64,000 bases of DNA from Opitutia bacterium (GTDB lineage: Bacteria > Verrucomicrobiota > Verrucomicrobiia > Opitutales > Opitutaceae), in the NCBI GenBank assembly GCA_016190985.1, contig JACPPI010000001.1:1-64000 (forward strand), in the 5' to 3' direction. A program made the position numbers and the translations under genes. Shown here one piece after another: positions 1-64,000 of the stretch. The stretch's first letter is position 1. The number at the start of each line of letters is the position of its first letter. The notes under the pieces were generated by a model that was not told where the DNA came from, ran no database searches, and saw only the letters and a program-made list of their open reading frames with translations.

Positions 1-32
1 GGGAGGTTCGCCCCCCCCACGCCAAAGCGACC

Positions 33-94
33 GTGACAGAAGCGGCTTCTTCCGACGAGCCAATCGGCCCATTCTCAGAAGCCGCTTCTGTCAC
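33..94. repeat. Palindromic element: 18-bp inverted repeat gtgacagaagcggcttct / agaagccgcttctgtcac
   Basis: Exact inverted arms at 33-50 and 77-94 in a non-coding region. Confidence 0.8.
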
Positions 95-152
95 TGCCCT
101 GCGTCTATTCACGAGGTGGGACATACAAGCTTGCTCCGGGGATATTTACGAT

Positions 153-175
153 GGAGGCGGAGCCATCAGCTCCGC
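153..175 (+). repeat. REP element GGAGGCGGAGCCATCAGCTCCGC flanking RAYT
   Basis: Hairpin GCGGAGC-CATCA-GCTCCGC next to a RAYT gene; inverted sibling at 680-702. Confidence 0.85.
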
Positions 176-633
176 GAGGCATCATACCTCAAATCGTGGA
201 TCACTCCGCGATAGGGCCAGTCTTCCGGATTAACGGCCAAATCTTTGCGCACGGGATTCAAGGCGACGTAGTTCCACTTCTCGTTGTAGTCGTCGAGTGA
301 TCGGATGAAGCGGTCAAAATAATCCGCCTGCCAGAGCGGGCCGGTTTGGCGGTGAAACTGATTGATTCGTGTCGCACTCATGGATTTCCAGATGCGCATC
401 CAGTCAGCCAGAGGGCGGGCAGCGGGGGACGGGGCGGCGAAGAAATGCACATGATCCGGCATGAGCAGATATTGACCGACATACCAGCCGTTCAATTTGG
501 CAGACTTCGCCCAGAGGTCGCGCAAGATATCATGCGCAGCATCACTGGCGAGCACCTGGCGGCGCTGGTAAACACAGGCGGTCAGGAAGACCAGGGGGTG
601 CGGCGCAAAAGGGCGGAGATGGGGCAGGTGCAT
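166..633 (-). mobile_element. REP-associated tyrosine transposase (RAYT, Y1_Tnp / IS200-like)
   Basis: 155-aa ORF with HUH motif (MPDHVHFF) and C-terminal WNYVALNPV motif; flanked by inverted REP hairpins. Confidence 0.9.
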
Positions 634-679
634 CGGCCAGCTGGCGGCGAGTGTTGCTTCCCGTCAGGCGCCATAGGTT

Positions 680-702
680 GCGGGACTGATGGTCCCGCCT
701 CC
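680..702 (-). repeat. REP element, inverted copy flanking RAYT (GCGGGACTGATGGTCCCGCCTCC)
   Basis: Same GGAGGC head and CATCA loop (reverse complement) as 153-175. Confidence 0.85.
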
Positions 703-719
703 ATCCCAAAACAGCGCCC

Positions 720-1202
720 TCACTGCCCGGCGTGGGCGCGCTTCAGCGCCTGCGCCACGTTCCTCGGCACGAACTTCGAGACGTCGCCGCCGAGCTTGGC
801 GATCTGCTTGACCAGCGAGGAGCTGGTGTAGCTGTAGGACTCGTTCGGCATGACGAAGATGGTCTCCACCCGCGGCTCGAGGTGGCGGTTCATCAGCGCC
901 ATGTTGAACTCGAACTCGAAGTCGGACAGCGCGCGCAGGCCGCGGATGATGGCGTGGGCCTTCTGGCGGCGGGCGAACTCGACGAGCAGGCCGTCGAAAC
1001 TCACCACGTCCACATTGGGCAGGCCGCGCAGGTTGGCCTGGATGAGCGCCACGCGCTGCTCCGGGGTGAACAGCGCCTTCTTGGTCGAGTCGACGGCGAC
1101 GGCGACGCGGACATGGCCGAAGAGCCTGGCGGCGCGCTGCAGCACGTCGAGATGGCCGTTGGTGAACGGGTCGAAGGTTCCGGGGTAGATGCAGAGTTTC
1201 AT
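720..1202 (-). CDS. coaD: Pantetheine-phosphate adenylyltransferase
   Basis: MKLCIYPGTFDPFTNGHLDVLQRA, IIRGLRALSDFEFEFNMALMNRHL, SSSLVKQIA are CoaD signatures. Confidence 0.97.
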   Translation of the reverse strand: MKLCIYPGTFDPFTNGHLDVLQRAARLFGHVRVAVAVDSTKKALFTPEQRVALIQANLRGLPNVDVVSFDGLLVEFARRQKAHAIIRGLRALSDFEFEFNMALMNRHLEPRVETIFVMPNESYSYTSSSLVKQIAKLGGDVSKFVPRNVAQALKRAHAGQ

Positions 1203-1288
1203 GCGGCGGACCGGGGGCAGAATTGCAGAGGACCACGGGATGGCGAGTCAGATTTCCGCCAAATCCCAGCGCGCGGGTGGGCGGCATG

Positions 1289-1342
1289 GGTAGGGCGAAT
1301 CCTCCGGATGAGCCGCGGCTCGTCGGGACGACTCGCCCTACC
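1289..1342. repeat. Inverted repeat of GGTAGGGCGA...TCGCCCTACC type
   Basis: Terminal arms ggtagggcga / tcgccctacc; related ends at 18843-18895. Confidence 0.75.
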
Positions 1343-1381
1343 GTGCTTGCCAACCCTGGCGGCGTTGTCTCGACTGGGCGG

Positions 1382-1984
1382 GTGAAGTTCACCCTGCCCA
1401 ACGTGCTCACCCTGTCCCGCGTGCCGATGATGTTTGTCATCGTGGCCCTGATGTATTCCGACTGGGCCGGGGCGGCGACCTGGGCCTTCTGGCTGTTCAT
1501 CGCCTCGGCGCTGACGGACTGGTTCGACGGCATGCTGGCGCGCCGGGCCAACCAGGTGTCCTCCTTCGGCCGGTTCATGGACGCGGTGATCGACAAGGTC
1601 ATGGTCATCGGCCTGATGATCGCGCTGGTGAACGGCGGCTATTTCGCGGGCTTCCGCATCACGGCGATGCTGCTGCTGCTGCTGATCATCGCGCGGGAGT
1701 TCACCATTTCCGGCCTGCGCATGGCGGCGGCGACCAAGGGCCTCGTGGTCGAGGCCGACGCCGGCGGCAAGGTGAAGACCTTCGTGCAGCTCAACGCCAT
1801 CGGCTGGCTGCTCGGGGCGCGGATGTTTGAAAAGGATTTCGCCAGCCTCTTCGGCGGCCAGGAGGACACGGCGGTGCGGGTGGTGCATTGGGGCGGGCTC
1901 GGGCTCTACGTCCTGGCTGCGGTGCTGACGATCACCTCCGGCTATACCTACTTCCGGCGGCATGGGCATGTGGTGCAGGACTGA
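1382..1984 (+). CDS. pgsA: CDP-diacylglycerol--glycerol-3-phosphate 3-phosphatidyltransferase
   Basis: VKFTLPNVLTLSRVPMMF, DWFDGMLARRANQVSSFGRFMDAVIDKV (CDP-alcohol phosphotransferase motif); GTG start chosen because upstream codons lie in a repeat. Confidence 0.9.
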   Translation: MKFTLPNVLTLSRVPMMFVIVALMYSDWAGAATWAFWLFIASALTDWFDGMLARRANQVSSFGRFMDAVIDKVMVIGLMIALVNGGYFAGFRITAMLLLLLIIAREFTISGLRMAAATKGLVVEADAGGKVKTFVQLNAIGWLLGARMFEKDFASLFGGQEDTAVRVVHWGGLGLYVLAAVLTITSGYTYFRRHGHVVQD

Positions 1985-1986
1985 CC

Positions 1987-2505
1987 ATGGAGCTGCCGGA
2001 GCCACGCTGGCCGCGGATTTTCTCGACGCGCTTGGTCTGCGCTGTCGCCACGCTCGGGCCGATTGGCCGACGTTTGCCCGCGCCCGGCACCTGGGGCTCG
2101 CTGGCCGGGCTGCTGTATTTCATGCTGCTCTTCCGCCACTCTCGCTGGGAAGTGATCTTCGCCTGGTCGGTGCTGCTCAGCTATGCCGCCGTGGCGTTTT
2201 GCGGCGACGCGGCCCGGCGCCTTGGCAAGACGGACCCGGGCGAAGTCATCCTCGACGAGTTTGCCGTGATGCCGCTGGTGTTTCTCGGCTGGCGCGCCAG
2301 CCATGCCGCCCAACTGCCGGAGTGGTTGGTGCTTTTCCAGGGATTCGTGCTGTTCCGGTTCTACGACATCCTCAAGCCGCTCGGCATCGCCCGGCTGCAA
2401 CGCTGGCCGGGGGGGTGGGGCATCGTGGCGGACGATTTTGCCGCCGCGCTGGCGGCGTGCGCCACCTTGCAGCTGGGCGCGTGGGCGTGGACAATGATGC
2501 GCTGA
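1987..2505 (+). CDS. pgpA: Phosphatidylglycerophosphatase A
   Basis: APGTWGSLAGLL, DPGEVILDEFAVMPLVFL, FRFYDILKPLGIARLQ motifs; immediately after pgsA. Confidence 0.92.
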   Translation: MELPEPRWPRIFSTRLVCAVATLGPIGRRLPAPGTWGSLAGLLYFMLLFRHSRWEVIFAWSVLLSYAAVAFCGDAARRLGKTDPGEVILDEFAVMPLVFLGWRASHAAQLPEWLVLFQGFVLFRFYDILKPLGIARLQRWPGGWGIVADDFAAALAACATLQLGAWAWTMMR

Positions 2506-2506
2506 G

Positions 2507-3418
2507 TCAGGGCGCGCGCCTGGGCATCACGCGTTCGCGGACGTTGGCCACGACCTGGCGGAAAGTTATCTCCGCGCGCACGCGGGTGCTGACGCCGAAG
2601 TCGTAGCCGTCGGGTCCCCAGGTCGAACGCAGGCCGAGGCCGACGATCCACTGGGTCTTGGAGTGGAAGGTGTATCGGGCGGGCACATACCAGAGCAGGC
2701 TGGGTTTCAGATAAAAGAAGTGCTCGGTCTCGTCCCCCAGCAGCGCGGTCGAGGCATAGGTGCCGGCGAAGGTCCACTTGAACTGCCCGAGATCATACAC
2801 CGCGCCGGCGGTGAGGGAGAAGGAGTCGTCATGCGGCTCGTTGGGCCGCAGCGTGCCCGGCGAGGTGCTGCGGCCCAGGAGGTCGAGGCCACCCGCGGCA
2901 AAGGTGGTGAGCTTTGGATTGCGCTCGGAATGGCGCTGGATGGTGAAGCCGGGGAGGAAGTGGTTGAATCCGTCGGTCATGTCCAGCGGAGGCGTGCCGG
3001 TCGGACGCGACGCATTGAAGGTCACGCTGGCCTCGTATGCCGGGCGCAGCCACCCGGTGAAGATGTATTTGGCGCCGAGCCGCAGCTCGCCGATGCCGTA
3101 GCCGTCGCTGCCGCCGCCCAGCCCGTGGGTCAGGTAGGTCGAGGCCTCGGCGCTGAGCTCGAAACGGTCGTTGAGCGCCCAGCGGAAACCGGCCTCGGTG
3201 CGGAGGTAGTCGCGGCGGATGAAGTCGCTGAGGTGCGGATGCAGGATGAGCTTCACCGTGCCCGGCGGATCAAGCTCGGGCAGGTCGATGTCGAACAGGC
3301 CGCGGACGCGGGAGAAAAACGGCCGGGAATCGGGAGGCGGGTTTTGATCGGCGGGCGTGGTCTGGGCGGAGGCGGCGATGAGGCACGGCAGGAGGCAGGG
3401 AAAAAGACGGCGGACCAT
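2507..3418 (-). CDS. Putative outer-membrane beta-barrel protein with signal peptide
   Basis: N-terminal signal-like sequence, alternating aromatic/hydrophobic strands. Confidence 0.55.
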   Translation of the reverse strand: MVRRLFPCLLPCLIAASAQTTPADQNPPPDSRPFFSRVRGLFDIDLPELDPPGTVKLILHPHLSDFIRRDYLRTEAGFRWALNDRFELSAEASTYLTHGLGGGSDGYGIGELRLGAKYIFTGWLRPAYEASVTFNASRPTGTPPLDMTDGFNHFLPGFTIQRHSERNPKLTTFAAGGLDLLGRSTSPGTLRPNEPHDDSFSLTAGAVYDLGQFKWTFAGTYASTALLGDETEHFFYLKPSLLWYVPARYTFHSKTQWIVGLGLRSTWGPDGYDFGVSTRVRAEITFRQVVANVRERVMPRRAP

Positions 3419-3425
3419 GAAAGTT

Positions 3426-3938
3426 TCAGGGGAGGAGTTGGAGGGAATCGAGCGGCAACCGGATCAGGAGGCCCTGTTGCAGCACGTCCACTGACACGAC
3501 AATTCCCCGCGGGTTCTCCGGATTGTCGACATAGCCCTCCAGGCCGTGCAGCGGCCCGCCTTGCACGCGGACATGCGTGCCTTTCCTGATGAGCGGATGG
3601 AGGGCTGCCTCGAGGCCGGAGGCGCAGACGGTCTTCACCGCCTCCAACTGCCGCAGGAAAACCTCCTCGTTCTTGACGAGCATGGCGCGCACGAGCAGGT
3701 CCTGCTGGTAGATGCGGTCCTTGCGGGCCGGCTCCAGCCGGGCGAACACATAGCCCGCGAACAGCGGCTTGGTGAAGGTCTTCCTCTGGTTGCCGTAGCG
3801 GCGCACGCTCTTGATGAGCGCCAGATAGTGCGTGAACTGCTCGCGCACCAGCAGGTCGGCGAATTTTTTCTCGCAGCGGGGTTTGGTGTGGCAGACGAAC
3901 CAGCGCGGCTCGGCGAAGTCAGGCAGATGCTGGCCCAT
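3426..3938 (-). CDS. NusG/RfaH-family transcription elongation factor-like protein
   Basis: WFVCHTKPRCEKKFADLL, FAGYVFARLEP, GTHVRVQGGPLHGLEGYV (NGN + KOW pattern). Confidence 0.85.
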   Translation of the reverse strand: MGQHLPDFAEPRWFVCHTKPRCEKKFADLLVREQFTHYLALIKSVRRYGNQRKTFTKPLFAGYVFARLEPARKDRIYQQDLLVRAMLVKNEEVFLRQLEAVKTVCASGLEAALHPLIRKGTHVRVQGGPLHGLEGYVDNPENPRGIVVSVDVLQQGLLIRLPLDSLQLLP

Positions 3939-3976
3939 GGGTCAGGCTTTCACGGGGCGGCCGGGGCGGGAGAGCA

Positions 3977-4729
3977 TCACAGCGGATTCTCCGTCTCGAT
4001 GAATTCCCACGGCAGGCGGAATTTCCTCGCCAGCTCGGCGGCGAGCGCCTTCACCCCATGCACCTCGGTGGCGTAGTGGCCGCAGCAGATGAGGTTGAGC
4101 CGGTGCTCCTGCGCGTAGTTGAACCACTCCTCGCGCAGCTCGCCGGTGATGAGCGTGTCCACGCCCGCCGCGACCAGCCGGGGCACGGCGCCGTTGCCGC
4201 TGCCGCTGCAAAAGGCGATCTGCTTCGGCGCGGCGCTGCCGCAGTCGATCGTGACGACGTGCGGGTAGAGTTCCTCCAGCCGGGCGCACAGTTGGGCGCG
4301 CTTGAGCCGGTTCGGGGCGATCCAGCCGATGTTTTCGCCTTCATGCGGCAGGAACCGCCGCCGGGGCTTGAGGCCAAGCTGGCGGGCGAGCAGCACGTTG
4401 TTGCCCAGCTCCTCGTGGGCGTCGAGCGGCAGGTGGCTGGAGTAGACGGCGCAGTTGCCCCGCACCAAGGCGGCGAAGCGCCCGTAGACCGGGCCGGTCA
4501 GCGGCTGGACACCGCCCCAGAAAAGGCCGTGGTGCACGATCAGGAAATCCACGCCCCGTTCCGCGGCGCGCTCGAAAGGCACGAGGCCCGCGTCCACCGC
4601 GGCGCCGATGCGGGTCACGCGGCCGTCGTTGGCCACCTGCAGGCCGTTGTGCGCGCCGGGAAAATCCCGGAACGCGGCCCGGCGGGTGCGCTTGTCACAG
4701 TAGTCGGCGAGCTGGGTGAGGGAGGCCAT
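3977..4729 (-). CDS. Nif3-like dinuclear metal centre hexameric protein
   Basis: HNGLQV, FLIVHHGLFWGG, YSSHLPLDAHEELGNN, FCSGSGNGAV, CCGHYATE. Confidence 0.92.
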   Translation of the reverse strand: MASLTQLADYCDKRTRRAAFRDFPGAHNGLQVANDGRVTRIGAAVDAGLVPFERAAERGVDFLIVHHGLFWGGVQPLTGPVYGRFAALVRGNCAVYSSHLPLDAHEELGNNVLLARQLGLKPRRRFLPHEGENIGWIAPNRLKRAQLCARLEELYPHVVTIDCGSAAPKQIAFCSGSGNGAVPRLVAAGVDTLITGELREEWFNYAQEHRLNLICCGHYATEVHGVKALAAELARKFRLPWEFIETENPL

Positions 4730-4791
4730 GCGCGCAGGTTGAGGAGCCAGGTTGCCGCGTGCAAGCCGGGTGTAAGCTCTGTTCAGCAGAT

Positions 4792-4852
4792 TGTGGGAGC
4801 GAGCTTGCTCGCGACTCAGGACATGACTGTCGCGAGCAAGCTCGCTCCCACA
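4792..4852. repeat. REP-like pair: perfect 23-bp inverted repeat TGTGGGAGCGAGCTTGCTCGCGA
   Basis: Arms 4792-4814 and 4830-4852 are exact reverse complements, each containing GCGAGC-TT-GCTCGC. Confidence 0.9.
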
Positions 4853-4906
4853 GGAGTCAGCACGTTCCACCTTGCCAGCAGAGCGGCGATTCCCACCGTT
4901 GGGTCC

Positions 4907-5386
4907 ATGGCAGCCGCCGGAAAGCAGGATCCCATCGGACTCATCGCGCAGGCCACGGAGAATTTTTCCCACCGCCCGAGTTGGGACGAGTATTTCATGG
5001 CCACGGCCAAGCTCATCGCCTCGCGCTCCAACTGCGAGCGGCTGAACGTCGGCTGCGTGGTCGTCACGGCCGGGGCGCGAAAGAACCGGCTGGTCGCCGC
5101 CGGCTACAACGGCTGGCTGCCCGGCACCCCGCACGCCTCCCGGATGCGCGACGGCCACGAGCAGGCGACCGTGCACGCCGAGCAGAACGCGATCGCCGAC
5201 GCCGCCCGGCGCGGCTCCAGCGTCGACGGCTGCACCGCCTACGTGACGCACTATCCGTGCATCAACTGCGCCAAGATTCTCGCGGCGGCGGGCATCGCCG
5301 AGGTGAAGTATCACCAGGACTACCACAACGACCCGCTGGTGCGCCCGATCCTGAAGGACGCGGGCGTCAGGATCACGAAACTCTAA
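4907..5386 (+). CDS. dCMP deaminase / ComEB-type cytidine deaminase family
   Basis: RPSWDEYFMATAKLIASRSNCERLNVGCV, VHAEQNAIADAARRG, THYPCINCAKIL zinc-site motifs. Confidence 0.92.
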   Translation: MAAAGKQDPIGLIAQATENFSHRPSWDEYFMATAKLIASRSNCERLNVGCVVVTAGARKNRLVAAGYNGWLPGTPHASRMRDGHEQATVHAEQNAIADAARRGSSVDGCTAYVTHYPCINCAKILAAAGIAEVKYHQDYHNDPLVRPILKDAGVRITKL

Positions 5387-5401
5387 TCATAATAATCTGT
5401 A

Positions 5402-5442
5402 GGTGGCGCGCTCGCGCGCCACGTTGCGAGCAAGCTCGCAAC
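5402..5442. repeat. Two adjacent hairpins (GTGGCGCGCTCGCGCGCCAC; GTTGCGAGCAAGCTCGCAAC)
   Basis: Tandem palindromes; second shares the GCGAGC..GCTCGC core with 4792-4852. Confidence 0.75.
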
Positions 5443-5460
5443 CTGCCCACCGCAAAACCC

Positions 5461-6024
5461 ATGAAGGAACGGCGCACCGCGCGGAAGACCGCCAGCCTCG
5501 CCGGCCAGCTCCTGCTCGCGCACCCGGTGCTGCGCGATCCGAACTTCCGGCGCGCCGTCGTGCTGCTCTCGGCGCACAACGCCGAAGGCGCCATGGGGGT
5601 CGTGCTGAACCGGCCGCTCGACAAGCAGCTTGGCGAATTGAACTCCGAGTTCGCGCTGGGCGCGCTGGCCGGCGTGCCGGTCTATGCGGGCGGGCCGGTG
5701 GAGCCGCAGCAACTGGTCCTCGTTTCGTGGGAATGGCTGGACGCGGACCGCGCCTTCCAACTGCACTTCGGCATCGAGCCGGACAAGGCGGCGGGGCTGG
5801 TCGGTTCGCCCGGGGTGACGCTGCGCGCCTTCCTCGGCTACGCCGGCTGGAGCAAGGGCCAGCTCGAAAACGAGATGAAGCACGACACCTGGGTGACGGC
5901 CCCGGTCGACGGCGACCTGCTGGGCCGGGTCGACGGGGTCGGGCTCTGGCGCCAAATACTGGGCTCAATCTCCCCTGACCTGAAGCTGCTGGCTGACGAG
6001 CCGGACGATCCGGCCGTAAACTAG
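5461..6024 (+). CDS. YqgE/AlgH family protein
   Basis: SLAGQLLLAHPVLRDPNFRRAVVLLSAHNAEGAMGVVLNRPL, GGPVEP, FLGYAGWSKGQLENE. Confidence 0.93.
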   Translation: MKERRTARKTASLAGQLLLAHPVLRDPNFRRAVVLLSAHNAEGAMGVVLNRPLDKQLGELNSEFALGALAGVPVYAGGPVEPQQLVLVSWEWLDADRAFQLHFGIEPDKAAGLVGSPGVTLRAFLGYAGWSKGQLENEMKHDTWVTAPVDGDLLGRVDGVGLWRQILGSISPDLKLLADEPDDPAVN

Positions 6025-6047
6025 CCATACCAGCGGGTTAAATGACT

Positions 6048-6121
6048 GGAGGCGGGGCCATCAGCCCCGCCGGGCAGGTGTTTCGGGAGCAAGAACACGC
6101 GGGGCTGATGGCCCCGCCTCC
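6048..6121. repeat. REP doublet (GGAGGCGGGGCCATCAGCCCCGC and inverted copy)
   Basis: Copies at 6048-6070 and 6099-6121, same family as the REPs flanking the RAYT at 166-633. Confidence 0.9.
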
Positions 6122-6179
6122 TCGTCCAAATCTTTTCCTTTGACAGGGGTGGCGGCGGCCATCTTCTTTCTTCGTTTTT

Positions 6180-6305
6180 ATGAAAGTCGTCTCCTCCATC
6201 AAATCCGCCAAGATGCGTCACCCGGCCTGCCAGGTGGTCCGTCGCAAGGGCAAGATCTACGTCATCAACAAAGTCGAGCCGCGCTACAAGGCGCGCCAAG
6301 GCTGA
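6180..6305 (+). CDS. rpmJ: 50S ribosomal protein L36
   Basis: [41 protein letters not shown]; 41 aa, below ORF-track cutoff. Confidence 0.95.
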
Positions 6306-6324
6306 TTTAACCACCTCATTTACC

Positions 6325-6579
6325 GTGAAGACCGAAGGCCATCCCGTCCTCAACCACGTCTGTTTCCTCGACATCGGAACCGGCAAGAAATTCCTGACCA
6401 AGTCCACGATGAAGTCCGCCCGCACCGAGAAGATCGACGGGAAGGACTACTTCGTCATCGTGCGCGACGTGACGATGGATTCGCATCCCGCCTACACCGG
6501 CGAGAAGCGCCTCGTCGACACCGCCGGCCGCGTGGAGAAGTTCACCACGAAGTTCAAGCGCGCGACCAAGACCAAATAA
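6325..6579 (+). CDS. rpmE: 50S ribosomal protein L31 type B
   Basis: HPVLNHVCFLDIGTGKKFLTKST, HPAYTGEKRLVDTAGRVEKFTTKF; GTG start. Confidence 0.92.
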   Translation: MKTEGHPVLNHVCFLDIGTGKKFLTKSTMKSARTEKIDGKDYFVIVRDVTMDSHPAYTGEKRLVDTAGRVEKFTTKFKRATKTK

Positions 6580-6603
6580 ACCGGGAGTAGCCGATTCTTC
6601 GAA

Positions 6604-6628
6604 GCCCTCCCGTTGCGGAGGGCTTTTT
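6604..6628 (+). terminator. Rho-independent terminator downstream of rpmE
   Basis: gccctcc-cgttgc-ggagggc followed by ttttt. Confidence 0.85.
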
Positions 6629-6734
6629 GCTTTCCGGCATGGCCGGAAAACAATCTCGCCGAAGCTCGGAGAGCGAAGGCGGATAAAGTGATTTACCTTT
6701 GGCCGCTTCCTTCGTGTGCTTCGTGCACTGCGTG

Positions 6735-7394
6735 GTGAAAAAGAAACTCAAGCTGATCATCTTCGACTGCGACTCGACGCTCAGTGCCATTGAAGGCATC
6801 GACGAGCTGGCGCGCGCGCGCGGGCCGCAGGTCTTCGCCGAGGTCGAGGCCATGACCCGCGACGCCATGGAAGGGAAGATTCCCGTGGAGGAGGTCTTTG
6901 CCCGCCGGTTGGACATCATCCGTCCCTCCCGGACGAATGTCGCGGCAGTCGGTCGGCTCTACGTCGAGCAGGTGGAACCCACGGTGCAGGCCACAATCAA
7001 GCAGCTCAAGGCCGCGGGCTGGACGCCGGTGATCCTCAGCGGCGGTTTTCGCCAGGCCATCGAGCCGCTGGCGGCGCACCTTGGTATCGCGCGCATCGAG
7101 GCGGTGGACCTGCACTTTGACGCGAAGGGCGAGTTCGTCGGGTTCGACGAGAAATTCCCCACGACCCGCTCCGGCGGCAAACCGGTGGTCGTCATCGCAC
7201 TCAAGCAAGAGCTGAAGCCGGCGCGCACCGTGATGGTCGGTGACGGCGTCAGCGACCTTGAGACCAAGCCGGTGGTCGACCTGTTCGTCGGGTTTGGCCG
7301 CTATACGCCGCGCGAAAGAGTGAGGACGGGTGCAGCGGTGTTCATCAACAACCTCGCTGATCTGCCGGCAGCGTTGACGAAGCTCGGCACCTGA
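6735..7394 (+). CDS. serB: HAD-IB family phosphatase, phosphoserine phosphatase-like
   Basis: LIIFDCDSTLSAIEGIDELA, VILSGGFRQAIEPLA, MVGDGVSDLETKP. Confidence 0.85.
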   Translation: MKKKLKLIIFDCDSTLSAIEGIDELARARGPQVFAEVEAMTRDAMEGKIPVEEVFARRLDIIRPSRTNVAAVGRLYVEQVEPTVQATIKQLKAAGWTPVILSGGFRQAIEPLAAHLGIARIEAVDLHFDAKGEFVGFDEKFPTTRSGGKPVVVIALKQELKPARTVMVGDGVSDLETKPVVDLFVGFGRYTPRERVRTGAAVFINNLADLPAALTKLGT

Positions 7395-7436
7395 CATTGC
7401 CTAGGGCGTGTTCGCAGAACGCCAAATAACCGGGCC

Positions 7437-7524
7437 TGTCATTCTGAGCGAAGCGAAGAATCCATGCATTCGCAGGCGACATCACGCTCGTAACCGTGGA
7501 TCCTTCGCTGCGCTCAGGATGACA
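7437..7524. repeat. TGTCATYCTGAGCGMAGCGAAG inverted-repeat element, copy 1
   Basis: Terminal arms tgtcattctgagcg / cgctcaggatgaca; second copy at 16413-16499. Confidence 0.85.
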
Positions 7525-7553
7525 ATCCGTTTTGCTCCATTCACTGCCGGCCC

Positions 7554-8891
7554 ATGCTCGCCCTGACCATCATTCCGACCGAGGGCGGCCCGGAAATCCC
7601 GCCGGCGCTAATCATTCCCTTCGGTTTGTTGCTGCTGCTGATTGCTACGATGCCACTGGCGCCAGCGAAGCTGAAGCACCTCTGGGAGCACTATTATCCG
7701 CATGTGGCTGTGACCCTGGGCCTGCTGGTCGCGGGTTGGTATCTGGTCGGGATGCCAGCGGGAGAACGCATCATCGGCCACACGCTGCATGAATATTTCT
7801 CCTTCATCTGCCTGATCGGGTCGCTGTTCGTTGTGGCGGGCGGCATCCACCTCAAGGTCAAGGGCGAGGGCACGCCGCTGGCCAACGTGGCCTTCCTCGC
7901 GGTGGCCGCGGTGGTCACCAACTTCATCGGCACGACCGGGGCCTCGATGCTGCTGATCCGGCCTTGGATCCGAGTGAACAAGTATCGGATCAGCGCTTTC
8001 CACATCGTGTTTTTCATCTTCATCGTGTCGAACTGCGGCGGGGCGCTGACACCCATCGGGGATCCGCCGCTTTTCCTCGGCTACCTGCGCGGGGTGCCTT
8101 TCTTCTGGCTGGTGGAGCACGCCATCCTGCCTTGGACGTTTGTCAACGGGCTGCTGCTCGGGGCGTTTTATGTCTTCGACCGCCACAGTTTCTCCAAGGT
8201 GGCGGCCACGGTGCGATCGCACGCCACGCAGGAACACGAGACGTGGAGTTGCGACGGAATGATCAATGTCCTCTTCCTTCTCGCGATCATCGTCGGGGTG
8301 TTCCTGCCGGCGGAATATTTCATTCGCGAAGCGGTGCTGCTCGGCGCTGCGCTGGCCTCGTATAATCTCACACCGAAGCCGGTGCACCAGGAAAACCACT
8401 TCAACTTTGCGCCGGTCAAGGAGGTGGCCTGGCTCTTCCTCGGCATCTTCCTCACCATGATGCCGGCGCTGGGCTATCTGGAAAAACACGGCAAGGAGAC
8501 GGGGCTGACCAAGCCCGCGCAGTATTATTACGCCACCGGTTCGCTCTCCGCTGTGCTCGACAATGCGCCGACCTACCTGAACTTCCTCAAACTCGCCGAG
8601 GTGACGTTCGTGACCGAGACGCCGGAGGAAATCGCCGCCGGCGGAGGCGACTACGACAAACGCGCAGTGGCACAGCTGCTCAAGACGGCGCCGCAGTTCG
8701 TCGTGGCGCTCAGCCTGGGGGCGGTGTTCTTCGGGGCGATGACCTACATCGGCAACGGGCCGAACTTCATGGTCAAGAGCATCGCCGAAAGCTCAGGGGT
8801 GAAGGTGCCCACCTTCTTCGGTTTTTTATTCAAATACAGCCTGCCGATCCTGCTTCCGATACTGGTGCTCGCCGCGTGGCTATTTATCTAG
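7554..8891 (+). CDS. Sodium:proton antiporter / citrate-transporter-like (ArsB/NhaD superfamily) membrane protein
   Basis: Multiple TM segments; NFIGTTGASMLLIRPWIRVN, NCGGALTPIGDPPLFLGYL, LDNAPTYLNFL. Confidence 0.85.
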   Translation: MLALTIIPTEGGPEIPPALIIPFGLLLLLIATMPLAPAKLKHLWEHYYPHVAVTLGLLVAGWYLVGMPAGERIIGHTLHEYFSFICLIGSLFVVAGGIHLKVKGEGTPLANVAFLAVAAVVTNFIGTTGASMLLIRPWIRVNKYRISAFHIVFFIFIVSNCGGALTPIGDPPLFLGYLRGVPFFWLVEHAILPWTFVNGLLLGAFYVFDRHSFSKVAATVRSHATQEHETWSCDGMINVLFLLAIIVGVFLPAEYFIREAVLLGAALASYNLTPKPVHQENHFNFAPVKEVAWLFLGIFLTMMPALGYLEKHGKETGLTKPAQYYYATGSLSAVLDNAPTYLNFLKLAEVTFVTETPEEIAAGGGDYDKRAVAQLLKTAPQFVVALSLGAVFFGAMTYIGNGPNFMVKSIAESSGVKVPTFFGFLFKYSLPILLPILVLAAWLFI

Positions 8892-8929
8892 GCGTCGGCC
8901 CTAGTGGCTTGCTTGACGCAATTCTCAGG

Positions 8930-9301
8930 TCAGCGAAAGAACGAAAAACGTCCGCCCCCTTCCTCAATATCTTCTTCTGAAGTTACGTCGGTTTTGAGTG
9001 ATGAGACGGCCTCTTCCGGAAAGCCACCTTCGGACATTCGCTTTTTCAATGCGGTTGTTGCCTCTCGGAGCGCAATGTCACGGAAGATATTCTTATCCAC
9101 TCGTGTGCGGCAAATGAACCAAACGAACATGTTTTCGGGGCTACCGCTAAAATCGGCGAGCAGCTCCGAATCGACGATCGGATAGGACGAGCTGTCCTGT
9201 TCTTTCTTATGAAAATCAAGGCAGGCGGACATCACATTAACCCACTTGGCGGTCTCGAGATACTTGGCATCTCGTTTTTGTTTTGTGCGCCTGCTGGTCA
9301 T
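8930..9301 (-). CDS. Hypothetical protein
   Basis: 123-aa ORF filling the gap between antiporter and gdh; no family recognised. Confidence 0.45.
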   Translation of the reverse strand: MTSRRTKQKRDAKYLETAKWVNVMSACLDFHKKEQDSSSYPIVDSELLADFSGSPENMFVWFICRTRVDKNIFRDIALREATTALKKRMSEGGFPEEAVSSLKTDVTSEEDIEEGGGRFSFFR

Positions 9302-9351
9302 CGGACCATGTCGAAAACTTTATCCATCTCACGGCGTTGGCCTTCGTATTG

Positions 9352-10620
9352 TCACGGGAACAGCCCGCGCATGGCCTTGGCCTCGGAGACGCGCGAGATG
9401 CCGAGCACGAGGGCGGCGGTGCGGCGGCTGCAGTTGTATTTCTTCTGCGTCTCGTCGACCGAGGCCTTGGCCTTGGCGAGCATGCGGTGCAGCTTGTCGA
9501 AGACCTCGTTTTTCGTCCAATAGTAGTTCTGGAGGTTCTGCAGCCACTCGAAGTAGGAGACGATCACGCCGCCGGAGTTGCAGAGCACATCGGGGATGAT
9601 CTGGATGTCGCCCCGCTGGCTGAGGATCTGGTCGGCCTCGTTGGTGGTGGGGCCGTTGGCGCCCTCGGCGATGAGCCGGCATTTCAGTTTGCCGGCGTTT
9701 TCCGCCGTGATGACGCGCTCGAGGGCGGCGGGGATGAGGACGGTGCAGGGCTGCTCGAGGAGCTGCTCGTTGGTCAGCGCCTCGCCGCCGGGGAAGCCCT
9801 TGAGCGATTTGTTTTTCGCGGTGTATTCCGCGGCGGCCTTGAGGTCGATGCCCTTGGGATTGTAGATGCCGCCGGTGAAGTCGGAGATGCCGGTGATCTC
9901 GGCGCCCCAGTGATAGAGCGCGCGGGCGGCCTCGCTGCCGACATTGCCGAAGCCCTGGACGATGACGGTGGTTTTCTCCGCCTCGACGCCCATGTCCTCG
10001 AGGTAGGCCTTCACGAACCAGGCGACGCCCTCGCCGGTGGCCTCGGTGCGGCCGAGCGAGCCGCCGAGGGAGATGGGTTTGCCGGTGATGACGCCGGGCT
10101 CGTAGTAGCCCTTGTGGTTGGAATAGGTGTCCATCATCCACGCCATGACCTGCGCGTTGGTGCCGACGTCGGGCGCGGGGATGTCGACGTTGGGCCCGAT
10201 GAAGGGCGTGATCTCCTGCATGTAGCGGCGGGAAAGGCGCTCCAGCTCGGTGGCGGACATGTCGCGGGCGTTGACGATCACGCCGCCCTTGGCCCCGCCG
10301 TAGGGCAGGCCGACGAGCGAGCATTTCCAGCTCATCCACATGGCCAGCGCCGCGACCTCGCCGAGGGTCACGTCCTGGTGGAAGCGGATGCCGCCCTTGG
10401 CCGGGCCGGTGGAGAGGTTGTGCTGCACCCGGTAGCCCTCGAACAGCTCGACCTTGCCGCTGTCCATGCGGACGGGCATCGCGACCACGACGCAGCGGCG
10501 GGGGCGCTTGGTGCGTTCACGGAGCCCGGCCTCCATGCCGAGGATGTCGGCGGCGGCGTCGAACTGGTTGCAGGCCTGCTGGAAAACAGGGGAGCTGTAG
10601 ATGGTTTGGTGATGGGACAT
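9352..10620 (-). CDS. gdh: Glu/Leu/Phe/Val dehydrogenase (NAD-type glutamate dehydrogenase)
   Basis: LSTGPAKGGIRFH, GLPYGGAKGGV, DIPAPDVGTN, VQGFGNVGS, EGANGPTT, PDVLCNSGGVIVSYFEW. Confidence 0.95.
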   Translation of the reverse strand: MSHHQTIYSSPVFQQACNQFDAAADILGMEAGLRERTKRPRRCVVVAMPVRMDSGKVELFEGYRVQHNLSTGPAKGGIRFHQDVTLGEVAALAMWMSWKCSLVGLPYGGAKGGVIVNARDMSATELERLSRRYMQEITPFIGPNVDIPAPDVGTNAQVMAWMMDTYSNHKGYYEPGVITGKPISLGGSLGRTEATGEGVAWFVKAYLEDMGVEAEKTTVIVQGFGNVGSEAARALYHWGAEITGISDFTGGIYNPKGIDLKAAAEYTAKNKSLKGFPGGEALTNEQLLEQPCTVLIPAALERVITAENAGKLKCRLIAEGANGPTTNEADQILSQRGDIQIIPDVLCNSGGVIVSYFEWLQNLQNYYWTKNEVFDKLHRMLAKAKASVDETQKKYNCSRRTAALVLGISRVSEAKAMRGLFP

Positions 10621-10839
10621 GGGGAAGGGGCGGAGCGCCCGTTGTTTGTTGGCGCGAAGCTAGCGGCATTCGCGCGGGTTTGGCAATGGGCTTCGGGCCG
10701 GGCCGGGGGCAATCACGCCGGCTAATCCGGCCGCTCGCGCGGTTGATAGCCGCGATCGCCTCCGGCTTGCAAATGGCTGGTGGCTGGCGAGCTTGCCCAG
10801 TGGCTTGCTTTGGTGCAGGCCATTTGCCCCGGCCCGCCC

Positions 10840-12855
10840 ATGGCACTGTTCCAACTGCACTCGGATTACCAGCCGACCGGCGACCAGCCGGCCGCGATCG
10901 CGCAGTTGGTGGCCTCGTTCCGCGCCGGGAATCGCGCCCAGACCCTGCTGGGCGTCACCGGCTCGGGCAAGACCTTCACGATGGCCAATGTCATCGCCCA
11001 GCTCGACCGGCCGGTGCTCATCATCTCGCACAACAAGACGCTCGCCGCGCAGCTCTACTCCGAGTTCAAGGGCTTCTTCCCCGGGAACGCCGTCGAATAC
11101 TTCGTCAGCTACTACGACTACTACCAGCCCGAGGCCTATGTGCCGTCGAGCGACACCTTCATCGAGAAGGACTCGTCCATCAACGAGGAGATCGAGCGGC
11201 TGCGCATCGCCACGACCAGCTCGCTTGTCAGCCGGCGCGACGTGATCGTGGTGGCGAGCGTCTCCTGCATCTACGGTCTCGGCTCGCCCGAGGATTTCGC
11301 CGCCATGCGCATCACCCTGCGCCGGGGCGGCAGCCTGAACCGCAACAAGCTTCTCGAACGCCTCGTGGAGAACATCTACGAGCGGAACGACTGCGAGCTG
11401 AAGCGCGGGGCCTTCCGCGTGCGCGGCGACACGGTGGACGTGATGCCGGCCTACCTCGAGCACGGCCTGCGCGTGGAGTTTTTCGGTGACGAAATCGAGG
11501 CGCTCACGGAGTTCGAGCCGGTCAGCGGCGCCGTGCTGCGCAAGATTGACCAGTTCGACCTCTATCCCGCCAACCAGTATGTCACGAGCAAGGGCCGCCT
11601 CGACCACGCGATCAAGGCCATCAAGGCCGAACTGGAGGAGCGCGTGGCCTTCTTTGAGAAAAACCAGCAATACCTCGAGGCCCAGCGCATCCGCATGCGG
11701 ACGAACTACGACCTCGAGATGCTCCAGGAGATGGGGTTTTGCAGCGGCATCGAGAACTATTCGGCGCACCTGACGGCGCGGAAGCCCGGCGACCGGCCCT
11801 TCTGCCTGATCGATTTCTTCGCGAAGGATTTCCTGCTCTTCGTGGACGAGAGCCATGTGACGATCCCGCAGGTCGGCGGCATGTATAACGGCGACATCGC
11901 CCGCAAAAAGACGCTGGTGAACTTCGGCTTCCGCCTGCCCTCGGCGCTCGACAACCGGCCGCAGAGTTTCGAGGAGTTCCAGAGAATCACCGGCCAGACC
12001 CTCTATGTGTCGGCGACGCCGGCGCCTTTCGAGCTGGAGAAATCCGCCGTGATCGCCGAGCAGGTCATCCGCCCGACCGGTCTGCTCGATCCGGAAATCG
12101 TGCTGCGGCCGACCAAGGGCCAGGTCGAACACCTGATCGGCGAATGCCGCCTGGCGGCGGAGCAGGGCGAGCGGGTTCTGGTCACAACCCTGACGAAACG
12201 ACTTTCGGAGGATCTGACCACCCATCTGCGCGAATCCAGGATCCGCGTCGAATACCTGCACTCCGACATCGACGCGCTGGAGCGGGTCGAAATCCTCCGC
12301 AACCTGCGGCAGGGCAACTTTGACGTGCTCATCGGCATCAACCTGCTGCGCGAGGGCCTTGACCTGCCCGAGGTGGCGCTGGTGGCGGTGCTGGATGCCG
12401 ACAAGGAAGGCTTCCTGCGCAGCGCGACCAGCCTCATGCAGACCGCCGGCCGCGCCGCGCGGCACGAGAAGGGTCGCGTCATCTTCTACGCCGATGTCGT
12501 CACCGAATCCATCCGCCGCACCGTCGACGAGGTCACGCGCCGCCGCGCCAAGCAGCTCGCCTACAACGCGGCGCACAGGATCACGCCCCGCAGCGTGAAA
12601 CGCGGCGTGCAGGCCAGCCTCCACACCTACGACGGCAGCGGCACGGACACGACGCTGGCGGTGGCGGAGTCGGCGGACGACGTCGCGGCCGTGGTCGCCG
12701 AGCTGGAGGACGAGATGCAGGAGGCCGCCAACAAACTGGAGTTCGAGCGCGCCGCGTTGCTGCGCGACCAGATCAATTTGCTGAAATCAGGCGACTACCG
12801 GCGCCCCGCCAAGGAATCGTCCTACCGGCAGAAGCCCGCGAAAGGGCGCAAGTGA
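10840..12855 (+). CDS. uvrB: Excinuclease ABC subunit B
   Basis: LLGVTGSGKTFTMANVI, SYYDYYQPEAYVPSSDTFIEKDSSINEEIERLR, C-terminal UVR motif. Confidence 0.98.
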   Translation: MALFQLHSDYQPTGDQPAAIAQLVASFRAGNRAQTLLGVTGSGKTFTMANVIAQLDRPVLIISHNKTLAAQLYSEFKGFFPGNAVEYFVSYYDYYQPEAYVPSSDTFIEKDSSINEEIERLRIATTSSLVSRRDVIVVASVSCIYGLGSPEDFAAMRITLRRGGSLNRNKLLERLVENIYERNDCELKRGAFRVRGDTVDVMPAYLEHGLRVEFFGDEIEALTEFEPVSGAVLRKIDQFDLYPANQYVTSKGRLDHAIKAIKAELEERVAFFEKNQQYLEAQRIRMRTNYDLEMLQEMGFCSGIENYSAHLTARKPGDRPFCLIDFFAKDFLLFVDESHVTIPQVGGMYNGDIARKKTLVNFGFRLPSALDNRPQSFEEFQRITGQTLYVSATPAPFELEKSAVIAEQVIRPTGLLDPEIVLRPTKGQVEHLIGECRLAAEQGERVLVTTLTKRLSEDLTTHLRESRIRVEYLHSDIDALERVEILRNLRQGNFDVLIGINLLREGLDLPEVALVAVLDADKEGFLRSATSLMQTAGRAARHEKGRVIFYADVVTESIRRTVDEVTRRRAKQLAYNAAHRITPRSVKRGVQASLHTYDGSGTDTTLAVAESADDVAAVVAELEDEMQEAANKLEFERAALLRDQINLLKSGDYRRPAKESSYRQKPAKGRK

Positions 12856-12863
12856 TTTTTCCT

Positions 12864-13006
12864 GGAGGCGGGGTGCCCTCACCCCGCAAGACACAGTCAG
12901 CGCAATCTCAATCTGAGCGGGGTGAAGGCGCCCGCTGATGTCAACTAATAGTTTACATCAGCCGGCAGCGCAATTTGGAAATGGCGGGGTGAGGGCACCC
13001 CGCCTC
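12864..13006. repeat. Composite palindromic element: REP-like pair (GGAGGCGGGGTGCCCTCACCCCGC) enclosing a second palindrome
   Basis: Outer hairpins at 12864-12887 and 12984-13006 (inverted); inner palindrome at 12934-12962. Confidence 0.85.
12934..12962. repeat. GCTGATGTCAACTAATAGTTTACATCAGC palindrome (one arm mismatch)
   Basis: Near-perfect 29-bp palindrome, same family as 18151-18189. Confidence 0.85.
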
Positions 13007-13013
13007 TGTTCCG

Positions 13014-13679
13014 TCACTCCGGCAGCGAGTCGTCCAAATCCTCGTTCAGGCGGCACTCGTTCATGACGCGCAGCCAGATCTCGCGCAGGTCAAAGAGGCG
13101 CGGCAGGGCGTAGTCACGATAACGCAGGGCGGACGGAGACGCGGCCACATCGGGCTGGCCGAGCCGGGCAAGGGTGAGGTTGAGTTCGCGCAAGGCGCGC
13201 TTGAACAGGCAGACCGCGAGCGTGTAGTCGCCCATCTCCAGGGCCTGCACGGCCTGCAGCGCCTGTTCGTTGCCGCGATAGAGCAGGGCTTGGAGGGAAA
13301 TCCCGAGGGCGGCGGGCACCCGGTCCGGTTGGATGGCCAGACGCTCCCAGCGGGCCAGCAGGCTCACGTAGAGCGCGCGGGTGGAAATGTAGACCGGGTT
13401 GCGGTGCAGCGTGCAGGGGTCCCATTCGCCGTCGAAGAGATCCTCGGCCTCCGCCTCGCCGGTCTCCTCGCCGTTGTCCGCCATTTCCCAGCCCATGCGG
13501 CGGGCGGCCTCGTCCACGCGGTCGATGGCCGAGGGGATCTGGTCGTAGTGCTTGATGTATTCGTGGACGGCGGCCTCCTGCGCCCCGAGGTATTTCTGCC
13601 AGTCCAGCTCCGTCCAGGCGAGCTCGCCGCGGTCTTCCCAGTCGCTGTCGAACAACCCGTCGGAGTCAGAATTGGTCAT
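13014..13679 (-). CDS. Hypothetical protein
   Basis: 221-aa acidic ORF starting MTNSDSDGLFDSDWEDRGELAWTELDWQKYL; no recognised domain. Confidence 0.65.
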   Translation of the reverse strand: MTNSDSDGLFDSDWEDRGELAWTELDWQKYLGAQEAAVHEYIKHYDQIPSAIDRVDEAARRMGWEMADNGEETGEAEAEDLFDGEWDPCTLHRNPVYISTRALYVSLLARWERLAIQPDRVPAALGISLQALLYRGNEQALQAVQALEMGDYTLAVCLFKRALRELNLTLARLGQPDVAASPSALRYRDYALPRLFDLREIWLRVMNECRLNEDLDDSLPE

Positions 13680-13870
13680 GTAATGAAGGGGCCTTGCGGC
13701 TTGGATCCTGACAGTGCCCGGCTTGGGCCGGCTGGCAAATAAAATTCCGGGCATAGGCTGCAGCGGCGGTCTGCGACCGCCGTCCCTCTGTGATCGCCCC
13801 AACGGCGCTCCTGGAGCGTCGCCGCAGTGATCCGCCTTGAATCGCGCCCGGCGGCGGTTTTCCTGACGCC

Positions 13871-14146
13871 ATGCCCGCAGTGCAACATGCGACGGTCCAC
13901 TACAGCGGCCATGTGCAGGGCGTGGGTTTCCGCTACCAGGTCCTGCAGGTCGCGCAGGGCTTCGAGGTCGCGGGCCAGGTGCAAAACCTGCCCGACGGGC
14001 GGGTGCGGCTTGAGGCGGAGGGGCCGGCCGACGAGGTGCGCGAATTTCTGGCCGCCGTGCAGGAGCGGATGGAGGGCTTTATCCGCAAGGTTGAACAGGC
14101 GGAGTCGGTCCGCGCGCCGCAATTCTCGGGCTTCACCATCCGATGA
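13871..14146 (+). CDS. acyP: Acylphosphatase
   Basis: HYSGHVQGVGFRYQVLQVAQGFEVAGQVQNLPDGRVRLEAEG. Confidence 0.95.
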   Translation: MPAVQHATVHYSGHVQGVGFRYQVLQVAQGFEVAGQVQNLPDGRVRLEAEGPADEVREFLAAVQERMEGFIRKVEQAESVRAPQFSGFTIR

Positions 14147-14916
14147 GACCGGTCGCCCCCGACATCCCGGCGGTCGAGCTGCGCGCTTTCCGCAAAAGCT
14201 ACCGGCTCGGCTGGACGGGTGCGCGCGTCGGCGCCGTGCAGGACCTGTCGTTGCGCCTGGCGCCGGGACAGGTGCTCGGGTTGTTCGGACCCAACGGCTC
14301 CGGCAAGAGCACCACGCTCAAGGCTCTGGCCGGGCTTCTGCACCCGACCGCCGGCGAATGCCGGGTGTTTGACCACAGCGCCGGCAGCGCGGAGGCCCGC
14401 CCGCGCGTGGGCTACCTGCCGGAGGCGCCGCGTTTCGCGCCGCACCTGACCGGCCGAGAGTTCCTTTTCTATTGCGCGGGACTCAGCGGGCTGGGCGGGG
14501 AAGTCGCCGCGCAACGGGTCGGCGAGGTGCTCACGTGGAGCGGCCTGGCGGGCGCGGCCGGGCGGCGGATGGGAACCTATTCCAAGGGCATGAAGCAGCG
14601 CATCGGGCTGGCGCAGGCCATCGTGCACGATCCCGACCTGGTGCTGCTCGACGAGCCGGCCGGCGGGCTCGATCCGCAGGGCCGGCTGGCGCTCGATGGT
14701 TTGATTCGCGATCTGGCGGCGCGCGGCAAGACGGTGGTCTTCAGTTCGCATCTGCTCGACGCAGCCGGAGCTTTGTGCGACCGGATCGCGTTGCTGGGGA
14801 AAGGCCGGTTGCTGGCGGAAGGAACGACGGCGGAGTTGCTCGGCGCCGCGCCGGCCGCCCCGCCGGCGTCGCGCCTGGAGCAATTGTATCTGGACAGGAC
14901 AAACGGCCATGACTGA
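14143..14916 (+). CDS. ABC transporter ATP-binding protein
   Basis: Walker A GPNGSGKST, signature YSKGMKQRIGLAQA, Walker B LVLLDEPAGGLDP. Confidence 0.95.
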   Translation: MRPVAPDIPAVELRAFRKSYRLGWTGARVGAVQDLSLRLAPGQVLGLFGPNGSGKSTTLKALAGLLHPTAGECRVFDHSAGSAEARPRVGYLPEAPRFAPHLTGREFLFYCAGLSGLGGEVAAQRVGEVLTWSGLAGAAGRRMGTYSKGMKQRIGLAQAIVHDPDLVLLDEPAGGLDPQGRLALDGLIRDLAARGKTVVFSSHLLDAAGALCDRIALLGKGRLLAEGTTAELLGAAPAAPPASRLEQLYLDRTNGHD

Positions 14917-15697
14917 ACCGAGACATCGAGGCGTCGGGGCCAGCCTCAACCGGATCCGGTTGGTGGCCGGGCACACCTTGGGCGAGGCTTTGCGGATGCG
15001 CCTGGTCTTGCTCTTCGCGGTCGCGGCGGTGTTGCTGCTGCTGGGAGCGCGCTGGCTGGCGGAATTTCATTTCGGCGCGCCGGAGTTGAAGCTCATCGGG
15101 GATTTCGGCCTCGGGACGATGGGCTTGCTGGGAACGCTGCTGGCCGCCCTCGCCACGGCCCAGTTGTTTTTCAACGATGTCGCCAACGGGGCGGCCGCGT
15201 GCGTGCTGACGCGGCCCGTGCGCCGCTGGGAATATGTCGCCGGCAAGCTGGCGGGTGTGGCCGCGCTGCTGGCGCTTTTCACGGCGGTTCTCGGGGGCCT
15301 GCTGGCCGGCTTGTTGCTCTGGCGCAGTGGTCAGCTCGGTGTGGCATCGGCGGGGTTGCCCGTGCTGCTCAGCGCCTGCGCGCTGCAATGGATGAAATTC
15401 ACCGTGATCGCGGCCATGACGCTGCTCGTCTGCACCTACGCCGGCACGGCGCTGTTCGCGAGCTGCGCCGGTCTGCTGCTGGCGGTCATCGGCCATCTGC
15501 GGCCCTTCGCCACCGGCGGCGGTTTGGGCTGGCTGCGCGTCTGGCCCAACCTGGCGCGGTTCGACGCCGAAGCCCTGCTCGCGTCGGGCCTGCCGCTGCC
15601 AGCCCAGCAATTGCTCGGGCTGGCCGTCTACTGGGCGGTCTGCGTGCTGCTGTCTGGTGTGCTCGCCTCCTATGCCTTCAAGCAGCGCGAGTTTTAA
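14909..15697 (+). CDS. ABC transporter permease (ABC-2 type)
   Basis: Multiple TM segments, overlaps the ATPase gene. Confidence 0.8.
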   Translation: MTEPRHRGVGASLNRIRLVAGHTLGEALRMRLVLLFAVAAVLLLLGARWLAEFHFGAPELKLIGDFGLGTMGLLGTLLAALATAQLFFNDVANGAAACVLTRPVRRWEYVAGKLAGVAALLALFTAVLGGLLAGLLLWRSGQLGVASAGLPVLLSACALQWMKFTVIAAMTLLVCTYAGTALFASCAGLLLAVIGHLRPFATGGGLGWLRVWPNLARFDAEALLASGLPLPAQQLLGLAVYWAVCVLLSGVLASYAFKQREF

Positions 15698-16400
15698 TTC
15701 CGCCCGATTCGCGTTGCCGCTGGCGTCGCTCCTGGCCGTCGGATTTTTGCTGCGTGCGCTGGAACAGCCGGCGCCGGCGCTGTGGCGCGGCGCACAACTG
15801 ACGGCCCTCTCCGGCCGGGGCGGGCTGCTGTCGGTGCTCGGAGGATTGCGGACGCCGTTGGCGGCCGGTTATTGGCTGCGGGCCAATGTGGCCTGGGAGA
15901 ATCGTGACGCCGCCGCCATGGAGGCGTTGATCGGGCTGACCGTGGCGGCCGACGAGCGGCCGCTCTACTTCTGGCTGAACGGAGCACGCATGCTCGCCTA
16001 CGATGTGCCGGGCTGGCTGCCCGCCGACGCCCCGGCGGCGGTCCGGCGGCGGGCGGTGGAGGCGCAGGCGCAACGGGCGCTGCGTCTGCTGGAGCACGGG
16101 CTCGGCTGGCGCGGGGCCGCCGCCGCGCTGCATGTTGAGATGGCCAACATCCACCTGCGCCGCCTCGGCGACCTGGAGAATGCCGCGCGGTGCTACCGGC
16201 TGGCGGCGGAGCAGCCGGGGGCGCCGTATTACGCCGCGCGCATCCATGCCGAGCTGCTGCGCGCACTGGGGCGGCCGCGGGAGGCGCTGCTCTGGCTCCG
16301 GCGGATCCTGCCCGGCTTGCCCCCGCATGATCCTGAGGCCCGCCGCGAGGTGGTGCGGGAGCGCATCGCGGCGCTGGAGCGCGAGCTGGCTGGGCGGTGA
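15672..16400 (+). CDS. Hypothetical TPR-like protein
   Basis: Helical repeats (GDLENAARCYRLAAEQPGAPYYAARIHAELLRALGRPREALLWLRRI). Confidence 0.65.
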   Translation: MPSSSASFNSARFALPLASLLAVGFLLRALEQPAPALWRGAQLTALSGRGGLLSVLGGLRTPLAAGYWLRANVAWENRDAAAMEALIGLTVAADERPLYFWLNGARMLAYDVPGWLPADAPAAVRRRAVEAQAQRALRLLEHGLGWRGAAAALHVEMANIHLRRLGDLENAARCYRLAAEQPGAPYYAARIHAELLRALGRPREALLWLRRILPGLPPHDPEARREVVRERIAALERELAGR

Positions 16401-16412
16401 GCCACATAGGAT

Positions 16413-16499
16413 TGTCATCCTGAGCGCAGCGAAGGAAACACGCTCCGCGGGTGGCGCTACGTTCGTTGCCGTGGATTCTTCGCTGCGCCCAGGATGACA
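16413..16499. repeat. TGTCATCCTGAGCGCAGCGAAGGA inverted-repeat element, copy 2
   Basis: Terminal arms tgtcatcctgagcgcagcgaag / cttcgctgcgcccaggatgaca; homologous to 7437-7524. Confidence 0.88.
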
Positions 16500-16556
16500 G
16501 AAGTCGCGACGATGCCTTTGACACGGCCCCAGGAGCCGTTTGGACTGACTCCACGA

Positions 16557-17234
16557 ATGTCCGCCCAATTGCTCGATCACGTCACGATCAGCTGGCCTTA
16601 CCTCCTCCTGGCCGTGGCCATGCTGTGGTTTCCGCGCCAATGGCTGCGCAACGGCGCCCGGGTGCTGAAGAAGCGCCGCAGGCCCGACGGCGCGCTGGAG
16701 CGGCTCGCCGGCATGGGCGCACGCGACCCGGACGACAAGTCGGTCCAGCCCGGCAAGGAATTCGCCAACTTCCGCAACTACGTCGACCTCTTCCGCGCGC
16801 TGGCCGGCGGCTACAGCCTCACGCAGTTCGCCTTTGCCGCCCGCGACGGCGATGCGGAGCTGGCGGTGTTCCTCGTGCAAGCGGCCATCCTGCTCGTCGC
16901 GGTGCTGAGCCAGACAATCCGCCTTGGCGAGCGGCTGAGTTTCTTCGCGCCGATCTTCTTTCTTGTGGGCCTGAGCGTCGGGGCCAGCGGGCACTATGCG
17001 GGGCTGCTTGCCTTCATCCTCGTGCTGGCGATCAACCCCATCATCCCCAATCCCCGGCTGTTTCTCACCGCCTACGGGCTGCTGTTGCTGGCGTTTGGAT
17101 ATTTTTTGGATGCCGATATGAAACTGCTCGGGGTGAATGCGGCGCTGATCCTGCTGCCGCCGCTGCTCAGTCTGCTGGCGAAACGGCCGCTGGTCATCTT
17201 CACCCGGAAGGCGAAGTCCGCGACTCCCTCCTGA
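16557..17234 (+). CDS. Hypothetical integral membrane protein
   Basis: Several TM segments; ATGA overlap with menA. Confidence 0.65.
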   Translation: MSAQLLDHVTISWPYLLLAVAMLWFPRQWLRNGARVLKKRRRPDGALERLAGMGARDPDDKSVQPGKEFANFRNYVDLFRALAGGYSLTQFAFAARDGDAELAVFLVQAAILLVAVLSQTIRLGERLSFFAPIFFLVGLSVGASGHYAGLLAFILVLAINPIIPNPRLFLTAYGLLLLAFGYFLDADMKLLGVNAALILLPPLLSLLAKRPLVIFTRKAKSATPS

Positions 17235-18121
17235 TGGCGGCTCCCGCATGGCGTCACTGGGTCGAGGCGGCGCGTCCCAAGACGCTGCCGGCGGCGGTGA
17301 TCCCGGTGCTGGTCGGCACGGCCCTGGCGGCGGCGCACCGCTCGGCCGACATCGGCAAGGCGGCCGTCTGCCTGCTGTTCGCGCTGCTGGTGCAAGTCGG
17401 CACGAACTTCGCCAACGACTACTTTGATTTCGTCAAGGGCGCCGACACGCCGGGCCGCGTCGGGCCGCGCCGGGCCGTGGCGGCCGGGTTGATCGCGCCG
17501 CCCACGATGCTCGCGGCAACCGGGCTGGTGTTAAGTGCGGCCTTTCTGGTCGGCCTGCTGCTGGTGCGCGAGGGCGGCTGGGGACTGCTGCTGATCGGTG
17601 TCGTGAGCATCGTCTGCGCGCTGGCCTACACCGGCGGACCGTTTCCGCTCGGCTACAACGGGCTGGGCGACGTGTTTGTCTTTGTCTTCTTCGGCCTCGT
17701 GGCGGTGGATGCGACCTTCTACGTGCAGGCGGGCGGACTGGCGCCCGACGCGACCTCGTGCGCGGTGGCCATCGGCTTGCTGGCGGCAAACATCCTCGTC
17801 GCGAACAACTATCGCGACGCCGAGACCGACGCCCGGGCGGGCAAGAAGACCCTGGTGGTGCGCTTCGGCCGGAAGTTCGCGGTCCGGCAATACGCCCTGT
17901 CGCATGCCGTCGCGCTGCTGTGCCCGGCGGCGCTGCTGATTTACGGCTACAAGTGGCCGGTGCTGTTGCCGGTGCTGCTGGCGCCGTGGGCGCTCAGGTT
18001 GGCGCGCCGTCTGGCGCTGTCGCGGGAGCCGGCGGAGCAGATCAAATTGCTCGGCGCCACGGCGGCGTATCTGGCGGCGTTCGGCGGGCTGCTGAGCACG
18101 GGGCTGGTATTGGGCCGCTGA
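17234..18121 (+). CDS. menA: 1,4-dihydroxy-2-naphthoate polyprenyltransferase
   Basis: ARPKTLPAAVIPVLVGTAL, NFANDYFDFVKGADT, NNYRDAETDARAGKKTLVVRFGR (UbiA family, MenA type). Confidence 0.94.
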   Translation: MAAPAWRHWVEAARPKTLPAAVIPVLVGTALAAAHRSADIGKAAVCLLFALLVQVGTNFANDYFDFVKGADTPGRVGPRRAVAAGLIAPPTMLAATGLVLSAAFLVGLLLVREGGWGLLLIGVVSIVCALAYTGGPFPLGYNGLGDVFVFVFFGLVAVDATFYVQAGGLAPDATSCAVAIGLLAANILVANNYRDAETDARAGKKTLVVRFGRKFAVRQYALSHAVALLCPAALLIYGYKWPVLLPVLLAPWALRLARRLALSREPAEQIKLLGATAAYLAAFGGLLSTGLVLGR

Positions 18122-18150
18122 AAGGAGACCTCGCCAGTTGCATCTCTGCT

Positions 18151-18189
18151 CACCGGCTGATGTCAACTATTAGTTGACATCAGCCGGTG
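18151..18189. repeat. 39-bp palindrome CACCGGCTGATGTCAACTATTAGTTGACATCAGCCGGTG
   Basis: Perfect palindrome except for the single central base. Confidence 0.92.
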
Positions 18190-18254
18190 AGCCGCAAGCT
18201 CGCGCGCAACGCGGCCTGCAGGCACGCCACCGACAAAGGCCGGGTGGCGGCGTG

Positions 18255-18365
18255 ATACCAATTACGTTGTGAATTGACACTGTAGGGGCGGACCTTGTGT
18301 CCGCCCGCGAGGGCGTGGACCAGCCACGTCCCTGCAATAGAGCCAAACGGAACCGTAACTGGTAT
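18255..18365. repeat. ATACCAATTACG...CGTAACTGGTAT inverted repeat enclosing a GTAGGGGCGGACCTTGTGTCCGCCC hairpin
   Basis: 12-bp arms with one mismatch at 18255-18266 and 18354-18365; internal hairpin at 18282-18306. Confidence 0.75.
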
Positions 18366-18380
18366 GTCTACCTCAGTCCC

Positions 18381-18403
18381 GCGGGGCTGGTAGCCCCGCC
18401 TCC
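18381..18403 (-). repeat. REP element GCGGGGCTGGTAGCCCCGCCTCC
   Basis: Same GGAGGC head and stem as the REPs at 153, 680, 6048 and 6099, with loop TACCA. Confidence 0.8.
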
Positions 18404-18415
18404 AGAAAGAAAAAC

Positions 18416-18436
18416 GGCGCTCAGCGAGCGCCGTTG
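18416..18436. terminator. Hairpin between convergent menA and trxA (likely trxA terminator)
   Basis: aacggcgct-cagcg-agcgccgtt stem-loop just downstream of trxA. Confidence 0.6.
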
Positions 18437-18459
18437 AGAATGGGGACTGATATTTCGCT

Positions 18460-18783
18460 TCAGATCTTCCCGGCGAGTTTCCCCTTGAGCGAGGCCTTGT
18501 CCATCATGCCGACGAACTGGTCGACCTTCTGGCCGTCCTTGAACAGCAGCATGGTCGGGATGGCGCGGACGCCGAACTCGGCGGCGAGGTCGCCGTTGTC
18601 GTCCACGTTGACCTTGGCGATCTTCAGCTTGCCGGCGAGCTCGGTCGCCAGCTCGTCGAGGATCGGGGCGATGGCCTTGCAGGGGCCGCACCACGGGGCC
18701 CAGAAATCCACGAGGGTGGGCGTGGCGCCGGCGACGGCGGCTTTGAAAGTGGCGGTGTCAAGGTGGGCGATTTTGTCGGACAT
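18460..18783 (-). CDS. trxA: Thioredoxin
   Basis: LVDFWAPWCGPCKAIAPILDELA, active site WCGPC; FGVRAIPTMLLFKDGQ. Confidence 0.97.
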   Translation of the reverse strand: MSDKIAHLDTATFKAAVAGATPTLVDFWAPWCGPCKAIAPILDELATELAGKLKIAKVNVDDNGDLAAEFGVRAIPTMLLFKDGQKVDQFVGMMDKASLKGKLAGKI

Positions 18784-18842
18784 GGGCGGGAGTAAAGTTG
18801 ACGCGCGGGAAAAGGCAAGTCGGGGGGAGGGCGCTGGCTTGG

Positions 18843-18895
18843 GGTAGGGCGCACCGGCCCGGTGCGCAGCGGCGGAGCGGGCCGCTCCGCCCTAC
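18843..18895. repeat. GTAGGGCG...CGCCCTAC palindromic element
   Basis: Terminal arms gtagggcg / cgccctac with internal hairpins; related ends at 1289-1342. Confidence 0.75.
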
Positions 18896-18896
18896 T

Positions 18897-19151
18897 TCAC
18901 CGCGGCGTGGACCGGTGGATGATCTCGGCCAGCTCCTGGGGCTCGACGGCCTGGAGCGGCTTGCCACGGGTCTTCAGCTCCTCGAAGGTCTTGATGACGG
19001 TCTCGGTCATCTTGGTGTGGGTCTCATCCGAGCCGCCGACGATGGTGAACTGCTCGGCCGAGGTCAGGCGCTTGTGGCCGTCCTCGTTGTCGAGGCCGAG
19101 GCCCAGGAGGTGGGCGGATTTAGCTTTGCGGCGACGGGTGGCTTTCTTCAT
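18897..19151 (-). CDS. Small hypothetical protein
   Basis: 84-aa basic-N-terminal ORF overlapping scpA 3' end. Confidence 0.6.
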   Translation of the reverse strand: MKKATRRRKAKSAHLLGLGLDNEDGHKRLTSAEQFTIVGGSDETHTKMTETVIKTFEELKTRGKPLQAVEPQELAEIIHRSTPR

Positions 19152-19929
19152 CTGAGAATGTCACCGTGGCCGGGTCGGCGGGAGTTTCAAGCGGGTTTTC
19201 CTCCACGGCGGTGCAGAGGATGTCGGTGAAGGCCTCGGTCTGCTCCAGTTGCAGCTTTTTCAGGCGCGTCAGCTCCAGCACGGCGAGGAAGGTGGCCACC
19301 AGGCGGCGGAGCGAGATCTTGCCGGGGAAGAGGGTGGAGAACACGAAGGACTTCTCGGTCTTGATCCGGTCGAGGATGTATTCCATCTGGTCCGCGACCG
19401 TCACCTGCTCGGCGTGGATCTCGCCGACGACGAGCTTCTCGGCCAGGCGGCGGAGGACGAGGTTGAAGGAATTCCAGAGGTCGATCCGGTCCACGTGCTT
19501 CAGCGGCCGCTCGGAGGCGGGGGCGAAGGCCGAGGCGGAGCGGCCGAACTGACTCTGGGCGTCGAGCGACATCTGGCCGAGCTGGCCGGCGGCCTCCTTG
19601 AATTTCTTGTATTGGAGGAGCTGGTGGACGAGCTCCCAGCGCGGGTCGAGGTCGTCCTCCTCGGTGTTGGGATCAATGGCCTGCTGGTGCTTGGGCAGGA
19701 GCATGCGGCTTTTGATCTCCATGAGCGTCGCCGCCATGACGAAGAACTCGCCCGCCACCTCGACCTGAAGCTCCTTCAGGGTGTAGATGACCTCGAGGTA
19801 TTGCTTCGTGACCGTGGAGATCGGGATGTCGTAGATGTCCAGCTCGCTTTTCCGGATCAGGAACAGGAGCAGGTCCAGCGGCCCCTCAAAGACGGGCAGT
19901 TTGATGCGATAATCGGCTTCGGCAACCAC
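19120..19929 (-). CDS. scpA: Segregation and condensation protein A
   Basis: YRIKLPVFEGPLDLLLFLIRKSELDIYDIPISTVTKQYLEVI, EFFVMAATLMEIKSRMLLP. Confidence 0.96.
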   Translation of the reverse strand: MVAEADYRIKLPVFEGPLDLLLFLIRKSELDIYDIPISTVTKQYLEVIYTLKELQVEVAGEFFVMAATLMEIKSRMLLPKHQQAIDPNTEEDDLDPRWELVHQLLQYKKFKEAAGQLGQMSLDAQSQFGRSASAFAPASERPLKHVDRIDLWNSFNLVLRRLAEKLVVGEIHAEQVTVADQMEYILDRIKTEKSFVFSTLFPGKISLRRLVATFLAVLELTRLKKLQLEQTEAFTDILCTAVEENPLETPADPATVTFSDEESHPSPQS

Positions 19930-20036
19930 GCGGCCAGTCGAGGGCCGCGCCGGGCGGCGTGCAACCGGAAAAACAAGTCACTCCCGTCTGCCCGAAGGCC
20001 TTCCGTAGGCTCTTCTCTTTTGACGAACGATTGTGA

Positions 20037-20393
20037 TCAGACACGATGGGGTGCAGCCCCGCCGTTGTCTGTAGCACGCTGGATCGCCCTTCGTTTGACC
20101 GCTGCATTCTCAAGGCGGAGAATATCCCCACGCCCTGACACAACAATCTCCTCTGTGCCGCTCAACTTCCAACGCATGCTGTAGTCGGCATAAGGGAAAG
20201 CCAAGAAATAGTATGCAACCACCGGCTGCGACGAACTAATCTTCGGAATTTCGTCAGGGCTCAAGGAGCCACTCGCAACCACTGCACTTCTCGCCAGGGA
20301 AACGATCTGGCTTTCTTCCTGTGCCGTCAGGTGGCTGGACATTGACTGGCAGCCAGCCAGCGCCAAGAGAGAAATAAGGATGAGATTCTTCAT
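20037..20393 (-). CDS. Hypothetical lipoprotein
   Basis: Signal peptide with lipobox LALAGC. Confidence 0.6.
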   Translation of the reverse strand: MKNLILISLLALAGCQSMSSHLTAQEESQIVSLARSAVVASGSLSPDEIPKISSSQPVVAYYFLAFPYADYSMRWKLSGTEEIVVSGRGDILRLENAAVKRRAIQRATDNGGAAPHRV

Positions 20394-20559
20394 CTTCCGA
20401 CGATCAGTATGCTCACTTCAACTGAGTTGAGCTTTGCAGGGTGGCTCTCACGCGCGGAGTTGAGCAGATAAAGCCTTGGAAATCAAACTCTGCGTCCTCC
20501 GGGTTGAGTTCTCTGACAGGTGAAATTCACCTCGGAAAAAGTTCAGACCAATTGTCCCT

Positions 20560-21894
20560 TCAGCTCTTGCGGAGAAGAGCCACGTAGAATCCGTCAGTGT
20601 TATGTGTGCCCGGCAACAGCGTGGTGCCGAGGCCGTCGAAGGTGCCGCCGTGGTTTTTGGCCGGAGGCTCGGCTTTGAAATGAGAGTGGGCTGCGAGGAA
20701 CGCGGCAACGACGTCGTGGTTCTCGTGATGACTGAGGGAGCAGGTGGCGTAGATGAGGAGTCCGCCGGGTTTCACGCGCGGGGCGTTGACGGTGAGGATT
20801 TCAAGCTGGGTTTTGGCGAAGGCGGCGATGGTCTCGGGCTGCACATACCACTTGAGGTGGGGCTGGCGGCGCCAGGTGCCGGAGCCGGAGCAGGGGGCGT
20901 CCACAAGCACGCCGTCGTAGACTGCCGCGCCAATGTTCGTATTACGAACATTGCCCGTAGGGCTCTGCGCGGCGGACATTGGGTGAATGTTCGTAATACG
21001 AACATTGTCCAGGCGCGCGCGCTGCGCGCGGTCGCGGAGTTCCTCGAGGATTTCGGGACGGATGTCGGCGGCGTCGACGTGGCCCGAAGAGCCGAGCAGA
21101 CGGGCGAGCTGGAGCGTTTTTCCCCCGGCGCCGGCGCAGGCGTCGAGCCAGCGGCCGGTGAGCGGCAGCGGGGCATGGGCGAGGAGCATCTGCGAGCCGA
21201 GGTCCTGGATCTCGACAAAGCCGCGGCGGTAGGCGTCGGATGTGGCGACCTCGGCGTTGGGCGGCAGGCACACGGCGTCGGGGAAATCGGCGGGAATGGT
21301 GAAGGCCCAGTTTCTCGCGCGGAATTCGTCGAGGACGAGGTTGCGGTCGTTGCATTGGATACGGACCCAGACGTTGGCGCGGCTGTTGAGGGCGTCGAGA
21401 TGGGGGGAGGCGAAGACGGCGGGGCAGTGGGAGCGGAACCACTCCGGCAGCAAAGCTGCCGGGGAAAAGCTGAAAGCTGCGCCGTTGCTGGCTGCTGCCA
21501 GCCCGGTGTTTGTCCCAGCCGCCGCCGGGCAAAAAAACCGAGAAATTAGAAATGCAGACTTGGCGGCGAGGGAATCGGGGACTGCCGGCCAGTCGCCGCA
21601 GTGGGCGGCGCGGTAGGAAGAGGTGGGCTTCGACTCCGGCGCGAGCCAGGCAGTGATCTTCGCCGCGAGAGCCGCATCTGCATCAAGCAACCCGTCAATC
21701 CAAGGGAGGAAGCGCAGGTAGGTGTAGACGAGTTCGCGGTAGAGCTTGCGGTCGCGGGAGCCGAGGGCGCGGTGGCGGGCGAAGATCTCCTTGATGCGGC
21801 GGGGCAGGGAGCTGTCGCGGCGGACGTGCGGGCGCAGCTCGGCCAGGAACGCGAGGAACAGGCGCTGCTGGTTGGCGGCGATGTTGGGGTTCAT
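20560..21894 (-). CDS. rsmB: RsmB-like 16S rRNA m5C methyltransferase carrying an in-frame palindromic insertion
   Basis: ACAGAGGKTLQLARLL, LVDAPCSGSGTWRR, YATCSLSHHENHDVV; NusB-like N-terminus. Confidence 0.9.
   Translation of the reverse strand: MNPNIAANQQRLFLAFLAELRPHVRRDSSLPRRIKEIFARHRALGSRDRKLYRELVYTYLRFLPWIDGLLDADAALAAKITAWLAPESKPTSSYRAAHCGDWPAVPDSLAAKSAFLISRFFCPAAAGTNTGLAAASNGAAFSFSPAALLPEWFRSHCPAVFASPHLDALNSRANVWVRIQCNDRNLVLDEFRARNWAFTIPADFPDAVCLPPNAEVATSDAYRRGFVEIQDLGSQMLLAHAPLPLTGRWLDACAGAGGKTLQLARLLGSSGHVDAADIRPEILEELRDRAQRARLDNVRITNIHPMSAAQSPTGNVRNTNIGAAVYDGVLVDAPCSGSGTWRRQPHLKWYVQPETIAAFAKTQLEILTVNAPRVKPGGLLIYATCSLSHHENHDVVAAFLAAHSHFKAEPPAKNHGGTFDGLGTTLLPGTHNTDGFYVALLRKS
20932..21006. 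repeat. Palindromic insertion inside rsmB: two inverted copies of AATGTTCGTATTACGAACATT
   Basis: 21-bp odd palindromes at 20932-20952 and 20986-21006 that are reverse complements of each other. Confidence 0.9.
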
Positions 21895-21945
21895 GGAAAA
21901 GGATTGGCCACGGATGAGCACGGATGGAGAAGCAGAGAAGACAGG

Positions 21946-22059
21946 TTGGCCACAAAAAGTCACAATAATCGTTTGCCGGATGATGCTCCCAAGGCGCCAT
22001 AGGCGCGCGGAGGATTTTCGGCAGCGAGGAAGAGTCTTTTTGTGACTCTTCGTGGCCAA
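21946..22059. repeat. Inverted repeat TTGGCCACAAAAAGTCACAA ... TTGTGACTCTTCGTGGCCAA between lptD and rsmB
   Basis: 20-bp arms with 18 matching positions. Confidence 0.7.
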
Positions 22060-22063
22060 AAAA

Positions 22064-24145
22064 TCAGAACTTCAGCAACTGGACCTCGAGGTTGAGGGCG
22101 AAGGAGCTTTCGCGGCGGGGGCCGTTGAACCAGGAGACCTCATACTTGACCGCCCAGGTCTGGCCGAGGCGCTGCCAGACGCCGTAGCTCTGCTCGTTGA
22201 AGCGGTTGTTGCGGGCGTCGTAGCGCCAGAGGGCGGTGACATCAAAGGCCTCGTTGAGGCGCTGGCGGTATTCGAGCAAATATTCCTGATAGTTGTTTTT
22301 CAGGAAATGGGTGGCGAGGCGGGCCGACCACCATTCCTGGTCGACGATCTCGATCGCGGTGTTCAGCTCCTGCTGGGTGAGCGCGCGCGGGTCGAGCCGG
22401 TGGAAGATTTTCAACTTCAACCACGGCGCGGGGTTGACGGCCAGCTCGGTGTAGAGGTCGGAAAGGCGCCGGCGGCCGGGGGCGTCGCCGAAGCGGTAGT
22501 CGGCGGCGAAGTTGAGCGAGGCGAGGTTGCGCGAGCCGTAGCCGGCGGCGCGGGTCTGGAGCGTGTTGGCGAGCGAGAGGCGCAGGGTGTTGAGGGCGGC
22601 GAGGTCGTCGAGGTTGCGCGAGTCGCCGAGGGAGAGCGGCTGGAGGTAGGTGGAGAAGGCGCGGCGGTCGATGGGCGGGATGTAGGCGCGGCCGTTGGCG
22701 GCCTTGGGGGCGTAGCGGTAGGAGAGCTTGGGCTCGACGAGGTGGCGCAGGCCGTCGATCTCCCAGACGGGGTTCTTGTAGCCGAAGGTGCCGCTGGCGA
22801 GCAGGCGGGCGTCGAAGCCGATTTCCCCGAGCGTGCGGGTGTAGTTGTTTTTGCCGCCGCGCGCGTCGGTGTAGTGCGTCACCCGGCCGCCGGCGACGGG
22901 GGTGAAGGTGAGCCAGGGGGTCGGGGCGATGGGGCGCTCGAGGCCGTAGTAGGCGTCGAGGCGGTTGGTGCGGAGCTTCGGGTCCGGGCCGAAGGCATCA
23001 GCCTGCAGCACGGCGGCGCTGGCGTAGCCGCGTTGCCAGACGCCGAGGCCGAGGCTGGCAGGCAGCAGGTCGAGGCGCAGCTCGGGCAGACGCTCCGGCA
23101 GGCGTTCCCAGGCATTGGGGCGGGGGCGGGCGAAGGCGCTGAGCGTCCAGTTGTCGCCGGCATAGGCGGCCTCCAGGAAGGAGTCGGGCTGCTGCACGCG
23201 GGCGAACTCCCGGCGGCGGAAGTCGCGCAGCACCTCGGAGTCGCTCCAGTAGTTGAACTGTGCGTCGAGGGTGAAACGGTCGCCGGCGCGCTGGCGGTGC
23301 TGCCAGGTGAAATAGGAACGGTCGCGCGGGACGGCGCGGCCGAGGACATCGGTTTTGCGGTTGCCGCTGTCGCGGATGTAGCCCGAGCGGAAGAAGCCAT
23401 TGATGTCGCTCTTGGCGGAGCCGTAGGTCCCCGACGGCCCGATCATGACGCCGCGGGAGGAGTAGAGCCCGGCGTCGGCCCCGAGCTGGACGCCGGGAGC
23501 GACCGGCAGGTGGAGGCCGAGCTCGGCCAAGACGCCGAGGTTGCCGCGATAACCGAGGCTGGCGCTGATGTAGGAAACAAAGTCGACGTCGAGCGCCTGC
23601 TCGAAGTGCGGGAGCGAGATGAAATGTCCGCCGAGCAGCCCGAGGGCGAGGCCCTCGGCGCGGACGATCCGGCCGCGGGCGTAGGTGAGATGCTTCGCCT
23701 TGAGCGAGGGCGTGTAGGCGGCGTTCTCGCGGAAAAAGACGGTGGCGTTGGTGAAGACCAGCTCGTCGGGCGTGCCGGTGACGGTGTCGCCGGAGATGTA
23801 GATGGGAGACTCGCCGACGCGGAGATGGCGGACGTTGAGCGCACGGGTGGTGAGGTTGTAGGCGCCCTCGTCGGCCACGAGCCGGCGGCGGCCGGAGGTG
23901 AGGACGAAGCGGCCGGTGGCCGTGGCGAGGCCGGTGGCCGAGTTGTAGCGGATGGTGTCGGCCGTGAGGACGGTGTCGCCGTTGACCAGGCGGGCGTGGC
24001 CGGTGAGTTTGGTTTCCTTGGTGGTGTCGTCGTAGACCGTCCTGTCCCCGGTGACCTGCAACTGCGCCGGCTGGGCGCGCGCCGGCCCGGCGAGCAGGCA
24101 CAGGGCGCCGAGCAAGGCGGGCAGAAGGCGGCGGGCAGAAGGCAT
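22064..24145 (-). CDS. lptD: LPS-assembly protein LptD (OstA-like, organic solvent tolerance family)
   Basis: Signal peptide; DDTTKETKLTGHARLVNGDTVLTADTIRYNSATGLATATG, long beta-barrel C-terminus. Confidence 0.85.
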   Translation of the reverse strand: MPSARRLLPALLGALCLLAGPARAQPAQLQVTGDRTVYDDTTKETKLTGHARLVNGDTVLTADTIRYNSATGLATATGRFVLTSGRRRLVADEGAYNLTTRALNVRHLRVGESPIYISGDTVTGTPDELVFTNATVFFRENAAYTPSLKAKHLTYARGRIVRAEGLALGLLGGHFISLPHFEQALDVDFVSYISASLGYRGNLGVLAELGLHLPVAPGVQLGADAGLYSSRGVMIGPSGTYGSAKSDINGFFRSGYIRDSGNRKTDVLGRAVPRDRSYFTWQHRQRAGDRFTLDAQFNYWSDSEVLRDFRRREFARVQQPDSFLEAAYAGDNWTLSAFARPRPNAWERLPERLPELRLDLLPASLGLGVWQRGYASAAVLQADAFGPDPKLRTNRLDAYYGLERPIAPTPWLTFTPVAGGRVTHYTDARGGKNNYTRTLGEIGFDARLLASGTFGYKNPVWEIDGLRHLVEPKLSYRYAPKAANGRAYIPPIDRRAFSTYLQPLSLGDSRNLDDLAALNTLRLSLANTLQTRAAGYGSRNLASLNFAADYRFGDAPGRRRLSDLYTELAVNPAPWLKLKIFHRLDPRALTQQELNTAIEIVDQEWWSARLATHFLKNNYQEYLLEYRQRLNEAFDVTALWRYDARNNRFNEQSYGVWQRLGQTWAVKYEVSWFNGPRRESSFALNLEVQLLKF

Positions 24146-24274
24146 GGTGCTGAAGTGGCGGGCGGAGCGGGCGGGCGCAAACAGATTTCCCCGTGTCTAC
24201 CCGCCAGCGGAGGTGTTGTTCCGTGTTGTTTCAGCTAGACCCCGGGGTGGAGCGCGGCAGTGTAGGCGCAACCT

Positions 24275-26491
24275 GTGATCATCCCGGCCAAAGAACTGAG
24301 CGCGTTTCTGGGCAACCACCAGGCCGACCCGCATGGCTGGCTCGGGATGCACCCGTTGAAGCACGGCGGCAAGACCGGGGTGGTGGTGCGGGCGTTCGTG
24401 CGGTCGGCGGTCCACTGCGCGGTGGTGGAGCTGGACGCGTCCGGCGCACCGACCCACCCGATGAAGCTGATCGCGCCGGAGGGATTTTTCGAGCTGTTCC
24501 TGCCGGGCAAGGAGGTCTTCCGGTATCAACTGCGCTACGAGACCTCGTGGGGCGACATCCACCAGGTGCACAACGCCTATTCGTTCCTGCCGTCGCTGTC
24601 GGAGCAGGATCTCTACCTTTTCAACGAGGGCAACGAGCACCGCATCTACGAGAAACTCGGCGCGCACGAGCGGCTGATGGGCGACGTGCCCGGCGTGGCC
24701 TTCGCGGTGTGGGCGCCGGCGGCCTCGCGCGTCTCGGTGGTGGGCAATTTCAACGCCTGGGACGCGCGCTACCACCCGATGCGGCCGCTCGGGGCCTCGG
24801 GCGTGTGGGAGCTGTTCGTGCCCGGGGTGGGCGAGGGCGAACTCTACAAGTTCGCCCTCTGGGACCAGCACGGCCAGATGCGGCTGAAGACCGACCCCTA
24901 CGGCACGTATTTCGAGGCGCCGCCGAACAACGCCGCCATCGTCTGCGACACGGCCCGCCATCAGTGGGGCGACGCCCAGTGGATGGCGCAGCGCGCGGCG
25001 CAGGCCGGCCAGCTGGACCGGCCGCTGTCGATCTACGAGCTGCACCTCGGCTCGTGGAAACGCCACCTGGCCGAGGCGAACCGGCCCTACACCTACCGCG
25101 AGCTGGCGCCGCTGCTGGCGGACTACGTGTGCGACATGGGCTTCACGCACATCGAGGTGCTGCCCGTGAGCGAGTTCCCCTTCACCGGCTCGTGGGGCTA
25201 CCAGGTGACGGGCTTTTTCGCGCCGACGCACCGCTGGGGCACGCCGGAGGATTTCCAGTTTTTCGTCGACCACCTGCACCAGCGCGGCATCGGCGTCATC
25301 GTGGACTGGGTGCCGGCGCATTTCCCGCGCGACGCCTTCGCGCTGGCCCAGTTCGACGGCTCGCACCTCTACGAGCACGCCGACCCGCGCCTCGGCGCGC
25401 ACATGGACTGGGGCACGCTGATCTTCAACTATGGCCGGCACGAGGTGCGGTGCTTCCTGATCGCCAGCGCGCTGTCCTGGATGGAGCGCTACCACATCGA
25501 CGGCCTGCGGGTGGACGCGGTCGCCTCGATGCTCTACCTCGACTATTCCCGCAAGGCCGGCGAGTGGGTGCCCAACCGGCACGGCGGGCGCGAGAACCTC
25601 GAGGCCATCGCCTTCCTGCGCCAGGTGAACGACCTGGTGCACCGCTACCACCCCGGGGCGCTGATGATCGCCGAGGAGTCCACGGCGTTCCCGCTGGTCA
25701 GCCGGCCGACGCGGGACGGCGGGCTCGGCTTCGACTACAAGTGGAACATGGGCATGATGCACGACACGCTGGCCTATTTCCAAAAGGATCCGCTCCACCG
25801 CAAGTGGATGCACGACAAGCTGACCTTCGGGATGGTCTACCAGTATTCGGAGAACTTCGTCTCGGTCTACTCGCACGACGAGGTCGTGCACCTGAAGGCC
25901 TCGATGCTCGGCAAGATGGCGGCGGGCGGCATCGCCGAGAAGGCGGCCAACCTCCGCGCGCTCTACGGCTACATCTGGATGTATCCGGGGAAAAAGCTGC
26001 TCTTCATGGGCGGCGAGTTCGGCCAGCGCGGCGAGTGGAACCACGACGGGAGCCTCGACTGGCCGCTGTTGCAGCAGCCGGAGCACGAGGGCCTCCGCGT
26101 GCTGGTGCGCGACCTGAACCGGCTCTACACCGGCGACCCCGTGCTGAGCGCCAATGATTTCCGGCCCGGCGCATTCCGCTGGGTGAACTGCCACGACGGC
26201 GACCACAGCGTCATCAGCTTCCTGCGGATGGACGAGGCGCAGAGGAAAACCTACCTCGTGGTCGGCAATTTCACGCCGCTGACGCGGACGCGCTACGCCG
26301 TCGGCGTGCCGTTCGCGGGCCAATGGAAGGAAGTGCTGAACACGAATTCCGCCTACTACGGCGGCACGGGGTTCGGCAACCACGGCGGGAAAAAGGCCAC
26401 GACGGCGCCGGCGGACGGCTACGAGCACTCGCTCAACCTGACGCTGCCCGGCCTGTCCACGCTGGTGTTTCAGTGGACGGCGAAGAAGTAG
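24275..26491 (+). CDS. glgB: 1,4-alpha-glucan branching enzyme
   Basis: CBM48 FAVWAPAASRVSVVGNFNAWD; SWGYQVTGFFAPTHRWGTPEDFQFFVDHLH; DGLRVDAVASMLYLDYSR; FMGGEFGQRGEWN. Confidence 0.97.
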   Translation: MIIPAKELSAFLGNHQADPHGWLGMHPLKHGGKTGVVVRAFVRSAVHCAVVELDASGAPTHPMKLIAPEGFFELFLPGKEVFRYQLRYETSWGDIHQVHNAYSFLPSLSEQDLYLFNEGNEHRIYEKLGAHERLMGDVPGVAFAVWAPAASRVSVVGNFNAWDARYHPMRPLGASGVWELFVPGVGEGELYKFALWDQHGQMRLKTDPYGTYFEAPPNNAAIVCDTARHQWGDAQWMAQRAAQAGQLDRPLSIYELHLGSWKRHLAEANRPYTYRELAPLLADYVCDMGFTHIEVLPVSEFPFTGSWGYQVTGFFAPTHRWGTPEDFQFFVDHLHQRGIGVIVDWVPAHFPRDAFALAQFDGSHLYEHADPRLGAHMDWGTLIFNYGRHEVRCFLIASALSWMERYHIDGLRVDAVASMLYLDYSRKAGEWVPNRHGGRENLEAIAFLRQVNDLVHRYHPGALMIAEESTAFPLVSRPTRDGGLGFDYKWNMGMMHDTLAYFQKDPLHRKWMHDKLTFGMVYQYSENFVSVYSHDEVVHLKASMLGKMAAGGIAEKAANLRALYGYIWMYPGKKLLFMGGEFGQRGEWNHDGSLDWPLLQQPEHEGLRVLVRDLNRLYTGDPVLSANDFRPGAFRWVNCHDGDHSVISFLRMDEAQRKTYLVVGNFTPLTRTRYAVGVPFAGQWKEVLNTNSAYYGGTGFGNHGGKKATTAPADGYEHSLNLTLPGLSTLVFQWTAKK

Positions 26492-26500
26492 GGGCTACTG

Positions 26501-26818
26501 TCAGGACACGATTTTCGCCTTGCCGGGTTGCAGAGCCGGCAGCTGTGCCAGCACGGCGGGGATCAGCGGACGGATATCATCGGCCCGGTTGGAACGGGCG
26601 CGAAGAATGATCACAGCAATGTTGAAGCCGGGCAGGTGCTGCTGGAAGGAGAGATTGCGGTCCACAGTCACAAAGACATCGAAATGTCTCTCCGCCAGCG
26701 CCAGCAGGCGGCCGTTCTTGACGCCGGCCCATTTCATCTGGGGCGTGGTCTTGACAGTGTGGCCAACAAATTCCCTGGCCAACCGCCGATCCAGGCACTC
26801 GTCGAGCAGGATCTTCAC
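26501..26818 (-). CDS. DUF5615 PIN-like toxin-family protein
   Basis: MKILLDECLDRRLAREFVGHTV..., VFVTVDRNLSFQQHL; 4-bp overlap with a DUF433 gene. Confidence 0.85.
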   Translation of the reverse strand: MKILLDECLDRRLAREFVGHTVKTTPQMKWAGVKNGRLLALAERHFDVFVTVDRNLSFQQHLPGFNIAVIILRARSNRADDIRPLIPAVLAQLPALQPGKAKIVS

Positions 26819-27033
26819 CGGGCGGGCGATGCGGCGGTCAGGGTTTCCGCCGCCTTCTCAAGAAAAGCGAGAACCTGGGCGCGGCGGACCGTGGGAAATC
26901 CAGTCAGGAAGTCGTCAATGCTATCCCCCGCCTCCAGGTAATCGATCAGCGTCTGGACGGGCACGCGGGTGCCAGCGAACACGGGAGTGCCGCCCATGAT
27001 ATCCTGAGAGGAGCTGACAATCTTTCGGGCCAC
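26815..27033 (-). CDS. DUF433 antitoxin-family protein
   Basis: IMGGTPVFAGTRVPVQTLIDYLEAGDSIDDFLTGFPTVRRAQVLAFLE. Confidence 0.9.
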   Translation of the reverse strand: MARKIVSSSQDIMGGTPVFAGTRVPVQTLIDYLEAGDSIDDFLTGFPTVRRAQVLAFLEKAAETLTAASPAR

Positions 27034-27073
27034 GCTGAAAGGCTAGCGGGCTGACGCCGGAAAGCAAGTGCCG

Positions 27074-27487
27074 CTACTGTGGATTTCCTCCGCCCGGAGC
27101 ATAGTGAATCAGAATACGGAGCTTCTCCAATTCATCCATCTTGGCCATGCGGCGCACCTGAATATGCTTTCGGGCGTCGTCGATGCGCTGCTCCCGCGTG
27201 CTTCCTGAAGGAGGACAATCGTGTTTGAGGAGATTGCACGTCCGGCAGCACACGGCAATATTCTCAAAATCGTGCGGCCCGCCGCGTGATGACGGAAAGA
27301 TGTGATCCAGCTGCCATGAATCGTAGTCGTTGACGGACGCCAACAAGTCACATTGGCAATAAACGCATCTGAAGTCCTGCCCGGCGCCACGTCTCGCGTT
27401 CCATTCTCCCCAATGAGGGAGCCGACGGAGGGTTTCGACAATATCGGCAAGCTTGCCGTCGGCATTGTTTGGGAAGAGCGTCACCAC
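27074..27487 (-). CDS. HNH endonuclease
   Basis: CVYCQCDL ... WQLDHIFPSSRGGPHDFENIAVCCRTCNLLKHD. Confidence 0.93.
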   Translation of the reverse strand: MVTLFPNNADGKLADIVETLRRLPHWGEWNARRGAGQDFRCVYCQCDLLASVNDYDSWQLDHIFPSSRGGPHDFENIAVCCRTCNLLKHDCPPSGSTREQRIDDARKHIQVRRMAKMDELEKLRILIHYAPGGGNPQ

Positions 27488-27510
27488 TCAAGCGACCAGC
27501 GGCCCGGCGG

Positions 27511-29163
27511 CTACTTCTTCCCCTCCTTGCGCGCCAGCAGGTAGGTGGGCATGGGCGAGGAGTTCCTGATCTCGATGACGCCTACGGGAGTGAACTCGTA
27601 TTTGCCCTCGATGAGCTTCTTCGTCGCCTCGGAGACCTGGATCTTGCCGGGCTGGCCATGGGATTCCATGCGGCTGGCGATGTTCACGGTGTCGCCCCAC
27701 AGGTCGTAGGAGAATTTCTTGGTGCCGATGATGCCGGCGACGACCGGGCCGCTGTTCATGCCGACGCGGATGCCCCAGTCGAGGGAGTGGCGGCGGTTGA
27801 AGACGCGGACCGCCTCGAGGAACTCGAACGCCGCCTCGGCGCAGGCCTCGGCATGGTCGGTGCGGATGACGGGGACGCCGGCGGCCAGCATGTAGGCGTC
27901 GCCGATGGTCTTGACCTTCTCCAGCTCGCGCTGCTCGGCGATGCGGTCGAAACCCGAGAACAGCTCGTTGAGCAGCTGGACGGTGCGGTGCGGCGACTGC
28001 TTGGCGGCGATGCGGGTGAAGCCCACGATGTCCGCGAACATGACGGTGGAGTCGATGAAGCTGTCGACAATGGTGCGCTGGCCGGCCTTGAGGCGCTCGG
28101 CGATGGCCCTGGGCAGCACGTTGAGCAGCAGGCGCTCGGACTTGGAGCGCTCCACCTGCAACTGGGCGAGGAAGGCCTGCTCCTGGTCGCGCAGCCGCTT
28201 CTTTTCGAGCGAGGCCGTGATGCGGGCGCGGAGGACGGTCGGGTTGAAGGGCTTCGGCACGTAGTCCTCGGCCCCGGCCTCGATGCAGCGCACGGTGCTG
28301 GCGACGTCGTCGAGGGCGGTGAGCATGATGACGGGGACGTGGCGGAGCCGCGGGTCGGCCTTCATGAACTCGAGGGCCTGGAAGCCGTCGAGGTCGGGCA
28401 TGAGGATGTCGAGCAGCACGAGGTCGTAGTTGCCGTCCTTGAGTTTCTGCAGCGCCTCGCGGCCGGTGCCGGCGTCGGTGACCTCGTAGCCGAGCTTTTC
28501 CAGGCGGCGCGAGATCATGTCGCGGTTCATCGGGTCGTCGTCCACGGCCAGGATCTTGGCATTGGGCATGGGCTGGGCGGACAGGCCGAAATCCTCGGGC
28601 GTCACCGCGGGCGCGCCGGCTGGGGCGAGCGGTCCGGGGTCGGTGGCTCCCTCATCGGCGGCCGGGGTCGGGCGGCCGACGATCAGCTCCCCGGAGTAGG
28701 CCTCGCTCTGGAAAAGCTTCTCGAGATTATGCGCGGCCATAAGGATTTTCTCGAGGTCCTTGACGAGGTCGTTGTGCCCGCTGACGCGGGATTTTTCGAG
28801 GCAGTGCCCGGCCTGGGTGAGGATGGAGGCCAGCGGCGCGCGCATGGCCTGGCGCATGCCGGGAAAGTCGATCCGGCCGGTCTCGATTTTCCAGGGCGCG
28901 AGGGCGTCGTTGATCACCGCCAGAAGCTGGCCGCCGGAGGAGTGGATGCCCTTCAGGCCGGGCAGGATGGAGCGGGCGTTGTTCTCTTCGGCCGACTCCA
29001 TGAGCATCTCGCTGTAACCGATGATCTGGTTGAGCGGGGTGCGCAGGGCGTGCCGGAGCTTGGAGAGGGTCTCAAGATCGCCTGCCTTCAGCGCCTGAAG
29101 GAAGGGGGTGAGCGTGTGCGGAGGCGGGTGGGCGCCGGCGGGACTGGAGGCGGGGTCGCTCAT
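27511..29163 (-). CDS. HisKA-like / receiver / class III nucleotide cyclase protein
   Basis: LRHALRTPLNQIIGYSEML; REC domain ILAVDDDPMN..LLDILMPDLDGF; cyclase VMFADIVGFTRIA, KTIGDAYMLAAG, YDLWGDTVNIASRME. Confidence 0.9.
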   Translation of the reverse strand: MSDPASSPAGAHPPPHTLTPFLQALKAGDLETLSKLRHALRTPLNQIIGYSEMLMESAEENNARSILPGLKGIHSSGGQLLAVINDALAPWKIETGRIDFPGMRQAMRAPLASILTQAGHCLEKSRVSGHNDLVKDLEKILMAAHNLEKLFQSEAYSGELIVGRPTPAADEGATDPGPLAPAGAPAVTPEDFGLSAQPMPNAKILAVDDDPMNRDMISRRLEKLGYEVTDAGTGREALQKLKDGNYDLVLLDILMPDLDGFQALEFMKADPRLRHVPVIMLTALDDVASTVRCIEAGAEDYVPKPFNPTVLRARITASLEKKRLRDQEQAFLAQLQVERSKSERLLLNVLPRAIAERLKAGQRTIVDSFIDSTVMFADIVGFTRIAAKQSPHRTVQLLNELFSGFDRIAEQRELEKVKTIGDAYMLAAGVPVIRTDHAEACAEAAFEFLEAVRVFNRRHSLDWGIRVGMNSGPVVAGIIGTKKFSYDLWGDTVNIASRMESHGQPGKIQVSEATKKLIEGKYEFTPVGVIEIRNSSPMPTYLLARKEGKK

Positions 29164-29540
29164 GCCTTGGGCGGGAATTTCTTCAGCAGCTCCTCGATCT
29201 TGGCGAGCAGGCGGGGCAGCTCGACGGGCTTGGTGTCAAAGTCGTCGCAGCCGGCCTCGAGGGCCTTCTGGCGGTCGCTCTCCATGGCGTGCGCGGTGAG
29301 GGCGATGACCGGGATGCCCTTGGTGGCCGGGTCGGCCTTGAGCTGCTTGGTGGCTTCCCAGCCGTCGAGCACGGGCAGGCTCATGTCCATGAGGATGAGG
29401 TCGGGCAGCTCGCTCTTGGCCAGCGCGACGCCCTGGCCGCCGTCGACGGCGAGCGAAAGGGTGTAGCCACGCTTCTCCAGGCGGCGGGAGAGCATGTCGC
29501 GGTTCATTTCGTTGTCTTCGACAAGGAGCAGTTTGGGCAT
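29160..29540 (-). CDS. Response regulator (single REC domain)
   Basis: LLLVEDNEMNRDMLSRRLEKRGY, LILMDMSLPVLDGWEATKQLK. Confidence 0.95.
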   Translation of the reverse strand: MPKLLLVEDNEMNRDMLSRRLEKRGYTLSLAVDGGQGVALAKSELPDLILMDMSLPVLDGWEATKQLKADPATKGIPVIALTAHAMESDRQKALEAGCDDFDTKPVELPRLLAKIEELLKKFPPKA

Positions 29541-29566
29541 GGCGGGATGGGATTAATAGGGGAGGG

Positions 29567-31969
<2,403 letters not shown>

Positions 31970-32009
31970 AAAGTCAACGGGATAGCTCCTGGACCAGGCG
32001 CAGGCGCGC

Positions 32010-32732
32010 TCATTCCCGTTTCGCGAAGTCCGAGTAGGTCAGCGCCAGGTCTTCCTCCACGCCGATGAGGAATATCCGGCCGAGGAAATGCGAGGTGCTG
32101 GCGACGGGCAGGCTTGGTCCGGTCGATGACGGAGCGGTGAAGCTCATTTCGACCCGCAGTTCGCGCATCTTCACCCCCAGGACGGGCGAGTAGGGGGCGG
32201 TCAGCTCCAAGGTGAATTTCTCCACATGCGGCGAGCGCTTGTTGACCATGAGGCGCAGGGCGAGGTGGCCGAGCATTTTGTCCGAGCTGGCGGCCTCGGC
32301 ACGGAAAGCGCAGCGGAACTCGGCGCGCTCGGCGTCTTCGCGCAGCAGCTCGACGCTGGCGGGCTCAATGTCGCCCTTCTGAAAAGTGCCCTGCGGCGCG
32401 GCGCTGTTATTTGCTGCCCGGACCTGGGCGTATTGCGACGCCTCCTTGGCGTTTGGGGCGCGGCCGTTGAGCTGGAGGAGAGTCCATCGCCCGGCGGGTG
32501 GCTTGGCCGGGTCGAAACGGGCGGTGGCGCGGTCCTTGCCGTTGCGCACGGTGGTGAGCGTGTAGGCCCAGCCGGCCGGCGCCTCGGTGCTGAATTTGCC
32601 CAGCGCCTCGCGCAGGCAGTCCGGCACGGCCGCGGTGCCGGATGCGGCGGCCACGAGCAGGCTCAAAGCGCCCAACAGAATCCTAAACGGATGGCGGCGG
32701 GACGCGGGAGATGAACCAGTCGAACTTGGCAT
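32010..32732 (-). CDS. Hypothetical secreted protein
   Basis: N-terminal signal-like sequence; no family recognised. Confidence 0.6.
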   Translation of the reverse strand: MPSSTGSSPASRRHPFRILLGALSLLVAAASGTAAVPDCLREALGKFSTEAPAGWAYTLTTVRNGKDRATARFDPAKPPAGRWTLLQLNGRAPNAKEASQYAQVRAANNSAAPQGTFQKGDIEPASVELLREDAERAEFRCAFRAEAASSDKMLGHLALRLMVNKRSPHVEKFTLELTAPYSPVLGVKMRELRVEMSFTAPSSTGPSLPVASTSHFLGRIFLIGVEEDLALTYSDFAKRE

Positions 32733-33201
32733 GGAGCGTCAGCGTGCCGGCGCGATCCTTGAGATCAACCAGGATCACGGCGCTGCAGCGGCCGCGCGCG
32801 TTCAGCTCCGCCACGAGGTGATCCCGGGTGCGGTCATCCGGGGCGCCGCAGGCCAGCAGGTCGCCGGTGGCCGGTTTGCGGTATTTCATCTCCACCCCGC
32901 GCACCACCGCAAACACCTCGCCGGCCGCCGCGCCGAAATGCCGTTGGAGGCACTCCGCGCTGGCGGCCTCCGCGAGGGCGAATTGCGCGGCGGCATGCAT
33001 CGTGCCGAGATGATTGCGCAGCGGCTCCGTGAAGGACAGCTCCAGCAGATGCGCCGCGCCGGCCGGCGCAGGGACGATGCCGAGCAGTCGGGCCAGCGCC
33101 AGGTCGGATGCTTTCACGCCGTCTGATTTCGCCCACACGGCGGCCGATGGCAACGGCGTTCTAATAAGCGCGCCACACAGCCGTAGTATCGGTGGAGGCA
33201 C
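32683..33201 (-). CDS. Hotdog-fold protein (DUF4442/YiiD-like thioesterase)
   Basis: SFTEPLRNHLGTMHAAAQFALAEAASAECL, EMKYRKPATGDLLA. Confidence 0.75.
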   Translation of the reverse strand: MPPPILRLCGALIRTPLPSAAVWAKSDGVKASDLALARLLGIVPAPAGAAHLLELSFTEPLRNHLGTMHAAAQFALAEAASAECLQRHFGAAAGEVFAVVRGVEMKYRKPATGDLLACGAPDDRTRDHLVAELNARGRCSAVILVDLKDRAGTLTLHAKFDWFISRVPPPSV

Positions 33202-33203
33202 AC

Positions 33204-33884
33204 ATGAATATCCAAAAATACCTGCTGCCCGCTACGCTCGCCGCGACCGTCCACGTCGCGTTGCTTTGGTTTCTGCCGGCCGGGGCGAGGCCGCAAGAAG
33301 GTGATTCGGTCATCGCAGTCCCGATCCTGCCCCCGATTCCCAAGGTGACCGACGAGGTGGTCAAGGCTCCAGAGGAAAGGGAAGAGACCACCGTGCCCGT
33401 GACCAGGATTTCCGGCGGACCCAGCCGGCCCGAAATCCCGGAGCCCCTGATGCCGCCCAAACCCGAAGATATGACGATCCCCAGGACGGACACTGCGATC
33501 AATCCGTGGAAGGACCTGAATAAGATCTCTCCCAAAGGCGGCCCGGGCAATTCTGGCGACATTGGCATCGGGGATTGGAATGGAAGGACAATCATTGGCG
33601 TCGGAGCACTGGATTCGACGCCGCGCGCCAAGGCGCAACTGCCGCCCGATTATCCCTACGCGATGAAGCAAGCGGGTGTCGGCGGTTCGGTGTGGGTGGA
33701 GTTTGATGTGAACGCGGAAGGGCGCGTCATCCGGGCCGAGGCCGTCCGCTGCACCCATCGGGAATTTTCCGAGCCGGCGGTGCGCGCCGTGATGAAGTGG
33801 CGGTTCGAGCCCGGCCGGCGCAACGGCAGGCCCGTGCCGTTCCGCCTGACCGTGCCCATCGAGTTTGGCCTCGCAAACGATTAG
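33204..33884 (+). CDS. TonB family protein
   Basis: N-terminal TM, proline-rich linker, C-terminal PPDYPYAMKQAGVGGSVWVEFDVNAEGRV..VRAVMKWRFEPG. Confidence 0.9.
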   Translation: MNIQKYLLPATLAATVHVALLWFLPAGARPQEGDSVIAVPILPPIPKVTDEVVKAPEEREETTVPVTRISGGPSRPEIPEPLMPPKPEDMTIPRTDTAINPWKDLNKISPKGGPGNSGDIGIGDWNGRTIIGVGALDSTPRAKAQLPPDYPYAMKQAGVGGSVWVEFDVNAEGRVIRAEAVRCTHREFSEPAVRAVMKWRFEPGRRNGRPVPFRLTVPIEFGLAND

Positions 33885-33890
33885 GCCATC

Positions 33891-34274
33891 TTAGCCGGCG
33901 TGGGCATGGAGCAGGTGATTCACGCGATCAACCAGTTCCTGCGGACTAAAGGGCTTGGTGATGTAGTCCAAGGCCCCGAGTTCCAGGCCGAGGTTGCGCG
34001 AGTCGCTTGAGGCCCAGGCGGAGACAATGATGATCGGAATGGTCGCGGTCGCCGGGTCGCGCCGCAGGATTTCGCAGACACCGAAACCGTCGAGGTCGGG
34101 CAGCATCAGATCCAGCAGGATGATGTCGGGCCGGCGGGTGCGGACGGCGTGGATGGCCTCCCAGCCGTTGGCCGCGATCATGACCTCGTGGCCGGCGCAC
34201 ACGAGGTGGTAGTGCATGAGGTCGGTCAGCTCGGGTTCGTCATCGACGGCAAGAATTCTGGCAATGGGGCGCAT
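33891..34274 (-). CDS. Response regulator (single REC domain)
   Basis: ILAVDDEPELTDLM, DIILLDLMLPDLDGFGV, ITKPFSPQELV. Confidence 0.93.
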   Translation of the reverse strand: MRPIARILAVDDEPELTDLMHYHLVCAGHEVMIAANGWEAIHAVRTRRPDIILLDLMLPDLDGFGVCEILRRDPATATIPIIIVSAWASSDSRNLGLELGALDYITKPFSPQELVDRVNHLLHAHAG

Positions 34275-34343
34275 GGTCGCACGATGCCAGCGCTTCGTGA
34301 CAATTTCCCGTTCCCCGGGTGACGATTGCGCAACAATTGCCGC

Positions 34344-34808
34344 CTACCAGCGGTGATAGGCGGGATGCCCCGGGGTCACGGCGACAAAGGTGCCCCGGCA
34401 GGTGGCCCGGGGTTTGCCGGCGGCGGTCAGGGTTCCTTCGATCATGGCGCGGTCGGCCGCCGATTCGACCACCCGCGCGACCAGCTCGACGGGCCCGTTG
34501 GTCGGGGTGGGGCGGAGGAGCTTGATGGCATAGTCGGCCGTGACGGTGCAGGGCGGCTGGGCGAGCTGGTTGCGCTGCATCAGGTGCCAGGCCGCCGTCC
34601 AGTTGCAGTGGCAGTCGAGCAACGAGCCGATGATGCCGCCGTTGAGCATGCCCGGAAAGGCCTCGTGATGGGGCTCGGGCTGCCAGGTGGCGACAACCTG
34701 GTCGCCTTGGGCAAAACTGCGGATGCGGAGCCCCTTGGCGTTGGCCGGCCCGCACCCGAAGCAGATGCTGGCGGGGGCGAATTTCTCCTGCAGGCAAAGT
34801 TCACTCAT
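34344..34808 (-). CDS. PaaI-type hotdog thioesterase
   Basis: CFGCGPANAKGLRIRSF, HEAFPGMLNGGIIGSLLDCHCNWTA. Confidence 0.88.
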   Translation of the reverse strand: MSELCLQEKFAPASICFGCGPANAKGLRIRSFAQGDQVVATWQPEPHHEAFPGMLNGGIIGSLLDCHCNWTAAWHLMQRNQLAQPPCTVTADYAIKLLRPTPTNGPVELVARVVESAADRAMIEGTLTAAGKPRATCRGTFVAVTPGHPAYHRW

Positions 34809-34924
34809 CGGCCCAGTCAGGCCGAAACCGGGGCTGGGCGGAATCTCTAAGTTCGCAGGATTTTTAACTGGCGCCCGCCGCAGCAGGTGTGCCATGGTGG
34901 GGTTCACTCGATATCAATGCACCA

Positions 34925-35818
34925 ATGGCACGCAAGATAGCCTTCCTCAACTACAAGGGCGGTGTCGGCAAGACCTCGCTGATCGTAAATACGGCGGCCA
35001 GCCTGGCCCGCCGCGGCATGCGCGTCTTGCTCATGGATTTTGACACGCAATCCAACGCGAGCATCTGGCTGATGAAACTGGAGCGTTGGAACAAGATCAA
35101 CGCCACCGGCACGGGCTCGATCTACTCCATCTTTGATCCCGGCAAGGCCCGGATCAAGGACTGCGTGATCAAGGATGTCGTCGAGGGCAAGGACGGCGAA
35201 AAAATTCTCCCCGGCCTGGACCTCGTTCCTACGACCTTCAACCTCGTGGACCTGGAGGGCGAATACAAGCCCGACCCGAAGCGTCCCTCCTATGTGATTT
35301 TCCAGGAGCAGCTCGCCGAGATCGAGTCGAACTACGACTTCATCCTCTTCGACTGCCCGCCCAACGTCCTGCGCGCCTCGCAGAACGGCGTCTATTGCGC
35401 CGGCGAGATCTACGTGCCCTCCAACCCCGACGCGCTGAGCCTCATCGGCTTCACGCTCCTCGTGGAAAAGCTCCTGCGCTTCCAGCAGGCCTCGGCCAGC
35501 TTCCGCACCACCGCCATGGGCCCGGCGGCGCAGGTCTACGGCATCGTTTTCAACTCGATCAAAACCAACACCGACATCGAGGTGCCGAAGATGCGCATGC
35601 AGCTTCGCCTGAACCAATTCAAGACCCAGAAGCGCGGCTGCGCCCCGGCCGCCAAGATCTGCACGACGCAGATCCGCGACGCCATGATCGTCCGCCGCGC
35701 GGTCACCCTCGGCCTGCCCGTCTTCCTGGTCGGCACCGAGGGCAACGAGGAGGACACTGTCGCCAACGACTACATGAAGCTCGCGACCGAGATCATCGAG
35801 AACGCCCCGCCCGCCTGA
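34925..35818 (+). CDS. ParA/MinD-like AAA ATPase
   Basis: Deviant Walker A NYKGGVGKTSLIVNTA, DFDTQSNAS, FILFDCPPN. Confidence 0.93.
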   Translation: MARKIAFLNYKGGVGKTSLIVNTAASLARRGMRVLLMDFDTQSNASIWLMKLERWNKINATGTGSIYSIFDPGKARIKDCVIKDVVEGKDGEKILPGLDLVPTTFNLVDLEGEYKPDPKRPSYVIFQEQLAEIESNYDFILFDCPPNVLRASQNGVYCAGEIYVPSNPDALSLIGFTLLVEKLLRFQQASASFRTTAMGPAAQVYGIVFNSIKTNTDIEVPKMRMQLRLNQFKTQKRGCAPAAKICTTQIRDAMIVRRAVTLGLPVFLVGTEGNEEDTVANDYMKLATEIIENAPPA

Positions 35819-35844
35819 TTTTCACCCAACCAACTCTTCCAACC

Positions 35845-36813
35845 ATGGCCAAGTTCACCAGCACCGAGTGGGATGACATCCGCAAAAAGTTCCGCAACTC
35901 CATCATGGCGGCGACGCCGCTGACCAGCCTGGCGCAGAACCTCGACACCGAGGAGTGGCCGCACAGCGGCGAGGAGGAGAAGCCCTCGAAATACATCGAG
36001 TTCACCTACGAGGAGCTGCTGATGATGCCGGAGATCGCGGGCAACGCCGCCAAGGCCGACCATCTCATCGGCATCCTCAAGGAGACGCTGGCCTTTGACG
36101 ATCCGTTCGGCGACATGGTCGCCCAGGTCGAGGAGACCGCCGCCAAGGACAACCCCATCCTCAAGACCCTGGGGCGGCTCAACATTCCCGCGACCTACCC
36201 GATGGCGCTGGCCAATTTCACCGAGGGCACCCGCATCGTCTGCGCCTCCGAAGGCGTCAAGACCATCGGCGAGTTCGCCAACCTCGGCCAGCAGATGTCG
36301 ACCCGCGTCGTGCTCGGCGGCGACTTCCGCAACGCCCTGAACGCCCTGACCCACGGCGACGAGGAAGGCATCGGCCAGTTCCTGCCCTTCCGCAAGGGTT
36401 CCACCGGCCTGCACCTGGCCGAGGCCATCGGCCTCATCTCCGCCGGCCTGCCCCGGCCTGAACAACTCGGCTTGGCCAAGGCCTACGGCGCCAAGCTCAG
36501 CCCCGCAGACTCCGCCGCCGCCAAGGCCCTGACCAAGGACCAGATTGAAAAACTGGAAGCCGGCATGAAGACAAACCTCGCCGCGGCCCTGGACTGGTTC
36601 AAGGACCAGCGGACCGACCTGGAGAAGCATCTGCAGGATGGCGGCGCCTACGAGCGCTACTTTGTCGTGATCAATGATCCCGCGCGCGAGGCCATCGCGG
36701 TGAAGCTGACCTCGGCGGCCGTAAAGGCGACCGGCAAGCCGGCTGCGGCGGCCGCGACCACCGACGGGCAGAAGAAAGGCGGCCTCTTTTCCCGGTTGTT
36801 TGGCCGGGGTTGA
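35845..36813 (+). CDS. Hypothetical protein with basic-amphipathic C-terminus
   Basis: 322-aa ORF following the ParA-like gene; C-terminal KKGGLFSRLFGRG; no recognised domain. Confidence 0.75.
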   Translation: MAKFTSTEWDDIRKKFRNSIMAATPLTSLAQNLDTEEWPHSGEEEKPSKYIEFTYEELLMMPEIAGNAAKADHLIGILKETLAFDDPFGDMVAQVEETAAKDNPILKTLGRLNIPATYPMALANFTEGTRIVCASEGVKTIGEFANLGQQMSTRVVLGGDFRNALNALTHGDEEGIGQFLPFRKGSTGLHLAEAIGLISAGLPRPEQLGLAKAYGAKLSPADSAAAKALTKDQIEKLEAGMKTNLAAALDWFKDQRTDLEKHLQDGGAYERYFVVINDPAREAIAVKLTSAAVKATGKPAAAAATTDGQKKGGLFSRLFGRG

Positions 36814-36831
36814 TCCGCCTGCACACCCTTC

Positions 36832-37608
36832 GTGGATCAGCCGACGCCAACTCCTCCCGGGGCGCCGTTCCCTGCGGCGCCATTTCCCGCGACCCAGGGC
36901 CCCGCGGGACCGGCCCCGTCCTTTCCCCCGCCACCGCAATCGGCCGCAGGCGGTCCGTCCTTTCCGCCGCCCGGTGGCATCAAGTTCCCGGTAAGGCCCG
37001 GCGGTGGCCTCAAGCCTCTCGTGCTGCCGCGCCGGCCGAGCCCCTTGCAGCGGGCGCAGGAGGCCAGCCAGGCGACGGCGGAGGCGCGCAAATCGATCAA
37101 CACGATCATGTCGCAGTCGCGTCCGCCGTGGGGCGGCCCGCCGACCCTGAGCGGCTCCCAGGTCGAGTCCCTGGAAAAGGCCCTGCGCGCCCTCGAGGCC
37201 AAGGCGGCGGAGCGCGAGATGGCCCTCGCCGAGGCCGAGAACAAGCTGGCCGAGCGCGACCGCGCGCTGGCCGAGACGGAGGCGCTTTTGCAGGCCCGCG
37301 AAAAGGTGATCGACGCCATGCGCAAGGAGAAGCCGGCGCAGGGCGGAGGCGGCGGAGGCAGCGCCGAGGAGCTGGCCGCCCTGACCAAGCTCAAGGAGGA
37401 ACTCGACCGGCAGGAAGCCTCCATCAAGGAGCAGCGCGCCGCCCAGCAGGAACGCGAGGAATTCCTCAACCAGAGCGAGGCCGCCCTCTTCGATAAGATG
37501 CAGGCCCAGCAGGAAAAGGAAACCGAGCTGGAGCAGAAGGCCGAGGACCTGAAGAAAGGCATGATCAAGGCCGGCATGATCCAGCCCGAAGCCAGGGAAA
37601 AGGCCTGA
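36832..37608 (+). CDS. Hypothetical protein: Pro-rich N-terminus, coiled-coil C-terminus
   Basis: PTPPGAPFPAAPFPATQGPAGPAPSFPPPPQ...; heptad-like Glu/Ala/Lys-rich coiled coil. Confidence 0.75.
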   Translation: MDQPTPTPPGAPFPAAPFPATQGPAGPAPSFPPPPQSAAGGPSFPPPGGIKFPVRPGGGLKPLVLPRRPSPLQRAQEASQATAEARKSINTIMSQSRPPWGGPPTLSGSQVESLEKALRALEAKAAEREMALAEAENKLAERDRALAETEALLQAREKVIDAMRKEKPAQGGGGGGSAEELAALTKLKEELDRQEASIKEQRAAQQEREEFLNQSEAALFDKMQAQQEKETELEQKAEDLKKGMIKAGMIQPEAREKA

Positions 37609-37676
37609 CGGCCGATGGAACCTCCGCCAGTTTGACCTTTCCAACCTCGCACCCCGGCCCTATCCCCATTTCCTTC

Positions 37677-45227: not shown

Positions 45228-48200
45228 ATGACCCTGCTGCTGATTATTTCAATTCTGCTCCGCTTCGCGGCGGCGGTCTGGTCGTTGCTCCTGCTGAGGC
45301 GGCTGCGCGATTGGCGGATGGGCATTCTCACCGTGATGCTGGTTTTCATGACCTACCGCCAGTGCGGCACGCTCCTGGCACAGCCGCAGTGGTGGCCGCC
45401 CACCACGGCGGGGATCGAGGAGGAGTGGGCCGGACTGGCCGTCAGTGTGCTGGCCCTTCTGATGGTCGGGTTTCTCGCCCAGCTGCTCACCGAGCGCCAG
45501 CAGACCGAGGCAAGAATATCCGAGAGCGAGGCCCGTTACCGGCGGGCGGAAGCCGGCACCACCGACGGTCTGTGGGAATGGAACATCGCCACGGGCGAGG
45601 AGTATTGCTCCCCCCGCTGGCTGGAGATCCTGGGCTACTTGCCGGGTGATTCGCTGAAGACTTTCGCGGCGTTCACGATGCTGATTCACCCGGACGACCG
45701 CGCCCGGGCAATGGCCGAATCAGAGCAGAGCCAGCGGGACCACCGGCCCTTTGCCGTGGAAATGCGCCTGCGGCGCAAGGACGGCTCCTACCTCCCGGTG
45801 CTGTCGCGGGGGCAGATCGAGCTGGATGCCGGAGGCAAGCCGGCGCGCATGACCGGCGCCATCACCGACATCTCGGCGCGCCAGCAGGCCGAGGCGGCGT
45901 TGCGGGTGAGCGTGAGCCGCCATCGCCGGCTCGTTGAGTCGAACATCATCGGCGTCATGATTGCCAACACCGACGGGCGCATCACCGAGGCCAACGATTT
46001 GTTCCTCGGCATGGTCGGCCACTCGCGGGAGGATTTGTCGGCCGGGCGCGTGCGCTGGGATGCCCTGACGCCTCCGGAATGGAAGGCAGCGGATCTGCGC
46101 GCCCTCGGCGAACTCAAATCCACCGGTGCCTGCACGCCGTATGAGAAGGAGTATTTCCACAAGGATGGACGCCGCGTGCCGATCCTCATCGCCGTGGCGA
46201 TGCTCGAAGGCACGCCCGGCGATGGCATCTGCCTCATTGAGGACCTGACCGCGCGCAAGCAGGCGGAGGCGGCATTGCGCGGGAGCGAGGCGCGCTTCCG
46301 CACGCTGACGGAGTCCACGTCGGCCGCCGTCTTCATTTACCAGGGGGAACTGTTTTGCTACGTCAATCCTGCGGCCGAGGCGCTCACCGGTTATCCCGCC
46401 GCCGCGTTGCAGCGCATGACATTCTGGGATCTCGTCCACCCCGAATTTCGCGAGGCGGTGCGCGCACGCGGCCGGCGGCGGGACCGGGGCGAAAACCTGC
46501 CCGACCGCTACGAGGTCAAGATTCTGACCCGCACCGGCGAGGAACGTTGGGTGGACTACACCGCCGGCGCCACGGAATACCAGGGCCGGCCGGCGGGCAT
46601 CGGCACCGCCTTCGACATCACCGCGCGCAAGCAGGCCGAGGCCATCGGGGCCTGCCAGGCCAAGGTGCTGGAAATGATCGCCACGGGCGCGCCGCTGGCT
46701 GAGACGCTCGGCACTCTGCTCCTGCTCATCGAGGCCTTTGCTCCGAGCATGCTCGGCTCCATCCTCCTGCTCGATGCCGACGGCGTGCATGTGCGGCACG
46801 GAGCGGCCCCGAGTCTGCCGGAAGCCTTTAACCGGGCGATCGAGGGCCGGCCCATCGGGCCGCGCGCCGGTTCCTGCGGCACCGCCGCCTTCCGGCGGGA
46901 GCCGGTCATCGTGGAGGACATCGCGACCGACCCGCTGTGGGCGGAGTATAAGGAGGCGGCTTTGCCGCACGGGCTGCGCGCCTGCTGGTCCACGCCGATC
47001 TTCGGCGCCCAGGGGGAAGTGCTCGGCACCTTTGCCATTTATTACCGCCAGCCCGGCGGACCCACCGCGCTGCACCGGCGGTGCATTGAGCTGGCGACGG
47101 GCCTGGCCGCCATCGCCATCAGCCGGCAGCGGGCCGAGGCGGCGCTGCGCGAAACCCAGCGCCAGTTGACTTCGCTGATCGGGAACCTGCCGGGCGTGGT
47201 TTACCGCTGCCGCAACGACGCGAACTGGACCACCGAATTCATCAGCGAAGGCGCCCTCCAACTCTTCGGGTATGCGGCCGCCGACTTCATGGAGCATCGG
47301 CGGGAAATCGGCCAGCTGATTCACCCGGACGATCAGGGCCGCGTCTGGGAGGAGATTCAAGCCGCGCTGCGCGAGCGCCGGCGCTATGAGCTTGTCTATC
47401 GCATCATCACCGCGAGCGGCGCGGAGAAATGGCTGGAGGAGCAGGGGGTCGGCGTGTTCGCTGCGGGCGGGGCGCTGCAGGCGCTGGAGGGGTTCGCCAT
47501 CGACATCACCGCGCGCAGGCGGAGTGAAGAAGCCGAAACGGAAAGAAACAAGCTGGCGCAACAAGTCAGCATGATCGCCACCACCGCGCCCGGCGCGCTG
47601 GCTTCCTTCCGCCTTCGGCCCGACGGCCGCGCCGGTTTCCCCTACGCCAGCCCGGCCTGGCTGTCCCTGTTTGCAGTGACTCAGGCAGAGGTGGCCGAAG
47701 ACACCGGCCCGCTTTTGAAACGGCTCCACCCGGACGATGTGGCTCACTTTTTGGCGACGATTCAAGAATCGGCGCGAAGCCTGGCCGATTGGCGCGATGA
47801 ATTCCGGGTCTTGCACCCGGACCGAGGTGAACTCTGGGTGGCAGGCCACTCGACGCCGGTTCGGGAATCCGATGGCAGCATCCTCTGGCACGGATTCATC
47901 ACCGACATCACCGAGCGCAAGCGCAGGGACGAGGCGTTGCGCGCGCAGCACAGGGAACTGGAGAACCTCTATGCCACCACGCCGGTGGGCCTGGCGCTGA
48001 TGGATCGCGGCCTGCGGTTCGTGCGTATCAACGGGCAACTGGCCGCCATCAATGGCAAGCCGGTGGAGGCGCACCTCGGACGGACGATCGAGGAGGCGCT
48101 CCCCGGACTGGCCCCGGTGCTCACGCCCATCTATCGCCGCGTTCTCGACGGCAATACGCCGGTTCTCAACGTGGAAATCCACGGCGAGACGCCGGCTGAA

Positions 48201-50147
48201 CCCGGCGTCATGCGCGACTGGCTGGCGAATTATTACCCCCTGCTCGCGGCCGACGGTTCAGTGAGCGGGATTTCCATCGCCGTCATGGAAATCACCGCGC
48301 AAAAGCGAGCGGAGGCGGCGCTGCGCGAGAAGGAGCAGCTCCTGTCCGAATCCCAGCGCATCGCCCATATCGGCGGCTGGTATTGGGATCTGGCCGGCCC
48401 GATCCGGTGGACGGATGAAACCTATCGCGTCTATGGCGTCGCACCGGAGACGTTCACCCTCAACGCCGAATCTTTCTTCAACCTGATTCATCCCGAGGAC
48501 CGGCCGGCGATGCAGCGATGGGTGGCGGCCTGTGCGGCGGGAGAGAGGCCCGGTGAGCTGGAGTTCCGGGCGCTGCCGCCGGATGGTTCGGTCCGCGTGC
48601 TCAGCGGTCGCGGTGAATTGATTTCTGCCGCGGGAATCAAACCGGCGGTAATGGCCGGCACCGTCCAAGACATCACCGCGCGCAAACTCACGGAGGAAGC
48701 GCTGCGCGAGAGCGAGGCGCGGTTGCGGTTGTCGGCGGAGGCAGCCAACGTCGGGTTGTGGGACTGGGATTTGAAAACCAACCGGGTCTTTTTCTCCCGC
48801 GAATGGAAAAATCAGATTGGCTACCGCGAAGAGGAAATCGCGAATGACTTCCGCGAGTGGCAGGGCCGCGTGCATCCCGATGACCTCGAACCGACGCAGC
48901 AAAAGGTGCGGGCCTATCTCGCCCATCCGCAGGGCCGGTATGAGTCGGAGTTCCGTTTCCGCCACAAGGACGGCTGTTACCGCTGGATTTACACGCACGC
49001 GGACGTGGTGCGCGACGCGGCCGGCCGGCCGGTGCGGATGCTGGGCTGCCATATCGACATCACCGCGCGCAAGGAGGCCGAGGAGGCCTTGCGCGAGAGC
49101 GAGGCCAAGTTCCGCACGCTGGCCGAGACCACGGCCGCCAGCATTTTCGTCCTCCAGGGCCCCCGCTTCAAGTTTGCCAACCCCGCCCTCGAGCGCCTCA
49201 CGGGCTATGCCCGCGAAGAGCTGCTGGCGATGAACTTCTGGGACACGGCGCATCCCGACCACCGGGAACTCGTCCACGCGCGCGGCCTGGCCCGGCAGCG
49301 CGGCGAACCCGTGCCGATCCGCTACGAATTCAAGCTGCTCTCCAAGCAGGGGGAGACCCGCTGGGTGGATTTCACCGCCGGCCTCATCAACTACGAGGGC
49401 CAGCCCGCCAGCCTGGGGACCGCCCTCGACATCACCGAGCGCAAGCAGGGGGAACAGGCCCTGCAGGAATCACAAGCCCAGTTGCGGGCGCTGCTGGCGC
49501 GCTTGCAGCGGGCGCGGGAAGAGGAGCGCAAGCGCGTGTCGCGGGAGATTCATGACGAGCTGGGCCAGCTGCTCACCGGCCTGAAGATGGACATGCGCTG
49601 GCTGGAGCGGAAACTCTCCGACCCGGCCCTGCCGCCGGCGCTCAACCCGCTGCTCGACCGCGCCGTGGGCGCCTCCCAACTGGCGGACCAGACGATCGCC
49701 ACCGTGCAAAGGATCGCGGAGGAACTGCGCCCCGGGGTGCTCGATCAAATCGGCCTCGGGGCCGCGATCGCGCAGGAGCTGCGCCGGTTCGAGCAGCGCG
49801 GCGACGTGCGCGGCACGGTGGTGCTGGCCGAGCCCGCCCCCGCTCTGCCGGCCGCGGTCGCGAACGAACTGTTCTACATCTGCCGGGAAGCGCTCACCAA
49901 CGTGGCCCGCCACGCCCAGGCCGCCCACGTCCGGATCGCCCTGCGCCGCGAGGAGGGAAGCACGGTGCTGGAGGTGAGCGACGACGGGGTGGGAATCGCG
50001 GACGCCGACCTGAACGCGCCCCGATCGCTCGGCCTGCTCGGCATGCAGGAACGGGCGGCGCAGTGCGGCGGCACGGTCGCTTTTGCGCGGAATGAGCCCA
50101 GAGGAACGCGCGTGACCGTGCGCGTGCCGCTGGTCGGGGCCCACTGA
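45228..50147 (+). CDS. Giant multi-PAS/GAF sensor histidine kinase (HisKA_3 type)
   Basis: 1639 aa; repeated DITARKQAEEALRESEA linkers, GAF segment, EERKRVSREIHDELGQLLTGLKMDMRWLE, C-terminal HATPase. Confidence 0.95.
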   Translation: MTLLLIISILLRFAAAVWSLLLLRRLRDWRMGILTVMLVFMTYRQCGTLLAQPQWWPPTTAGIEEEWAGLAVSVLALLMVGFLAQLLTERQQTEARISESEARYRRAEAGTTDGLWEWNIATGEEYCSPRWLEILGYLPGDSLKTFAAFTMLIHPDDRARAMAESEQSQRDHRPFAVEMRLRRKDGSYLPVLSRGQIELDAGGKPARMTGAITDISARQQAEAALRVSVSRHRRLVESNIIGVMIANTDGRITEANDLFLGMVGHSREDLSAGRVRWDALTPPEWKAADLRALGELKSTGACTPYEKEYFHKDGRRVPILIAVAMLEGTPGDGICLIEDLTARKQAEAALRGSEARFRTLTESTSAAVFIYQGELFCYVNPAAEALTGYPAAALQRMTFWDLVHPEFREAVRARGRRRDRGENLPDRYEVKILTRTGEERWVDYTAGATEYQGRPAGIGTAFDITARKQAEAIGACQAKVLEMIATGAPLAETLGTLLLLIEAFAPSMLGSILLLDADGVHVRHGAAPSLPEAFNRAIEGRPIGPRAGSCGTAAFRREPVIVEDIATDPLWAEYKEAALPHGLRACWSTPIFGAQGEVLGTFAIYYRQPGGPTALHRRCIELATGLAAIAISRQRAEAALRETQRQLTSLIGNLPGVVYRCRNDANWTTEFISEGALQLFGYAAADFMEHRREIGQLIHPDDQGRVWEEIQAALRERRRYELVYRIITASGAEKWLEEQGVGVFAAGGALQALEGFAIDITARRRSEEAETERNKLAQQVSMIATTAPGALASFRLRPDGRAGFPYASPAWLSLFAVTQAEVAEDTGPLLKRLHPDDVAHFLATIQESARSLADWRDEFRVLHPDRGELWVAGHSTPVRESDGSILWHGFITDITERKRRDEALRAQHRELENLYATTPVGLALMDRGLRFVRINGQLAAINGKPVEAHLGRTIEEALPGLAPVLTPIYRRVLDGNTPVLNVEIHGETPAEPGVMRDWLANYYPLLAADGSVSGISIAVMEITAQKRAEAALREKEQLLSESQRIAHIGGWYWDLAGPIRWTDETYRVYGVAPETFTLNAESFFNLIHPEDRPAMQRWVAACAAGERPGELEFRALPPDGSVRVLSGRGELISAAGIKPAVMAGTVQDITARKLTEEALRESEARLRLSAEAANVGLWDWDLKTNRVFFSREWKNQIGYREEEIANDFREWQGRVHPDDLEPTQQKVRAYLAHPQGRYESEFRFRHKDGCYRWIYTHADVVRDAAGRPVRMLGCHIDITARKEAEEALRESEAKFRTLAETTAASIFVLQGPRFKFANPALERLTGYAREELLAMNFWDTAHPDHRELVHARGLARQRGEPVPIRYEFKLLSKQGETRWVDFTAGLINYEGQPASLGTALDITERKQGEQALQESQAQLRALLARLQRAREEERKRVSREIHDELGQLLTGLKMDMRWLERKLSDPALPPALNPLLDRAVGASQLADQTIATVQRIAEELRPGVLDQIGLGAAIAQELRRFEQRGDVRGTVVLAEPAPALPAAVANELFYICREALTNVARHAQAAHVRIALRREEGSTVLEVSDDGVGIADADLNAPRSLGLLGMQERAAQCGGTVAFARNEPRGTRVTVRVPLVGAH

Positions 50148-50250
50148 TCCGGATTTTCCCACTAATCACACGAATGAACACGAATCGAACCACCGGAACT
50201 CGTGGGTCTTTTCCGTCATTGGTGCCAATTCGTGCAATTCGTGGGCGACT
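50145..50250. repeat. Direct repeat unit 1: TGATCCGGATTTTCCCACTAATCACACGAATGAACAC...ATTCGTGGGC
   Basis: Near-identical start to 50640-50745; flanks the GxxExxY gene. Confidence 0.85.
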
Positions 50251-50264
50251 CCGCCAACCCTTTT

Positions 50265-50642
50265 ATGACTGAACTACTCCTCAAAGACGAAGTTTACCGC
50301 GTGATGGGTTGCGCGTTCGAAGTCTACAACGATCTGGGTTGCGGATTCCTTGAGCCGGTCTATCAGGAAGCGCTCGAACTCGAACTGACCGCTCAAGCCA
50401 TTCCGTTCGAGGCCCAGCCGCGCATCCGGATCCATTACAAGGGCCAGCTCCTCAAAAAAGACTACGTCGCCGACTTGATCGTCATCGGCCAAATCTTGAT
50501 GGAACTCAAAGCCGAGGAGCGACTCATGCCGCGGGATGAGGCGCAGCTCATCAACTACCTGAAGGCCACACGGCTCCGGGTGGGGCTTCTGATAAACTTT
50601 GGCGCCTTTCCCAAGCTTGAGTGGAAACGCCTCGTGAACTGA
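50265..50642 (+). CDS. GxxExxY family protein
   Basis: VYRVMGCAFEVYNDLGCGFLEPVYQEALELEL, LKKDYVADLIVIGQILMELKAEERL. Confidence 0.93.
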   Translation: MTELLLKDEVYRVMGCAFEVYNDLGCGFLEPVYQEALELELTAQAIPFEAQPRIRIHYKGQLLKKDYVADLIVIGQILMELKAEERLMPRDEAQLINYLKATRLRVGLLINFGAFPKLEWKRLVN

Positions 50643-50745
50643 TCCGGATTTTTTCCCACTAATCACACGAATGAACACCCATCAGACCAATAGGCTCATG
50701 GTCTTCTCCGTCATTCGTGCCGATTCGTGTGATTCGTGGGCAACC
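50640..50745. repeat. Direct repeat unit 2: TGATCCGGATTTTTTCCCACTAATCACACGAATGAACAC...GATTCGTGGGC
   Basis: Second copy of 50145-50250; a third degenerate partial copy at about 50758-50798. Confidence 0.85.
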
Positions 50746-50798
50746 CGCCTTTTCTGACTCGGAATTTTACCCACTAGTCACACAAATCTACACGAATC

Positions 50799-51428
50799 AT
50801 GAGAATTTTGTTAGTCGACGACCACGAAATCGTCCGGCGCGGGCTGAAGCAGCTCCTGGCCGAGGCGTATCCTCAGGCCGTGTTTGGCGAGGCCCACCGC
50901 GTGCCGGAGGCGCGCGCGCTGCTCGCGCGAAAGAAATGGGACCTGATGCTGCTCGACATCAACCTGCCCGGCGGCAGCGGGCTCGACCTGCTCACGGAGG
51001 TGCGGGCGCGACAACCGCAGGCCGCCGTGCTGATGCTCAGTTCCTATCCCGAGGAGGAATTCGCCGTGCGCGCCTTCAGGCTCGGCGCGGCGGGCTACCT
51101 GACGAAAGCGAGCCTGGCTGACGAGATGCTGGTCGCCGCGGGAAAAGTGCTCGCGGGAGGCAAATATGTGAGCGCCGCGCTCGCGGAGAGACTGGCCACG
51201 GTGCTGGGCAGCCCGGCCCCATCCGCCCCGCACGAGACGCTCTCGCCGCGCGAGCTGGAGGTCCTGCGGCTGGTGGCCCTGGGGAAAACGATCAAGGAGA
51301 TCGCGGCGGGGTTTTCGCTCAGCGACAAGACCATCGCGACGTATCGCGCGCGCATCTCGGAGAAGCTCGGCCTGTCCACCAACGTGGAGCTGGCCCGCTA
51401 CGCCCTGCAGCACCGGCTGGTGGAGTAG
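50799..51428 (+). CDS. LuxR/NarL-family response regulator
   Basis: ILLVDDHEIVRRGLKQLL, LLDINLPGGSGLDLL, LSPRELEVLRLVALGKTIKEIAAGFSLSDKTI. Confidence 0.95.
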   Translation: MRILLVDDHEIVRRGLKQLLAEAYPQAVFGEAHRVPEARALLARKKWDLMLLDINLPGGSGLDLLTEVRARQPQAAVLMLSSYPEEEFAVRAFRLGAAGYLTKASLADEMLVAAGKVLAGGKYVSAALAERLATVLGSPAPSAPHETLSPRELEVLRLVALGKTIKEIAAGFSLSDKTIATYRARISEKLGLSTNVELARYALQHRLVE

Positions 51429-51643
51429 GGAACTGTGAACTGTGACAGGTGGCGAGTGACCTGTGACGAGCAAGGCCAGCAGATCAAAGCTCCTCCGGTA
51501 GTCCGTCACTCGCTACCCGTCACCCGTCACATCCCACACCGCCTGTCGGCAATTCTCCCGACAACCCGCTTCCGGCGCGGCGGACACGATTTTCAGCCCC
51601 GACCCGACTACCGGGATTCGCTCCGGTGGTCTAGGATGCGGGT

Positions 51644-52054
51644 GTGAATGACACCGCCCCGCCGCTCCCGGTCCTGCTCGTCGATGACTCCGGCCCGGTG
51701 CGCCAGCGCATCCGCAGCCTGGTCGAGGAAACCCAGGCCGCCACCGTCATCGGCGAGGCCGCCATTGCGGGCACGGCGCTCGCCTTGTTTCAGGCGCACG
51801 CGCCCGCCGCGGTGATCCTGGAACTTGGGCTGGCGGGCGCAAGCGGCCTGCTGGCCGAGATCAAACGTCTCAGCCCCGCGTGCGTGGTGATCATGCTCGG
51901 GAGCAGTGAGAGCACGGAATGCCGTGATTTCTGTCTGCGCCGGGGGGCGGACCATTATTTCAGCAAGCACAAGGAATTCGAGCGCGTCCCGGAAGTGCTG
52001 CGGGAGCTGCATTCCACCCGGACCGACCGGCCGAGCGGCGGCACCAAACCATGA
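51644..52054 (+). CDS. Response regulator receiver-domain protein
   Basis: VLLVDDSGPVRQRIRSLVEE; degenerate phosphoacceptor region. Confidence 0.85.
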   Translation: MNDTAPPLPVLLVDDSGPVRQRIRSLVEETQAATVIGEAAIAGTALALFQAHAPAAVILELGLAGASGLLAEIKRLSPACVVIMLGSSESTECRDFCLRRGADHYFSKHKEFERVPEVLRELHSTRTDRPSGGTKP

Positions 52055-54072
52055 CCGCCATGCCCGAGTGCAAGCCAAGAGAGGGAGCCCGCCGGACCGA
52101 CAGCGGGCCGGCTGGAGTCGAACTGTCGGCCCAAGACGCGGCCCGGGCAAACCACGCAACCAGCTCCGATTCTACGGTCCTGACCATGTCGGAGGGCAAA
52201 CTGTGGGACAACGAGAAGCTGCTCCGGCAATTGCTGAGCAACAGCCATGATTGCGTGAAGATCCTCGATCTGGATGGCCGGCTGTTGTGGATGAACGCCT
52301 GCGGCCTGCGGAGCATGGAGATCGAAAACTTTGCGCTGCTGCAGCACACGCCCTGGTTGGATCTCTGGAAAGGAGAGGATCACCACGCAGCCTGCGCGGC
52401 AGTGGCCGCGGCCGCTGCCGGGAGGGGCGGCTCGTTCACGGGTTATTGTCCCACGACCAAAGGGGCGCCAAGGTGGTGGGACATAGCAGTCACTCCGATC
52501 CCAAGCCCGGCGAAGCAGCCGGAGAGACTTCTGGCCATTTCCCGCGACATAACCGGGCGGAAGCAGATGGAGGTGGCGCTGCGCGATAGCGAGAAGCGCC
52601 ATCGGCAGCTGGTGGAAAACTCACCGGATGCCATCATCCTTCACCACGGCGGACAGATCGCTTATGCCAACCCGGCGGCCTTTCGGCTGATTGGAAACGA
52701 TTCAGCCGGCTCCATGTTGGGACGGACGATGCTGGACATCGTGCATCCCGATTACCGCCGCCAGGCGGCGGAGCGCATCCAGAGTGTCACGGCGGGCAAC
52801 CCCGCTCCGCTGTTCGAGCTAAAGCTGATCCGGCTGGACGGTTCGGCGGTGGACGTGGAATCGATCAGCATCCCTGTGACCCACGAAGGCCAGCCGGCGG
52901 TGCAGTCCATCTTGCGCGACATCACCGCCCGGAAGAATCTGGAGACGCAGTTTCTCCGGGCCCAGCGGATGGAGAACATCGGCCTGCTGGCCGCCGGCAT
53001 TGCGCACGACCTCAACAACATTCTTTCCCCCTTGATGATGCTTCCCGGCCTGCTCCGCGCGCACCTGCCGGCTGAGTCGGACCAGCGCATGCTCGCGATC
53101 ATGGAGCAGAGCGCCCGCCGCGGCGCCGGACTGGTGAAGCAGATCCTCTCTTTCGCCCACGGCACCGGCGACCAGATGGGCCCGGTGCCGCTGACGCACA
53201 TCGCCCGTGACATCGCCGCGCTGGTCGAGGAGACATTTCCGCGCAATCTGCGGTTTACGTGCGACATCGCCGCCGACCTCTGGCCCGCCCATGCCAACGC
53301 GGGCCAGATCCACCAGGTGTTGCTCAACCTCTGCATCAACGCTCGCGACGCCATGCCCGCCGGCGGCGAACTCCGGCTGCGGGTCGCCAACTTCACGCTC
53401 GAGCCGGCCGCGGCCGACGCCATCCCCGCGGCCCGGCCCGGCGAGTTCATCCTTCTCGAAGTGGCCGACACCGGCACCGGCATCCCGCCCGAGCTGCAGG
53501 AGCGCGTCTGGGAACCCTTCTTCACCACCAAAAGCGCAGGCAAGGGCACCGGCCTGGGCCTCTCGACCATCCGCGGCATCATCAGCCGCCACCATGGTTT
53601 CGGCACGCTCGAAAGCGCGGTCGGACACGGCACCACGTTCCGCTTTTACGTGCCGGCCACGCACGAGAAACCGGTCTCCGGCTCACGGACCCCGTTTGAC
53701 GACCGCAGGGCAAAAGGCGAAACCATTCTCATCGTGGACGACGAGCCGGATGTGCGCGTTTTCATCAGCGCCATCCTCACCCAGCACGGCTACCAGACTC
53801 TGACCGCCGGCAACGGCCCGGAGGCCCTCGGGCTTTTCGCGACACGGACGGACAGAATCGCGATGATCATCACCGACGTCCATATGCCCGGGATCTCCGG
53901 GACGGATTTGACCATGGCCTTCCGCCAACTGCGGGCGGATGTCCGGATCCTGCTTTGCACCGGCCTGCCGGAGCAGATGCCGGCAGAGGCACGGCCGGAG
54001 GGGATCCTCCTCAAGCCGTTCGAAGCGGACACGCTGCTCACCGCCGCCCGGCGGCTGCTGCCGGCAGAGTGA
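52051..54072 (+). CDS. PAS sensor hybrid histidine kinase with C-terminal receiver
   Basis: PAS repeats, ENIGLLAAGIAHDLNNILSPL, GTGLGLSTIRGI, ILIVDDEPDVRVFI. Confidence 0.93.
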   Translation: MTAMPECKPREGARRTDSGPAGVELSAQDAARANHATSSDSTVLTMSEGKLWDNEKLLRQLLSNSHDCVKILDLDGRLLWMNACGLRSMEIENFALLQHTPWLDLWKGEDHHAACAAVAAAAAGRGGSFTGYCPTTKGAPRWWDIAVTPIPSPAKQPERLLAISRDITGRKQMEVALRDSEKRHRQLVENSPDAIILHHGGQIAYANPAAFRLIGNDSAGSMLGRTMLDIVHPDYRRQAAERIQSVTAGNPAPLFELKLIRLDGSAVDVESISIPVTHEGQPAVQSILRDITARKNLETQFLRAQRMENIGLLAAGIAHDLNNILSPLMMLPGLLRAHLPAESDQRMLAIMEQSARRGAGLVKQILSFAHGTGDQMGPVPLTHIARDIAALVEETFPRNLRFTCDIAADLWPAHANAGQIHQVLLNLCINARDAMPAGGELRLRVANFTLEPAAADAIPAARPGEFILLEVADTGTGIPPELQERVWEPFFTTKSAGKGTGLGLSTIRGIISRHHGFGTLESAVGHGTTFRFYVPATHEKPVSGSRTPFDDRRAKGETILIVDDEPDVRVFISAILTQHGYQTLTAGNGPEALGLFATRTDRIAMIITDVHMPGISGTDLTMAFRQLRADVRILLCTGLPEQMPAEARPEGILLKPFEADTLLTAARRLLPAE

Positions 54073-54218
54073 GCCGGGCTTCCCCGGCGCGGCTGGCGAC
54101 TCACGCTGACACCGCGACGCCGGAGCGGGTGCTTCGGGGTCTCGCGGGAATGCGCGCGCCGCCCGGCCGCGACTGCTTTTGCGTTGCGAGAAAACGCCGG
54201 GGCGAGCATTGAAGCGGC

Positions 54219-54890
54219 GTGAAGATCCACGTCAAACCGGCCGGGCCGATCCAAACCAACGCCTATCTGCTGACCGAGCCCAGGACCGGGGAGGCCGTGC
54301 TGATCGACGCGCCGCTCGGGATCATTGACATCATCCGGCCGATCCTCGCCCAGGAGGAGTGCAGGCTGACCGAGTTGTGGCTGACTCACGGGCATTTCGA
54401 CCACATGCAGGATGCCGCCCGGCTGAAGCGCGAGCTGGGCGTCCGGGTCACGGCGCATCGGGAGGACCAGCCGTTGATCGAAACCCCCGAGATCATGGAG
54501 GGGTTCATGGGCGCGAAACTGGGCTTGGAGGGAGTCAGGGTCGACCGCTGGGCGGGGCCGGGGGACAAGCTGGCGGCGCTGGGACGCGAGTTTGAAGTGC
54601 GGCATGTGCCCGGCCACTGCCCCGGCAGCATATTGTTTTATTGCCCCGCGGCGTCCGCCGCGGCTTCGGCGCGGCCAGCCGGCGTTGCCTTTGTCGGCGA
54701 TGCGCTCTTCAACGGCGGGGTCGGCCGGTGGGATCTGCCCGGCGGCAACTTCGAGATGCTGGCCCAGTCCATTCGCGGGCAGATCTACACGCTGCCGGAC
54801 GAGACCGTGGTCCTGCCGGGCCACGGCCCGCGCACGACGGTCGGGGCGGAGAAGACGGGCAACCCGCATGTCGCGGCGGTCGCGTCATGA
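54219..54890 (+). CDS. MBL-fold metallo-hydrolase (glyoxalase II-like)
   Basis: LTHGHFDHMQDA, VPGHCPGSILFY, VGDALFNGGVGRWDLPGG, LPGHGPRTTVG. Confidence 0.93.
   Translation: MKIHVKPAGPIQTNAYLLTEPRTGEAVLIDAPLGIIDIIRPILAQEECRLTELWLTHGHFDHMQDAARLKRELGVRVTAHREDQPLIETPEIMEGFMGAKLGLEGVRVDRWAGPGDKLAALGREFEVRHVPGHCPGSILFYCPAASAAASARPAGVAFVGDALFNGGVGRWDLPGGNFEMLAQSIRGQIYTLPDETVVLPGHGPRTTVGAEKTGNPHVAAVAS

Positions 54891-64000: not shown

Follow-up and report, generated by a model that had tools for sequence, protein, structure and literature searches.

A dispersed palindrome within rsmB of an Opitutaceae genome and its pairing with genes for small helix–turn–helix proteins

Results

Two perfect palindromes lie in frame within rsmB

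The DNA analysed here is a single 64-kb stretch (the window). On its minus strand, at 20560–22059, lies an open reading frame for an RsmB-like 16S rRNA methyltransferase (PF01189, RsmB/F, E 1.6e-41). Counted from a TTG, the frame encodes 499 aa. Homologues are present in 116 of 120 Opitutaceae genomes, and as their alignment begins near residue 54, translation probably starts at an internal ATG, that of MNPNIAANQQ. Two exact and perfect 21-bp palindromes, whose starts are 54 bp apart, are contained in this frame. In coding order, the first (AATGTTCGTAATACGAACATT, 20986–21006, minus strand) encodes NVRITNI and is followed by a 33-bp spacer (20953–20985, minus strand) that encodes HPMSAAQSPTG and is unrelated to the spacers of other doublets, and then by the second palindrome (AATGTTCGTATTACGAACATT, 20932–20952, minus strand), which encodes NVRNTNI, the product around the doublet reading ARLDNVRITNI-HPMSAAQSPTG-NVRNTNIGAAVYDGVLVDAPCSGSG. 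A preliminary description of this DNA had given the two palindromes, the peptides and the undisturbed reading frame correctly, but had taken a segment of about 75 bp (25 codons) to be inserted. In an alignment of 26 Opitutaceae RsmB proteins, the window protein is 18 codons longer than its close relatives. The first palindrome covers native codons with no gap in the alignment, so the net insertion is 54 bp, made up of the second palindrome and the spacer. As a single strand, the doublet folds far more stably than shuffled sequences (z = -7.2).

In a genome of the same genus (G323), the rsmB codons that correspond to the first palindrome are occupied by one exact copy, and there is no insertion; the doublet itself is lineage-specific. 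A near-match is found at these codons in G255 (AAT GTC CGG ATT ACG AAC AGC), with two synonymous differences and a different last codon. We considered whether the residues are native to RsmB, the palindrome having arisen by chance or in an ancestral loop common to all relatives. Native RsmB proteins do have N-[IV]-x-I where the first copy lies, but the relatives do not have the 18 additional codons, no matches are expected by chance and 13 copies are found in the genome, which leaves this origin a negligible probability. Within the window, a search allowing up to three mismatches found no copies beyond the rsmB pair, and shuffled sequences gave none.

Palindromes of another family, termed CAAC, also occur in the window: GCTGATGTCAACTAATAGTTTACATCAGC, with one mismatch, lies between two genes at 12934–12962, and a perfect 45-bp palindrome containing TGTCAACTATTAGTTGACA is intergenic at 18148–18192. 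The former is nested, within 12865–13006, in the spacer of an unrelated and perfect 23-bp inverted repeat (GAGGCGGGGTGCCCTCACCCCGC; arms at 12865–12887 and 12984–13006). A similar GC-rich inverted repeat is located at 6048–6121, and a perfect 24-bp inverted repeat at 4792–4852 (TGTGGGAGCGAGCTTGCTCGCGAC) is reminiscent of Pseudomonas-type REP sequences. At 41679–45161 on the minus strand, an AlaS frame of 1160 aa contains an in-frame Y1_Tnp domain (IS200-like, RAYT-type) at about residues 526–611, flanked by GSARVPRA-type repeat peptides, the transposase gene reading through in frame inside the essential synthetase. The preliminary description had joined alaS and rsmB in one trend towards in-frame repeats; other copies of the rsmB palindrome do lie in frame, but the alaS insert, with its Y1 domain, is a different element.

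The palindrome is dispersed in Opitutaceae genomes

Copies of the palindrome were counted by pattern searches. The assembly that contains the window (2.95 Mb, 34 contigs) contains the 21-bp sequence at least 13 times when up to three mismatches are allowed, so that the palindrome is not confined to rsmB, and others lie in frame in other genes. The exact 19-mer was found in 98 stretches across 85,488 species genomes; among the 80 of these 98 matches that were listed, almost every one comes from a record of Opitutaceae or of other Verrucomicrobia. The exact 17-mer of this family, hereafter TTCG, is present in 27 of 200 Opitutaceae genomes.

The flanks of 189 exact sites extend the palindrome, with the consensus CC-AATGTTCGTAWTACGAACATT-GG. 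Seven or more further complementary bases beyond the 21-bp core were observed at 6.9% of these sites, compared with 0.17% when flanks were permuted, and the extra arms differ from copy to copy. Correction of quasi-palindromes by template switching would yield complementary arms of this kind and may be their source. A LexA-type site was rejected as an identity for the palindrome: nothing of the kind emerged from a literature search, and TGTTC-N7-GAACA is spaced differently from the LexA site of Verrucomicrobia.

Sites replace native codons or extend the coding sequence

Codon alignments with 18–20 congeners revealed that in the MutY, NnrD and M16 protease genes of the genome studied here the palindrome replaces 21 native base pairs without an insertion or deletion, and the same holds for a glycosidase-like gene of G323. 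A 21-for-21 replacement changes about 12 bases of a gene whose protein is conserved, and would be hard to reach by single mutations. The NnrD palindrome occupies the same codons in our genome, G365 and G349 and is decayed in G369; that of MutY does so in our genome, G362 and G349, with variants in G323 and G370. Overall, congeners carry the palindrome at shared codons patchily. In IspG the palindrome is situated within a loop of variable length. In congeners (loci L314, L317, L321 and L326) this loop carries a different in-frame repeat peptide of the NVERSxLNVERS type, so that the loop is an acceptor of repeats on more than one occasion.

In G323, the genome with the best sampling, 24 of 48 sites fall inside coding sequence as called by a crude GC3-based method, mostly in the NVRxTNI frame, and other in-frame copies likewise mostly read N-V-R-(N/I)-T-N-I. 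One of the three frames of the palindrome is interrupted by a stop codon on either one strand or its complement. Since about half of the G323 copies lie outside coding sequence, the in-frame bias most simply reflects selection against copies that close the frame or encode residues that the protein does not tolerate.

Doublets are regularly spaced

The spacing of 47 doublets peaks at 52–54 bp. Below 80 bp, the spacing is phased at 10.5 bp (Rayleigh p 0.0004, n = 35), with much of the signal coming from the 52–54-bp class. The coding doublets examined in G323 (in genes for an SNF2 helicase, a TPR protein and two others) without exception have a 54-bp spacing, like that of the window rsmB. A common spacer motif, suspected from a hammerhead-like CTGA..GAAA, was abandoned when an EM motif search performed no better on the spacers than on shuffles, and Rfam returned one sub-threshold chance match in the spacers and nothing else. 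Neither did we find an extended outer stem of the REPIN kind that would pair the two flanks of a doublet: complementarity between outer flanks was not above permutation; only the two flanks of each individual palindrome exceeded it. At two loci (L246 and L257), HTH genes are bracketed by doublets of 70–72 bp that are 97–99% identical, spacer included. The spacers of dispersed doublets, by contrast, are unrelated; these two are apparently recent units.

The palindromes bracket a gene for a small HTH protein

At several loci in independent genomes, palindromes about 395 bp apart enclose a conserved small gene. It encodes a protein of about 119 aa in which a conserved segment, TLRP..T.LWN, precedes a Cro/C1-like helix–turn–helix (HTH). 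The TTCG-type gene of our genome (C10:71516-71851) is situated between palindromes at 71473, 71852 and 71923, and a palindrome near the start codon was observed among HTH genes. The protein gave no match above cutoff in Pfam or NCBIfam, PHROG matches were weak, and faint profile similarity was seen to YdaS, HTH_3 and Cro. An AlphaFold2 model built from seven sequences is all-helical and of mediocre confidence (pLDDT 71), and Foldseek retrieved only weak matches, to CylR2, SinR and lambda repressor. No catalytic domain was recognised. In profile searches in which the top candidates per genome were scored, the family was present in 102 of 200 Opitutaceae genomes and absent from the sampled genomes of the phylum outside Opitutaceae. 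Phage, plasmid and IMG/VR collections contained no relatives, and a phage, plasmid or viral origin was rejected on this basis. Our genome has eight paralogues, each flanked by different repeats. About half of the Opitutaceae genomes examined harbour a pairing of protein and palindrome that seems undescribed, in an HTH family without a name; a literature search for palindromes with an HTH partner in Opitutaceae or Verrucomicrobia returned nothing relevant, most subscription journals lying outside its reach.

Two of the eight paralogues (C5:241208-241531 and C5:276290-276586) immediately follow integron integrase genes (TIGR02249, above cutoff), and at the first of these (L430, the second being L431) the 3' end of the integrase, coding for GVxSPLD, recurs as a short copy beyond the HTH unit. 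At a further locus of our genome (L432, around position 5945–6750 of the locus; contig C21), copies of a 93-bp direct repeat with 87% identity lie on either side of the HTH unit. The repeat derives from the 3' portion of an aminotransferase-like gene upstream and looks like a long target duplication. The integrase-linked pair would suit an arrangement in which the palindromes are integrase recombination sites and the HTH gene with its short spacers a cassette, as would the integrase fragments near HTH genes in three other genomes and the unrelated doublet spacers. However, the palindromes are near-perfect, TGTTCGTAWTACGAACA and other half-sites do not, by inspection, contain the attC motifs RYYYAAC/GTTRRRY, and an integrase is adjacent at only about five HTH loci, none of them linked to the TTCG family. 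We therefore regard an integron-like origin as very improbable.

HTH specificity and half-site change together

A nearby W-centred palindrome was found at 78 of the 96 HTH genes with full flanks. In 54 of the 96 an identical half-site occurs on both sides of the gene, as against 0 of 5149 control windows. Every HTH lineage is flanked on both sides by a palindrome of its own, centred in nearly all cases on TA-W-TA, with half-sites such as TGTCACGTA, TGTCACTTA, TGTAACGTA and TGTCAACTA at individual genes. Residues of the recognition helix predict the half-site: HRAR goes with TGTTCGTA in 9/9 cases, DRQx with GTCAACTA and PPQR with TTCAC. The best mutual information between a residue and a base is 22.9 s.d. 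above shuffles, a figure inflated by the shared ancestry of the HTH genes. The CAAC palindrome, present in 13 genomes and with 12 exact 19-mer copies in our own, mostly follows HTHs of the DRQ/HRQ type, and the family to which the window palindrome at 12934–12962 belongs is cognate to our paralogue at C15:33524-33811.

When TTCG-type HTHs were assigned by profile score and recognition helix, TTCG sites were present in all ten genomes that have such a gene and in 17 of the 190 others (Fisher p = 3.8e-10). The ten genomes contain between 3 and 48 dispersed sites each, single or in doublets. Because related HTH genes within a clade enter both the covariation and the co-occurrence counts, these observations are not entirely independent of one another. 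In the complete genome G126, which has 14 exact TTCG sites, no TTCG-type HTH was detected, which implies a recent loss of the partner or persistence of the sites in its absence. Sites with no detected TTCG-type HTH also occur in G354, G321, G290 and G204, some of which are incomplete, and intact sites do so in G362 and G365 (82–86% complete). Two sites look decayed where no TTCG-type HTH was found, that in rsmB of G255 and that in NnrD of G369, the changes lying at synonymous or other positions.

Genomes G323 and G370 have in common the TPR-protein doublet, in which the spacer has diverged and the palindromes are kept. In G370, where the recognition helix is HKAR instead of HRAR, the sites of this doublet move to AAGTTCGTA, as do the palindromes round the HTH gene, and the copies are largely AAAGTTCGTAATACGAACTTT, the form that flanks that gene. 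At this one shared doublet, dispersed sites have shifted in step with HTH specificity.

With regard to location, the TTCG sites of G323 are spread over both contigs. Most of the listed sites of the 5.9-Mb genome G228 beyond the HTH gene's own flank lie within ~360 kb of that gene, a clustering that is suggestive only, the 360-kb window having been picked after the fact. No chromosomal position common to the sites could be shown.

These data also bear on whether the palindromes are non-autonomous elements moved by a Y1/HUH transposase, in the manner of REP/REPIN-RAYT systems, with the HTH gene as passenger or regulator. Hairpin-forming doublets resemble REPINs (PMC3116915), GTAG REPs are abundant in O. 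terrae (PMC3733652), and a Y1 domain is carried in frame by the window alaS. On the other hand, a REP is defined by a GTAG or CGTC tetranucleotide at one end of its palindrome (PMC3733652), and neither tag is present here. No relative of the alaS Y1 domain was found in the fetched loci, those with HTH genes and palindromes included (E<=1e-6, a search that could miss other RAYT groups). Moreover, transposition alone would not lead one to expect replacements of equal length, and the palindromes vary together with the HTH protein. Mobilisation by such a transposase is accordingly unlikely.

Discussion

We propose, with a probability of roughly 60%, that the rsmB palindrome is the recognition sequence of the lambda-repressor-like HTH protein of about 120 aa encoded at C10:71516-71851, and that it belongs to a dispersed and largely selfish family of sites. 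The protein very probably recognises the palindrome, binding being an inference. A dimer of the protein would bind each palindrome of 21–25 bp, and the sites close to the start of the HTH gene would probably repress it. The same sites may have built up elsewhere, at 3 to 48 locations in each genome, singly or as doublets on which two dimers could be accommodated on one face of the helix. Within genes, a site would be retained only if it left the frame open and if the protein could accommodate N-V-R-N/I-T-N-I, and sites could enter coding sequence either by replacing 21 native base pairs or by adding a spacer and a second site (+54 bp in rsmB). Dispersal might proceed through host replication or recombination, by template switching at hairpins or by recombination between palindromes, perhaps aided by the bound protein; such recombination could convert a single site, as in G323 rsmB, into the doublet of the window rsmB. 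The protein has no catalytic domain that we could find, so that a spreading mechanism is missing from this explanation.

Alternatively, the sites may benefit the host as chromosomal or regulatory sites, with the HTH a domesticated nucleoid or regulatory protein acting in the manner of MatP/matS or Noc and with sites arising by substitution. Replacement of native codons without indels, retention of palindromes at the same codons in several species, helical phasing of the doublets and the shift of sites with HTH specificity would all be expected here. The distribution is nevertheless patchy (any HTH in 102/200 genomes, TTCG sites in 27/200), up to eight paralogues with different palindromes coexist in one genome, and site number ranges from 3 to 48 with no demonstrable common position. 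We consider host benefit the less probable reading, with perhaps one chance in four. Patchiness, the many paralogues and variable copy number lean towards selfish spread, whereas long retention at shared codons leans towards function; old-looking sites at the same codons between species fit selection for host function as well as they fit selfish spread.

If the proposal of a largely selfish site family is right, short palindromes can spread and persist with a DNA-binding protein as their only dedicated partner. To our knowledge, no described REP, RPE or MITE system relies on a DNA-binding protein alone. It is conceivable, and we put this forward tentatively, that these pairs represent a new class of recognition-site family, in which an HTH protein without transposase or nuclease accompanies a palindrome that multiplies, replaces or extends the coding sequence of essential genes and changes in concert with the specificity of the protein, as many as eight pairs being possible in one genome. 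It would also appear that selection at the nucleotide level for a protein-binding site has rewritten residues of MutY, NnrD, M16 protease and RsmB. The dozens of HTH/half-site pairs, including differing paralogues within one cell, would then constitute a natural protein–DNA specificity set.

In layout, the Opitutaceae sites are like REP/REPIN-RAYT systems. Short palindromes are dispersed singly and as inverted doublets with short spacers (47 doublets here; PMC3116915, PMC3733652), a dedicated partner gene is bracketed by its own palindrome, the sequence is lineage-specific, and doublets can fold into long hairpins. The two defining features, transposase and GTAG/CGTC tag, are nonetheless absent. 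The bracketed gene here encodes an HTH protein of about 120 aa with no recognised catalytic domain and not a Y1 (HUH) transposase, the palindrome is untagged, sites often replace coding sequence without an indel, and copies number 3–48, not hundreds.

The Rickettsia palindromic elements, named as an analogue in the preliminary description, are similar in being dispersed palindromic repeats that lie in frame in genes that are likely to be functional, represented here by rsmB (+54 bp) and by the TPR-protein and SNF2 doublets of G323. The analogy does not extend to the many single copies that replace 21 bp without an indel or to the dedicated HTH partner; the Opitutaceae sites have a 21-bp core where the Rickettsia elements are longer, and no homology is claimed. 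The sites bound by MatP (matS), Noc and SlmA offer another comparison, being palindromic sites of one DNA-binding protein that are dispersed on the chromosome, also inside genes, as are those described here; the HTH family differs in being patchy, in being bracketed by its own sites and in having paralogues with separate specificities. Finally, the stoperators of phage L5 are dispersed operators at which a small HTH repressor has many sites, and in this respect they are alike, whereas the Opitutaceae sites lie on a bacterial chromosome and their HTH protein has no relative in the phage, plasmid and IMG/VR collections.
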